From: Minisyncoccota bacterium
GTDB taxonomy: Bacteria > Patescibacteriota > Minisyncoccia > Minisyncoccales > Minisyncoccaceae
Length of the DNA: 48,776 nt
Reading direction: 5' to 3'
Assembly: GCA_028692555.1 (NCBI GenBank)
Contig: JAQUXE010000003.1
Location: forward strand, 1-48,776
Of this stretch, positions 1 to 48,776 are shown piece after piece. Numbering within the stretch: the stretch's first letter is position 1; the number at the start of each line of letters is the position of its first letter. A program made the translations under genes and the position numbers. The notes beneath the pieces were generated by a model. That model ran no database searches. It was given only the letters and a program-made list of their open reading frames with translations, and had not been told where the DNA came from.

Positions 1-129
1 GATTGAGCTATTGCTCTCGTCATTGGTATTACTGTTCCATATATTGTCATATGGCATCCACTATATCTTTGTTTCATATATTTTTAAACATCCTAGGGTG
101 TATCATATCATATGGACCAGTACATAAAC

Positions 130-158
130 TTGACAAAGTGTTCTTTATCTAAGATAAT
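130..158 (+). promoter_or_regulatory. Sigma-70 type promoter of the FISUMP gene
   Basis: TTGACA at 130-135 is separated by 17 bp from GATAAT at 153-158. Transcription would start near 165, giving a leader of about 43 nt before the ATG at 208. This is unlike the leaderless geometry at most other unit starts in the window. No good ribosome binding site lies just before the ATG; the purine-rich GAAAGAAG is about 35-40 nt upstream. Confidence 0.6.
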
Positions 159-207
159 AAGTCTTGAAAGAAGAATAATAAATAAAAGATTTTAATACAT
201 TTTATTC

Positions 208-1248
208 ATGGAAAAAAATCAAAGAAGATCTCTCATAATTATCGCAGTTCTTTTTGTTGGAATTATTTGTGCCGTTGGACAATACATGGGAGCATTTAAT
301 GCAATGTATGCCTTAGCTACTAATCCTAATCCAGGACATTCTTGGGCTGAAATTGAATGTAGTGAAACTTTTTGTGTTGACTCATTAAATAATAGAATTG
401 GAATAGGAACAACTTCTCCAGAAAACAAATTACACATTGTTGGTGGAGTTGATATTGCTGGAGATTTTAAAGTAGGAGGAAAAATAATTTATGATTCTTC
501 TGTAGACAAATGGGATTTTCCTGATTCTGTCTCCACTACTGCCCCCTTAGAAGATAGTAATGTCGTAACAAAGGAATACATAGATAATTTAATGGATCTT
601 ATTAATCTATACGGAGGAACAAATTTTACAGACCCTAGGGACGGAAATATTTATCCTTTAGCTGTGATAGGAAATCAAGTTTGGATGACTAAAAATTTAG
701 CATATTTACCTAGTGTTAGTTTTGTTTCAGATTTCACCTCCGAAGCTCCTCGTTATTTTGTTTATAATTATGGTGGAACAGATGTTAATGCTGCCAAAGC
801 AATAACAAATTATTCTACATATGGAGTGTTGTATAATTGGGAAGCAGCAAAAACAGCTTGTCCAACTGGGTGGCACCTTCCTTCTCGTGCAGAGTGGCTT
901 ACTCTAAAGCAATTCTACTCTACAACATCTTGCATATGGAATTCTTATAATCCTCAGTGTTCTCCTGCTGGAACAGCCTTATCTAATGGAGGAATATCTG
1001 ATTTTAATGCTTTGATGGGAGGATACACTACTGTAACGCAGAACGCTTTTGGTCCTCCATATCGTTATGGCTTTTCTGGTGTGGGGAGTGTCGCTTCTTT
1101 TTGGACAAATACTAGCGCTGGTAAGTCTGCACCCCCTAATTATTTTGACATAGCTTATACAGAAACATTAGAAAATGGAGTGAGTACTATTTATGTTTGT
1201 TCATTTCCCGAAGGAACTGGAAGGTCAGTAAGATGTATCAAAGATTAA
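208..1248 (+). CDS. FISUMP-domain surface protein, N-terminally anchored
   Basis: 346 aa. Residues about 8-36 form one hydrophobic segment after a basic N-terminus, so the protein is probably exported or anchored with the rest outside the cell. Next comes a fibre-like stretch containing IGIGTTSPENKLHI, a motif common in phage tail-fibre and trimeric surface proteins. The C-terminal half, from about residue 145, matches the Fibrobacter succinogenes major paralogous (FISUMP) domain: NIYPLAVIGNQVWMTKNL, then YGVLYNWEAAKTACPTGWHLPS, a later FWTNTS and a final SVRCIKD. FISUMP proteins occur in large surface families in several phyla; the biochemical role is unknown and adhesion or substrate binding is a guess. 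It has its own promoter and terminator and stands alone. Confidence 0.8.
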   Translation: MEKNQRRSLIIIAVLFVGIICAVGQYMGAFNAMYALATNPNPGHSWAEIECSETFCVDSLNNRIGIGTTSPENKLHIVGGVDIAGDFKVGGKIIYDSSVDKWDFPDSVSTTAPLEDSNVVTKEYIDNLMDLINLYGGTNFTDPRDGNIYPLAVIGNQVWMTKNLAYLPSVSFVSDFTSEAPRYFVYNYGGTDVNAAKAITNYSTYGVLYNWEAAKTACPTGWHLPSRAEWLTLKQFYSTTSCIWNSYNPQCSPAGTALSNGGISDFNALMGGYTTVTQNAFGPPYRYGFSGVGSVASFWTNTSAGKSAPPNYFDIAYTETLENGVSTIYVCSFPEGTGRSVRCIKD

Positions 1249-1264
1249 AAAATAGACTAAGTTT

Positions 1265-1299
1265 GAGCCCAAGGTTTCCTTGGGTTTCTTGTTGCTTTT
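1265..1299 (+). terminator. Rho-independent terminator after the FISUMP gene
   Basis: CCCAAGG (1268-1274), a TTT loop and CCTTGGG (1278-1284) form a perfect 7-bp stem followed by a T-rich tract (TTTCTTGTTGCTTTT). It lies 19 nt after the stop codon at 1248. Confidence 0.75.
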
Positions 1300-1320
1300 A
1301 GGCATAAAATCTGCTATTTT
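1292..1320 (+). promoter_or_regulatory. Candidate leaderless promoter of the long 1327-13522 operon
   Basis: TTGCTT (1292-1297), 17 bp, TATTTT (1315-1320), then only 6 nt to the ATG at 1327. A TGC just before the -10 box makes it an extended -10. TAAAAT at 1305-1310 is an alternative. It overlaps the tail of the preceding terminator. Confidence 0.45.
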
Positions 1321-1326
1321 TAAGCT

Positions 1327-1923
1327 ATGAAAGTTAATTTAAAAAATAGATATTTTTTCTTGAGGCATGGTAAAAATATTCATCAAACTGAGTTAAAAGA
1401 TATAATATATTGTTATCCTGACGATGAAACACCTTGTTCTTTAATTGAAGAAGGGATTGAGCAGGCAAAAAAAGCCGGAGAGGAATTAAAAGATAAAAAG
1501 ATAGAATATATTTATTGTTCAGATATTTTAAGAACAAGGCAAACAGCTAAAATAGTGGCTGGGATTATTGGTTTTAATGAGGATGAAATAATCTATGATA
1601 CTCGATTGAGAGATATTAACTGGGGCCTTTTTGGTGGAAAGCACAAAGATGAAGCATGGGCATATTATAATAACGATAAAAGTAAAAAGTTTAACGAACC
1701 CACCCCTGGAGGAGAAACATGGAATGATTGTAGGGAAAGAATGAAAAAAGTATTAAACGAAATTGAGAATATTTTTCAAGGTAAAAATGTATTAATTGTT
1801 TCTCATGGTGATCCTTTGTGGCTTTTAGAAGGATATATCAAGGGAATAAATGATGAAGAATTATTAAACAAAAGAGCAGAAACTTTAATTCAAACAGGAG
1901 AAGTAAGAGAAATATATGAATAA
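1327..1923 (+). CDS. Histidine phosphatase family protein (phosphoglycerate mutase-like)
   Basis: 198 aa. The branch-2 or cobalamin-type histidine phosphatase fold is indicated by the RHG motif at residues 13-15 (FFLRHGKN, nucleophilic His14), the downstream CSDILRTRQTA segment, and a distal catalytic HGDP near residue 160 (VLIVSHGDP). Length is typical for a single-domain phosphatase. The substrate cannot be told from sequence: phosphosugars, cobalamin precursors or nucleotides are all possible. It is the first gene of a long run and overlaps ileS by 8 bp (the ileS ATG lies inside its last codons), so the two are probably translationally coupled. Confidence 0.85.
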   Translation: MKVNLKNRYFFLRHGKNIHQTELKDIIYCYPDDETPCSLIEEGIEQAKKAGEELKDKKIEYIYCSDILRTRQTAKIVAGIIGFNEDEIIYDTRLRDINWGLFGGKHKDEAWAYYNNDKSKKFNEPTPGGETWNDCRERMKKVLNEIENIFQGKNVLIVSHGDPLWLLEGYIKGINDEELLNKRAETLIQTGEVREIYE

Positions 1924-4729
1924 AGAAGAACAAATATTAGAATTTTGGAAAGAAAAAGATATCTTTCATAAATCAATAAAGAATAGGAGTAATTCTTCCT
2001 ATTTTAGTTTTTATGATGGACCTCCTTTTGCAACAGGAAAGCCTCACTATGGCCACATTTTAGCTACAACAATTAAAGATACTGTTTTAAGATATTGGAC
2101 AATGAAAGGATATCAAGTTCCGAGAAGGGTTGGATGGGATTGTCATGGTTTGCCAGTCGAAAATTTAATTGAAAAAGAGCTTGAGATAAAAAACAAAAAA
2201 CAAATTGAAGAAATTGGAGTAGAAAAATTCAATGAACATTGCAGAAGTTCCGTCTTTAATTGTGTTAATGATTTCCAAAAAACATTAGAAAGAGTAGGAA
2301 GGTGGGCTGATTATGATGAAGCCTATTCAACGATGGACAATAATTATATCGAATCGGTTTGGTGGGTTTTAAAGCAGTTATGGGAAAAAGGATTAGTAGA
2401 AAAAAACTATCGTGTTTCTCCGTATTGTCCTAGATGTGGAACAACACTTTCTAACTTTGAAGTTAATCAGGGATATAAAGAAACAAAAAATAGGTCTGTT
2501 TATGTTAAATTTAAAGTAGAAGAAAATACCTTTTTATTGGTTTGGACAACAACTCCTTGGACACTGCCGGGAAATGTTGCTTTAGCTGTTAACGAAGATT
2601 TGGAATATAGCTATATTCAAGTAGAAAATGAAGAAATATATATACTTGCAACAGAAAGATTAAGCATAATTAATGGAGAGTATAAAATATTGAAGAAGGT
2701 TAGAGGAAAAGATTTAATAGGAATAGAATACGAACCATTGTTTAATTATCTTCCTGAAACAAAAAATGCTTTTAAGGTTTTACCAGGAGAATTTGTTTCA
2801 AATGAAGATGGGTCAGGCATAGTGCATATAAATCCGATGTATGGTGAGGATGATTTTAATATTGGTAAAAAATATGATTTACCTTTCTTTCATACGGTTG
2901 ATAATTCAGGAAGATTTAAAGACGAAGTTTCTGATTTCAAGGGAGAGTTTGTTAAAGATGCTGATATTAAAATTATTGAAAAATTAAAAGAAAGAAATAT
3001 TTTATTTAAAGAAGAACTTATTACTCATGAGTATCCTTTTTGTTGGAGGTGTGATTCTCCACTTCTTTATTATGCCATTGAAAGCTGGTACGTTTCTGTT
3101 ACAAAGATAAAAGATAGATTGTTAGAGAACAATAAAAAGATTCATTGGGTTCCTGAGAATATAAAAGAAGGAAGGTTTGGAAAGTGGTTGGAAGGAGCTA
3201 GAGACTGGGACATAGCAAGAAGTAGGTTCTGGGGGGCACCAATCCCTATATGGGAATGTGAATGTGGTGAAAAAGTTTGTATAGGTTCTATCCAAGAAAT
3301 GAAAGACCTATCAGTCAAAGAGTACAATTTAAAAGATATTCATCTTCCTTATATTGATGAGGTTAAATTAAAATGTTCTAAGTGTGGCAAGGAGATGAAA
3401 AGAACTCCAGAAGTTTTTGATTGCTGGTTTGAGTCTGGAAGTATGCCTTATGCTCAATGGCATTATCCTTTTGAGAATAAAGATTTGGTTGAGAAAACTT
3501 ATCCTGCAGATTTTATAGCCGAAGGATTAGACCAAACAAGGGGATGGTTTTATACTCTTCATGTCTTAGCTACTGCGCTAACAATGGAAGATATTGGACT
3601 AGGCGAATCTCATCCTGCTTTTAAAAACGTCATTGTTAATGGTCTTGTGCTAGATGATAAGGGAAGAAAGTTAAGTAAAAAACTTAAGAATTATCCTGCG
3701 CCTGATGAAATATTTGATTCTTTTGGGGCTGACGCTTTGAGATACTTTTTATTAGCTTCAACATCAATTGGAGAGGATTATAGATTTTCAAAAGATAAAG
3801 TAAAAGAATATTGGAGAAAAGTCATATCAGGACTAGATAATTGTTTTACTTTTTTTGAAACATATAAAAAAGATAGTTTTAGCGAAGGCACTGATAGCTT
3901 ATTAGATAAGTGGATAATTTCAAAAACAGAAAAATTAAATAGAGATGTTATTGAATGGATGGATCAATACGAGCTAACAAAGGCCTCAAGGCTATTTAAT
4001 GACTATATTGATGATTTATCAAATTGGTATATTAGAAGATCTCGTAGAAGATTTCAAAAGCCAGAAAGCGAAAAAGAAAAAGAGCAGGCAACATATACTT
4101 TAAATTATGCGATTTCTAAATTAATTAAATTAATGGCACCTTTTACACCTTTTATTACAGAAGATATTTTCTTAAAAATGAATGGCGGAGAAAGTATTCA
4201 TTTGTGTGATTATCCTCAATCTAATCTTGATTTGGTTAATGAACAATTAGAGAGTGAGATGGAAAATATTAGAGAGATTGTTAATTTAGCATTGGCAGAA
4301 AGATCAAAGCAAGGAATAAAGGTAAGGCAAGCACTTTCGTCTCTTAGCGTAAAAGAATTAAAAATAGACAAAGAAGAATTGATTGAATTAATAAAAGAGG
4401 AGATTAATATTAAGGAGGTCAAGGAAGATAAGGGCATAAGCGAAGAAGTTGAATTGGATACAATAATTACGCCTGAGTTAAGAGAAGAAGGTAACGTCAG
4501 AGAAATCATTAGGCAGATTCAACAAATGAGAAAGGACAATGGATTTATTCCTGAGGATAGGATTAATGTTTACTATGCTCAAAGTGAATTTTTTGATACA
4601 ATACTTAAAAGGAACAAAGAACATATTTTAAGTGAAGTATTGGCTAATGAATTTATTTCATCTGCTGAAGATTTAAAAGAGATAAATATTGATGAGAATA
4701 AGATATATTTAAATATTAAAAAGATATGA
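1916..4729 (+). CDS. ileS: Isoleucine-tRNA ligase, eukaryote-like type
   Basis: 937 aa, class I aminoacyl-tRNA synthetase charging tRNA-Ile. The HIGH motif is HYGH at residues 44-47 in PPFATGKPHYGH, followed by WDCHGLPVE typical of IleRS. The editing domain includes VWTTTPWTLPGNVALAV. The KMSKS loop is the variant KLSKK at 585-589, followed by LKNYP. That KxSK(x)xKNYPDP-like form is characteristic of the eukaryotic/type 2 IleRS clade rather than the usual bacterial type 1 (KMSKS). The protein ends without the C-terminal Cys zinc cluster found in E. coli IleRS. Type 2 enzymes are known for natural mupirocin insensitivity; that is an inference here. Overlaps both neighbours. Confidence 0.95.
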   Translation: MNKEEQILEFWKEKDIFHKSIKNRSNSSYFSFYDGPPFATGKPHYGHILATTIKDTVLRYWTMKGYQVPRRVGWDCHGLPVENLIEKELEIKNKKQIEEIGVEKFNEHCRSSVFNCVNDFQKTLERVGRWADYDEAYSTMDNNYIESVWWVLKQLWEKGLVEKNYRVSPYCPRCGTTLSNFEVNQGYKETKNRSVYVKFKVEENTFLLVWTTTPWTLPGNVALAVNEDLEYSYIQVENEEIYILATERLSIINGEYKILKKVRGKDLIGIEYEPLFNYLPETKNAFKVLPGEFVSNEDGSGIVHINPMYGEDDFNIGKKYDLPFFHTVDNSGRFKDEVSDFKGEFVKDADIKIIEKLKERNILFKEELITHEYPFCWRCDSPLLYYAIESWYVSVTKIKDRLLENNKKIHWVPENIKEGRFGKWLEGARDWDIARSRFWGAPIPIWECECGEKVCIGSIQEMKDLSVKEYNLKDIHLPYIDEVKLKCSKCGKEMKRTPEVFDCWFESGSMPYAQWHYPFENKDLVEKTYPADFIAEGLDQTRGWFYTLHVLATALTMEDIGLGESHPAFKNVIVNGLVLDDKGRKLSKKLKNYPAPDEIFDSFGADALRYFLLASTSIGEDYRFSKDKVKEYWRKVISGLDNCFTFFETYKKDSFSEGTDSLLDKWIISKTEKLNRDVIEWMDQYELTKASRLFNDYIDDLSNWYIRRSRRRFQKPESEKEKEQATYTLNYAISKLIKLMAPFTPFITEDIFLKMNGGESIHLCDYPQSNLDLVNEQLESEMENIREIVNLALAERSKQGIKVRQALSSLSVKELKIDKEELIELIKEEINIKEVKEDKGISEEVELDTIITPELREEGNVREIIRQIQQMRKDNGFIPEDRINVYYAQSEFFDTILKRNKEHILSEVLANEFISSAEDLKEINIDENKIYLNIKKI

Positions 4730-5127
4730 ACAATCAAGAACCTTGGGAAAAGGAAGAAACAAAGAATCCTTGGCTTGAAGAAATACAAAAGAATATTTGG
4801 CAAGCTAAGAGAGAAGAGAACAAAAAGATCCCTCAAAGAGAGGGTAAGTTAATAAAAGAAAAAGATACTTCATTTTTTACTAACAATAGCGAAAAGAAAT
4901 CAATAGGATTGATCGCGGACTTTATTAAAAAAGAGGGCGCAGACGAAAAAACCTTAAGAATGTTTAAAGAATTGTATCCAGGAAGAACTCACTTAAATAA
5001 AATTGACATACAAAAAGAGCTTAAAGATTTCAAAATTAAGAAAACGTATAATAAAATTAATTTTGAAGGAGAAGAAAGAAAGAGGCTAATAAAACTCATG
5101 TCAATATTAGAAGAATTAACAAAATGA
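4726..5127 (+). CDS. Hypothetical charged protein, 133 aa
   Basis: I do not recognise the family. The protein is rich in Lys and Glu, has no membrane segment or signal peptide and is probably cytoplasmic. The N-terminal third is low-complexity and probably disordered, with two Pro-Trp pairs (EPWEKEE, NPWLEE). The C-terminal part from about residue 58 looks like a small helical domain (IGLIADFIKKEGADEKTLRMF, then LIKLMSILEEL). It is coupled on both sides by 4-bp ATGA overlaps, with ileS upstream and the surface protein downstream, so expression as a real gene is likely although function is unknown. Confidence 0.6.
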   Translation: MNNQEPWEKEETKNPWLEEIQKNIWQAKREENKKIPQREGKLIKEKDTSFFTNNSEKKSIGLIADFIKKEGADEKTLRMFKELYPGRTHLNKIDIQKELKDFKIKKTYNKINFEGEERKRLIKLMSILEELTK

Positions 5128-6749
5128 AAAAAAGAACAATACTATTTTTACTAATTTTAATTGCCGGAGGAATCTTTGCTTATTTATCTTGGCAAGACAT
5201 GTCCTTTTCTAAAGAAGTTTTAAGAATTGAGATACTGGGATCAGAGAAAACAACTATTGGAGACGAAGTTGAATATATTGTTAAAGTTAAAAACAATGGA
5301 AACATTAGATTAGAGAGTCCAGAACTAATATTTGAATATCCTCAAAACTCAGTATCTTCTAATGGTGATGCGAGAATAAGAACGATGTCGTCTAGTGAAA
5401 TAGGGGGAGACATTTATCCTGGAGAAGAGCGAGCATTTAAATTTAGTGCAGTTCTTTTAGGCAAGGAAAAAGATGTTAAGGTTGTTAAAGCAAGCATTTC
5501 TTTCCAACCAAAAGACTTGAAAACAAGAAGTGAGGTATCAACTACATTCACAACTATTCTGGGAGAAACTCCAATTAACCTTTCAATAGAAGCTCCTGCA
5601 AGAGTCGGTACAGGAAAAGCATTGTCTTTAAAGGTTAATTATTCTTCTAATGCAAGCTATCCATTAACCGACCTAACTTGTTATATTACTTATCCGTCAG
5701 GATTTGATTTTCTTTACTCTCAACCAAGAGGGATAGAAAATAACCAATTTGATATTCCTTTATTGGGAGGGGCTAGCTCCGGAAGAATTGATATTTCGGG
5801 AATTTTGAATGGAGAATCATCTGAACAAAAAGTTTTTAAGGCAAGAATTGGAATATGGCAGAATGGTAACTTTATTTTACTAAAAGAAGTTATTAAGGGT
5901 ATTGAAATTAGCTCACCAGCTCTTTATGTTACCCAAAGAGTAAACAATGAATCTAATTATGCATCTTCTCTGGGCGATGAGCTTCATTATGAAATAATGT
6001 TCCAGAATATAGGAGAGCAAGCTCTTAGAGACTTGGCACTAATTACTAGAATAGAAGAAAAGTATGTTGATATGGAAAGCTTAGAGGTTAGCGGAGGTAG
6101 GTTTGAAGATGGATCAATTATTTGGGATTCAAAAGATTCTCAAGATTTAGCATATTTAGATATTGGGCAAATTGGTAAAGTAGATTTTAAGATAAAAGTT
6201 CTGCCAGAGATAAGAATAGAAGATTTAGATGGTAAGAATCCGACAATTAAGAACACAGTAATATTAGGAGAAACAAGACAAGACTTTTTAACAAGAATAG
6301 AATCGGCTGTTAGCGTTGCTCAAAAGTTCTACACTGATAATAAGTATTTTGAAAATAGCGGACCTTATCCATTAGAAACTGGGGAAAGAACTTATTTAAC
6401 AATAGAATGGTCTGCTACCAGCACATATAATGATGTTGATAATGCTAGAATTGTTACCGCATTACCAGAAAGTATTACATTTGAAAACAAAACACACTCA
6501 AATGGGGGAATGGAAATTACATATAATGAAGATACTAGTGAAGTCGTTTGCAATATTGGAAGCATTCCTGCTGGTTCAGGAAACATTAAAGAGCCAAGAG
6601 TTTGTGCTTTCCAAATATCGATTAAGCCAGAAATAGCTGATGAAGTAATAATACTTTTAGGGCCAGCACAATTGTATGGAACAGATCAATGGACGGGGCA
6701 GACATTAACAGCTAAGACAGATATTCTTTATGCTCAAATGAGCTTTTAA
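5124..6749 (+). CDS. Membrane-anchored extracytoplasmic protein with beta-sandwich repeats
   Basis: 541 aa. A single N-terminal transmembrane helix (residues about 5-22, TILFLLILIAGGIFAYL) is followed by an all-beta ectodomain. Several segments repeat an Ig-like/DUF11-like pattern: GDEVEYIVKVKNNGNIRLESPEL near 45-70, a similar GDELHYEIMFQNIGEQALRDL near 285-310, and ERTYLTIEWSATSTYNDVDN near 420. This layout fits a cell-surface stalk or adhesin-like protein with a short cytoplasmic tail. No sortase motif or enzymatic residues are visible. It overlaps the upstream gene by ATGA and lies 8 bp before the glycine-tRNA ligase gene. Confidence 0.65.
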   Translation: MKKRTILFLLILIAGGIFAYLSWQDMSFSKEVLRIEILGSEKTTIGDEVEYIVKVKNNGNIRLESPELIFEYPQNSVSSNGDARIRTMSSSEIGGDIYPGEERAFKFSAVLLGKEKDVKVVKASISFQPKDLKTRSEVSTTFTTILGETPINLSIEAPARVGTGKALSLKVNYSSNASYPLTDLTCYITYPSGFDFLYSQPRGIENNQFDIPLLGGASSGRIDISGILNGESSEQKVFKARIGIWQNGNFILLKEVIKGIEISSPALYVTQRVNNESNYASSLGDELHYEIMFQNIGEQALRDLALITRIEEKYVDMESLEVSGGRFEDGSIIWDSKDSQDLAYLDIGQIGKVDFKIKVLPEIRIEDLDGKNPTIKNTVILGETRQDFLTRIESAVSVAQKFYTDNKYFENSGPYPLETGERTYLTIEWSATSTYNDVDNARIVTALPESITFENKTHSNGGMEITYNEDTSEVVCNIGSIPAGSGNIKEPRVCAFQISIKPEIADEVIILLGPAQLYGTDQWTGQTLTAKTDILYAQMSF

Positions 6750-6757
6750 TATAAAAT

Positions 6758-8080
6758 ATGGAAAATAATAGTTTTGAAAAAATAATATCGTTTGCAAAAA
6801 GAAGAGGATTCGTTTTCCAATCTTCTGATATCTATGGAGGAATAGGTGGTTTTTATGATTTTGGTCCCCTAGGAATAGAATTAAGAAACAATATTAAGAA
6901 TAGTTGGTGGAACTATATGGTTCGTCAAAGAGATAATGTTTTTGGATTAGATTCTTCTATTATTATGAATCCAAATGTATGGAAGGCCTCAGGACATACA
7001 GAAACATTTTCGGATCCACTTTCTGAATGTAAGAAATGTCACAAAAGATTTAGAACAGATCATTTAAAGGAGAATAATTGCCCCGAATGTAAAGGAGAAT
7101 TAATGGAGTCAAGAAACTTTAATTTAATGTTTAGAACTTTCGTTGGTCCCGTTGAAGATAGTGCTAGTATGGCTTACTTAAGACCAGAAACAGCTCAAGG
7201 AATATTTGTTAATTATAGAAATATTTTAAACACTCAAAGAACAAAGATTCCTTTTGGCATTGCTCAGGTTGGAAAAGCATTTAGAAATGAAATTACTCCA
7301 GGAAATTTCATATTTAGATTAAGAGAATTTGAACAAATGGAAATGGAGTATTTTGTTGAGCCAGGGAAAGAAGATGAAGCGCTTGAGTATTGGGTAGAAC
7401 AAAGAATGAATTGGTATGTTGATATTCTAGGAATCAAAAGAGAGAACTTAAGAGCAAGAAAGCAAGAAAAAGATGAATTGGCTCATTATTCTAAGGGTTG
7501 TTTTGATATAGAATACAATTTCCCTGTTGGCTGGTCAGAAATTGAAGGAATCGCAAGTAGAGGTGATTTTGATTTATCTCAGCATCAAAAGTTCTCAGGT
7601 GAAGATCTTAACTACTTTGATGATCAAACAAAAGAAAAATATCTACCATATGTCGTTGAGCCATCATGTGGATTAGATAGAACATTTTTAGCGGTATTGT
7701 GTGATGCATTTACTGAAGTTGAAGGAGGAAGGACAACTACTACCGAATCAAACAAAGAAAAAGAGTTTTTATTAAAATTGAATAGCAATATTGCTCCAAT
7801 TAAGGTAGCGGTCTTGCCCCTTGTTAAAAATAAAGAAGAGATAACAAATAAGGCAAAGGAGGTCTACAATATGTTAAAAAAGAATTTTTCTTGCCAGTAT
7901 GATGAAACGGGAGCAATAGGAAGAAGATATAGAAGACAAGATGAGATTGGAACTCCATTTGCCGTGACGATTGATTTTGATAGTATTATTAATGATGATG
8001 TTACGCTGAGGAATAGAGATACAATGGAACAGCAAAGAGTTAAAATAAGTGACTTAACTTCAATAATAAATGAAAATTAA
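6758..8080 (+). CDS. glyS: Glycine-tRNA ligase, alpha2 type
   Basis: 440 aa, class II synthetase of the homodimeric (archaeal/eukaryotic/Gram-positive) type, charging tRNA-Gly. Evidence: GGFYDFGPLG near residue 30, a zinc-like quartet Cys91/Cys94 and Cys108/Cys111, the motif LRPETAQGIFVNY near 141-153, class II motif 2 around RNEITPGNFIFRLREFEQMEME, and motif 3 around CGLDRTFLAVL. The C-terminal anticodon-binding domain begins near residue 345 (IKVAVLPLV). The length is normal for compact bacterial members. There is no Shine-Dalgarno sequence before the ATG. It overlaps the next gene by 11 bp. Confidence 0.95.
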   Translation: MENNSFEKIISFAKRRGFVFQSSDIYGGIGGFYDFGPLGIELRNNIKNSWWNYMVRQRDNVFGLDSSIIMNPNVWKASGHTETFSDPLSECKKCHKRFRTDHLKENNCPECKGELMESRNFNLMFRTFVGPVEDSASMAYLRPETAQGIFVNYRNILNTQRTKIPFGIAQVGKAFRNEITPGNFIFRLREFEQMEMEYFVEPGKEDEALEYWVEQRMNWYVDILGIKRENLRARKQEKDELAHYSKGCFDIEYNFPVGWSEIEGIASRGDFDLSQHQKFSGEDLNYFDDQTKEKYLPYVVEPSCGLDRTFLAVLCDAFTEVEGGRTTTTESNKEKEFLLKLNSNIAPIKVAVLPLVKNKEEITNKAKEVYNMLKKNFSCQYDETGAIGRRYRRQDEIGTPFAVTIDFDSIINDDVTLRNRDTMEQQRVKISDLTSIINEN

Positions 8081-9083
8081 TTCTCCCTATACTTTAAATA
8101 TATTGTTGCCAATTATAGGTTGGTCAATTCTTTGTAGTGCCTTTTCCTTTTTTTTAATATTATCTCTAACAAGTTTTGAATTAGAAACAACGCGGAATAC
8201 TTTTTTGTACGCTTTCCCATCGCTTATTATAGCCTTTAGTTTTTTGGGCATAGTGAGGTATGGGGGAGCAAAGTTTTGGTTCGGCGAAGAAATCAAAACA
8301 ATCAACGAAGGAATCTCTTCTTTTGGCAATTTTTTAGTTTTCGGAACGGATGACATTAAAAAGATATTTACTTCTCTAGTCTATATATCTAGAAGTACAA
8401 CAATTAATGTTTTTGCAGGCGGTCTTTCTGTTTTAGTCTTAATAATTCTGGCGCTATGGGCTAATCAAGCATCATCATTTGATTTAATGATAGTTGTGAT
8501 AGGTGGCGTTATAGCAATTTTCTTCTCTTGTGCTTTTGCTACCTTTTTTTGCCAGCAAGCAATGCTTGGAGCTGTTAAAGAATGTAGAAGAATATTAACA
8601 GAAAGAGGAGAGGGCACAGAAGATGTTATTCTTTCAAGTATTGCCCCTAAGTTTTATTTTATTTTCTTTTTACCATTTTTTACCATTTTAATAGTTTTGC
8701 TTTTCATACCGTCATTTAACTTTAACTCAGCAATGCTTTGTTTTATTGCCTTACTTATGACTTTTATTATTGACAAAGTTCTATTCTCTTATATTTCTAA
8801 CTCATTAAAAGAGCTTCAAGGTTTTGCTAAAGAGCTTCCTGTGGGAGAAAGAGCTGTTTTCATAACAGGTAGTTTAGATAAAGAAATAGTGGACTTATCA
8901 GAAGCGCTAAATAAAGCATCTGAGCAAATTTATTCTTCAAAAAAAGAACTAGAGAAATCAAAAGAAGATATGATTAAAAGAGTCGAAGAACTAGAAAAGT
9001 TCTTTAAATTAACAGTTAATAGAGAATTAAAAATGATAGAGCTTAAAAAACAATTAAAAAAATGTACAGAAAAACAAATTTAA
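8070..9083 (+). CDS. Multi-pass membrane protein with C-terminal HAMP-like coiled coil
   Basis: 337 aa, family not recognised. About six hydrophobic helices are seen: 9-32, 44-63, 113-132, 138-163, and two between 190 and 235. They are followed by a soluble helical tail (about 245-337). The tail has HAMP-like spacing and ends in a coiled coil containing EKFFKLTVNRELKMIELKKQ, a segment often seen in bacterial signalling proteins between a HAMP domain and an output module. Here no output domain follows and the protein ends. It could be a truncated sensor or a membrane scaffold. The start overlaps the preceding gene by 11 bp and its end overlaps the M16 peptidase gene by 22 bp. Confidence 0.6.
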   Translation: MKINSPYTLNILLPIIGWSILCSAFSFFLILSLTSFELETTRNTFLYAFPSLIIAFSFLGIVRYGGAKFWFGEEIKTINEGISSFGNFLVFGTDDIKKIFTSLVYISRSTTINVFAGGLSVLVLIILALWANQASSFDLMIVVIGGVIAIFFSCAFATFFCQQAMLGAVKECRRILTERGEGTEDVILSSIAPKFYFIFFLPFFTILIVLLFIPSFNFNSAMLCFIALLMTFIIDKVLFSYISNSLKELQGFAKELPVGERAVFITGSLDKEIVDLSEALNKASEQIYSSKKELEKSKEDMIKRVEELEKFFKLTVNRELKMIELKKQLKKCTEKQI

Positions 9084-10312
9084 AAAACGGATTGAGAATT
9101 ATTACGGTTCCTCAAAAAGAAACAAAGGCAGTAACGGTTTTAGTTTTAGTTAAGACAGGATCTAAATATGAGACCAAGGAAATATCAGGAATATCTCACT
9201 TTTTAGAACATATGCTTTTTAAGGGGACTGATAAAAGAAAAGGCCCAATGGAAGTTGCGGAAGAGTTAGATAAAATTGGCGGAGAATTTAATGCTTTTAC
9301 AGGAGAAGAATATACTGGATATTATGCAAAAGTAAATCATTCTAATTTTGATATTGCGCTAGATTGGGTTTCTGATATATTTCTAAACTCAAAAATACCT
9401 AATAAAGAATTATTGAAAGAAAAAGGAGTAATCATTGAAGAAATCAATATGTACAGAGAGAATCCTATGATGTATATAAGTGACTTATGGAAGAATGTTC
9501 TTTATGGTAATCAGCCAGCAGGCTGGGATATTGCCGGTACGGCTAAAAGTGTTTCAGCAATAACGAGAAATGATATTAAAAAATATATGGATGATCATTA
9601 TACTGCAACAAACACAATAGTTTGCGTTGCTGGTAATATTGACGAAGAAAGAGCAATCGAAAAAATTAAGAAATACTTTTCAAAGATTAGCGACAAACAG
9701 TTTAAAGATAAGGTTGGTGTAATTGAAAAACAAACTAAGCCACAAGTTAAAACAATTTATAAAAAAGGAAATCAGACAAATATTGCTCTTGGAGTAAGAA
9801 GTTACGGCATGCTTCATCCTCATAAAATTACATTAGATGTGATGTCAGTAATCTTAGGCGGTTCAATGAGCTCAAGATTATTTAAAGAGGTTCGCGAAAG
9901 GCTAGGAGCAGCATACTATGTAAGAACATATAATTATAGTGATACAGATACTGGATCTCTAGTTACTTTTGCTGGGGTAGATAATAAGAAATTAGACAAA
10001 GTGATAGAAGTTATTTTAAGAGAGTACAAAAAGTTAACCAAAATAAAGGTTTCAAGCGAAGAGCTTAAAAAAGCAAAAGAGGTTATTAAGGGTAAGATTA
10101 TTTTAAAAATGGAAGCGTCTGATGTTCAAGCATCTTTTTATAGTATGCAGGAATTATTGAAAAATGATATAATCTCAATAGAAGATGTATTTAAGAAGAT
10201 TGACAATGTAACCCCAGAAGATATTATTACCGTTGCAAAAGATATTTTTAAAAATGAAAAATTAAATATGGCTTTAATAGGACCATTTAAGAATAAAGAA
10301 ATAAAGTTATGA
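9062..10312 (+). CDS. M16 family zinc metallopeptidase
   Basis: 416 aa, pitrilysin/processing-peptidase family. The inverted zinc motif HxxEH is HFLEH at residues 46-50, followed by MLFKGT, and the downstream glutamate ligand lies in KGVIIEEINMYREN near residue 125. The second half (GGSMSSRLFKEVRERLGAAYYV) carries the R/Y pair that closes over substrate peptides in M16B enzymes. About 420 aa is the usual M16B size. These act as dimers on unfolded or signal peptides. No second inactive M16 partner is adjacent, so a homodimer is expected. The gene starts inside the upstream membrane protein gene and overlaps the permease gene by 4 bp. Confidence 0.9.
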   Translation: MYRKTNLKNGLRIITVPQKETKAVTVLVLVKTGSKYETKEISGISHFLEHMLFKGTDKRKGPMEVAEELDKIGGEFNAFTGEEYTGYYAKVNHSNFDIALDWVSDIFLNSKIPNKELLKEKGVIIEEINMYRENPMMYISDLWKNVLYGNQPAGWDIAGTAKSVSAITRNDIKKYMDDHYTATNTIVCVAGNIDEERAIEKIKKYFSKISDKQFKDKVGVIEKQTKPQVKTIYKKGNQTNIALGVRSYGMLHPHKITLDVMSVILGGSMSSRLFKEVRERLGAAYYVRTYNYSDTDTGSLVTFAGVDNKKLDKVIEVILREYKKLTKIKVSSEELKKAKEVIKGKIILKMEASDVQASFYSMQELLKNDIISIEDVFKKIDNVTPEDIITVAKDIFKNEKLNMALIGPFKNKEIKL

Positions 10313-11304
10313 CTAAAATAGACATATCATGGCAAACAATTTTTAAGATTGTTTTTGTAATACTTCTTTTTTACACAGTTTTTCTTTTAAAAAGTATAAT
10401 CGGTTGGGTTGTCTTAGGTCTTGTAATATCAATTCTTGTTAATCCTCTTGTTGATTTCTTGAAAATCAACAGAGTGGCTTCTTCGGTAATCGTTTATTCT
10501 TTGCTCTTATTTATCTTGGGACTTTTTATATTCATAATAGTTCCACCGTTGGTTATTGAGATTCAATCATTTAGTAATGTTTTTGGAGACTATTTCAAAG
10601 AAATACCAGTATTTCTAAGCCAAATAGGACTTGATTATTCTCCTAAAGGTTTTTATGACCTAGGGGCTCAATTTAATGAAACATTAATTAAAATATCTTC
10701 TAATATTTTTAATATTTTTGCAGGACTATTTGGAAGTATTTTTGCAGGGATTACTGTTTTTACATTGGCGTTGTTTTTCTCCATCGAGAAGCTCGACATT
10801 CTTAAGGGAATTAGAATGATTACTCCTAAAAAGCTTGAAGAGCAGGTATTAGACAGGTGGGAAAGAAGTCAAAAGCATGTTGTTGGGTGGTTTGGTAGTA
10901 GAATCATATCTTCTATATTCATAGGTGTTGCGACTTTTGTCTTTTGTGTAATATTAGACATTAAGTTTGCTTTAATCTGGGGACTATTAGCTGGAATATT
11001 AAATATTATTCCAATGATTGGTCCAATTGTTGCTGGAGTGCTTGTTGCTCTATTTGTTTTATTTGATTCACTTCCTAAGGCAATATTAATTACAGTTTTC
11101 TCAGTTATTATTCAGCAGATTGAAAGTCATGTTTTAATGCCTATATTAACTAAAAAGATAAATGGTTTGCCAATTTCATTAGTTCTAATTTCTATTTTGA
11201 TTGGAGGTGTGCTATGGGGCATCATGGGTGCTATTCTAGCGATTCCTGTTGCAGGTATACTTTTCGAAAGTGCAAGAGATTATTTTAAAAGTAAGAAAGA
11301 ATGA
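10309..11304 (+). CDS. AI-2E family (PerM-like) transporter
   Basis: 331 aa integral membrane protein. Hydrophobic helices occur near residues 10-40, 60-82, 140-160, 205-250, 255-275 and 290-320, with the soluble loop between 85 and 135 typical of the family. The signature region GLLAGILNIIPMIGPIVAGV and the following QQIESHVLMPILTKKINGLP are strongly diagnostic of AI-2E/PerM/YdiK permeases. Family members export diverse small solutes or act as ion antiporters, so the substrate is unknown. It overlaps both neighbours by 4 bp. Confidence 0.9.
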   Translation: MTKIDISWQTIFKIVFVILLFYTVFLLKSIIGWVVLGLVISILVNPLVDFLKINRVASSVIVYSLLLFILGLFIFIIVPPLVIEIQSFSNVFGDYFKEIPVFLSQIGLDYSPKGFYDLGAQFNETLIKISSNIFNIFAGLFGSIFAGITVFTLALFFSIEKLDILKGIRMITPKKLEEQVLDRWERSQKHVVGWFGSRIISSIFIGVATFVFCVILDIKFALIWGLLAGILNIIPMIGPIVAGVLVALFVLFDSLPKAILITVFSVIIQQIESHVLMPILTKKINGLPISLVLISILIGGVLWGIMGAILAIPVAGILFESARDYFKSKKE

Positions 11305-12731
11305 AAAAAGTTTTTGTTTCTACATCGATTCCATTTGTTAATGCGTCGCCTCATCTAGGTCATGCGTTAGAATTTGTTCAAGCAGATGTGATTGCTAGAC
11401 ATCACAGATTATTGGGGGATGATGTTTTCTTTTTGTCAGGAACTGATGAGAATAGTTTGAAAAATGTAAGGAGTGCTGAGAATACAGGTGAAGAAGTTTC
11501 TGATTTTGTTTACAAGAATTATCTTAATTTCTATAACTTAAAAGATAGTTTAAATATTAGTTTTGATGATTTTATAAGGACAACTGAGAAAAGACATTCT
11601 GACGGAGCACAAAAGCTTTGGAATGCTTGCAAAAAAGATATATACAAGAAAAAATACAGTGGTCTTTATTGTGTTGGTTGCGAAGAATATTATAAAGAAG
11701 ATGAGCTTGTTGATGGATTATGTCCTGACCATAAGGTGGCGCCAGAATTAATTGAAGAAGAGAACTACTTTTTTAAATTGTCTGATCATCAAGACAAAAT
11801 AAAAGAATTAATTGAAAAAGATGAGGTTAAAATTATACCTCAATCAAGAAAAAATGAAATACTTAGTTTCATTAATTCTGGGTTACAGGACTTTTGCATA
11901 TCAAGAACAAGCGAAAGAGCAAGGGGCTGGGGGATAGATGTTCCTCAGGATAGTTCTCAAAAAATGTGGGTTTGGTTTGATGCCTTGTCAAACTATATTA
12001 ATGCTTTGGGATATGGTAGTAATGACGAATCGAAGTTTTTAGAGTTTTGGCAGAATAATGATTTTAAAATACACGTAATAGGAAAGGGAATAAATAGGTT
12101 CCACTCTGTTTATTGGCTTGCAATGTTACTTTCAGCAGGGATTACCCTTCCTAAGACATTATTTGTTCACGGCTATATCACAGTTGATAGTCAAAAAATG
12201 TCAAAAAGCTTAGGCAATGTCATTAATTCATCTGAGTTGGTAGAAAAATATGGAATTGATGCTGTAAGATATTTTCTACTAAGAGAAATCCCAGCGCTGG
12301 GAGATGGAGATTTTACTTTTGAAAAGTTTGAAAAAAGATATAACTCTGATCTAGCTGGAGGAATAGGTAATTTATTATCAAGAACGATTGCAATGATAAA
12401 TAAGAAAAATATTGTTTTTGATAGAGAGCCAGAAGTGAGATTCCTTAACAAGGTTCAAGAAGTAGAAGATAAGCTCAAAGATAATTTTATACAATTCAAT
12501 GAGTCCCTTAGTGAAATTTGGGAGATAGTTTCTTTTTGCGATAAATATATTGAGGAAAAGAAGCCATGGACCGTTGATGATGAAAATGAAAACAAGATTA
12601 TTTTTTCTAATATTATATATTCACTAAAGAACGTATCTCGAATGTTAAAGCCATTCTTGCCTGAGACCGCAGACAAAATGGAAGAGCAAATTAAAACACT
12701 AAAAGCAGAGCCATTGTTCCCAAGGATATGA
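11301..12731 (+). CDS. metG: Methionine-tRNA ligase, short form
   Basis: 476 aa, class I synthetase charging initiator and elongator tRNA-Met. HIGH is HLGH at 18-21 in PFVNASPHLGH, and KMSKS is exact at 299-303 followed by LGNVI. A zinc-binding insertion is visible as CVGC then CPDH near 125-150. There is no C-terminal tRNA-binding (EMAP-like) domain, consistent with the compact monomeric form. It overlaps tatD by 4 bp (ATGA). Confidence 0.95.
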   Translation: MKKVFVSTSIPFVNASPHLGHALEFVQADVIARHHRLLGDDVFFLSGTDENSLKNVRSAENTGEEVSDFVYKNYLNFYNLKDSLNISFDDFIRTTEKRHSDGAQKLWNACKKDIYKKKYSGLYCVGCEEYYKEDELVDGLCPDHKVAPELIEEENYFFKLSDHQDKIKELIEKDEVKIIPQSRKNEILSFINSGLQDFCISRTSERARGWGIDVPQDSSQKMWVWFDALSNYINALGYGSNDESKFLEFWQNNDFKIHVIGKGINRFHSVYWLAMLLSAGITLPKTLFVHGYITVDSQKMSKSLGNVINSSELVEKYGIDAVRYFLLREIPALGDGDFTFEKFEKRYNSDLAGGIGNLLSRTIAMINKKNIVFDREPEVRFLNKVQEVEDKLKDNFIQFNESLSEIWEIVSFCDKYIEEKKPWTVDDENENKIIFSNIIYSLKNVSRMLKPFLPETADKMEEQIKTLKAEPLFPRI

Positions 12732-13522
12732 TAATTGACACCCACGCACATCTTAACTTTATTGAATTTAATAATGATAGAGAGGAATTAATTGATAAAT
12801 TAATCAAAAGTAATTATCAAATAATTAATATTGGAACAAATAAGGAAAGTTCAAGAGAATGCGTTTCTTTATCAAGGCATGGTGTTTATGCTTCAGTCGG
12901 TCTTCATCCATTGAATGTAGAATCAAAGTTAAAAATTAAAGGGGAAATAGAAAAAAAAGAAGATAATTTTGATTATGATTATTATAAGAAGTTATCGGAG
13001 AATAATGGTGTGGTTGCGATAGGAGAAGCAGGTCTCGATTATTGGTATAAGCCAAAAGGAACGGCAAGAAAAGAAGAATATATTAGTAAGCAAAAAGAAG
13101 TACTTGAAAAACAATTGGATTTGGCTAAGGAAGTTAACCTACCAATAATTATTCATTGTAGGAGTGCTTTTGATGATTTAATTGAAATACTATCTAGAAA
13201 GAACATTCCTGGAGTAGTTCATTGCTTTACGGGAACAAAGGAAAATGCAGAAAAGTTATTAAAGCTGGGCTACTATTTTGGAATTAATGGGATTATCTTT
13301 AAAGTTGACTTAAAGGACTCAATCAAGGCAATTCCTTTAGAAAGAATGCTGCTGGAAACAGATTGTCCATACTTGTCTCCACCTAATTTTGAAGAAAGGA
13401 ACTGTCCTTTTTCAATAGATTTAATTATTGATGAAATATCAAGAATTAAGGGTGTATCAAGGAAGGAAATAATTGATAAAACTACGATTAACGCTAAGAA
13501 TCTTTTTAAAATTGATTATTAA
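12728..13522 (+). CDS. tatD: TatD family metal-dependent hydrolase
   Basis: 264 aa. TIM-barrel amidohydrolase with the TatD metal ligands: DTHAHLNF at residues 4-11, GEAGLDYW near 98, IIHCR near 140, VHCFTGT near 165 and LLETDCPYLSP near 213. The family has 3'-5' DNase activity; its in vivo role is DNA repair or processing. The terminal 64 bp of this gene (13444-13507, encoding part of the C-terminal helix) is repeated at 13916-13979, see the repeat entries. The stop codon is followed by a hairpin at 13543-13562. Confidence 0.95.
   Translation: MIIDTHAHLNFIEFNNDREELIDKLIKSNYQIINIGTNKESSRECVSLSRHGVYASVGLHPLNVESKLKIKGEIEKKEDNFDYDYYKKLSENNGVVAIGEAGLDYWYKPKGTARKEEYISKQKEVLEKQLDLAKEVNLPIIIHCRSAFDDLIEILSRKNIPGVVHCFTGTKENAEKLLKLGYYFGINGIIFKVDLKDSIKAIPLERMLLETDCPYLSPPNFEERNCPFSIDLIIDEISRIKGVSRKEIIDKTTINAKNLFKIDY
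13444..13507 (+). repeat. Direct repeat copy 1 (tatD 3' end)
   Basis: 64 bp inside the tatD 3' end, matching 13916-13979 with one mismatch (AAT versus AAC near the end). It is the upstream boundary of a roughly 470-bp unit containing the only long non-coding stretch in the window. Confidence 0.9.
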
Positions 13523-13542
13523 TTATTGTATTTAGAATAAAG

Positions 13543-13562
13543 AATAGGCATTGGTGCCTATT
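13543..13562 (+). terminator. Hairpin after tatD, possible terminator
   Basis: AATAGGCA, loop TTGG, TGCCTATT: a perfect 8-bp stem 20 nt past the tatD stop codon. It lacks a clear T tract (GAATATATTGTTG follows), so termination is uncertain; it may instead protect the 3' end of the long operon mRNA. Confidence 0.45.
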
Positions 13563-13625
13563 GAATATATTGTTGTCCTGCTTGATCAATAAGATGCAAT
13601 TATCTAATTTCTTTTAAAAGATTCA

Positions 13626-13653
13626 TTGACATATAACAAGGGGGGGGTATTCT
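13626..13653 (+). promoter_or_regulatory. Promoter-like sequence with a G8 run in the spacer
   Basis: A consensus TTGACA (13626-13631) and TATTCT (13648-13653) are 16 bp apart, and the last 8 bp of the spacer (13640-13647) are all G. No open reading frame follows closely (the nearest ATG at about 13672 ends after three codons). Possibly a relic or a short RNA promoter. Confidence 0.25.
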
Positions 13654-13690
13654 TAAGATAGATAATTAATATGAAGCATTGATTAATCTT

Positions 13691-13846
13691 TTACCCTTGG
13701 GCTTTTTCCTTCTCTTTTATTATTTTAATGCAAGGACTATTTGTTTCTAATGGTGAGATGCCCTTTATCTGTCTTGCTATTCAGTCCAATTCTTCCTTTA
13801 CCACTTTGCTCTGTATTTCTACACTCCTCCATATATACCTTTTCTT
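13691..13846 (-). pseudogene. Degenerate minus-strand reading frame with an internal TGA
   Basis: Read on the minus strand from 13846 to 13691, 52 codons are open apart from one TGA at 13783-13781. The two halves read as a plausible hydrophilic helical protein end (SVEIQSKVVKEELD, stop, IARQIKGISPLETNSP, then a Lys/Glu-rich tail ending in AQG). There is no start codon in frame and an upstream TAG. It is best explained as a gene remnant; the rest of the window shows no sign of TGA being read as sense. The family is not recognised. Confidence 0.25.
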
Positions 13847-13915
13847 CTAATTTAAGTACATTGACTTGCTTAATTGTTTTACCACTTTGCATCGTCTTAT
13901 CCCTTCTTTTCTTGT

Positions 13916-13979
13916 AATTAAGGGTGTATCAAGGAAGGAAATAATTGATAAAACTACGATTAACGCTAAGAACCTTTTT
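13916..13979 (+). repeat. Direct repeat copy 2 (tatD 3' end)
   Basis: 63 of 64 bases match 13444-13507. The tatD reading frame stays open through this copy and runs on, in frame, through a hydrophobic stretch into the MNT gene, so a chimeric frame exists from 13866; I do not take that as the real gene. Confidence 0.9.
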
Positions 13980-14011
13980 GGGATATGGGTATTTCTTTTT
14001 GCATTGATTTT

Positions 14012-14020
14012 TGTTATAAT
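14012..14020 (+). promoter_or_regulatory. Extended -10 leaderless promoter of the MNT gene
   Basis: TGTTATAAT (TGn plus a consensus -10 at 14015-14020) ends 7 nt before the ATG at 14028. No good -35 box is present; TTTCTT at 13992-13997 is at the right 17-bp distance. The transcript would start at or one base before the start codon. Confidence 0.5.
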
Positions 14021-14027
14021 AATTATA

Positions 14028-14318
14028 ATGAATAAAGAGGTAAGAAAAATACAATTAGAAATAATACCAATTTTTGAAAAGCACCAAGTTAAAAAAGCAT
14101 CTGTTTTTGGCTCTTTTGCTCGCGGTGAAAGTAATAAGAATAGTGATATAGATATGCTAGTTGAGCTTGAAAAAGGTAAAACGTTGCTTGATTTGATTGG
14201 TCTAGAGATGGATATAGAGAAGAAAGTAAAAAGAAGAATAGATTTGATAACTTTTAAATCTATAAATCCTTTAATTAAGAAAAACATACTTAGGGATGAA
14301 GTCATGATCTATAATTAA
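14028..14318 (+). CDS. Minimal nucleotidyltransferase (MNT/MntA-like)
   Basis: 96 aa. Pol-beta-type nucleotidyltransferase fold with the signature GSFARGESNKNSDIDMLVE at residues 28-46 (G-S then the two catalytic Asp of DID) and a third acidic position in KRRIDLIT near 71. Such small proteins are normally the MNT half of MNT-HEPN toxin-antitoxin pairs, where they adenylylate and silence a HEPN RNase. No HEPN gene is next to it: the following gene is a small membrane protein and leuS. The start is set by the promoter spacing and by family length; a longer frame from 13866 runs through the tatD repeat and is rejected. Confidence 0.8.
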   Translation: MNKEVRKIQLEIIPIFEKHQVKKASVFGSFARGESNKNSDIDMLVELEKGKTLLDLIGLEMDIEKKVKRRIDLITFKSINPLIKKNILRDEVMIYN

Positions 14319-14351
14319 AGATAATGGTATATCCTTAAAACAAAAACATTT

Positions 14352-14567
14352 ATGATAGATATAGATATAAAATATATATTAAACATATTAAGAGCATTCT
14401 TGTTTGGTCTTGCTGTGGGATATTCAATCTCTTTCTTTTTTAGGTATTTTAAACCAATCGCGGAGAAATTATTGGGTGGCAAGAGAATAAATGTTGATTT
14501 GTGGTGGTGGACAGGAATAGTTATATCAATTGTTTTGGGAATTTTATCAACATTACTTCTTTTATGA
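14352..14567 (+). CDS. Small membrane protein, two helices
   Basis: 71 aa, family not recognised. Two hydrophobic helices (residues about 11-28 and 52-71) flank a short basic cytoplasmic or external loop with KPIAEKLLGGKRINVDLWWW. It ends with an ATGA overlap with leuS, which supports both this gene and the leuS start at 14564. No clear promoter or ribosome binding site; TATAAT at 14310-14315 lacks a -35 partner. It is probably the first gene of the leuS-glmS run. Confidence 0.55.
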   Translation: MIDIDIKYILNILRAFLFGLAVGYSISFFFRYFKPIAEKLLGGKRINVDLWWWTGIVISIVLGILSTLLLL

Positions 14568-16888
14568 AATACGACTTTAATAAAATTGAAAAGAAGTGGC
14601 AAGATTATTGGGAAAATAATAATTGCTACAAAACAGATACTAATTTAGATAAGCCAAAGCTATATGTTTTAGACATGTTTCCTTATCCATCAGGAGAAGG
14701 TATTCATGTTGGCCACTTAAAGGGCTATGTAGCTACTGATATTTATTCAAGATACAAAAGATTAAAAGGTTTTAATGTGTTGCATCCTATGGGTTGGGAT
14801 GCTTTTGGTCTTCCAGCAGAAAACTATGCTATTAAGCATGGTATTCATCCTAAGATAACAACTAAGAAGAATATAGACAATATTAAAAGACAGATGATGG
14901 ATGCCGGGCTTAGTTATGATTGGGACAGAGAAATTAATACAACCGATAAAGATTATTACAAATGGACTCAATGGATATTTGTTAAGCTTTTTGAAAATGG
15001 ATTGGCTTACAAAAAGATGCTTCCTATTAATTGGTGTCCATCTTGTAAAACTGGATTAGCAAACGAAGAAGTTGTTGATGGGAAATGTGAAAGATGTGGA
15101 ACATTAACCACAAAGAAAGATATTGATCAGTGGGTCTTGAAAATTACCGATTATGCGGAGCAATTATTAGACGGACTAGATGATATTGATTGGCCTGACA
15201 AGATTAAAGAAATGCAGAAGAATTGGATTGGCAAAAGCGAGGGATTTGAGTTTGATTTTAAAATTGAAGATAAGTTAGTTTCTGTTTTTACAACAAGGAT
15301 TGATACTTTATTTGGTTGCACTTATCTTGTTTTGTCCCCTGAACATCCATTAGTTGATGAGATTAATTTTGAGAATAAAGATGAGGTTAGTGGATATATA
15401 GAAAAAGCAAAAAACAAAAGCGAAAGAGAAAGAATTGCTGAAGTAAAAGACAAGACGGGAGTTGAGTTAAAGGGCATTAAAGCAATAAACCCTATTAACG
15501 GTAAAGAAGTTCCTGTTTTTATTGCTGATTATGTTTTGTCTAATTATGGAACAGGAGCAATTATGGCTGTTCCAGCACATGACGAAAGAGATTATGATTT
15601 TGCTAAGAAATATAATTTAGAAATTACTGAAGTTGTAAAAGATGATATATTAATTAATTCTTCTCAATTTAATGGATTAACTTCAGAAAAAGCAAAAGAA
15701 GAAATAGGGAAACACCTAGGAGCAACAAAGAAGATAAATTACAAATTAAGAGATTGGCTTTTTTCTAGACAAAGATATTGGGGCGAACCAATACCGATAA
15801 TAAACTGCTCTAAGTGCGGACCTGTAGTAGAAACAAATTTACCACTCGAGCTGCCTGAGGTAGAAAAATATGAACCAACAGGAACAGGAGATTCTCCATT
15901 AGCAGGAATTGAATCTTGGGTTAATGTTACTTGCCCTAAGTGCGGAGGCAATGCCAAGAGAGAAACAAATACAATGCCCCAATGGGCTGGTTCTTGCTGG
16001 TATTATTTTAGATATTTAGATAATAAAAATGATGATAGTTTTGTTGGTAAAGAATTAGAGGAAAAGTGGTTGCCAGTTGATCTATATGTTGGAGGAGCTG
16101 AGCATGCAGTATTACATTTACTGTACGCTCGTTTTTGGCATAAGTTTTTGTTTAATATTGGTTATGCGTCAACAAAAGAACCATTTTATAAGTTGAGAAA
16201 TATTGGTTTAGTTTTAGCTTATGATGGTCAAAAAATGAGCAAGTCAAAAGGAAATGTTGTTTCTCCTGATGAAGTTATTAAAAACTATGGAGCAGATACG
16301 CTAAGGATATATGAAATGTTTATGGGTCCATTTGAGCAAGCAATTCAATGGAATGAGCAGGGACTGAAAGGAGTTAATAGATTTTTAAATAAGCTTTGGG
16401 GGATAGAAGTTAAAGAAGAAAGTTCTCCTGAGGTTGTAATTTATGTAGACAAGATGATTAATAGGATCGAGAATGAATTAGAGAAAATGAAATTCAACAC
16501 ACCAATTGCTTTTTTAATGGAGTTTATTGATTTTGTTTCAAGGCACGACTTAGGAAAAAAAGAAATGGAAAAAATATTAATAGTTTTTTCTGTTTTTGCT
16601 CCTCATTTTTCAGAAGAATTATGGGAAAGATTGGGCAATAAAGAAAGTATTTTAAAACAGCAATGGCCCAATGTTAATTTAGTAGAAGACGAAGAATTTT
16701 CTTTAATGATTCAAGTTAATGGAAAGCTTAGAGATAAAGATGTCTTTAATAGTAACATATCAAAAGAAGAATTAATTGAGGAAGTTAAGAAAAGAGAAAA
16801 GATTAAAAAATGGATAGACGATAAGGAAATTGAAGACATAGTTTATGTTCCTAAAAGATTAATAAATATAGTATTATGTGCGGAATAG
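14564..16888 (+). CDS. leuS: Leucine-tRNA ligase
   Basis: 774 aa, class I synthetase charging tRNA-Leu. HIGH is HVGH at residues 48-51 in PYPSGEGIHVGH, followed by WDAFGLPAENYAI. The CP1 editing domain contains VFTTRIDTLFG and the conserved TGAIMAVPAHDERDYDFA. KMSKS is exact at 557-561 (KMSKSKGNVVSP). Cys pairs in the connective region (CPSC/CERC near 167-188, and CSKC/CPKC further on) suggest zinc ribbons. The start at 14564 is chosen over an upstream in-frame ATG at 14501, because it overlaps the previous stop by ATGA and gives the normal N-terminus KYDFNKIEKKWQ. It overlaps glmS by 13 bp. Confidence 0.95.
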   Translation: MKYDFNKIEKKWQDYWENNNCYKTDTNLDKPKLYVLDMFPYPSGEGIHVGHLKGYVATDIYSRYKRLKGFNVLHPMGWDAFGLPAENYAIKHGIHPKITTKKNIDNIKRQMMDAGLSYDWDREINTTDKDYYKWTQWIFVKLFENGLAYKKMLPINWCPSCKTGLANEEVVDGKCERCGTLTTKKDIDQWVLKITDYAEQLLDGLDDIDWPDKIKEMQKNWIGKSEGFEFDFKIEDKLVSVFTTRIDTLFGCTYLVLSPEHPLVDEINFENKDEVSGYIEKAKNKSERERIAEVKDKTGVELKGIKAINPINGKEVPVFIADYVLSNYGTGAIMAVPAHDERDYDFAKKYNLEITEVVKDDILINSSQFNGLTSEKAKEEIGKHLGATKKINYKLRDWLFSRQRYWGEPIPIINCSKCGPVVETNLPLELPEVEKYEPTGTGDSPLAGIESWVNVTCPKCGGNAKRETNTMPQWAGSCWYYFRYLDNKNDDSFVGKELEEKWLPVDLYVGGAEHAVLHLLYARFWHKFLFNIGYASTKEPFYKLRNIGLVLAYDGQKMSKSKGNVVSPDEVIKNYGADTLRIYEMFMGPFEQAIQWNEQGLKGVNRFLNKLWGIEVKEESSPEVVIYVDKMINRIENELEKMKFNTPIAFLMEFIDFVSRHDLGKKEMEKILIVFSVFAPHFSEELWERLGNKESILKQQWPNVNLVEDEEFSLMIQVNGKLRDKDVFNSNISKEELIEEVKKREKIKKWIDDKEIEDIVYVPKRLINIVLCAE

Positions 16889-18699
16889 TAGGATACATTG
16901 GAAAACAAGATGCTTCTAATATTGTGCTTTCTGGGCTTAAGCGTCTTGAGTATAGAGGTTATGATAGTTATGGAATATGCTTTATTGAAAAAGATAAGCA
17001 TCATCTGTTTAAAAGAGTGGGCAAGATTGAAAAGACAGAGCAAGATTTTTTAAACAAGAACTTCAAAGGTAGTGTTTGCATAGCTCACAATAGGTGGGCA
17101 ACAACTGGACTGGTTAACGAAGAAAATGCTCACCCTCATTGTGATTGTAAGGAGGAGATTTTTGTTGTTCATAATGGGATTGTTGAAAATTACAAAGAAT
17201 TAAAAGAAAAACTAATTAAAGAGGGACACAAATTTAGCTCAGAAACTGACACAGAAGTAATAGCCCATTTAATTGAGAAGTATTACAAAGACAATTTAGA
17301 GAATGCCGTTAAAAGAGCGCTAGATGATATTAGGGGAACTTATGGACTTGTGGTGGCTTCTGTAAAAGAGCCCGATAAGATTGTAGTAGCAAGAATGTCT
17401 TCTCCTTTAATAATTGGAGTAGGTGATAATGAATTTTTAGTCGCATCAGACCCATCAGCAATAATTTCTAGAACTAGACAAATCATCAATTTAGATGATG
17501 GGGAAATAGCTGTTCTTGAAGTTAATAATATTCGTATTTATAAAGAAGAAAAAGAGTCAAAAAAAGACATACAAATAATCGATTGGGATATTGAGCTAGC
17601 AGAAAAAGATGGTCATGAACATTTTATGCTTAAAGAAATAATGGAAGAGCCGAATGTCATCGAAGATGCAATGAGAGGCAGGCTTTTAGATGATATGGGA
17701 ATGGTTAAGTTGGGTGGACTTGAGGGGGTAGAAAATAAGCTAAGAGAAATTAATAGTTTATCTTTAGTCGGTTGTGGAACAGCATATTATGCTTGCAGGG
17801 TTGGGAAATATATGATTGAAGAATATGCAGACATTCCTGTTGAAGTTGATTTTGGTTCAGAATTTAGATACAAAAAACCAATTATTAAAAAAGACGGGGG
17901 AATATTGTTTGTTTCTCAATCAGGAGAAACTGCAGATACATTATCTTGTTTAAAAGAAATGAAAGAAAAGGGTGCTCTGACGTTGGGAATTACTAATGTT
18001 GTTGGTTCTTCTCAAGCTAGAGAAACAGACGCAGGAGTATATACCCGCTCTGGCCCAGAGATTTCAGTTGCTTCAACAAAAGCATTTTTAGGACAATTAA
18101 CAGTTTTGGTCTTAGTTACAATATATTTAGGAAGGCAAAGAAATATGTCTATGGTGATGGGAAAAAGAATTATTGATGAATTAAAAAGAATACCGGAATT
18201 AGCAAAGAAAATATTAAAGCAAAAAGAGGAGATTGAAAAAATAGCCCAAAAATACAAGGAATACAAAAACTTTTGGTTTATTGGAAGAAAGTATAATTAT
18301 CCTATTGCCTTAGAGGGAGCATTAAAGTTAAAAGAAATTTCATACGTTCACGCTGAAGGTGTTGCTGGGGGAGAATTGAAACATGGTCCATTAGCTTTAG
18401 TAGAAGAGTCCTTTCCGACAATAGCAATTTGTCCAAGTGATTCAGTTTATGATAAAATGATATCTAATATAGAAGAAATCAAAGCAAGAAAAGGGCTTGT
18501 TATCGCTATTGCCACAGAAGGCAATGAAGAAATTAAAAAAATAGTTGATGATGTAATCTATATCCCCAAAACACTTGAAATGTTAACACCGTTATTGTCA
18601 GTAATACCGTTACATTTATTTGCTTATTATTTCGCGAAGTCATTAAAAAGAGATATAGACAGACCAAGAAATTTAGCCAAAAGCGTAACCGTTGAATAA
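16876..18699 (+). CDS. glmS: Glutamine-fructose-6-phosphate aminotransferase (isomerizing)
   Basis: 607 aa. Makes glucosamine-6-phosphate from fructose-6-phosphate and glutamine, the first step toward UDP-GlcNAc. The N-terminal class II glutamine amidotransferase domain starts MCGIVGYIG with nucleophilic Cys2, so the start is certain. HNRWATTG near residue 72 and HNGIVENY near 98 are typical. Two SIS domains follow (VGCGTAYYACRVGKYMIE near 295, SQSGETADTLSCLKEMKEKG near 347, and KLKEISYVHAEGVAGGELKHGP near 475). The C-terminus ends PRNLAKSVTVE as in canonical GlmS. With the GlmU-like enzyme downstream it supplies cell-wall amino sugars. No glmS ribozyme is visible upstream; the gene begins inside leuS. 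Confidence 0.97.
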   Translation: MCGIVGYIGKQDASNIVLSGLKRLEYRGYDSYGICFIEKDKHHLFKRVGKIEKTEQDFLNKNFKGSVCIAHNRWATTGLVNEENAHPHCDCKEEIFVVHNGIVENYKELKEKLIKEGHKFSSETDTEVIAHLIEKYYKDNLENAVKRALDDIRGTYGLVVASVKEPDKIVVARMSSPLIIGVGDNEFLVASDPSAIISRTRQIINLDDGEIAVLEVNNIRIYKEEKESKKDIQIIDWDIELAEKDGHEHFMLKEIMEEPNVIEDAMRGRLLDDMGMVKLGGLEGVENKLREINSLSLVGCGTAYYACRVGKYMIEEYADIPVEVDFGSEFRYKKPIIKKDGGILFVSQSGETADTLSCLKEMKEKGALTLGITNVVGSSQARETDAGVYTRSGPEISVASTKAFLGQLTVLVLVTIYLGRQRNMSMVMGKRIIDELKRIPELAKKILKQKEEIEKIAQKYKEYKNFWFIGRKYNYPIALEGALKLKEISYVHAEGVAGGELKHGPLALVEESFPTIAICPSDSVYDKMISNIEEIKARKGLVIAIATEGNEEIKKIVDDVIYIPKTLEMLTPLLSVIPLHLFAYYFAKSLKRDIDRPRNLAKSVTVE

Positions 18700-18714
18700 A
18701 ATAAAAAAATATAT

Positions 18715-20310
18715 ATGGAAAAAGATTACTCAATTTTAGTAGGAGGAGAAGCAGGGCAAGGATCAAGAAAAGCCGGCTTAATTATTGCAAAGATTTTTAA
18801 CCAAATGGGCTACAGTGTTTTTATTCACGAAGATTATCAATCACTAATTAAAGGTGGTCATAATTTTTCTCAAATAAGAGCATCTCAAAAAGAATGTTTG
18901 ACTCACAGGAAAACATCGGACTTTATTCTTGCTCTTGATAATAAAACAGTTGAAAAACATAAGAGCTTTCTTAATAAAGGAGGAGTTATTATTTCAGGAG
19001 AAAAATCTTGTGAGATTGTTAAAGAGTTAGGTGGTAGTAGGATAATGGGGAACATTGCAATGATTGCTATTTTTTCAAGAATGATTGGAGTTGATTGGAA
19101 AATATTATTAAGCGTATTAAAAAAAGAAATATCAAGAGATATTGATAAAAATATAGAGATAGCAAAAAAGGCATATAATGAAACAGAAGAGCTATTTAAG
19201 ATAGAAAAATTAAAAGATGCAGTAAATCCACTTTTAATAGGTAATGTTGCTATTGCTTTAGGAGCGATTGATGCAGGACTTGATATTTATTCAGCATATC
19301 CAATGACACCAGCAACAAGCATTCTTCATTATTTGGCAGAAAAAAGAAAAACTATAACCACTCAGGCAGAGAATGAAATAAGTGCTATCCAATCAATTAT
19401 TGGTAGCGCTTACGCAGGAAAACGTTCAATGACAGGAACTTCTGGAGGCGGTTTTGCTTTGATGACAGAGGCAATTAGTTTTGCCGCTATAGCAGAAATT
19501 CCTATTCTAGTAGTTAATAGTCAAAGGGCTGGCCCTGCATCAGGAGTTCCAACTTATAGTGCTCAAGCAGACCTTCTTTTCACAATCAATTCTGGCCACG
19601 GAGATATGACAAGGTTTGTTGCTTCTCCAGGAGATGCTAATGAAGCATACGGCTTATCAGGAACCCTTTTAAATCTTGCTTGGAAGTATCAAACACCAGC
19701 GATCCTTTTGGCAGATAAAGAATTATCTGAAAGTACTTATGAATTCTATCCTAAAAAGATTAAGAAAGAAACAGAGTTATTGTGGAAGAAGAAAAGAGAT
19801 TACAAAAGATATGAGATAGTAAAAAATGGAATTTCTCCATTGGCCTATCCTGGTCAAGCAATTGTTAAATCAACTAGCTATGAGCATAACGAATTTGGAT
19901 ATACAGTTGAAGATGAGCAGTCAATTGTCGCTATGCAAGACAAAAGATTGAGAAAATTTAAAGAGATGGAGAAGGAATTAGACAAGATAGAAGCAATCAA
20001 AGTTTATGGGAATAAAAAGTCAGACAAGGCAATAGTTTGTTGGGGGTCAACAAAGGGAGCAGTTAAAGAAACTGCAGAGACATTAGGATTAAAAGTTATT
20101 CAAATATTATTCTTGCAACCATTCCCTGTTAATCAAATGAAAAAAGCCCTAAAGGGGGTGAATAAATTAATTTCAGTGGAATGTAATGCAACAGGGCAAC
20201 TAGCAGTTCTTTTATCTCAACATGGAATAAAAGTTGATAAGCAAATATTAAAATATGATATGAGGCCATTTACTCCTGAGGACTTAGAATTAAAATTAAA
20301 GAAATTATGA
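18715..20310 (+). CDS. korA: 2-oxoacid:acceptor oxidoreductase, fused gamma-alpha subunit
   Basis: 531 aa. Residues 1-170 form the gamma (transfer) domain (GGEAGQGSRKAGLIIAK, then EDYQSLIKGGHNFSQIRAS). From about 175 the alpha domain starts (GNVAIALGAIDAGLDIYSAYPMTPATS) with QAENEISAIQSIIGSAYAGKRSMTGTSGGG. Together with the beta subunit downstream this forms a thiamine-diphosphate enzyme that oxidatively decarboxylates a 2-oxoacid to acyl-CoA and reduces ferredoxin or a similar acceptor. Whether the substrate is pyruvate, 2-oxoglutarate or a branched-chain acid cannot be read from sequence. The fused gamma-alpha layout is typical of two-subunit OFORs. It overlaps the beta gene by 4 bp. Confidence 0.9.
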   Translation: MEKDYSILVGGEAGQGSRKAGLIIAKIFNQMGYSVFIHEDYQSLIKGGHNFSQIRASQKECLTHRKTSDFILALDNKTVEKHKSFLNKGGVIISGEKSCEIVKELGGSRIMGNIAMIAIFSRMIGVDWKILLSVLKKEISRDIDKNIEIAKKAYNETEELFKIEKLKDAVNPLLIGNVAIALGAIDAGLDIYSAYPMTPATSILHYLAEKRKTITTQAENEISAIQSIIGSAYAGKRSMTGTSGGGFALMTEAISFAAIAEIPILVVNSQRAGPASGVPTYSAQADLLFTINSGHGDMTRFVASPGDANEAYGLSGTLLNLAWKYQTPAILLADKELSESTYEFYPKKIKKETELLWKKKRDYKRYEIVKNGISPLAYPGQAIVKSTSYEHNEFGYTVEDEQSIVAMQDKRLRKFKEMEKELDKIEAIKVYGNKKSDKAIVCWGSTKGAVKETAETLGLKVIQILFLQPFPVNQMKKALKGVNKLISVECNATGQLAVLLSQHGIKVDKQILKYDMRPFTPEDLELKLKKL

Positions 20311-21032
20311 AAATAGAAAATACATGGTGTCCAGGTTGTGGAAACTTTGGAGTCCTAGAATCAATGAAAAGAGTCATAAAAGAGTTGGGACAAAAAAATG
20401 TTGTTTTGGTCTCTGATATTGGATGTAATTCTAAAATAGTTGATTATTTAGATGTTAGCAGTTTAAATTCTCTTCATGGGAGACCAATTCCTACTGCTTC
20501 GGGAGTTAAAATGGCTAATCCCAAGCTTAAAGTAATTGTTTTTACGGGAGACGGAGGTTCATTAAATGAAGGAATATCTCATTTAATCCATGCAGCTAAA
20601 AAGAATACAGACATTACTGTAATTATGCACAATAATAGATTGTTTGCTTTAACAACAGGGCAATACACAGCAGCTTCTCCTAAGGGATTTAAAAGTAAAT
20701 CAACTCCTTATGGATCAATTGAAGAACCATTGAATCCGCTAGGGCTAATGAAGGCATCAAAAGCATCTTTTATTGGTAGAACATATTCTTCTAAAATTGA
20801 TTATACAAAAGATATGATTATTGAAGCAGTTAACCACAAGGGATTCTCTTTTGTTGAAATACTTCAGCCATGCCCATCATTTTTTGATACGTTTAAGTTT
20901 TATAACGAAAGAGTTTATGAAGCACCAAGAAATGAAAAATTAATTAATGAGTGGGACTATATTAATGAAAGCAAGATTCCTTTAGGCGTTTTCTATAAAG
21001 AAGAAAGGCCAACATATGAAGATGAAATTTAA
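20307..21032 (+). CDS. korB: 2-oxoacid:acceptor oxidoreductase, beta subunit
   Basis: 241 aa. The thiamine-diphosphate-binding subunit: TWCPGCGNFGVLESM at the N-terminus (CxxC of the Fe-S ligand set), LHGRPIPTASGVKMANP, and the TPP/Mg motif GDGGSLNEGISHLIHAAKKN with the following NNRLFALTTGQYTAASP. The protein is slightly short compared with the family norm of about 280 aa. No separate ferredoxin-like delta subunit gene is adjacent. The enzyme suggests anaerobic, ferredoxin-linked carbon metabolism, in line with the anaerobic NrdD elsewhere in the window. It overlaps the next gene by 17 bp. Confidence 0.9.
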   Translation: MKIENTWCPGCGNFGVLESMKRVIKELGQKNVVLVSDIGCNSKIVDYLDVSSLNSLHGRPIPTASGVKMANPKLKVIVFTGDGGSLNEGISHLIHAAKKNTDITVIMHNNRLFALTTGQYTAASPKGFKSKSTPYGSIEEPLNPLGLMKASKASFIGRTYSSKIDYTKDMIIEAVNHKGFSFVEILQPCPSFFDTFKFYNERVYEAPRNEKLINEWDYINESKIPLGVFYKEERPTYEDEI

Positions 21033-21987
21033 CTTTTTTTCAAATAAGAATATAGTTTGTATTGGGGGTGGCAATGCTATGCCTAAAGTTGTCTTAAGAG
21101 GACTTAAGAATAAAAATGTTAATTTGACAGTTGTGAGCGCCGTTCTTGATTCTGGAGGGTCTTCAGGAAAATTAAGAAAAGAATATGATATTATTTCTCC
21201 TGGAGATGTGAGAAGGGCCTTTTTGGAGCTTTGTAATTTACCAGAAGAAGAAAAGAAATTATTAGATTTCCGTTTTCCGGAAGGAGAGTTGTCTAGTCAT
21301 AATTTAGGTAATTTATTTTTTGCTGCATCATATTTAAAGAATAAAAAATATAGAGGAATATTTGAAAGAATGAACAGTTGTTTAATTGGAAACCATAAGA
21401 TATTGCCATCAACAATATCTAAGTCCGACTTGGTGGCCATATTAGAAAATGGTGAAGAGATTGTGGGCGAAGCAAATATTGATGTTCCTAAGCATAATCC
21501 TAATTTAAAAATTAAGAAGTTGTTTTTAAATCCACCAGTTGGAGCATGTCCGCAAACATTAAGAAGAATTAAAAATGCTGATATAATAATTATTGGACCG
21601 GGGGACATTTTTTCTTCTTTAATGCAGGTATTATTAGTTGACGGAATGATTAATGCAATTAAAAACAGCAAAGCAAAAAAGGTTTATATCGCCAACCTAA
21701 TGACAAAAAATGGAGAATCAAATAATTTTAGTGTTAAAGATTTTGTTTGGGAGATAGAAAACTGTCTTAATTCAAAGCTTGATTATATAATTTACAATAA
21801 TAATATGGCAAGTAAAGAAATGGTTGATGATTATAGAAAAGAAAACCCACAATTTTTAGAAATGGTTGACTTTTCTTCTTTGCCACAAGACAATAGATAT
21901 ATAGGTAGTGATTTGCTTGGAGAAAATGGCATAGTTCATGATTCAGAAAAAGTAGCGCAAATAATATTAAAAATATGCAAGCAATAA
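21016..21987 (+). CDS. YvcK/CofD family protein (gluconeogenesis factor-like)
   Basis: 323 aa. Rossmann-like protein of the CofD/YvcK family: IGGGNAMPKVVLRGLKN near residue 12, VSAVLDSGGSSGKLRKEYDIISPGDVRRAFLEL near 40-70, and NLGNLFFAA near 97. IIIIGPGDIFSSLMQVLLVDGMI near 195 matches the UDP-sugar-binding region of YvcK, which binds UDP-GlcNAc and supports peptidoglycan synthesis on gluconeogenic carbon. Placement between glmS and a GlmU-like gene agrees with a link to amino-sugar metabolism. The true start may be the second Met at 21022 (MKMKF versus MKF). It overlaps both neighbours. Confidence 0.85.
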   Translation: MKMKFNFFSNKNIVCIGGGNAMPKVVLRGLKNKNVNLTVVSAVLDSGGSSGKLRKEYDIISPGDVRRAFLELCNLPEEEKKLLDFRFPEGELSSHNLGNLFFAASYLKNKKYRGIFERMNSCLIGNHKILPSTISKSDLVAILENGEEIVGEANIDVPKHNPNLKIKKLFLNPPVGACPQTLRRIKNADIIIIGPGDIFSSLMQVLLVDGMINAIKNSKAKKVYIANLMTKNGESNNFSVKDFVWEIENCLNSKLDYIIYNNNMASKEMVDDYRKENPQFLEMVDFSSLPQDNRYIGSDLLGENGIVHDSEKVAQIILKICKQ

Positions 21988-23129
21988 TTCTAGCAGCAGG
22001 AAGCGGAATAAGATTTTCACCATTTTCAGACAATAAGCCAAAGCCATTGTTTAGTTTGTTTAATAAAAGCATTATAGAACATAATTTAAGCGAACTTAAA
22101 GGAATTGTTGATGAAGTAATTCTTGTTGTGGGCTATAAGAAGGAAATGATAATTGATAAAATAGGCAACAGCTTTGAAGGAATTAAAATAACTTATGTCG
22201 AAGATAAGGAAATTGCGGGAACTGCTTCAGCAGTTAAGGTTGCAAAAGAATTAGTAAGAGGTGATTTTATTCTTTTGAATGGTGACGATTTTTATTTTAA
22301 AGATGATATCAAAAAAATAAAGAGCCCTGGTATACTTGTTAGAGAGCACAAGAATCCAAGTTCTTTTGGCGTAATTGTTAAAGAAAATAATTACTTAAAA
22401 TGCATAGTTGAAAAACCATCTGAACCGGTTTCCAGCTTAGTGAATACTGGACTTTATTACCTGTCTAAGGAAATTCTTAACATAGAGATAGAAAAATCCT
22501 TAAGGGGTGAATATGAATTCACAGATTGTATTAAAAAATATAATGAACAAGAAAAGATAGGTGTTTATGAGGCTGATCATTGGTTTCCCAATTCTTATCC
22601 ATGGGACACATTAAATGCTTTTTCTTATTTGTTTTCAAAAGAAAAAAAAGAAAAAGAATTTGAAAAAGAAGAAGGAGCTAGTGTATCAAAAGAGGCAGTA
22701 ATTAAGAAAAAAACAATAATTAAATCAGGATCATATATCGAAGGGAAAGTTTATATCGGAGAAAATTGTATAATCGGGCCTAATTGCTATATTAGAGATG
22801 GTTCAGTGATTGAAAATAATTGTAGAATTGGAGCTAGTGTGGAAATTAAAAATTCGATTATTGGTAGTGGGACGAATATAAGTCACCTTTCATATGTTGG
22901 CGACTCAATCATTGGAGAAAATTGTAATTTGGGAGCAGGTACAATAACAGCCAACTTAAGGCATGATGACTCAACCATTAAAGTCAAGGTAAAAGAAAAA
23001 TTAATTGATACAGATAAAACAAAGCTCGGAGCAATCATTGCTGATAATGTAAAAACAGGCATAGGAACATTAATTTATCCAGGAAGAAAGGTTCTTGAGA
23101 ATACCTTACCAGGAGAAAAAGTAATTTAG
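21975..23129 (+). CDS. Sugar-phosphate nucleotidylyltransferase with left-handed beta-helix (GlmU-like)
   Basis: 384 aa. The N-terminal nucleotidyltransferase domain has the signature AIILAAGSGIRFSPFSDNKP with KPLF, and EYEFTDCI near 182. The C-terminal half (from about 235) is a left-handed beta-helix made of hexapeptide repeats such as GKVYIGENCIIGPNCYIRDG, ending in the GlmU-like GAGTITANLRHD. The form resembles the archaeal/CPR bifunctional glucosamine-1-P acetyltransferase/uridylyltransferase. Together with GlmS and the YvcK-like protein it probably completes UDP-GlcNAc synthesis; a glucose-1-P thymidylyltransferase role cannot be excluded. The TAG stop directly abuts the 3' end of the convergent tRNA-Leu. 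Confidence 0.8.
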   Translation: MQAIILAAGSGIRFSPFSDNKPKPLFSLFNKSIIEHNLSELKGIVDEVILVVGYKKEMIIDKIGNSFEGIKITYVEDKEIAGTASAVKVAKELVRGDFILLNGDDFYFKDDIKKIKSPGILVREHKNPSSFGVIVKENNYLKCIVEKPSEPVSSLVNTGLYYLSKEILNIEIEKSLRGEYEFTDCIKKYNEQEKIGVYEADHWFPNSYPWDTLNAFSYLFSKEKKEKEFEKEEGASVSKEAVIKKKTIIKSGSYIEGKVYIGENCIIGPNCYIRDGSVIENNCRIGASVEIKNSIIGSGTNISHLSYVGDSIIGENCNLGAGTITANLRHDDSTIKVKVKEKLIDTDKTKLGAIIADNVKTGIGTLIYPGRKVLENTLPGEKVI

Positions 23130-23213
23130 TGCCGAAGGAGAGACTTGAACTCTCACGGGATTACTCCCATAGCATTTTGAGTGCCACGCGTCTGCCAATT
23201 CCGCCACTTCGGC
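23130..23213 (-). tRNA. tRNA-Leu (anticodon CAA)
   Basis: On the minus strand the sequence folds as a class II tRNA: acceptor GCCGAAG/CTTCGGC, D arm with GGAATTGGCAGAC, anticodon stem TGGCA/TGCTA around loop CTCAAAA (anticodon CAA, reading UUG), long variable arm GGGAGTAATCCC, T arm GAGAG-TTCAAGT-CTCTC, discriminator A. The 3' CCA is not encoded (CTA follows), so CCA-adding enzyme is needed. It ends 1 nt from the stop codon of the convergent gene. TATAGT (minus strand, 23224-23219) might be its -10 box, with no good -35. Confidence 0.95.
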
Positions 23214-23237
23214 ATATAACTATACTTATCATAAAGT

Positions 23238-23266
23238 TTGTAAAATTAAAAGCGGTGTGATAAAAT
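23238..23266 (+). promoter_or_regulatory. Leaderless promoter of parAB
   Basis: TTGTAA (23238-23243), 17 bp, TAAAAT (23261-23266), then 7 nt to the ATG at 23274. No ribosome binding site is present. The tRNA-Leu is transcribed divergently from the same 60-bp gap. Confidence 0.6.
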
Positions 23267-23273
23267 TAAAACA

Positions 23274-24035
23274 ATGACCCGTGTAATTGCCATTGCTAAT
23301 CAAAAGGGAGGAGTAGGAAAAACTGCAATATCTGTTAATTTGCCAGTTTTTTTGACAGCTTTTGGAAAAAAGGTTTTGTTAGTTGATTTTGATCCTCAAG
23401 CAAATGCAACATTCTCTTTAGGAATAAAGCCAAGAGAGCTTTCAGTCTCTTTATATGAAGCTCTTTTAGGTCAAGTAATGCCAAAAGACATTATTAAGAA
23501 TACTCCATTTTTAGCATATGATATTATGCCAACATCATACAATTTAGCAGGGGCAAATATCGAACTTGTGAATATGAAGAATAGGGAGTTTAAATTAAAA
23601 GAAGTAATCGATGTAGTTAAGGATGATTATGACTTTGTTTTAATTGATTGTCCTCCAAGCTTAGGACTTCTAACTCTTAATGCCTTAATTGCTTCTGATG
23701 AAGTAATGATTCCTGTTCAATCAGAATATCTTGCTATGGAAGGACTAGATCAATTGTTGTATAATGTTAAATTGATTAACGAAAACATGGAAAGAAATAT
23801 TAAGATATTAGGAGCTGTTTTAACAATGTATAATAAGAAGAATATGGTAAGTCAGAAAATAGCAAGAGATTTAAGAAGAAACTTTCCAGGATATGTTTTT
23901 GAAACAGTTATTCCTAGAGTTGTTTCTTTGTCAGAGTCGCCATCAACTGGAAAGACAATATTAAGACATTCTCCAAACTCAAAAGGCGTTCATGCTTTTA
24001 GAGAATTAGCACGTGAAATAATATCAAAACAATGA
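23274..24035 (+). CDS. parA: ParA family chromosome-partitioning ATPase
   Basis: 253 aa. Deviant Walker A motif KGGVGKT at residues 11-17, switch I DFDPQANAT near 39-47 and Walker B-like FVLIDCPPSLGLLTLNAL near 122. This is the Soj/ParA chromosome type without an N-terminal helix-turn-helix. It forms ATP-dependent dimers on nucleoid DNA and works with ParB to segregate the origin region. It overlaps parB by 4 bp (ATGA). A partial parS-like sequence sits in its 3' end, see findings. Confidence 0.95.
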   Translation: MTRVIAIANQKGGVGKTAISVNLPVFLTAFGKKVLLVDFDPQANATFSLGIKPRELSVSLYEALLGQVMPKDIIKNTPFLAYDIMPTSYNLAGANIELVNMKNREFKLKEVIDVVKDDYDFVLIDCPPSLGLLTLNALIASDEVMIPVQSEYLAMEGLDQLLYNVKLINENMERNIKILGAVLTMYNKKNMVSQKIARDLRRNFPGYVFETVIPRVVSLSESPSTGKTILRHSPNSKGVHAFRELAREIISKQ

Positions 24036-24913
24036 TAGGAAAAGGAATAGAATCATTAATACCCAAAAAGGATTCATCAGTAAGTGAGGAAAAAGTAAGA
24101 AAAGACTTTATCTTTTGGATTGAAACAGAAAAAATAAAGCCAAATCCTTATCAGCCAAGAAAAGAATTCAACGAAGAGGCTCTTCATTCACTAGCAGATT
24201 CTATTAAAAAATATGGAATGATTCAGCCTATAATAGTTAATAAAATAGAGAAAAAGAATGAAAAAGGCATTGTTTGTGAGTATCAGATTGTTGCTGGAGA
24301 AAGAAGATGGAGAGCATCAAAAATATTAGGACTAAAACAAATTCCTGCAATAATTAAAGAACAAACAAATAAAGAAAAATTAGAGATTGCTTTGATTGAG
24401 AATGTTCAAAGAAAAAATCTTAATCCAATAGATAAGGCAGAAGCTTTTGATAGACTTAAAAGAGAGTTTGGATTATTAGATAAAGAAATCGCTAAGTTAT
24501 CAGGATTAAGTAGAGAGGTTGTGACAAACAGCTTAAGAATCTTATCCTTACCAGAAGAGGTTAAGGGAGTCCTTAAGAGTGGCGTAATCTCAGAAGGTCA
24601 TGCTAGAGCATTACTAGGAGCAAAAGAAGCCAAGTTAATTAAAGAGCTTTTAGATGAAATTATCTCTAATGGTTATTCTGTGAGAGAAACAGAGAGAAGA
24701 GTAAAAGAAAGGAATGCAGGAGCAATGGCAAAAAAAACAGAAGTTAAGAAGCCCGTTGATAGTGGAGTAGATGAATTCTTAGAAAGAAAAGTAAAACAAG
24801 TATTGAATTTAGAGAACATCAAAATAGAAAAGAAGAAGAGTTCTATTCGTTTAAGTTTTGATTTTAACTCTATAGATGAGATTAATCAATGGCTTAAGAA
24901 TTTAAGGAAATAA
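24032..24913 (+). CDS. parB: ParB family chromosome-partitioning protein
   Basis: 293 aa. N-terminal CTPase/ParB domain with IKPNPYQPRKEF near residue 35, the GERRWRAS box near 89 and IENVQRKNLNPIDKAEAF near 125. A helix-turn-helix (LLDKEIAKLSGLSREVVTNSLRIL) binds parS, and GVISEGHARALLGA follows. The C-terminal dimerisation domain is short. The N-terminus MIGKGIESLIPKK is the ParA-stimulating segment usual in chromosomal ParB. Its stop is 1 bp from that of the convergent topA. Confidence 0.95.
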   Translation: MIGKGIESLIPKKDSSVSEEKVRKDFIFWIETEKIKPNPYQPRKEFNEEALHSLADSIKKYGMIQPIIVNKIEKKNEKGIVCEYQIVAGERRWRASKILGLKQIPAIIKEQTNKEKLEIALIENVQRKNLNPIDKAEAFDRLKREFGLLDKEIAKLSGLSREVVTNSLRILSLPEEVKGVLKSGVISEGHARALLGAKEAKLIKELLDEIISNGYSVRETERRVKERNAGAMAKKTEVKKPVDSGVDEFLERKVKQVLNLENIKIEKKKSSIRLSFDFNSIDEINQWLKNLRK

Positions 24914-24914
24914 T

Positions 24915-26876
24915 TTACGCACAGTTTTTGTTTGAGCATTTTTCTTTTTCCCCTTTTTCCACCATTAGAGAATTGCATTTTGGACAAATGTTTCCTGTTG
25001 GCTTATCCCAAAGAGCGAAATCACAATCTGGCCAATTGGGGCAACCATAGAATATTTTTCCTCTTTTTGATTTTTTTTGAATTAGTTCTGCTTGATCGCA
25101 CTGGGGGCATTTTACTCCAGTCTTTTTTGTTTCGTCATTAATTGTTTTAGTTGTTTTACATTCTGGAAAACCAGAGCAAGCTAAAAACTTTCCAAATCTT
25201 CCTATTTTAATCATCATTTGCTTTCCACACTTGGGGCACAGTTCGTCAGTCATTACTGGCTCAGGGGTTTTCCTTTCAACATCCGTATATTTACTTTCTA
25301 GATTTTGATTGAAGGGAACGTAAAATTTCTTTAGTAATTCTTTCCAATTTTCTTTTCCTAGAGCAACTTCATCTAAGTTGTTTTCCATTTTGGCTGTAAA
25401 TTTAACATCTACGATTTCAGGAAAATTACTTGAAAGCATTTCATTTACATTAATTCCAATTTCTGTTGGTACGAATCTTCTATCTTGGTTTTTTTCAACG
25501 TAGTTTCTTAATTGTATTGTAGAGATGATTGGAGCATATGTTGATGGCCTGCCAATTTCATTCTCTTCTAGAACTTTAATTAAGCCTGCTTCATTATATC
25601 TAGCGGGTGGTTTTGTAAAGTGTTGTTGATGTACAACGTTGATGAAATTTAATTGGTCATTTTCATTCAGCCTAGGCAGTTCCTTTTCTTCAAACTTCAT
25701 TGGATAAACTCTAAGGAATCCATCAAATTTTAAAGTTGAACCATTTGACTGTAACGACCTTCCTTTATCTGTTTCAATTTCTATTTTAACCGAATCAAAA
25801 AGAGCCTCTTTCATTTGAGAAGCAATGAATCTATTGAAAATCAAATTATATATTTTTGAGTCTTCTTTTTTTTCTATAGAAGTTGGTCTAATCGCTTCGT
25901 GTGCTTCTTGTGCTCTTTTCTTTGTTTTAAAGAATCTTTGATTATAATAATTTACCCCAAGCTCATTAATTATATAGTTTTCTGCCATTCTTAGAGCGTC
26001 TATAGAAAGATTCAAAGAGTCAGTTCTGTGGTAAGTAATTAAACCTTTTTCATAAAGTTCTTGAGCAAGCTTCATTGTTTTTTTTGAAGAATACCCAAAT
26101 TTTTTTGCTGCTTCTTGTTGTAGTGTAGATGTGATTAATGGAGGAAGGGGAGACTTTCTTGTTTGTTTCTTTTCAATTGATTTTATCTTATACGAAGAAG
26201 ATTCTAATTCTCTTACTATTTCTAAAGCATCTTTTTCTTTTTTGATACTCATTTTAGGAGCCCTTAGAATAGCTTCAAATTCTTTATCTTTTTTTAAGTT
26301 TACAACAATACTCCAATATTCTTCTGGTTTGAAATTATTTATTTCTTTTTCTCTATCAACAATTAGCTTTAATGTAACTGATTGAACTCTACCAGCTGAT
26401 AATCCTCTCATTATTTTTTTCCATAAGAAAGGAGATAGCTTGTAGCCAACAATTCTATCTAGCGCTCTTCTTGCTTGTTGCGCATTTACCAAATTAATAT
26501 CAATCTCTCCTGGATTATTTAGTGCTTCTTCTATTGCTGTTTTTGTGATCTCGTGGAAGGTTATTCTTTTGTATTTCTTAATATCGAGAGCTTCAACTAA
26601 ATGCCAAGCAATTGCCTCTCCTTCACGATCGGGATCAGTTGCTATAAAAATATTTTCACTATTCTCAGATGCTTTTTTCAATATATTAAAATTCTTCCTT
26701 GCTTTAGTTGGAATTACATAACTAATTTCAAAATCATTATCCGTGTCAATTCCAATCTTGCTTTTTGGCAAGTCCCTAATATGGCCATAAGAAGACAAGA
26801 CATTGTTATCCTTGTTTAAGAACTTCTTAATAGTATTGGCTTTTGTTGGACTTTCAACAATTATCAAGTTTTTCAT
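24915..26876 (-). CDS. topA: DNA topoisomerase I (type IA)
   Basis: 653 aa. Relaxes negative supercoils. The TOPRIM domain starts NLIIVESPTKANTIKKFL, with EGEAIAWHL near 83. The active-site tyrosine lies in GLITYHRTDSLNLS near residue 285, and GRPSTYAPIISTIQLRNYV follows. The C-terminus has at least two four-Cys zinc ribbons (CPKCGKQMMIKIGRFGKFLACSGFPEC; CPQCDQAELI...CPNWPDC) and a third partial one ending in CSNKNCA. Shorter than E. coli TopA (865 aa) but normal for compact genomes. It is 3 bp downstream of pth on the minus strand and probably cotranscribed with it. Confidence 0.97.
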   Translation of the reverse strand: MKNLIIVESPTKANTIKKFLNKDNNVLSSYGHIRDLPKSKIGIDTDNDFEISYVIPTKARKNFNILKKASENSENIFIATDPDREGEAIAWHLVEALDIKKYKRITFHEITKTAIEEALNNPGEIDINLVNAQQARRALDRIVGYKLSPFLWKKIMRGLSAGRVQSVTLKLIVDREKEINNFKPEEYWSIVVNLKKDKEFEAILRAPKMSIKKEKDALEIVRELESSSYKIKSIEKKQTRKSPLPPLITSTLQQEAAKKFGYSSKKTMKLAQELYEKGLITYHRTDSLNLSIDALRMAENYIINELGVNYYNQRFFKTKKRAQEAHEAIRPTSIEKKEDSKIYNLIFNRFIASQMKEALFDSVKIEIETDKGRSLQSNGSTLKFDGFLRVYPMKFEEKELPRLNENDQLNFINVVHQQHFTKPPARYNEAGLIKVLEENEIGRPSTYAPIISTIQLRNYVEKNQDRRFVPTEIGINVNEMLSSNFPEIVDVKFTAKMENNLDEVALGKENWKELLKKFYVPFNQNLESKYTDVERKTPEPVMTDELCPKCGKQMMIKIGRFGKFLACSGFPECKTTKTINDETKKTGVKCPQCDQAELIQKKSKRGKIFYGCPNWPDCDFALWDKPTGNICPKCNSLMVEKGEKEKCSNKNCA

Positions 26877-26879
26877 GTT

Positions 26880-27413
26880 TTAATTATTAGCATCTTTAGG
26901 TTGCGAAGGCAAATAATTCTTTAGAATGGAGCATGCTTCATCAATTTTTTCTAAGATAATGAATTCTTCATCTTTACTAAAATTCTTTAGAACGATTTCT
27001 TCGAGAGGCAAGTTGAATGAGTTATTGATTCCCATTCTTAATCTCTTAAAGTTCTTTGTTCCCAGAGATTCAATTATCGACTTAATTCCATTGTGTCCTG
27101 CGGGACCTTTATTTTCGGCTTCTTTTATGGTGCCTAAATCTATATCAGCATCATCATGAACAACAATAATATCTTCTAGATTTATTTTATAATAATCGAC
27201 TACCGCCCTTACTGCTTTTCCAGAATTATTCATATACGTCTGAGGTTTAATTAAGATTACATCGCCATTAATTGATAAAAGAGAAAAAAGGGACAGTTTA
27301 AATTCAGGAAAATTATTTTGCCTAGCAAATTCATCAATTACGAGAAAACCATAATTATGTCTAGTTTTTTCGTATTTTTCTCCATAGTTTCCAAGCCCAA
27401 TAATTAACTTCAT
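26880..27413 (-). CDS. pth: Peptidyl-tRNA hydrolase
   Basis: 177 aa. Releases peptides from prematurely dropped peptidyl-tRNA. Motifs: LIIGLGNYGEKYEKTRHNYGF with catalytic His19 and Asn20, KPQTYMNNSG near 67, VVHDDADIDLG near 90 and GPAGHNGIKSI near 110. The start at 27413 is preferred over an in-frame ATG 60 bp upstream because it gives the family N-terminus and sits 6 nt after a consensus -10 box. Shares a divergent promoter region with lepB. Confidence 0.95.
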   Translation of the reverse strand: MKLIIGLGNYGEKYEKTRHNYGFLVIDEFARQNNFPEFKLSLFSLLSINGDVILIKPQTYMNNSGKAVRAVVDYYKINLEDIIVVHDDADIDLGTIKEAENKGPAGHNGIKSIIESLGTKNFKRLRMGINNSFNLPLEEIVLKNFSKDEEFIILEKIDEACSILKNYLPSQPKDANN

Positions 27414-27419
27414 ATGATC

Positions 27420-27448
27420 ATTATATTCAATTTTTGAGCACTTGTCTA
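27420..27448 (-). promoter_or_regulatory. Leaderless promoter of pth-topA (minus strand)
   Basis: On the minus strand TAGACA (27448-27443), 17 bp, TATAAT (27425-27420), then 6 nt to the ATG at 27413. Its -35 box coincides with the -35 box of the opposite lepB promoter. Confidence 0.65.
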
Positions 27449-27470
27449 ATTGCTTCTTTTCTTGTATAAT
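27442..27470 (+). promoter_or_regulatory. Leaderless promoter of lepB
   Basis: TTGTCT (27442-27447), 17 bp, TATAAT (27465-27470), then 6 nt to the ATG at 27477. The -35 hexamer overlaps that of the divergent pth promoter by 5 bp. Confidence 0.65.
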
Positions 27471-27476
27471 CAACTT

Positions 27477-28040
27477 ATGAAATTACAAGAAGTATTAGAT
27501 TTTTTAGTGGACTCGTTAAAGATACTAATTATAGCATTATTAATTGTTGTCCCCATAAGAACATTCTTGTTTCAACCATTTATAGTTAAGGGATCATCAA
27601 TGGAGCCAAACTATCGTTCAGGAGATTACTTAATAATTGATGAGTTATCTTATAAGTTAAAAGACCCTCAGAGAGGAGAAGTCATTGTTTTTAAATATCC
27701 TTTGAACCCAGCCAATAAGTACATCAAAAGAATAATTGGTTTGCCTGGAGAGAAGATTGAAATAAGCGATGGTGTTATTTATATAACAAAGGATGAAGAA
27801 TTGTTTAAAATTAATGAAAGCCTTTATATGTCAGAAGATGATCTTAATAAATGGACAAACAGTATTAATATAGAAGCATTAATTTTAGGTGAAAATGAAT
27901 ATTTTGTTATGGGGGATAATAGAAATTATTCATCTGACTCAAGAAAGTGGGGCGCTGTTCCTAGGGAAAACATTACAGGAAGAATGATGTTTAGATTTTC
28001 TCCAATAGAAGTAATAATGAAAACAATGTCAACAAATTAA
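27477..28040 (+). CDS. lepB: Signal peptidase I
   Basis: 187 aa, type I signal peptidase (family S26). One N-terminal membrane anchor (residues about 10-30). The catalytic serine is Ser41 in GSSMEPNYRSGD, and the general base is Lys84 in YIKRIIGLPGE. Box E GDNRNYSSDSRKWGAVP is near 146-162. The start at 27477 is chosen over an in-frame ATG 27 bp upstream because the TATAAT box would lie inside the longer form. It would process the exported proteins encoded in this window. hisS follows after 4 bp. Confidence 0.93.
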   Translation: MKLQEVLDFLVDSLKILIIALLIVVPIRTFLFQPFIVKGSSMEPNYRSGDYLIIDELSYKLKDPQRGEVIVFKYPLNPANKYIKRIIGLPGEKIEISDGVIYITKDEELFKINESLYMSEDDLNKWTNSINIEALILGENEYFVMGDNRNYSSDSRKWGAVPRENITGRMMFRFSPIEVIMKTMSTN

Positions 28041-28044
28041 AAAT

Positions 28045-29316
28045 ATGTCAAAACCAAAGTTTCAAAGTCCAACGGGAATGCATGATATCTTGCCTCAAAG
28101 CCAAGCATATCATGATAAGATTTATAACATAGTAAAGAATATTGTTAGTTTTTATGATTTTGAAAAAATAGACACGCCGATATTAGAAGACTTTAATCTT
28201 TTTGTAAGAAGTATTGGAGAAAGTACAGATATTGTAGAGAAAGAGATGTTCACTCTTAAGACAAAAGGGAAGGATCATTTAGCTTTGAGGCCAGAAGGAA
28301 CTGCTCCGATAATGAGAGCATATATTGAGAATGGTTTTCTTTCTCTTCCTCAGCCTGTAAGATTATGGTATTTTGGACCATTCTTTAGATATGAAAAACC
28401 ACAAGCAGGAAGATTTAGACAATTCCATCAATTTGGAATAGAGATAATTGGAGAAAGCGATCCTATTGTTGATGTTCAATCAATATTAATAATGTACAAG
28501 ATCCTTCAAGATTTAGGACTTAAAGATGTAATAGTTAAAATAAACTCAATTGGTGATGATAAGTGTAGGCCAACATATAGAAAAGATTTAATAAAATATT
28601 TAAGAAGTAACAAGTCTTCGCTGTGTAGTGATTGTGAGAAGAGGATAAAAACTAATCCCTTAAGAGTGTTGGATTGTAAAAATGAAAAATGTCAGCAAGT
28701 ATTGTTGGAGGCTCCTCAAAGCGTTGATTATCTTTGTGAAGAGTGTAAAAAACATCTTAAAGATACTTTAGAATACTTAGATGAATTAAAAATACCATAC
28801 TCATTAGAAAGCAAGCTTGTTCGTGGATTAGATTATTATACTAGAAATGTTTTTGAAATAGAATCAACAATAAGTGGGGTGGTCTTGGCAGGAGGAGGAA
28901 GATATGATAATCTAGCAAAAGTATTAGGAGGTGGAGAGATTAGTGCTTGTGGAGCAGCTGCTGGAATAGAAAGAATTATTAATGAAATGAAGCAAGTAAA
29001 AAGCAGGCCAATACTTAGAGAGGTTCCGGATACATTCTTTACTCAAATTGGCCCTCTTGCTAAAAAGAGAAGCTTGCCAATTCTAGAAGAATTAAGAAAA
29101 GCTGGATTAATGATCGGAGAAAGCTTTGGTAAGAATGGATTAAAAGACCAATTAGGAAAAGCTAGTAGATTGGGAGTGAAAGCAGTAATTATTCTTGGTC
29201 AAAAAGAAGCAATAAATGGAACAATATTGATCAGAAGCATGAAGACAAGTAAACAGGTCGAAGTAAGACAAGAAGATATCGTAAAAGAATTAAAAAAAAT
29301 ACTAAAGGAAAATTAA
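28045..29316 (+). CDS. hisS: Histidine-tRNA ligase
   Basis: 423 aa, class II synthetase charging tRNA-His. N-terminal FQSPTGMHDILP is typical; motif 1 region follows, LRPEGTAPIMRAYIENG lies near 75, motif 2 RYEKPQAGRFRQFHQFGIEIIG near 113-134, and the HisRS signatures LVRGLDYYTRNVFE near 257 and GGGRYDNLA near 282. The insertion at about 190-235 has Cys pairs (CSDC, DCKNEKC, CEEC), suggesting a bound metal, as in many bacterial HisRS. C-terminal anticodon-binding domain present. No ribosome binding site; 4 bp downstream of lepB. Confidence 0.95.
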   Translation: MSKPKFQSPTGMHDILPQSQAYHDKIYNIVKNIVSFYDFEKIDTPILEDFNLFVRSIGESTDIVEKEMFTLKTKGKDHLALRPEGTAPIMRAYIENGFLSLPQPVRLWYFGPFFRYEKPQAGRFRQFHQFGIEIIGESDPIVDVQSILIMYKILQDLGLKDVIVKINSIGDDKCRPTYRKDLIKYLRSNKSSLCSDCEKRIKTNPLRVLDCKNEKCQQVLLEAPQSVDYLCEECKKHLKDTLEYLDELKIPYSLESKLVRGLDYYTRNVFEIESTISGVVLAGGGRYDNLAKVLGGGEISACGAAAGIERIINEMKQVKSRPILREVPDTFFTQIGPLAKKRSLPILEELRKAGLMIGESFGKNGLKDQLGKASRLGVKAVIILGQKEAINGTILIRSMKTSKQVEVRQEDIVKELKKILKEN

Positions 29317-29320
29317 TATT

Positions 29321-29530
29321 ATGAAAATTCAGAAACAAACAAGAGAGAATTCACAATCTTTGGTTTATCGCTTTACGAAAGCAGTTCAAAAAAGCGGTGT
29401 TTTGATTGAGGCAAGAAAAAGAAGATTTACTGAAAAGCCAAAAAGTAAGAATCTAGAAAAAAGAGGAGCCTTAATTAGAATCGAAAAGAAAAAAGAATTT
29501 GATAAAGCAAAAAAACTTGGAAAATTATGA
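29321..29530 (+). CDS. rpsU: Small ribosomal subunit protein bS21
   Basis: 69 aa, very basic. Matches the short bS21 form: NSQSLVYRFTKAVQKSGVLIEARKRRFTEKPKSKN, where RRF followed by EKP is the family core. bS21 sits near the anti-Shine-Dalgarno end of 16S rRNA in the 30S platform. Its neighbour yqeY is a common partner (rpsU-yqeY). It overlaps yqeY by 4 bp (ATGA). Confidence 0.8.
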   Translation: MKIQKQTRENSQSLVYRFTKAVQKSGVLIEARKRRFTEKPKSKNLEKRGALIRIEKKKEFDKAKKLGKL

Positions 29531-29967
29531 TAATTGAAAGAATCAAAGAAGATTTGTCAATTGCGTTAAAACAAAAAAAAGAACCGAACATTTCTGTTTT
29601 AAGAATGGTTATTTCTGCTGTTTTAAATAAGGAGATAGAAAGAAGGGGGACATCTGAGGATCCAAAATTGAATGATGAAGAATTAGAGGCAGTGATTTTC
29701 TCTGAAATAAAGAAAAGAAGAGATAGTGTGGAAAGTTTCGAGAAAGGAGGAAGGGCTGATTTAGTAGCAAAAGAAAAAGCAGAAATTGATATTTTAATGG
29801 GCTATATGCCAGAAGAAATGACGGAGGAGGAAATAAGAAAAATAGTGAAAGAAATCATAAAGAATCATAAAGATGTTGGAAGTGTTATGAAAGAGGTCGT
29901 TCCCAAGACGAAGGGCAGAGCTGATGGCTCTCTAGTGGCAAAAATCGTTAAAGAAGAGCTAAGTTAA
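29527..29967 (+). CDS. yqeY: GatB/YqeY domain-containing protein
   Basis: 146 aa. Stand-alone YqeY protein resembling the tail domain of GatB. Evidence: N-terminal IKEDLSIALKQKKEPNISVLRMVISAVLNKEIE, EIKKRRDSVESFEKGGRADLVAKEKAEIDILMGYMPEEMTEEE in the middle, and the GVGSVMKEVVPKTKGRADGSLV-like C-terminus. A role in tRNA-dependent amidation or ribosome association is proposed for the family but not proven. A hairpin overlapping the stop codon probably ends the lepB unit here. Confidence 0.9.
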   Translation: MIIERIKEDLSIALKQKKEPNISVLRMVISAVLNKEIERRGTSEDPKLNDEELEAVIFSEIKKRRDSVESFEKGGRADLVAKEKAEIDILMGYMPEEMTEEEIRKIVKEIIKNHKDVGSVMKEVVPKTKGRADGSLVAKIVKEELS

Positions 29968-29976
29968 GCTCTTTTC
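29954..29976 (+). terminator. Probable terminator after yqeY
   Basis: AAGAGCT (29954-29960), 6-nt loop, AGCTCTT (29967-29973), followed by TTC: a perfect 7-bp stem and short T tract. The yqeY stop codon (29965-29967) lies in the loop and stem. Confidence 0.55.
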
Positions 29977-30005
29977 TTGCATTATATCTTTTAATTTAGT
30001 AAAAT

Positions 30006-30383
30006 ATGATAAAAATAGCTAATCTTTCTTCTAGCGAAGTAAATGAATCCTTGATTAGAAAAGCAATTAATAATGTTTTGAAAGGAGAGAAAAAAGAATT
30101 ATCTCTATCTGTTGCAATAGTTGATAGTGAAGAGATAAGACAATTGAATCATCAATACAGGAAGAAGAATAAGGCTACAGACGTTCTTTCTTTTGGAGAA
30201 GATATAAACGAAATTGTTATTTGTCCTCAAGAAGTCAAGAAAAATGGAGATGATTTTAACAAGGAATTAAAAGAAGTTACCATTCATGGAGTTCTTCATT
30301 TGCTAGGTTATGATCATGAAGCTGATGAAAGTAAAGCAAAAAGAATGTTTAATAAACAAGATAAGTATCTAAAAATTAATTAA
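30006..30383 (+). CDS. ybeY: rRNA maturation endoribonuclease YbeY
   Basis: 125 aa. Zinc-dependent RNase acting in 16S rRNA 3'-end maturation and ribosome quality control. The zinc motif HGVLHLLGYDHE (HxxxHxxxxDH) is at about residues 96-107, and KKNKATDVLSFG is at 56-67. Length is slightly short for the family (about 150). It has no ribosome binding site and follows the yqeY terminator by 30 bp; a TATA-like region (TAATTT) is close before the ATG but a clear promoter is not seen. ftsA follows after 1 bp. Confidence 0.95.
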   Translation: MIKIANLSSSEVNESLIRKAINNVLKGEKKELSLSVAIVDSEEIRQLNHQYRKKNKATDVLSFGEDINEIVICPQEVKKNGDDFNKELKEVTIHGVLHLLGYDHEADESKAKRMFNKQDKYLKIN

Positions 30384-30384
30384 A

Positions 30385-31605
30385 ATGGTAAAAGTAAAAG
30401 CAACAATAGGTATTGATATCGGAACAGATACAATAAAGATTCTGGGAATCAATAAAGATACAAACGAGGCCTTGTTTCTAGAAGTTCATGATTCTTATGG
30501 CGTTCAAAAGGGAAGGATTAAAGAGCCGACAGAAATAGCAAAGATAATTAATGAGATGCTAGAGAATATTGAAAGAAAGCACGCTTATCCTATTGAGAAT
30601 GTTTTAGTTAACATTAATGGATCAAAATTAGAACTAATTCCAAACTCTGCTTCTATATCAGTTGGAAGGGCTGATCAAAAGGTCTCAGAAGATGATATTT
30701 CTAGGGTTAGAGAAGAGGTTAAAATGATTAATCTTCAGTCTAACAATAAAAAGATACTAGAGGTTTTTCCGAGAGAATGGACTCTTGATGGAGAGAAAGA
30801 ATCAAGAGATCCTTTAGGAATGCAAGGTTTTAAGCTTGAGCTGGAGGCGATGCTTTTATCTGTTTTTAATGCAGATATCGAAGCGGTAATAGAATCATTA
30901 GATGGTATTGATATTTCTGAAGAAAACATAGTTCCTGGTCCAATTGCTGATGCGAATGCAATATTATCTCCTAGTCAAAAAGAGCTTGGAGTGGCTTTAA
31001 TTAATATTGGTGCTGGATCGTCTAGTATTATTATTTACGAAGATGGAAAGCTCTTGAATATGTCTGTTTTCCCAATTGGATCAGCAAACATTACGAATGA
31101 TATTGCGATTGGCTTTCAAACAGAGATTGAAGTAGCAGAGGAAGTAAAAAAGAAATATGGTAATTGTTTCAAGAAGACAGGGCAAGCAAAAAAAATTAAT
31201 TTTCCATTAGAGAACGAAGACATAGAAGAAGATAAAAAGAAGAAAGAGTATTTAAGCTTTACTGAAAAAGAATTAGTTAAAATTATCGAGGCAAGGGTTT
31301 GTGAAATATTTGAGTTTGCTCAAGAAGAAATTAAAAGAGTCTCAAAACAAGGTCTTCTTCCTGCAGGGATTATAATAACCGGAGGCGGATCCAACCTATC
31401 AGGAATTATTGATTTAGCTAAAAAAGAATTTAAATTACCAGCAAGAATTGGTTATTGTAAAGAAATTAAAGGAATAGAAAAAGATGCTACGCTATCAACC
31501 GTTTGCGGCGTTTTATTAAGTAGAAATGACAAAGAGGGTTCCTTTGTTCCCGAAAATAAATTACTTAAAAGAATTAAAAAGATGTTTAATAATTTTATAC
31601 CTTAA
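30385..31605 (+). CDS. ftsA: Cell division protein FtsA
   Basis: 406 aa. Actin-like membrane tether for the Z ring. The phosphate-1 motif GIDIGTDTIKILG is at residues 8-20, phosphate-2 LINIGAGSSSIIIYEDG near 205-221, and the adenosine motif IIITGGGSNLSGI near 330. The C-terminal LLKRIKKMFNNF segment is a good amphipathic membrane-targeting helix. It is located 2 bp before ftsZ, as in most bacteria. Confidence 0.93.
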   Translation: MVKVKATIGIDIGTDTIKILGINKDTNEALFLEVHDSYGVQKGRIKEPTEIAKIINEMLENIERKHAYPIENVLVNINGSKLELIPNSASISVGRADQKVSEDDISRVREEVKMINLQSNNKKILEVFPREWTLDGEKESRDPLGMQGFKLELEAMLLSVFNADIEAVIESLDGIDISEENIVPGPIADANAILSPSQKELGVALINIGAGSSSIIIYEDGKLLNMSVFPIGSANITNDIAIGFQTEIEVAEEVKKKYGNCFKKTGQAKKINFPLENEDIEEDKKKKEYLSFTEKELVKIIEARVCEIFEFAQEEIKRVSKQGLLPAGIIITGGGSNLSGIIDLAKKEFKLPARIGYCKEIKGIEKDATLSTVCGVLLSRNDKEGSFVPENKLLKRIKKMFNNFIP

Positions 31606-31607
31606 TT

Positions 31608-32546
31608 ATGGAAACAACAAGAATAAAAGTTATCGGAATCGGTGGTGCTGGCTCAAATACAATTGATAGGCTAATAAAATCTAAAATTATGGGAGTTGAC
31701 TTAATAAGCATCAATACTGATATTCAAGATTTAAATAGAAAAGACGCTCATATAAAATTAAGAATAGGAGAAAAAACAACTAAGGGTCTTGGGTCAGGAA
31801 TGAAGCCAGAGATTGGCAAGCTTTCAGCCAAAGAAAGCTACAAGAGAATCGAAGATTCACTTAAGGGAAGTGACATTATTTTTTTAACAGCTGGATTGGG
31901 AGGAGGTACTGGCTCTGGAGCAACCCCTATTGTTTCCGAGATTACGAAAAAATCTGGAACATTAACTGTGGGAATCTTCACGCTGCCATTCTCTTTTGAG
32001 GGCAAGAAAAGAAGTAAAATAGCATTAAATAGCTTAGAAGAGATTAAGAAGAAAGTTGATACATTAGTTGTTATTCCAAACGATAAACTAATTGATTTAA
32101 ATGCTCCTAAGTTATCAGTAGAGAGTGCTTTTTTGAAGTGTGATGATTTCTTAAGAGAGGCTGTAGAGAGTATTAGTAATGTTATTGCAGGAACAGGAAT
32201 AATTAATTTAGATTTCTCTGACATTAAAGAAGTTTTGAAAGATGGTGGAGCAGCTTTTTTTGGAATAGGTAGGGCTCAAGGAAAAGATAGGGCAGCAAAA
32301 GCAATAGATAATGCTCTATATTCTCCCATTACAAAGCTTTCTTTAGACAAAGCTAATGGAATACTTTTTAATGTGGCCTCTGGAAATCAGAATGTATTAC
32401 TTTCAGAAATTAAAGACATTGCAGAGCTATTAAAGAAAAAATCTTCTCAAAATTCCAAAATAATATTTGGTGCTTCGTTTGATGGAGAATTATTAAAAGA
32501 TGAAATTAGGGTTACTGTTATTGCAACTAGCTCTGAGAAATCATAA
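31608..32546 (+). CDS. ftsZ: Cell division protein FtsZ, tail-less
   Basis: 312 aa tubulin-like GTPase forming the Z ring. IGIGGAGSNTIDRL near residue 9, the tubulin signature GLGGGTGSGATPIVSE near 99-114 and FEGKKRSKIALNSL are canonical. The protein stops right after the core (DEIRVTVIATSSEKS). The variable linker and the conserved C-terminal peptide that normally binds FtsA, ZipA or other partners are missing. FtsZ is usually 350-400 aa. The stop is clear and the next gene has its own promoter, so this is not an obvious frameshift. Confidence 0.95.
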   Translation: METTRIKVIGIGGAGSNTIDRLIKSKIMGVDLISINTDIQDLNRKDAHIKLRIGEKTTKGLGSGMKPEIGKLSAKESYKRIEDSLKGSDIIFLTAGLGGGTGSGATPIVSEITKKSGTLTVGIFTLPFSFEGKKRSKIALNSLEEIKKKVDTLVVIPNDKLIDLNAPKLSVESAFLKCDDFLREAVESISNVIAGTGIINLDFSDIKEVLKDGGAAFFGIGRAQGKDRAAKAIDNALYSPITKLSLDKANGILFNVASGNQNVLLSEIKDIAELLKKKSSQNSKIIFGASFDGELLKDEIRVTVIATSSEKS

Positions 32547-32561
32547 AACTTTATTAGCTTT

Positions 32562-32598
32562 TGTCAAAATTGACAGGACGATTTTAGGAGGGTAAAAT
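32562..32598 (+). promoter_or_regulatory. Leaderless nrdD promoter with an inverted repeat over the -35 box
   Basis: Consensus TTGACA (32570-32575), 17 bp, TAAAAT (32593-32598), then 7 nt to the ATG at 32606. The -35 box is the right arm of a perfect inverted repeat TGTCAA-AA-TTGACA (32562-32575), which could be an operator. GGAGGG at 32587-32592 looks like a ribosome binding site but lies in the spacer, upstream of the expected transcript start. Confidence 0.7.
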
Positions 32599-32605
32599 AC
32601 TTAGT

Positions 32606-35600
32606 ATGACAACAAAAAACCACATCACCAAAGTTAAAAAAAGAAACGGAGATATTATAGAATTTGTACCAGAGAAGATATTTAATGCTGTTTTTAAAGC
32701 AATCACCGCAACTAAACAAGGAAATGGTAAGAAAACTCAACAGATTTCCGAATCTGTTATGAAGATTCTTAATAGGAGGTTCAAAAAAGATGAAATTCCT
32801 AATGTTGAACAGATTCAAGACATTGTGGAAGAGGTTTTAATTTTAGAAGGTGAAGCAATTGCTGCAAAAGGTTTTATATTATATAGAGAACAGAGAAGAA
32901 TAATTAGAGAATCACAATTAATCGCTGAAGAAGCGGTCGATAGAGTAGATGATTATCTAGACAAGCTTGATTGGGAAGTTCAAGAGAACTCAAATATGAC
33001 TTTTTCTTTGCAAGGATTAAACCATTATGGCGTTTCATATATTGTTAAGAAATATTGGTTAAACAAAGTTTATCCTTCCGAAGTAAGAGAAGCAAATCAA
33101 TCAGGAGACATTCATTTGCACAATCTAGATACGCTTGCTTGTTATTGTGTCGGTTGGGATTTATACGATTTATTATTAAGGGGTTTTGGTGGTGTTAATG
33201 GTAAAATTGAATCATCTCCACCTAAGCATTTTAGATCAGCCTTGGGTCAAGTTGTTAACTTTATGTATACCCTTCAAGGAGAAGCAGCTGGTGCAGTTTC
33301 ATTTTCTAATTTTGACACTCTTCTAGCTCCTTTTATTCGTTATGATAATTTAAGCTATTCTCAAGTAGAACAAGCGATACAAGAGTTCATGTATAATATG
33401 GCTGTTCCTACAAGGGTCGGTTTTCAATGTTTATCAGAAGACACAGAGATCTTGACTTTTGACGGATGGAAGGGACACGAGGATATTAAGGAGGGAGATG
33501 AAATTAAAACATTTAACTTGAAAACGGGAGAACTTGAAGATAAGAAAGTCATAAAGATGTTTAAAAGAGAATACAAGGGAGAAATGTATAATCTGAAAAA
33601 TAGAATTCAAGATCAATTAATCTCTCCAGAGCACAGAGTCGTTCGCAAGGCCTTTAACTCTGATAATTTTGTATTAGAATCAATAGAAGAGGTTTCTAAA
33701 TTAAAATCACCTTTTATTATTCCTATTGCTGGAGAGAACAATAAGAAAGATACAAAAATATCTGATGAACAAATTAAGCTAATGGCTTGGATTATAGCAG
33801 AGGGAACAATAGAAAAACCAGGTAATAATTACAGATCATGTTATCGCGTGAATATTTATCAATCAAAAATTAAAAATAAAAAGAATTATGATGAGATCAT
33901 TTCATTATTAGATTATTTTAAATTAAAATATTCTACTTATAGCTCCGCTTCTTTAGGTGATAAGGTTGAAAGAATTCGTCTTGACGCTAGTAGTTCTAAA
34001 AAGATTCATGACTGGTTTACAACAAGAGATAATATTCACTTTATTCCAGATATTTTATTAAATATGAGTCAAAGGCAATCACAATTATTTCTAGAGACAT
34101 ATTTGAAAGCTGATGGAACTGAAGATTGCAAAATAGCTACAACTGACGGAGAATTATTGAATGGTTTACAAGCAATTGTAGTTAATGCTGGATATGGTTT
34201 TACTGTAAGAGAAAGGAAGCCAACGATTGGAAAGAAGCTAATATATATATTAAGATTAATAAAACATAAAGAGACATACATTCAAACAGTTAAGAAAGTA
34301 AGCTATGATGGAATAATATGGTGTCCTACAACAAAAAACGAGACAGTTATTGCAAGAAGAAATGGTAAAGTTTTCATTACGGGAAACTGTCCTTTTACAA
34401 ATGTTACGCTAGATTTAAAACCAGCATCTACTTTTGCCAAACAAAGTGTTATTATTGGAGGAATTCCTCAGAAAGAAACATATTCTGAATTTGAAGAAGA
34501 AATGAAAATGTTAGACAAGGCCTTTTATACAGCGATGATTAGAGGTGACAAAAGTGGAAGACCATTTTCTTTTCCAATTCCTACAATAAACATTACTCCT
34601 GATTTCCCTTGGGATGATCCGGCGTTAGATCCATTATTTGAGGCCTCAGCGAAATATGGAATAAATTATTTTGCTAACTATATTAATTCTGATATGAAAC
34701 CAGAAGATGCAAGGAGTATGTGTTGTCGCTTAAGGCTTGACATGACTCAATTAGCTAATAGAGGAGGAGGAGGATTATTTGGTTCTGGATCTTTGACTGG
34801 AAGTATTGGTGTGGTTACAATTAATTTACCAAGGATAGGATATTTATCTAAAACTAAAAAAGAGTTTTTTGAAAGATTAGAAAAAATGATGGATATTGCA
34901 AAAGAAAGCTTAGAGATTAAGAGGAAAACAATTGAAGAATTTAGCTTAAAAGGTCTTTATCCTTATTCTAAACACTATTTATCAGGCGTTAAAAAAGCGA
35001 AAGGTCAATATTTTGCTAATCATTTCTCAACAATTGGTATTTGTGGAATGAATGAAGCTTTGCTTAATTTTATGGGAGAAGATATTGGATCTAAGAAAGG
35101 AAGAACTTTTACAATAGAGGTAATGGACTTCATGAGAAGTATTCTTGTTAAGTATCAAAATGAGACAAATAATATCTATAATTTAGAAGCAACTCCAGCA
35201 GAGTCGACATCATATAGATTTGCTCAAAAAGATAGAAAGCTTTACCCTGATATTATTGCCCTTGGAACAAAAAAAATACCATATTATACTAATTCAACTC
35301 AGTTGCCAGTAAATTATACGGATGATATTTTTGAAGAAATAAAACTTCAAGATGATATTCAGTGTAAGTATACTGGTGGAACGGTGGAGCATATTTTCAT
35401 AGGAGAAGAACTTTCAGATGTTGAAGCGGTAAAGTCGTTGGTCAGAAAGATATTCGAAAAGAATAGGTTGCCATATATCACCATTACTCCAACATTTTCA
35501 ATTTGTCCTACTCATGGCTATATCGCTGGTAAACACTTTAATTGTCCCAAGTGTGCAATTGAGCAACCATGCGAAGTTTATTCTAGAGTCGTAGGATATC

Positions 35601-35683
35601 TAAGACCAGTGTCTCAATGGAACGAAGGAAAACAACAAGAATTCAAAGACAGAAAAGAGTTCAAGAAGTCATTATTTAAATAA
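32606..35683 (+). CDS. nrdD: Anaerobic ribonucleoside-triphosphate reductase with intein
   Basis: 1025 aa precursor; about 705 aa after removal of a 320-residue intein (residues 275-594). Class III RNR, reducing NTPs to dNTPs without oxygen by a glycyl radical. An ATP-cone lies at about residues 6-95 (TKVKKRNGDIIEFVPEKI). The C-terminal extein begins CPFTNVTLDLKP. Near the C-terminus CPTH and CPKC (about 968-988) form a likely zinc site, followed by the radical loop SRVVGYLRP with Gly997. The active-site region and insertion point (RVGFQ/CPFTN) are highly conserved in the family. Activated by NrdG encoded downstream. The last 28 codons share near-identical DNA with the next gene. Confidence 0.95.
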   Translation: MTTKNHITKVKKRNGDIIEFVPEKIFNAVFKAITATKQGNGKKTQQISESVMKILNRRFKKDEIPNVEQIQDIVEEVLILEGEAIAAKGFILYREQRRIIRESQLIAEEAVDRVDDYLDKLDWEVQENSNMTFSLQGLNHYGVSYIVKKYWLNKVYPSEVREANQSGDIHLHNLDTLACYCVGWDLYDLLLRGFGGVNGKIESSPPKHFRSALGQVVNFMYTLQGEAAGAVSFSNFDTLLAPFIRYDNLSYSQVEQAIQEFMYNMAVPTRVGFQCLSEDTEILTFDGWKGHEDIKEGDEIKTFNLKTGELEDKKVIKMFKREYKGEMYNLKNRIQDQLISPEHRVVRKAFNSDNFVLESIEEVSKLKSPFIIPIAGENNKKDTKISDEQIKLMAWIIAEGTIEKPGNNYRSCYRVNIYQSKIKNKKNYDEIISLLDYFKLKYSTYSSASLGDKVERIRLDASSSKKIHDWFTTRDNIHFIPDILLNMSQRQSQLFLETYLKADGTEDCKIATTDGELLNGLQAIVVNAGYGFTVRERKPTIGKKLIYILRLIKHKETYIQTVKKVSYDGIIWCPTTKNETVIARRNGKVFITGNCPFTNVTLDLKPASTFAKQSVIIGGIPQKETYSEFEEEMKMLDKAFYTAMIRGDKSGRPFSFPIPTINITPDFPWDDPALDPLFEASAKYGINYFANYINSDMKPEDARSMCCRLRLDMTQLANRGGGGLFGSGSLTGSIGVVTINLPRIGYLSKTKKEFFERLEKMMDIAKESLEIKRKTIEEFSLKGLYPYSKHYLSGVKKAKGQYFANHFSTIGICGMNEALLNFMGEDIGSKKGRTFTIEVMDFMRSILVKYQNETNNIYNLEATPAESTSYRFAQKDRKLYPDIIALGTKKIPYYTNSTQLPVNYTDDIFEEIKLQDDIQCKYTGGTVEHIFIGEELSDVEAVKSLVRKIFEKNRLPYITITPTFSICPTHGYIAGKHFNCPKCAIEQPCEVYSRVVGYLRPVSQWNEGKQQEFKDRKEFKKSLFK
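33428..34387 (+). mobile_element. Intein with LAGLIDADG homing endonuclease in nrdD
   Basis: 320 codons. It begins with Cys1 (CLSEDTEILTFDGW, block A), has block B around ISPEHRVV, two degenerate LAGLIDADG motifs (KLMAWIIAEGTI and FLETYLKADGT, each keeping the acidic residue) and ends KVFITGN followed by Cys+1 of the C-extein. The terminal Asn is present but the usual penultimate His is Gly. It inserts between GFQ and CPFTN, a highly conserved NrdD site. All splicing nucleophiles (Cys1, Asn, Cys+1) and both endonuclease acidic residues are kept, so both activities may be intact. Confidence 0.93.
35573..35655 (+). repeat. Direct repeat copy 1: NrdD glycyl-radical loop
   Basis: 83 bp at the 3' end of nrdD encoding EVYSRVVGYLRPVSQW and following residues. 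It matches 35850-35932 with a single base difference. Confidence 0.92.
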
Positions 35684-35687
35684 TATT

Positions 35688-35948
35688 ATGTTTTGTTACG
35701 ATTGTAAAAAAGAAATAATAATTGAGGGCGAGGAAATAAAGAATGGCAAACAGTTGAAATACATACTACCAGACGGAGAGGAGAAGATGATTTTGAAATG
35801 TGATGATTGTTTTTCTAAAGATCAAGGATTAAAGAATTATCAAGAGACAGAAGTTTATTCTAGAGTCGTAGGATATCTAAGACCAGTGTCTCAATGGAAC
35901 GAAGGAAAACAAAAAGAATTCAAAGACAGAAAGGTTTTCAAGTTATGA
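35688..35948 (+). CDS. Small zinc-motif/glycyl-radical protein, candidate NrdD spare part
   Basis: 86 aa. The N-terminal part has a zinc-ribbon-like Cys quartet: Cys3/Cys6 and Cys38/Cys41. The C-terminal 33 residues are a copy of the NrdD glycyl-radical tail (SRVVGYLRPVSQWNEGK), with the candidate radical glycine at Gly62. The order, a Cys metal site then a radical loop, mimics the end of NrdD itself. By analogy with YfiD/GrcA, which replaces the radical domain of damaged pyruvate formate-lyase, it may restore or regulate NrdD; that role is inferred. It sits 4 bp after nrdD and overlaps nrdG by ATGA, so all three are coexpressed. Confidence 0.75.
   Translation: MFCYDCKKEIIIEGEEIKNGKQLKYILPDGEEKMILKCDDCFSKDQGLKNYQETEVYSRVVGYLRPVSQWNEGKQKEFKDRKVFKL
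35850..35932 (+). repeat. Direct repeat copy 2: radical loop in the small gene
   Basis: 82 of 83 bases identical to 35573-35655, including third codon positions. This indicates recent duplication or ongoing gene conversion. Confidence 0.92.
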
Positions 35949-36625
35949 GAATCGGAGGATTACAAAAAGTTACCTTGATAGATTATCCGGGCAGGGTCGC
36001 TTGCACGGTTTTTCTTTCAGGGTGTAATTTTAGGTGTCCTTTTTGTTATTCTTCTGAGCTTGTTTTGCCTGAAGAAATTAAAAAACATCCTTCTATTAAA
36101 ATAAAAGACTTCTTTCGTTTCTTGTCAGAAAAAAAGGGACTATTAGACGCTTGTGTTGTTTGTGGTGGAGAGCCAACAATAAATGGTGAAGAATTGATTA
36201 CTTTTTGTAAAAGAATAAAGGAAATGGGTTTTTTAATAAAGCTTGATACTAACGGAAGTAATCCTGATATTTTGAATAAAGTTATTCCTTTTATTGATTA
36301 TATTGCAATGGATATTAAGGCGCCCTTAAATGATAAATATAAAGATTTTTCAGGTATAGATTGTTTAGAAGAGATTAAGGAATCAATAGAATTAATCAAG
36401 AGGTCAGGACTTGATTATGAATTTAGAACTACCATAACAAGTCACTCAATAGATGATATTTTAGAGATAGCAAATTATATTGCTCCAGCTAAAAAGTATT
36501 TCTTACAGAGGTTTGTTGACGAAAAAGAAAATATTTCAGGAGAAAGTTATTTTGTAAAAGAAGAGGACTTAAAAGTAATTGAAGAAAATATTAAAAATCT
36601 TTTCGAAATTTTTAAGATAAGATAA
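35945..36625 (+). CDS. nrdG: Anaerobic RNR-activating radical SAM protein
   Basis: 226 aa. Radical SAM enzyme that installs the glycyl radical on NrdD. The CxxxCxxC cluster is in LSGCNFRCPFCYSSEL near residues 25-36, and VCGGEPTI near 75 is the SAM-binding GGE motif. LDTNGSNPDIL and DYIAMDIKAPL are typical of the NrdG/PflA branch. The start at 35945 (MRIGGLQKVTLIDYPG) is chosen over an in-frame ATG 51 bp upstream, because it gives the family N-terminus and the ATGA overlap. The next gene starts within the stop codon (TAATG). Confidence 0.92.
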   Translation: MRIGGLQKVTLIDYPGRVACTVFLSGCNFRCPFCYSSELVLPEEIKKHPSIKIKDFFRFLSEKKGLLDACVVCGGEPTINGEELITFCKRIKEMGFLIKLDTNGSNPDILNKVIPFIDYIAMDIKAPLNDKYKDFSGIDCLEEIKESIELIKRSGLDYEFRTTITSHSIDDILEIANYIAPAKKYFLQRFVDEKENISGESYFVKEEDLKVIEENIKNLFEIFKIR

Positions 36626-37188
36626 TGCTTCCTTTATATGACAAAATAAAAGTTAGAAGTGGAGTTCCCTGGGGAATCATTTTTTTAGTTTTAATTAATT
36701 CCTTTATATTCTTTATTTCCCCAGATACTAGCTTTTTTTCTTTCTCTTTAGAAAATATTTGGAATGGAATGTTGTTTACCTTAATAACATCATTGTTCTT
36801 GCATGGTAGCTTTTTGCATCTTTTAGTTAATATGTGGTTTTTATGGGTTTTTGGAATAAATATTGAAATGCGACTAGGAACATTTAAGTTTCTATTATTC
36901 TACTTATTATGTGGCATCATAGGTTCAATTCTTTTCACTCTTTCAACGCCCGCTATGGTAATAGGAGCATCAGCATCAATAGCGGGACTTTTAGGTGGAT
37001 ATTTGGTTTTATTTCCTAAAAACAAAATAAAAGCACTTCTGCCACCAATATATTTTCCAGCAGCAATTTACATTTTTATATGGTTCTTATTACAAATTTT
37101 CTCTGTTAGTCAAATGGAGATATCAACTGCTTATTTGGCTCATGTGGGAGGGTTCATTGCAGGAATTATTTTAATAAAAAAGATATGA
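36625..37188 (+). CDS. Rhomboid family intramembrane serine protease
   Basis: 187 aa, about six transmembrane helices. The catalytic serine is in GASASIAGLLGG near residue 116, and the catalytic histidine in LAHVGGFIAGI near 173. HGSFLHLLVNMWFLWVFG at about 60-77 carries the conserved His and Asn of the family. Expected in the cytoplasmic membrane, cleaving transmembrane segments; substrate unknown. It starts on the last base of the nrdG stop and overlaps comEC by 4 bp. Confidence 0.92.
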   Translation: MLPLYDKIKVRSGVPWGIIFLVLINSFIFFISPDTSFFSFSLENIWNGMLFTLITSLFLHGSFLHLLVNMWFLWVFGINIEMRLGTFKFLLFYLLCGIIGSILFTLSTPAMVIGASASIAGLLGGYLVLFPKNKIKALLPPIYFPAAIYIFIWFLLQIFSVSQMEISTAYLAHVGGFIAGIILIKKI

Positions 37189-38552
37189 CTAGTTCTCAAA
37201 AATTGATTTTATTATGTTTAAGTTTTATCGGAGGCATTTGTTTTGCCTCTTATTTTTTTGCCTTAAATATTTTTATTCTAGGGATAATTATAATGATTGA
37301 TAAAAGATTAATTTTGGTTGGTCTTTGTATTATATTTTTCTCCTTGGGTTGTTTTCGTGTTGAAAATGAGGTGAATAAAATTAATCAAAATCCTCTACTA
37401 TCTTTTCACGAAAAAGAGATAATAGTTACTGGAATTATTTCAAAAGAAGTAAAGCAAAAAGATGAAAAAACAGAAGTGGTATTGGGTGAAGTTTTAATTT
37501 TTACAGATAAATATTCTTTTTTAAAATATGGAGATGAAATTAAAGCAAGGGGAACATTAAGAATTGCCCAGAAAATTGATGAATTTGATTATCAGGGATA
37601 CTTAGCCAAAAGTGGAATTGTTGGAACAATGGCCTATCCAGAAATAGAGATAATCGGTAGTAGTAGTAATATTTATGACTTTAAAGAAAAAAGTTCTCAA
37701 AAGATTAGAGAGTTAATGCCTCCTAGCGTAAGTCCACTATTAGAAGCAATGATTTTAGGTAATTCAGGTAGAATTAGTAAAGAAACAAGAGACATTCTGA
37801 GTAGAAGTGGAACGAGCCATATCGTTGCCATATCAGGAATGCATATAGTGATATTTTCAACAATGATTTTTTGGTTATTACTCAATATTGGCTTGTGGAG
37901 AAAGCAGGCATTAGTATTATCAATATTTTTTATTTTCTTATATGTATTTATAGTTGGTTGCCCAGCTTCCGCTCTAAGAGCAGGAATAATGATTTCTCTT
38001 TTGTTTATTGCTGAAATATTTGATAGGAAATCATTTAATTTAAGAACACTTGTGTTAACAGGGGCGATTCTTCTTTTGTTTAATCCGTTGTTGTTAAGAT
38101 ATGACTTGGGCTTTCAGCTTTCCTTTTTAGCAGTATTAGGAATTATATTAACAAGTAGCACGTTTAATCATTGGTTTAGTTTTATAAAATGGAGGAAAGT
38201 AAGAGAGATTGTTTCTGTTACTGCTTCAGCCCAAGTTTTTAGCTTGCCAGTTTTAATTTCTTCTTTTGGTTATTTTTCTGTTATTTCTTTTTTTACTAAT
38301 GTTTTTATTTTGCCCATCCTTAGCGTTGTTATGGTTTTAGGAATATTAATCGTTATATTTCCTTTTGTTTTTATTCTTAGTATCCCTTGTTCTTTATTAT
38401 TATTTTACTTACTGGCGGTTATAACTTTTTCTGCTCAGTTGCCTTTTGCTGTAGTAAACATTCCAATTTTTTTAATCTTATTATTATACATTCCTTTTCT
38501 ATACTTTGTTCATAGAAGCAATAAGAAAGAGTTGGAATTTTTAGGACAATAG
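37185..38552 (+). CDS. ComEC/Rec2 family DNA-uptake channel, short form
   Basis: 455 aa. An N-terminal OB-like DUF4131 region (about 60-160, including KYGDEIKARGTLR and DEFDYQGYLAKSGI) is followed by the competence domain with many helices. The signature ISGMHIVIFS near 217, PASALRAGIMISL near 258 and RYDLGFQLSFLAVLGI near 303 are strong matches. The C-terminal metallo-beta-lactamase-like nuclease domain of full-length ComEC (about 700 aa or more) is absent, as in many small-genome members. Suggests natural DNA uptake. It may be cotranscribed with nrdDG. Confidence 0.9.
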   Translation: MTSSQKLILLCLSFIGGICFASYFFALNIFILGIIIMIDKRLILVGLCIIFFSLGCFRVENEVNKINQNPLLSFHEKEIIVTGIISKEVKQKDEKTEVVLGEVLIFTDKYSFLKYGDEIKARGTLRIAQKIDEFDYQGYLAKSGIVGTMAYPEIEIIGSSSNIYDFKEKSSQKIRELMPPSVSPLLEAMILGNSGRISKETRDILSRSGTSHIVAISGMHIVIFSTMIFWLLLNIGLWRKQALVLSIFFIFLYVFIVGCPASALRAGIMISLLFIAEIFDRKSFNLRTLVLTGAILLLFNPLLLRYDLGFQLSFLAVLGIILTSSTFNHWFSFIKWRKVREIVSVTASAQVFSLPVLISSFGYFSVISFFTNVFILPILSVVMVLGILIVIFPFVFILSIPCSLLLFYLLAVITFSAQLPFAVVNIPIFLILLLYIPFLYFVHRSNKKELEFLGQ

Positions 38553-38560
38553 TATATAAT
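38532..38560 (+). promoter_or_regulatory. Leaderless promoter
   Basis: TTGGAA (38532-38537), 17 bp, TATAAT (38555-38560), then 6 nt to the ATG at 38567. The -35 box is inside the 3' end of comEC. Confidence 0.6.
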
Positions 38561-38566
38561 TTCAAT

Positions 38567-39850
38567 ATGAATAAAAAAGCTTGGATAGTTTCAATAAATA
38601 TGGGTTATGGACATCAAAGAACAGCTTATCCGTTAAAGTTTTTAGCTAAGAACAAAGAAATAATTTGTGCTAATGATTATCCTGACATTCCTGAAAAAGA
38701 TAAAAAAATATGGAGTAGTTCTAGGAAGTTTTATGAAGCTGTTTCAAGATTTAAAAAAATACCATTATTTGGCGAGTTTGCATTTTATTTATTTGATTTA
38801 ACTCAAAAGATCCATGATTTTTACACTAAGAAAGACACATCTTTGCCAAACTTTACTCAAAGAAAAACATATCCTTTATTTAAGAAGGGATGGGGAAAAC
38901 ACTTGATAGAGAAGCTTGATAGCAATATTCCATATATATCTGTCTTTCATAACACTGCCTTTATGGCCGATTATTTTAATTATTCAGGAGATATTTTCTG
39001 TGTTGTTTGTGATACTGATATTGCTAGAAGCTGGGCACCATTGCGCCCCAAAGAATCAAAAATCAAATATTTCACACCAAACAAAAGAACTACAAAAAGA
39101 TTAGTTTCTTATGGAGTTCAAGCAGAAAATATATTCTTAACAGGATATCCTTTGCCGCTAGAGAACACAGAAGAAAAGGTTTTGATAGAAGATATTAAGA
39201 ATAGAATAATTAATTTAGATCCAGCCTCAAAATATAGAGAAAAATACGGCTTTGTTATTCGTGAGAAGCTAGGCAAGCTTCCTCAACAATCGGATCATCC
39301 GTTAACCATTACTTTTTGTATTGGTGGAGCAGGAGCACAAAAAGAAATAGGGGTTAAGTTAATTAGGAAATTAAAGAAACAAATATTTGAAAAAAGATTA
39401 AAAGTAATTTTGGTTGCGGGAATAAAGAAAGATATTAAAGACTATTTTGAAAGAGAGATTACTAATGGTGGACTGGGTGATTTTATTGGTCATGGAGTGG
39501 AAATAATCTATGCTAATAATTTTGGTGATTATTACGATAAATTTAATTCAGCTCTTCATAAAACAGACATATTATGGACCAAGCCAAGTGAATTATCTTT
39601 TTATGCTGCATTAGGCTTGCCGATTATAATTGCTCCGCCAATTGGATCACAAGAGGACTTCAATCGAAGATGGCTTTTAAAGTCAGGATTTGGAATTGAT
39701 CAAGGTGATATTGAACATGTTAAGGACTGGCTTTATGATTGGATAGACTCTGGTTATTTGTCTGAAATGGCAATGGAAGCATATATTGAAGGCGAAAGAG
39801 ACGGAGTGGCTAAGATTAAAGAACATATTGAAAAATGCTCTGGATTATAG
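38567..39850 (+). CDS. GT-B-like glycosyltransferase, uncharacterised
   Basis: 427 aa, cytosolic. The N-terminal SINMGYGHQRTAYPL resembles the GxGHxxAA motif of MGDG-synthase/MurG-type GT-B enzymes. The central part has CVVCDTDIARSWAP, KYFTPNKRTTKRLVSYGV and ENIFLTGYPLPLEN, a layout found in diacylglycerol glucosyltransferases. The C-terminal half has a GGAGAQKEIG loop near 255, a TKPSELSFYAALGLPIIIAPPIGSQ segment near 340-365 matching the donor-binding region, and an NRRWLL motif. I infer sugar transfer to a lipid or wall precursor; donor and acceptor are unknown. It overlaps a downstream permease gene by 16 bp, which hints at a shared pathway. Confidence 0.6.
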   Translation: MNKKAWIVSINMGYGHQRTAYPLKFLAKNKEIICANDYPDIPEKDKKIWSSSRKFYEAVSRFKKIPLFGEFAFYLFDLTQKIHDFYTKKDTSLPNFTQRKTYPLFKKGWGKHLIEKLDSNIPYISVFHNTAFMADYFNYSGDIFCVVCDTDIARSWAPLRPKESKIKYFTPNKRTTKRLVSYGVQAENIFLTGYPLPLENTEEKVLIEDIKNRIINLDPASKYREKYGFVIREKLGKLPQQSDHPLTITFCIGGAGAQKEIGVKLIRKLKKQIFEKRLKVILVAGIKKDIKDYFEREITNGGLGDFIGHGVEIIYANNFGDYYDKFNSALHKTDILWTKPSELSFYAALGLPIIIAPPIGSQEDFNRRWLLKSGFGIDQGDIEHVKDWLYDWIDSGYLSEMAMEAYIEGERDGVAKIKEHIEKCSGL

Positions 39851-40737
39851 CATCAATTTCAGCATATCTCTGTTTTGCATTAGCTTCTCTTGGAGACAGA
39901 ATTGTTTTAGCAGGTCCACCTAGACCAAAATCTTATACTTTCTTTGTTGGAGTATTAAGTGCTACAGTAGTTTTTTTAATTCCCTTTATTGGAATTAGTG
40001 TTCCTCAGGGAATATTGTGGATGTGGATTATATTAGCCGCTCTTTTTAATATTCTAGGAGTTTATTCAATGTTTAGTGCCTTTGATGATTTTGATGTTTC
40101 TAAGATTGTTCCAACGGTTGGAGCATTGCAACCAATATTTGTTGTTATTTTCTCTTTCTTTGTTTGGGGTGGTGAAATAATGAAAAGTAATCAAATAATA
40201 GCTTTTGTAATGCTTTTATTGGGAAGCGTTTTGATCTCAATTGAAAAGGATTACCGAGTTACTAGGAAAAGTTTAAAGTTGTCTTTTCTTGCAGCACTAT
40301 TTTTCTCTTCGGAAATGATTTTTGCTAAAATTACTTACTTAGAGGTTGCTTTCTGGGACGCTTTTATTTGGATGAAGATATTTGGTTTTATTTTTGTTAT
40401 AGTTTTTCTTTTTAGTAAAACATTTAGAAGTGACATATTCCATATTGATCAAAAATTAGATAAAAAAAATAGTATAATATTTTTCTTAGCGCAAGTATTT
40501 GGTGGACTAGCCAATATTCTTCAGGGTTGGGCAATCTCTTTAGTTCCGTTAGTTTACTTAGGAATTATGAATGCTATGAAAGGATTTCAATATATTTTCC
40601 TCTTTATTTTTGTTTTGATAATATCTGTTGCTTTGCCTAAGTTGTTAAATGAGAAAATGTCAAAGGCGATTATTATCCAAAGAGTTGTTGCCATTATTAT
40701 AATAGTAATAGGATTATCAATGCTGTTTCTTGTTTAA
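39835..40737 (+). CDS. EamA/DMT family transporter
   Basis: 300 aa with about ten hydrophobic helices in two five-helix halves, as in drug/metabolite (EamA) transporters. The first half contains NILGVYSMFSAFDDFDVSKIVPTVGALQPIFVVIF, matching the conserved helix 3-4 region; the second half (about 150-300) mirrors it (GWAISLVPLVYLGIMNAMKGFQYIF). Substrate unknown. The overlap with the GT-B-like gene suggests it may move a lipid-linked sugar or precursor, which is speculative. Confidence 0.75.
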   Translation: MLWIIASISAYLCFALASLGDRIVLAGPPRPKSYTFFVGVLSATVVFLIPFIGISVPQGILWMWIILAALFNILGVYSMFSAFDDFDVSKIVPTVGALQPIFVVIFSFFVWGGEIMKSNQIIAFVMLLLGSVLISIEKDYRVTRKSLKLSFLAALFFSSEMIFAKITYLEVAFWDAFIWMKIFGFIFVIVFLFSKTFRSDIFHIDQKLDKKNSIIFFLAQVFGGLANILQGWAISLVPLVYLGIMNAMKGFQYIFLFIFVLIISVALPKLLNEKMSKAIIIQRVVAIIIIVIGLSMLFLV

Positions 40738-40745
40738 TTATTTTG

Positions 40746-40754
40746 TGTTATTAT
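40746..40754 (+). promoter_or_regulatory. Extended -10 leaderless promoter of rsgA
   Basis: TGTTATTAT (TGn plus TATTAT at 40749-40754) ends 7 nt before the ATG at 40762. The -35 region is weak: TTTCTT at 40726-40731, 17 bp away, the same hexamer as in the MNT promoter. Confidence 0.45.
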
Positions 40755-40761
40755 CTTCAAT

Positions 40762-41766
40762 ATGAATTATGAATTAGATGGTTTTATTATTGCTAGGGTT
40801 ATTTCTGAAAGCAAAGGCTCTTATGAAGTAGTAAGCAAGAATGGTAATTTTATAGCAAGAGTAACTGGAAAACAAATGCTCGATGCTTCTTCAAGAGACG
40901 ACTATCCAGCTGTTGGTGATTGGGTTACAATCACCGAGCTTGATCAAAAGCAGGCTGTAATTCACAAGATATTGCCTAGAAAGACAATAATAAAGAGAAG
41001 TCGAAGAAATAACGAAATTCAAATCATTGGAACAAACATCGATGTGGTTTTTATTGTTGAGTCAGTTAATCGTGACTATAATCTTAATCGTTTTGAAAGA
41101 TATTTTGCAATAGTTAAGAATCAAGACATTCAGCCAGTTATTATTCTTAATAAAATAGATTTAATCTCTCAGGATGAGTTAGATTTAATAATCTCTCAAA
41201 CACAGAAAAGATTTAATAATATTGATATTATCTTGACGAGTGTGTTTAGAAAAGAAGGAATCAATAATTTAAAAGATTATATCAAGAAAGACAAAACATA
41301 TTGCTTTCTTGGTTCTTCTGGAGTTGGCAAGTCATCTTTAATTAATAGTTTAATTGGAAGTGATGATATTAAGACGGGAGATATAAGTAGTTATAGTGAA
41401 AGGGGTAAGCATATTACAACAAAAAGAAAAATGTATTTTCTAGAGAGCGGTGGTATTGTAATAGACAATCCAGGAATTAGGGGAATTGGAGTTATGGATA
41501 ACAAGGTAGAGGAATCTTTCGATGAGATAATTGAACTTGCAAAGAATTGTAAATATAGTGATTGTACTCACACTAGCGAGCGCGATTGTGCAGTTTTAAA
41601 ATCATTAGAACAGGGGACTTTAGATAAATCAAAATATAATAATTATATAAATCTTAAGAAAGAAACAGAGTTTTATGAGATGTCTACTCTTGAAAAAAGA
41701 AAAAAAGACAAGAATTTTGGAAGATTTATAAAAAAGGCAAAAAAGGATCTAGAGAGATGTGAGTAG
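40762..41766 (+). CDS. rsgA: Ribosome small-subunit-dependent GTPase RsgA
   Basis: 334 aa. Circularly permuted GTPase that checks late 30S maturation. An OB domain (about 1-75) is followed by the permuted GTPase: G4 NKID at 130-133, G1 GSSGVGKSS at 184-192, then G3-like DNPGIRG near 235. The zinc knuckle ligands are Cys263, Cys268, His270 and Cys276 (CKYSDCTH, then DC). A lysine-rich C-terminus follows. Monocistronic by context, with gaps on both sides. Confidence 0.95.
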   Translation: MNYELDGFIIARVISESKGSYEVVSKNGNFIARVTGKQMLDASSRDDYPAVGDWVTITELDQKQAVIHKILPRKTIIKRSRRNNEIQIIGTNIDVVFIVESVNRDYNLNRFERYFAIVKNQDIQPVIILNKIDLISQDELDLIISQTQKRFNNIDIILTSVFRKEGINNLKDYIKKDKTYCFLGSSGVGKSSLINSLIGSDDIKTGDISSYSERGKHITTKRKMYFLESGGIVIDNPGIRGIGVMDNKVEESFDEIIELAKNCKYSDCTHTSERDCAVLKSLEQGTLDKSKYNNYINLKKETEFYEMSTLEKRKKDKNFGRFIKKAKKDLERCE

Positions 41767-41775
41767 TTAAACCCT

Positions 41776-41804
41776 TTGATTTTTTCTTGATTTTTTACTA
41801 TAAT
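41776..41804 (+). promoter_or_regulatory. Leaderless promoter of the 41812-47516 run
   Basis: TTGATT (41776-41781), 17 bp, consensus TATAAT (41799-41804), then 7 nt to the ATG at 41812. Would drive the glycoside hydrolase through rpoD. Confidence 0.7.
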
Positions 41805-41811
41805 AGCAATA

Positions 41812-42807
41812 ATGCTTCCTATAATAAAGTATTTTTTATGGCTTCTGTTGTTAGTAATTATGCCGATAATTATCTATTTTTTTGTTGGTTTTAGTGAAAA
41901 GAAAGAAGATATTAAGTGGGGAGTTAACTTTTCTTCTAAACAAACAGATTTTTTAGAGATTGATGATAAAGAAACATATCTTGCTTTAATAGAAGACCTT
42001 GGTTTTAAAAACATTAAAATATCAGTTCATTGGGATTTACTCGAAAAAGAATTTGAAAAATATGATTTTTCCTTACTTGATTGGCAAATTGAAAAAGCTA
42101 AAGAGAATAATGTAAGTTTAGTTTTAGCAATAGGAATGAGAACTCCTCGCTGGCCAGAGTGTCATATTCCTGAATGGGCAGAGAAATTAGATAAAAAAGA
42201 ACAGCAGTCAAGTATTATTGATTTAATTGAAACAATTGTTATAAGGTATAAGAATGAGGATGCGATTGTTGCTTGGCAGATTGAGAATGAGGTTCTTTTG
42301 GGTTTTGGTAAATGTCCGTGGAAAGATGTAGATTTCTTTAAAAAAGAAATTAGATCAATTAAAGAAATTGATAAGAAAAGGCCTGTTATTATTACCGATA
42401 GCGGAGAGTTATCTTTTTGGATCGCATCTTCAAAACTAGGGGGTGATATTATAGGGGTAACAACTTATAAGAAAATATGGGAGAGTCATATTAAAGAATA
42501 TATTTCATATGCCTTGCCACCAATATTTTATGAAAGAAGAGCCAGTTTAGTTAAATTAATATTTAATAAAGAGGTGATCGGAACTGAGCTTCAGGCAGAA
42601 CCATGGTGTGCTAATTCAATAATGAATAGCTCGCTAGAGGAGCAAGCAAAAACAATGGACCTAGAGCAATTTAAAAGAAATGTAAATTTTGCTAAAAAGA
42701 CAGGGATTAAAGAGTTTTATTTCTGGGGAGGAGAATGGTGGTATTATATGTTAAAAACTCATGGAGATGATAAAATATGGGAAGAGGTTAAGATTATGTT
42801 AAATTAA
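41812..42807 (+). CDS. Membrane-anchored glycoside hydrolase (clan GH-A-like)
   Basis: 331 aa. An N-terminal transmembrane anchor (residues about 4-25) is followed by a TIM-barrel catalytic domain. WGVNFSSKQ near 36 and HWDLLEKEFEKYDFSLLDWQIEKAKEN near 73-100 are typical of GH5/GH42-like barrels. The acid/base pair is Asn159-Glu160 in AWQIENE; the nucleophile is probably Glu259 or Glu263 in IGTELQAEPW. The specificity is unknown. It likely works outside the membrane on wall or host glycans. Followed after 4 bp by a GT2 gene. Confidence 0.75.
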   Translation: MLPIIKYFLWLLLLVIMPIIIYFFVGFSEKKEDIKWGVNFSSKQTDFLEIDDKETYLALIEDLGFKNIKISVHWDLLEKEFEKYDFSLLDWQIEKAKENNVSLVLAIGMRTPRWPECHIPEWAEKLDKKEQQSSIIDLIETIVIRYKNEDAIVAWQIENEVLLGFGKCPWKDVDFFKKEIRSIKEIDKKRPVIITDSGELSFWIASSKLGGDIIGVTTYKKIWESHIKEYISYALPPIFYERRASLVKLIFNKEVIGTELQAEPWCANSIMNSSLEEQAKTMDLEQFKRNVNFAKKTGIKEFYFWGGEWWYYMLKTHGDDKIWEEVKIMLN

Positions 42808-42811
42808 AAAT

Positions 42812-43516
42812 ATGCTAAGTATAATTATACCAACACTAAACGAAGAGAAGAATATAGACAGAATCTTAGAGCTTATTAAAGGTACTATTTTTAGTGATTA
42901 TGAAATAATCATAGCTGATGCTGGTTCGACTGATGGAACAGTGAAATTAGCGAAAGATTATGATTGTATTATTACTAAAGGAGGACTTCCGGCAAAGGGA
43001 AGGAATTGTGGGGCAGAAATTGCTAAGGGGGACGTTCTTTTATTTCTTGATGCTGATTTAGATATACGGCCTAAGGATTTTGTTTCTCAAGCAATTAAGA
43101 GATTTAATGAAAAGAAATTAGATATTGCTTCTTTTCCAATATATCCTCAAAAGAACAACTTCTATATGAATCCATTTACATTGAGTTTTTTCTATAATAT
43201 TCCACAATTTATTTTTAAAGATATTTTTCCAATGGGAGCAATGGGGATAATGGTTAAAAAGGATTTATTTAATAAGGTGGGTGGGTTTGATGAAACAATT
43301 TCTTTAGCAGAAGATCATTATTTTATTCAGCAAGCTGATAAAACAGGAAGGTTTGGAATAATTTCTTCTGTTAGGATATATATGCCCTTAAGGAGGTTTG
43401 AAACAGATGGTTATTTTAGAACAGCGTTCAAGTATTTAATTTGTGGATTTAGATTGTTTTTTTCTAAGCCAACAAGAAATGTTAAGTATGATTTTAATCA
43501 TTATGATAAGAAATAA
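42812..43516 (+). CDS. Family 2 glycosyltransferase
   Basis: 234 aa, GT-A fold. SIIIPTLNEEKNIDRILE at the N-terminus, IADAGSTDGT near 34, and the metal-binding DADLD at about 75-79 (LLFLDADLDIRP). The C-terminal GGFDETISLAEDHYFIQQADKTG contains the catalytic ED(H) acid. A short hydrophobic stretch near 195-205 could contact the membrane. The form resembles dolichyl-phosphate-mannose-type or rhamnosyl-type GT2 enzymes; substrate unknown. Pairs with the preceding hydrolase. Confidence 0.88.
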   Translation: MLSIIIPTLNEEKNIDRILELIKGTIFSDYEIIIADAGSTDGTVKLAKDYDCIITKGGLPAKGRNCGAEIAKGDVLLFLDADLDIRPKDFVSQAIKRFNEKKLDIASFPIYPQKNNFYMNPFTLSFFYNIPQFIFKDIFPMGAMGIMVKKDLFNKVGGFDETISLAEDHYFIQQADKTGRFGIISSVRIYMPLRRFETDGYFRTAFKYLICGFRLFFSKPTRNVKYDFNHYDKK

Positions 43517-43521
43517 GAATT

Positions 43522-44751
43522 ATGTACGAATTACCAGAATTTAATATTAAGAAAAAAGAAAGTAAACCTTTTAAAGGATGGTTTCTAATAATAGTTTTCT
43601 TGCTAGGATTACTAGGAGGCGCTTCTGCTAGTTATATTTTTTATTTAAAGCTAAAGCAAGAGATTATTAACGCAGGAGTTCCAATTATTCACTCAGAGAG
43701 AGTTGTAGAAATTGAAAAGGAATATATTCCTCAAACAACACAGGAGCAAAAGATAATTGATGTTGTTAAAGAAAACTCACCTTCAGTTGTAAGCGTTGTT
43801 GCCTATAAAGATATGCCTGTTTATGAGCAATCATATAGTCAAGATTTCTTCTTTATTATTCCAAGATTAGAGCAAAAGGGAACAGAAAGACAGCAAGTTG
43901 GAGCGGGGACTGGCTTCATTGTTTCCGAAGATGGATTAATATTAACTAACAAGCACGTTGTTAGTGATGTTGATGCAGAATATGTTGTTGTTATGACTGA
44001 CAATAAAGAATATAATGCCAAGGTCTTAGCTAGGGATCCAGTTCAGGACTTAGCAATAATGAAGATTGAAGGAGGGAATAATTTAAAGCCATTGAGACTT
44101 GGGAATGTTGATGATATTCAAATAGGTCAAACTGTAATTGCTATTGGTAATGCTTTGGGAAGATTCCAAAATACCGTTTCAGTTGGAGTTGTCTCTGGGT
44201 TGGGCAGAACAATAGTTGCTACAGGAACAGACTCCACCACTGAAAGATTAGAAGATATTATTCAAACAGATACAGCAATTAATAGAGGAAATTCAGGTGG
44301 TCCATTAATTAACTTAAAAGGAGAAGTCGTTGGGATTAATACTGCAATATCTACAGAAGGACAAGGCATTGGCTTTGCTATTTCAATAGATAAAGCTAAA
44401 AGAAGTATTGAGCAAGTTAAAACAATAGGCAAAATATCATACCCATATATGGGGTTGAGATATGTAATTTTAGATAAGGAGGTTAGTAAGGCAAGGAGTG
44501 CTGATGTTGATTATGGAGCATTAGTTGTCGGAGATAATGATTCAGCGGTTATTAAGGATTCTCCTGCTGAAGAAGCAGGAATAAAAGAGGGCGATATAAT
44601 TTTAGAAATGAACGGAGAAAAAGTGACAAAAGATAACTCATTAGCAAGAATAATTTCAAAGTATAATCCTTTTGAAAAAGTTAATCTCAAAGTATTGAGA
44701 GATGGCCAAGAAATATATTTGAATATTGTTTTAGGAGAATGGAAAGAGTAA
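43522..44751 (+). CDS. HtrA/DegP-like serine protease
   Basis: 409 aa. Signal anchor at about residues 20-44. The S1C trypsin-like domain has the triad His145 (TNKHVV), Asp176 (QDLAIM) and Ser258 (RGNSGGPL). One PDZ domain follows at about 310-405 (DSPAEEAGIKEGDIILEMNGEKV). Acts outside the membrane on misfolded or surface proteins. A single PDZ domain is usual for compact HtrA. Gaps of 5 and 4 bp to neighbours suggest the same transcript. Confidence 0.93.
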   Translation: MYELPEFNIKKKESKPFKGWFLIIVFLLGLLGGASASYIFYLKLKQEIINAGVPIIHSERVVEIEKEYIPQTTQEQKIIDVVKENSPSVVSVVAYKDMPVYEQSYSQDFFFIIPRLEQKGTERQQVGAGTGFIVSEDGLILTNKHVVSDVDAEYVVVMTDNKEYNAKVLARDPVQDLAIMKIEGGNNLKPLRLGNVDDIQIGQTVIAIGNALGRFQNTVSVGVVSGLGRTIVATGTDSTTERLEDIIQTDTAINRGNSGGPLINLKGEVVGINTAISTEGQGIGFAISIDKAKRSIEQVKTIGKISYPYMGLRYVILDKEVSKARSADVDYGALVVGDNDSAVIKDSPAEEAGIKEGDIILEMNGEKVTKDNSLARIISKYNPFEKVNLKVLRDGQEIYLNIVLGEWKE

Positions 44752-44755
44752 AGTT

Positions 44756-46414
44756 ATGAATTCAGAAATAGAACAAATCAAATCCCGTCTTAATATAGTG
44801 GACATTATAGGTGAATACATTAAGCTCGAAAAAGCAGGCATTAATTATCGAGCGCCTTGTCCATTTCATAACGAAAAGACGCCATCATTCTTCGTTTCTC
44901 CATCTCGTCAAATGTGGCATTGTTTTGGGGGATGTAATGAAGGAGGTGATATCTTTAAGTTCGTAATGAAGATTGAAGGCGTCGAATTTATAGACGCTTT
45001 AAAATTGCTTGCAAAAAAAGCAGGAGTTCAATTAAAGGAGAGTTCAAAAAAATATGAAGAAATAAAAACACAAAGAGAAATATTGCTTAGTATATGTAAA
45101 AAGGCCACTGCCTTTTTTTCTACTCAATTAGAAAAAAGTAAAAGTGGACTAGAAGCAAAGGATTATCTATTAAAAAGAGGATTTAAAGAAGAAACAATTA
45201 AAGATTGGAAGATTGGTTATGCTCCCTCAACGTGGAATAGTCTGTGTGATTACTTAATTGGTCTTGGATATAAAAGAGAAGATATTATTAATGCTGGAAT
45301 GGCTTCAGAAAAGTTCTTTGATAGATTCCGCTCTAGAATCATTTTTCCAATTTGTGATGCTAGCGGACAGTCAATCGGTTTTACAGGGAGAGTTTTTAAT
45401 TCAGAAGATGAAGCAAAATATTTAAATACTCCTAATACATTATTATATGATAAGAGTCAGGCATTGTATGGGATAGATAAAGCAAAGATAGAAATTAGAA
45501 AAAAAGACAGCTGTATTTTAGTTGAGGGAAATGTTGATTGTATCATGTCTCATCAGTCAGGAGTAAAAAATTGCCTTGCAGTTTCGGGAACTGCTTTAAC
45601 AACAATTCATCTGGGAATCATTAAAAGATTTTCCAATAATCTTACCTTTGCTTTTGATATGGATCTTGCTGGTAATAATGCGACTAAAAAGGGAATAGAT
45701 ATAGCAATAAATAATGGTTTTAATGTAAAAGTTATAGCAATGAACAATGAAAAGGATCCTGCGGATATAATATTAAGTAGCGGGGAAGAAGAATGGAAGA
45801 GAATTATTGAAGGAGCGAAGCCAATTAATCAATTCTATTTTGATTTAGCTCTTAAGAATAAAGATGTTAAATCAATCGAAGATCAGAAGAGAATAGTTGA
45901 TGAGCTATTGCCTATTTTCAAGAAAATTGATAATACCATAGAACAGACCCATTGGATACAAAAATTAGCAGAAGTGCTTTCAATAAGAGAAGATGACGTT
46001 AGGCAAGAGATGAAGAAAGTTAAATTACCTGATCAAGAATTTGAAATTCAAAAGGAAAAGAAGGGAAAACCAAGAAGGGAGCTTTTAGAGGAAACTATTC
46101 TTTCAATAATTTTGATTAATCCTTTAATGGTTGAAAAGTTAAATCAAGAACAAAAAGAACTTTTTACTTTCATAGAAGATAAAAAAGACGACAGCTACAT
46201 CATAATGAAGTCAGAACTATTAAAGGAAGAAGAGATAGATATAGATGATGAGTGGCACAAGTGTGTTTACGAAATAGAAAACATATATAGGGAAGAAAAG
46301 AGAAAAAAGATAATAGTAGAGATTAAGGAAAAAGAAAAAGAAGGTTCATTTGAGGAAGTTAAAAAACTTTTATTAGAGTTTAATAAATTAACAAAAAAAG
46401 ATGATAAAAAATAA
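44756..46414 (+). CDS. dnaG: DNA primase
   Basis: 552 aa. Synthesises RNA primers for replication. The CHC2-type zinc domain has Cys35, His38, Cys56 and Cys60 ([18 protein letters not shown]). The second Cys pair is spaced C-x3-C rather than the usual C-x2-C. The TOPRIM core has [14 protein letters not shown] near 258 and [15 protein letters not shown] near 300. The C-terminal helicase-binding domain is short and rich in Lys/Glu. It overlaps rpoD by 14 bp, giving the classical dnaG-rpoD pairing while rpsU sits elsewhere. Confidence 0.95.
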
Positions 46415-47516
46415 AAAAGAAACTCCTAAAAAGAAGGTTGTTAAAAGAAAGAAAAAGGTTGTTTCTATTATCACGGTTGAGAAACTAAACGAACTTATTA
46501 AGAAAGGTAAGACCAGGGGATTTGTTACTTTTGGTGAAATACTAATCTTTTTTCCAAATATTGAAGATAATATTCAAGAGTTAGACGATATGCTTCAGAA
46601 ACTAGAGCAGTTGGGGATAGAAATTAAAGAATCAAGAGGCTATTTAGATGGGGGCAAAATTACAAAGAAAAAGAGATCAGTTTCTGCTAGAATAGACTCT
46701 GTTCAATCATACTTAAAAGAAATTGGAAAGATATCTGCAATTACAGCAAAGGACGAAAAAGAGCTAGCTAGGAGAATTGAAGACGGGGACGAAGATGCTA
46801 AAAGACGACTTGCTGAAGCTAACTTAAGACTAGTTGTTTCTATTGCTAAAAAATACATTGGTCGTTCTCCTAACTTGACCCTGTTAGACCTTGTGCAAGA
46901 GGGCAATCTAGGCCTATTTAGAGCCGTAGAGAAGTTTGATTGGAGGAAGGGGTACAAATTCTCAACATATGCTACATGGTGGATTAGGCAGACAATTACG
47001 CGTGCATTAGCTGATCAGGCCAGAACAATTAGAATACCTGTTCATATGATTGAAACTCTTACTAAATATACCCAAGCTAAAAGAAAACTATTGCAAGAGC
47101 TAGACAGAGAACCATTAGATGAAGAAGTTGCTGCAGAAATGGGTCTCGAGGTTGAAAAGGTTCGTCACCTAGAGAAAATATCACAAAAAGCAATATCCCT
47201 TGAAACACCAGTTGGAGAAGATGAGAAGGATAGTGTTTTGGGAGAATTTATTAAAGATGAAAAGATTGAATCACCATCATCACAAGCTGGGAGAACTCTT
47301 TTAAGGGAACATTTGGATAATATATTTAATGACCTTGCTGAAAGGGAAAGAAAAATCATTGCAATGAGGTTTGGCTTAGAAGATGGTGTTACTCATACTC
47401 TAGAAGAAGTAGGACAAGAGTTTAATGTTACTCGTGAAAGAATTAGACAGATTGAAGCTAAGGCGATAGAGAAGATTAGGGGACACAAGGATTTAAAGAA
47501 ACTAGAGGGATATTAA
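46401..47516 (+). CDS. rpoD: Primary sigma factor (sigma-70)
   Basis: 371 aa. A Lys-rich N-terminus and a short region 1.1-like segment ([20 protein letters not shown]) precede region 1.2 ([13 protein letters not shown] near 107). Region 2 is canonical ([57 protein letters not shown]), with region 3 and region 4 ([22 protein letters not shown]) following. It reads TTGACA/TATAAT type promoters, the type seen throughout this window. It lies at the end of the dnaG transcript and is followed by an inverted-repeat region. Confidence 0.96.
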
Positions 47517-47520
47517 AAAG

Positions 47521-47560
47521 ATTCGTCTATTATTCGTCTAATATATGTCTATAGACGAAT
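47521..47560 (+). repeat. Triple ATTCGTCTA repeat (two direct, one inverted)
   Basis: ATTCGTCTAT at 47521-47530, ATTCGTCTA at 47532-47540, and the inverted ATAGACGAAT at 47551-47560. The inverted copy can pair with either direct copy (10-bp stem with a 20-nt loop, or 9-bp stem with an 11-nt loop). It lies 4 bp after the rpoD stop. It may act as a weak terminator or an operator. Confidence 0.7.
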
Positions 47561-47614
47561 ATGTTTAATCCTAAATATACAATGAATACAAATATATCAC
47601 ATTACCAAAGATGC

Positions 47615-47642
47615 TGGACATTGTGTTATTTTATGCTATAAG
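47615..47642 (+). promoter_or_regulatory. Leadered promoter of the phytoene-synthase-like gene
   Basis: TGGACA (47615-47620), 16 bp, TATAAG (47637-47642) with an extended TGC. The transcript would start near 47649, leaving a leader of about 28 nt with GTGGTG (47665-47670) before the ATG at 47677. Confidence 0.45.
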
Positions 47643-47676
47643 ATAATAAGCACATTGAAATTGTGTGGTGATCGAA

Positions 47677-48549
47677 ATGATTAATGGTTACAAAGAACTT
47701 GTGGATGTTGAGCTTAGGAGAATGAGGAAAAATGACAAGATCTCCAAAAAACTTTTACATGTATTGCTAATATTGGGATACTTTTTATTGCCGGCGAAGT
47801 ATAAAGCAGCAGCATTGCTTTATGGTTGGTTCAGGGAGGTTGATGATGTCATTGACCAAGAGAAGTGTCCTCCGAACGGATACGATATTGATTCTTATAT
47901 CGAACAAAAAGAATTGATATTAAAAGGAGTAAGTACAGTCCAATTGAAAGAAGATATTATGCTTTTCTCTGCTTTAAGAATCTTCTCTAAAAAGAAGATA
48001 GATTTAAGTCAGGAAATAAAAGATCTCTTTTGCGCAATGAAAACAGAATACCTTAACAGGGGTAAATTTGTAAAAAGAGAAGATCTTTATAGTAATATGT
48101 ATCTTCAGGATAGGGCTGCATTAACAATCCTTGCGAAATTCTATAGCAATGGGAAGAAGTTTGAAAAGTTGGATCAAATTCTTTTCAGATTTTTCACGAG
48201 GGTCGATTCTTTGTTAGATCTTAAAGAAGATCTTACAAGAGGATTTATTAATATCCCATTAGAGGATGCTATAGAAATGGGTATAGATATTCAAACTCCC
48301 GCAGTTGAAATTCTTAGGAATCATAAGTTCCAAGAATGGTACAAGAGGGAGGTTGAGGAACTGATAATCAGACACGCAAGAGTTTATAAAATATTAGAGG
48401 AACGACGAGATTTGTTTTTACTAAAAGTTATTCTTGATTCTCATAAGTTAGGAGATGTCTTGAATTATTTAAAAGTCCATCCCTCTTTTTTATTTTTTAA
48501 AAAAACAAGTATTTACATTAATAATGGGTTGATAAAAAATTTAATTTAA
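47677..48549 (+). CDS. Squalene/phytoene synthase family protein
   Basis: 290 aa from the ATG at 47677. The family's first Asp-rich motif is Asp56-Asp60 in WFREVDDVID, and the second is Asp177-Asp185 in RVDSLLDLKEDL followed by RGFINIP, like the D-x-x-x-D and gRxYLP segments of head-to-head prenyl synthases. YLQDRAALTILAKF fits the central helix. It is rather divergent, and no other isoprenoid or carotenoid genes are nearby. A longer GTG start at 47665 is possible; the ATG is preferred because GTGGTG then serves as the ribosome binding site. Likely joins two prenyl diphosphates; product unknown. Confidence 0.7.
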   Translation: MINGYKELVDVELRRMRKNDKISKKLLHVLLILGYFLLPAKYKAAALLYGWFREVDDVIDQEKCPPNGYDIDSYIEQKELILKGVSTVQLKEDIMLFSALRIFSKKKIDLSQEIKDLFCAMKTEYLNRGKFVKREDLYSNMYLQDRAALTILAKFYSNGKKFEKLDQILFRFFTRVDSLLDLKEDLTRGFINIPLEDAIEMGIDIQTPAVEILRNHKFQEWYKREVEELIIRHARVYKILEERRDLFLLKVILDSHKLGDVLNYLKVHPSFLFFKKTSIYINNGLIKNLI

Positions 48550-48557
48550 GGTATATA
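48529..48557 (+). promoter_or_regulatory. tRNA-Asn promoter
   Basis: TTGATA (48529-48534), 17 bp, TATATA (48552-48557), 10 nt before the mature tRNA 5' end. It overlaps the end of the preceding gene. Confidence 0.5.
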
Positions 48558-48567
48558 TTAAATACAT

Positions 48568-48642
48568 TCCGGTGTGGCGCAATGGTAGCGCGGTTGCCTG
48601 TTAAGCAATAGGTTGTAGGTTCGAATCCTACCACCGGAGCCA
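48568..48642 (+). tRNA. tRNA-Asn (anticodon GTT)
   Basis: Acceptor TCCGGTG/CACCGGA, D arm GCGCAATGGTAGCGC, anticodon stem GTTGC/GCAAT around CTGTTAA (anticodon GTT), variable loop AGGTT, T arm GTAGG-TTCGAAT-CCTAC, discriminator G and an encoded CCA. All stems pair, with one G-U in the anticodon stem. Confidence 0.96.
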
Positions 48643-48669
48643 AATTGTGTGTTCGGCGTTTGTTGCCTC

Positions 48670-48745
48670 GGCGCAAAGCGCCTCGGCACGCGCCCTGCGG
48701 GCGCTAAGGTCTGATTTTAAGAGGATTTGCCACGCTCCGCGTGGC
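48670..48745 (+). repeat. Three GC-rich hairpins with 3-nt loops
   Basis: GGCGC-AAA-GCGCC (48670-48682), GCGCCC-TGC-GGGCGC (48690-48704) and GCCACGC-TCC-GCGTGGC (48729-48745), all perfect stems. They follow the tRNA-Asn and are far richer in GC than the rest of the window. They resemble intergenic palindromic (REP-like) elements. No coding sequence is visible from 48643 to the end. Confidence 0.75.
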
Positions 48746-48776
48746 TCAAAAACCAATTCCCGTTCCCGCAAAATTC

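Follow-up and report, generated by a model that had tools for sequence, protein, structure and literature searches.

A GC-rich tail behind tRNA-Asn

The stretch of DNA analysed here (hereafter, the window) is a whole contig of 48,776 nt (G000:C13:1-48776) from an assembly of 480,681 bases with 94.8% completeness (G000). Genes for a ComEC-type competence protein, DnaG and RpoD, which mark the host as a bacterium, lie upstream of a tRNA-Asn gene, behind which three perfect palindromes with 3-nt loops are packed into 76 bp, beginning 27 bp past the tRNA (Table 1). Their 5-7-bp stems lie exactly where a first-pass annotation of the sequence had placed them. Because position 48,776 is the contig end, the feature is cut off, 134 nt past tRNA-Asn and 31 bp past the third palindrome. 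The whole window holds 85 stems of at least 5 bp with a 3-nt loop, and a stem G+C content of at least 0.8 is found in these three only. The odd base composition remarked on in the annotation is equally evident: the cluster has 66% G+C over its 76 bp, as opposed to 28-35% per kilobase in the window, and 76-nt stretches starting before position 48,560 peak at 54%. Folded as RNA, the tail (48640-48776) gives z = -2.57, with one of 200 shuffles equally stable, and an Rfam search of the window retrieved no known RNA family besides two tRNAs. Between rpoD and tRNA-Asn (47665-48549) there is a 294-aa frame with no Pfam match; in a genome of the same genus (G002), rpoD and the tRNA are ~150 bp apart.

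Table 1. Features at the tRNA-Asn end of the window
Feature	Position	Strand	Details
tRNA-Asn (GTT), target gene	48568..48642	+	ARAGORN, Rfam tRNA; 3' end is the chromosomal half of the putative attachment site
Serine recombinase gene, 3' end	48628..48774	-	48 codons open to contig end: ...ILRERELVFEPRGAWQILLKSDLSARRARAEALCAEATNAEHTIWLRW
Shared core CGGAGCC	48635..48641		Common to tRNA 3' end and element arms
P' arm of the putative integrated element (attL, tRNA side)	48635..48776		98% over 142 nt to L009:7826-7967
GC hairpin 1	48670..48682		GGCGC-AAA-GCGCC, perfect 5-bp stem, 3-nt loop
GC hairpin 2	48690..48704		GCGCCC-TGC-GGGCGC, perfect 6-bp stem, 3-nt loop
GC hairpin 3	48729..48745		GCCACGC-TCC-GCGTGGC, perfect 7-bp stem, 3-nt loop

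The tail as the probable edge of a serine recombinase element

On the minus strand, the tail reads as the last 48 codons of a serine recombinase, the only part of the gene carried by the window. Its stop codon sits inside the antisense tRNA-Asn, and the palindromes map to recombinase codons for EPRGAW and ARRARAEALCAEA. The homologues L012 and L048 terminate alike, the former in ...PKKSWQILYNLPAEARSAEATNSQHTIWLRG. Domains of large serine recombinases (Resolvase, Recombinase and zinc ribbon) are present in the relatives L009 and L048, the Pfam domains in L009 being Resolvase, Recombinase and Zn_ribbon_recom. Since the minus-strand frame is a recombinase C-terminus and relatives end in the same way, the feature corresponds to the element side of attL. 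A structured RNA tail of the tRNA, as had been considered, is not supported, since the stretch reads as the antisense 3' coding end of a recombinase; the other suggestion, the edge of a mobile island beside the tRNA, agrees well with the end of a serine recombinase element.

When the tail (48640-48776) was searched in 60 genomes, three matched, including its own. In G012, a genome of the same family but a different genus, it is 98% identical along its full 137 nt and precedes the start of a serine recombinase gene. In G002, its first 52 nt occur twice in opposite orientations, once after tRNA-Asn and once across a serine recombinase. The core letters are identical at the G012 junctions and in L010, L012 and L048, and in the latter three the distance from the core start to the first GC hairpin is 35 nt, as in the window. 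Crossover presumably takes place within the core CGGAGCC or at its edge. Collectively, sequence comparison supports the tail as the left end (attL, comprising tRNA, core and P' arm) of an integrated element belonging to a large serine recombinase family with tRNA 3' ends as insertion sites.

The contig end cuts the P' arm ~6 nt short of the inner boundary GGTTCG of several relatives. The contig probably ends here because an inverted repeat makes the assembly fork. No recombinase was found in G000 at E <= 1e-20, the contig ending inside the element, and the P arm of the G012 element was not found in this assembly either. The downstream DNA of G000 could not be placed: a probe from G003 gave a weak 38-nt AT-rich match that we do not trust. 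For these reasons, we infer everything inward of position 48,776 from relatives. The lack of a recombinase despite 94.8% completeness would also fit a decayed stump left after loss of the element, rather than the edge of an intact one. We consider this quite unlikely: no stop interrupts the 48 codons up to the contig end, the 98% match with a second host points to a recent arrival, and the contig breaks off close to where the arm has its inner boundary.

Filled and empty sites in relatives

The tRNA-Asn site could be compared between relatives. In G005, taken as empty, tRNA-Asn follows rpoD with no element arm behind it, and its end (...GGAGCC) is followed by AACCAGTGAGGGGTTC. In the filled site of G012, attL consists of tRNA-Asn...GGAGCC followed by AAATTGTATGTT, whereas attR consists of ...GTTCGGAGCC followed by AACCAGTGAGGGGTTC; the two junctions are on two contigs, and the DNA past attR resembles that after the G005 tRNA. 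Thus, filled and empty sites with a short shared core, as in large serine recombinase elements, are seen in the relatives G012 and G005. In G001, the first letters of the arm follow tRNA-Asn and the contig ends 9 bp in, while in G003 other DNA follows tRNA-Asn and the site looks empty. Four contigs end 0-4 bp past tRNA-Asn (G004:C56, G010:C6, G021:C3 and G022:C5; loci L084, L090, L094 and L095, respectively). The tRNA-Asn site seems to have been used repeatedly in the family. Contigs stop at tRNA-Asn across several genera and families, as if an unassembled element sat there. The tRNA-Asn of the site contains a group I intron (Rfam RF00028) in L091 (G012:C13) and L090 (G010:C6), with scores of 84.7 and 89.9 bits.

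A putative complete inverted attachment site upstream of the recombinase gene

The recombinase was searched in 196 genomes (own and relatives), 78 of which were positive at E <= 1e-20. From 150 matches listed, 79 loci were analysed, picked from the top and by length of contig; the other 71, mostly fragments or weaker matches, are outside the counts. In relatives with enough flank, the order reads tRNA - core - P' - recombinase gene - inverted P' - inverted core - inverted P - cargo - P - core - old downstream DNA, with the 3' end of the recombinase gene facing the tRNA. Because both the P' and the P pairs are inverted, the element would keep a complete inverted attachment site within itself. 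The sequences thus support an integrated form with a putative attL, attR and complete inverted P-core-P' site upstream of the recombinase gene.

An inverted P' of 44-171 bp (84-100% identical) brackets the recombinase in 42 of the 79 analysed loci, and four further loci (L044, L120, L122 and L127) are positive with a more distant inner arm. A convergent tRNA is found at the recombinase 3' end in 55/79 loci and on the 5' side in none of the 79. Where both features are present, the 3' arm enters the tRNA by 1-9 bp (32/35 loci) or ends short of it (3/35); the arm of L044 is just 86% alike and ends 40 nt short of the tRNA. One copy of the outer P pair (23-486 bp) borders the inner arm, and the other lies 1.3-8.9 kb further out, at the far end of the element. 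Of the P' loci, 25 have at least 1,500 nt of sequence past the inner arm; the pair was detected in 18 of these and was not found in the other seven. The overlap of P and P', that is, the core, is 3-19 bp long in 17 of the 18 loci and zero in L052. Among six further recombinase matches, which are outside the counts and the tree, two (L241 and L242) have an inverted arm; none was found in L240 and L243, with just 171 and 26 nt of upstream sequence, or in L244 and L245, with recombinases at 42-44% identity. One genome, G092, has 11 recombinase matches, and its loci L048, L054, L055, L056, L118 and L119 adjoin tRNA-Asn, -Arg, -Ala, -Leu, -Ile and second -Arg genes.

The inverted arm is confined to one group in a tree of 80 recombinases, being present in 46/52 loci of the group and in 0/26 loci outside it. 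The fork uniting the repeat-bearing group has support of 91/98, one of the two measures being below the threshold of 95. The group includes 10 loci that were not positive at first pass, four of them being those with a more distant inner arm, and the initial scoring needs seven changes on the tree. No arm was found in the available flank of six group loci (L021, L028, L032, L040, L116 and L121), the shorter side of which is 0-1,346 nt long; an 18-nt match in L116 was not counted as an arm. L125, a neighbour just outside the group, has no repeat in 8 kb of upstream flank. Contigs end within 950 bp of the recombinase in 28/52 group loci versus 4/26 outside the group. The 26 outside loci (L123-L124, L126, L128-L148, L085 and L086) have no inverted repeat, and 14 of them have a convergent 3' tRNA. 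Loci outside the group could represent an ancestral form with a single attP.

Distribution and spread

Pattern matches in GTDB genomes numbered at least 581, and the best 80 of these were analysed as a named sample, to which all counts in this paragraph refer. Inverted P' was found in 65/80 and outer P in 21/80 named loci; four of the loci repeat the first set, which leaves P' in 61/76, and one (L149) is the G012 locus. Four of the 65 positives show an arm of just 25-31 bp, at the contig end. Most of the 15 P' negatives have a short flank on one side; the exceptions are L207 (flanks of 1.5 and 9 kb) and L227 (9 kb on both sides, including a run of N). A tRNA was not predicted by ARAGORN in 14 loci, three of which gain an intron-bearing tRNA once introns are allowed, and Rfam group I introns are found in L156 and L162, which are further element targets. 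The sample includes L182, from AP024682.1, a record titled complete genome. L182, L191 and L222, in which the recombinase end meets a P arm and not a tRNA, were considered as circular forms; L182 and L222 rather resemble two elements in tandem, and in L182 the second recombinase is apparently broken. An origin of the inverted repeats in assembly errors (chimeric hairpins or misjoined repeats) is hardly credible, because, even though the named records are mostly MAG contigs and contigs often end at the repeat, similar boundaries are seen at many tRNA targets in records of unrelated projects, the repeat is present both in AP024682.1 and on a 1.16-Mb contig (G091:C1), and it is absent from all 26 loci outside one recombinase group.

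The named records, among the best 80 of at least 581 matches, belong mostly to Patescibacteria lineages. A few MAGs are labelled Elusimicrobia, Omnitrophica, Marinimicrobia, Bdellovibrio and others, possibly due to binning errors; related recombinases in L218, L219, L220, L221, L196 and L197 are labelled Chitinophagia, Marinimicrobia, Limisphaerales, Bdellovibrio and Elusimicrobia. Such recombinases reflect either cross-phylum transfer or binning errors. Between G000 and G012 the tail is 98% identical, whereas the RpoD proteins are 81% identical, and the P' arms of L010, L012 and L048, from families f1, f23 and f44, are 94-99% alike. Together, these observations argue for horizontal spread. 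Searches at E <= 1e-30 retrieved just one record (34%) among known phages and four (28-36%) among known plasmids; in IMG/VR, 11 contigs were matched, none above 64%.

Evolution of the arms

The two P' copies of an element are a median 99% identical (39 elements), compared with 81% between elements (29 alignable pairs), although within-element identity cannot be very low, since the arms were found by similarity. Pair by pair, the lower of the two within-element identities is above the higher of the two between-element values in 25 of 29 cases. Of the other four, L010/L012 nearly ties, and the remaining three involve L037, the 3' copy of which, unlike its 5' copy, is 95-96% like L055, L111 and L112. 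We infer that gene conversion, or inversion of the recombinase part between the arms, keeps the arms identical. On its inner side, the 5' copy ends in GTTC, GTTCG or GTTCGA/T in 18/42 elements, at the Gly-Ser-Asn codons of the recombinase. This inner end, common to elements with different tRNA targets, suggests one old duplication, the copies of which have been kept alike since. Near the core, P arms contain a motif close to GTTCGGATTTTGTTCA, with at least 11 of 16 letters matching in 21/37 arms versus 1.5% of shuffles, although the count is not an independent test, since the motif was picked by eye from the same sequences that were scored. In 17 of the 21 matching arms it lies 19-23 nt from the core. 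The motif may be a recombinase half-site.

A GC-rich hairpin recurs at the corresponding place in related elements, with differing stems. A GC-rich stem of at least 5 bp lies within 90 nt of the core in both copies of 33/42 P' arms, compared with 62/1993 random windows, a control not matched for noncoding DNA, and with 2/14 loci outside the group. In better controls, from noncoding DNA of these loci, hairpins occur in 26/290 intergenic windows and in 12/51 stretches after other tRNAs. They are also found on 13/33 P sides and in 15/26 leaders, so that the noncoding flanks of the element are hairpin-rich in general. The 33 stems represent 22 different sequences, and the two copies in L025 differ by a paired change (GGCGCTCCGCGCC versus GGCACTCCGTGCC). 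Thus, the hairpin structure recurs while its sequence does not.

These results bear on the possibility that the palindromes form a dispersed REP-like family, as proposed in the first-pass annotation, or serve as a terminator of tRNA-Asn. Such hairpins are not rare in the noncoding DNA of these loci, as the controls indicate, but both explanations are very improbable. Instead of the many genomic copies expected of REP-like palindromes, patterns of the three hairpins (17, 15 and 18 nt, with up to two mismatches) found one copy each in the 480,681-base assembly. The hairpins travel with the arm and not with the tRNA, as L009 has the same arm without a preceding tRNA, and T after the stems is modest (mean of 2.7 T in 10 nt). 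Each hairpin is thus a single occurrence in its own assembly, and nevertheless belongs to a structure that recurs in relatives, so that only one half of the refuting outcome named in the annotation applies. The early interpretation is accordingly retained in part: the mobile-island edge is supported, while the REP-like family, in this assembly, and the tRNA tail are not. Within the recurrent layout of the element, the hairpins play a minor part, and what appeared as an odd cluster turned out to mark the end of a recurrent mobile element in ultra-small bacteria.

Cargo

Among the 25 of 120 cargo families listed (from 80 cargo proteins), the commonest are radical SAM (5) and N6/N4 DNA methylase (4), followed by type I and III restriction domains, AAA ATPases and DpnI; an Adenylyl/Guanylyl and SMODS sensor domain and metabolic enzymes are listed as well. 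The G012 element carries a type III-like methyltransferase, and the L048 element a type I restriction protein together with a type I methyltransferase protein. Most cargo frames (63/77) point away from the inner site. Elements with arms common, almost unchanged, to genera and families of ultra-small bacteria carry cargo that includes restriction-modification systems.

Possible roles of the second site

Judging by the recombinase family, the element would integrate at the tRNA 3' end when the recombinase exchanges attP with attB, and excise by exchange of attL with attR. As a whole, the explanation that combines the attL edge in the window, the layout in relatives and attP x attB entry appears highly probable to us. 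The excised circle would hold two inverted attP sites splitting the recombinase part from the cargo part. Two uses of the second site appear most plausible to us: the recombinase part may be inverted between the two sites, or the recombinase may control its own gene by binding to the inner one.

As the use of the second site we tentatively prefer flipping of the recombinase part. Orientation, however, is strongly one-sided, which speaks against a flip: the tRNA is at the recombinase 3' end in 40/52 group loci and in 51/80 named loci (best 80 of at least 581). The reverse orientation, with the tRNA joined to the recombinase leader, was seen in 0/52 group loci versus 3/80 loci of the same named sample (L154, L163 and L174). 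These three loci, which speak for the flip, possibly represent the inverted state of the recombinase segment. Alternatively, they could be misassemblies, as the contigs end soon after the recombinase. Exchange between two attP sites is not expected of large serine integrases, which also speaks against a recombinase-made flip. In a broader formulation, which is conceivable but doubtful, the elements would form a widespread, Patescibacteria-centred class of flip-and-integrate machines with two inverted sites and one serine recombinase. The circle, laid out as in the 2-micron plasmid, would invert its recombinase part, a spare complete attP would be retained in the integrated state, and the class would represent a tRNA-specialised prokaryotic analogue of 2-micron that is based on a serine recombinase.

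Self-control of the recombinase gene is a possible, if uncertain, alternative. Here, the inner inverted site would be an operator at which bound recombinase represses its own divergent promoter, the arms would persist by passive gene conversion, and inversion would have no role; we regard this scenario as open to doubt. It fits the position of the inner site, which has the recombinase on one side and mostly outward-pointing cargo on the other, as well as the nearly fixed orientation, and there is precedent: intS of KplE1 is reportedly controlled from its attachment region. However, an operator needs tens of bp, while the duplicated arms are 44-171 bp (P') and 23-486 bp (P) long, and loci of the opposite orientation exist in the named sample (3/80 of the best of at least 581). 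It is rather unlikely that the second site simply persists in a passive way and serves no purpose.

Use of the second site for amplification is improbable. The excised circle would then amplify like the yeast 2-micron plasmid, inversion during replication switching the replication mode, an idea that we likewise consider a long shot. The layout is the same as that described for 2-micron (PMC6594588), with two inverted repeats with embedded sites splitting the circle into two unique parts, one of which holds the recombinase; but no replication gene is among the 25 of 120 cargo families listed (80 proteins), no circular form was seen, and the recombinase is of a different superfamily from that of 2-micron. 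We also considered, but did not retain, folding of a single strand into a duplex attP upon competence uptake: a serine recombinase cuts both strands, and the chromosome arms would be left with hairpin ends.

Paired inverted sites limited to one recombinase group, alike within an element and divergent between elements, pose a testable question, namely what an integrase gains from a second inverted attP. In addition, the elements may explain the frequent breaks of Patescibacteria contigs at tRNA 3' ends.

Comparison with known systems

A literature search found the paired-inverted-site layout in no title or abstract start, the subscription papers being mostly outside its coverage. The layout was thus not found described in the literature searched, which is of partial coverage, and later reports of tRNA targeting may exist. 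The main text of PMC10083194 contains no mention of tRNA, and that of PMC12455944, on gene exchange in Patescibacteria, none of recombinase, integrase or tRNA; the passages available from PMC12884075 do not state the integrase family that targets tRNA genes. That an integrase gene can terminate within the attachment site it uses has a precedent (PMC4701971).

Among the closest known systems are large serine integrases of the phiC31/Bxb1 type (PF00239-PF07508-PF13408), the domain order of which is the same here. Like those of phages and ICEs, the elements described here have a short core, cargo bounded by attL and attR, and empty and filled sites. They differ in that a further complete attP, in inverted orientation, precedes the recombinase gene, and in targeting tRNA genes. 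Streptococcal ICEs with a single serine integrase use a protein gene, rumA, as the target instead of a tRNA gene, and the portion of the source seen mentions no inverted copy of the site.

The 2-micron system is eukaryotic, depends on a tyrosine recombinase and is not known to integrate at tRNA genes. The predicted circle resembles it in outline through its paired inverted sites, for which no membership is claimed: two inverted sites bracketing the recombinase are seen in relatives as inverted sequence arms, and the recombinase is a serine one instead of the tyrosine recombinase Flp. In 2-micron the sites (FRT) recombine with each other; the sites here are putative ones. The yeast plasmid has 599-bp inverted repeats with embedded head-to-head recombination sites and encodes its own recombinase (PMC6594588).

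Finally, Islander-type islands have in common with these elements the tRNA target, the tRNA that is kept whole and tandem arrays. The Islander database is limited to tyrosine integrases, and serine recombinases were not known to target tRNA genes, according to the available part of the 2014 paper (PMC4383910). L009 and L048, by contrast, encode a serine recombinase, and the elements described here offer natural serine integrases aimed at tRNA genes.
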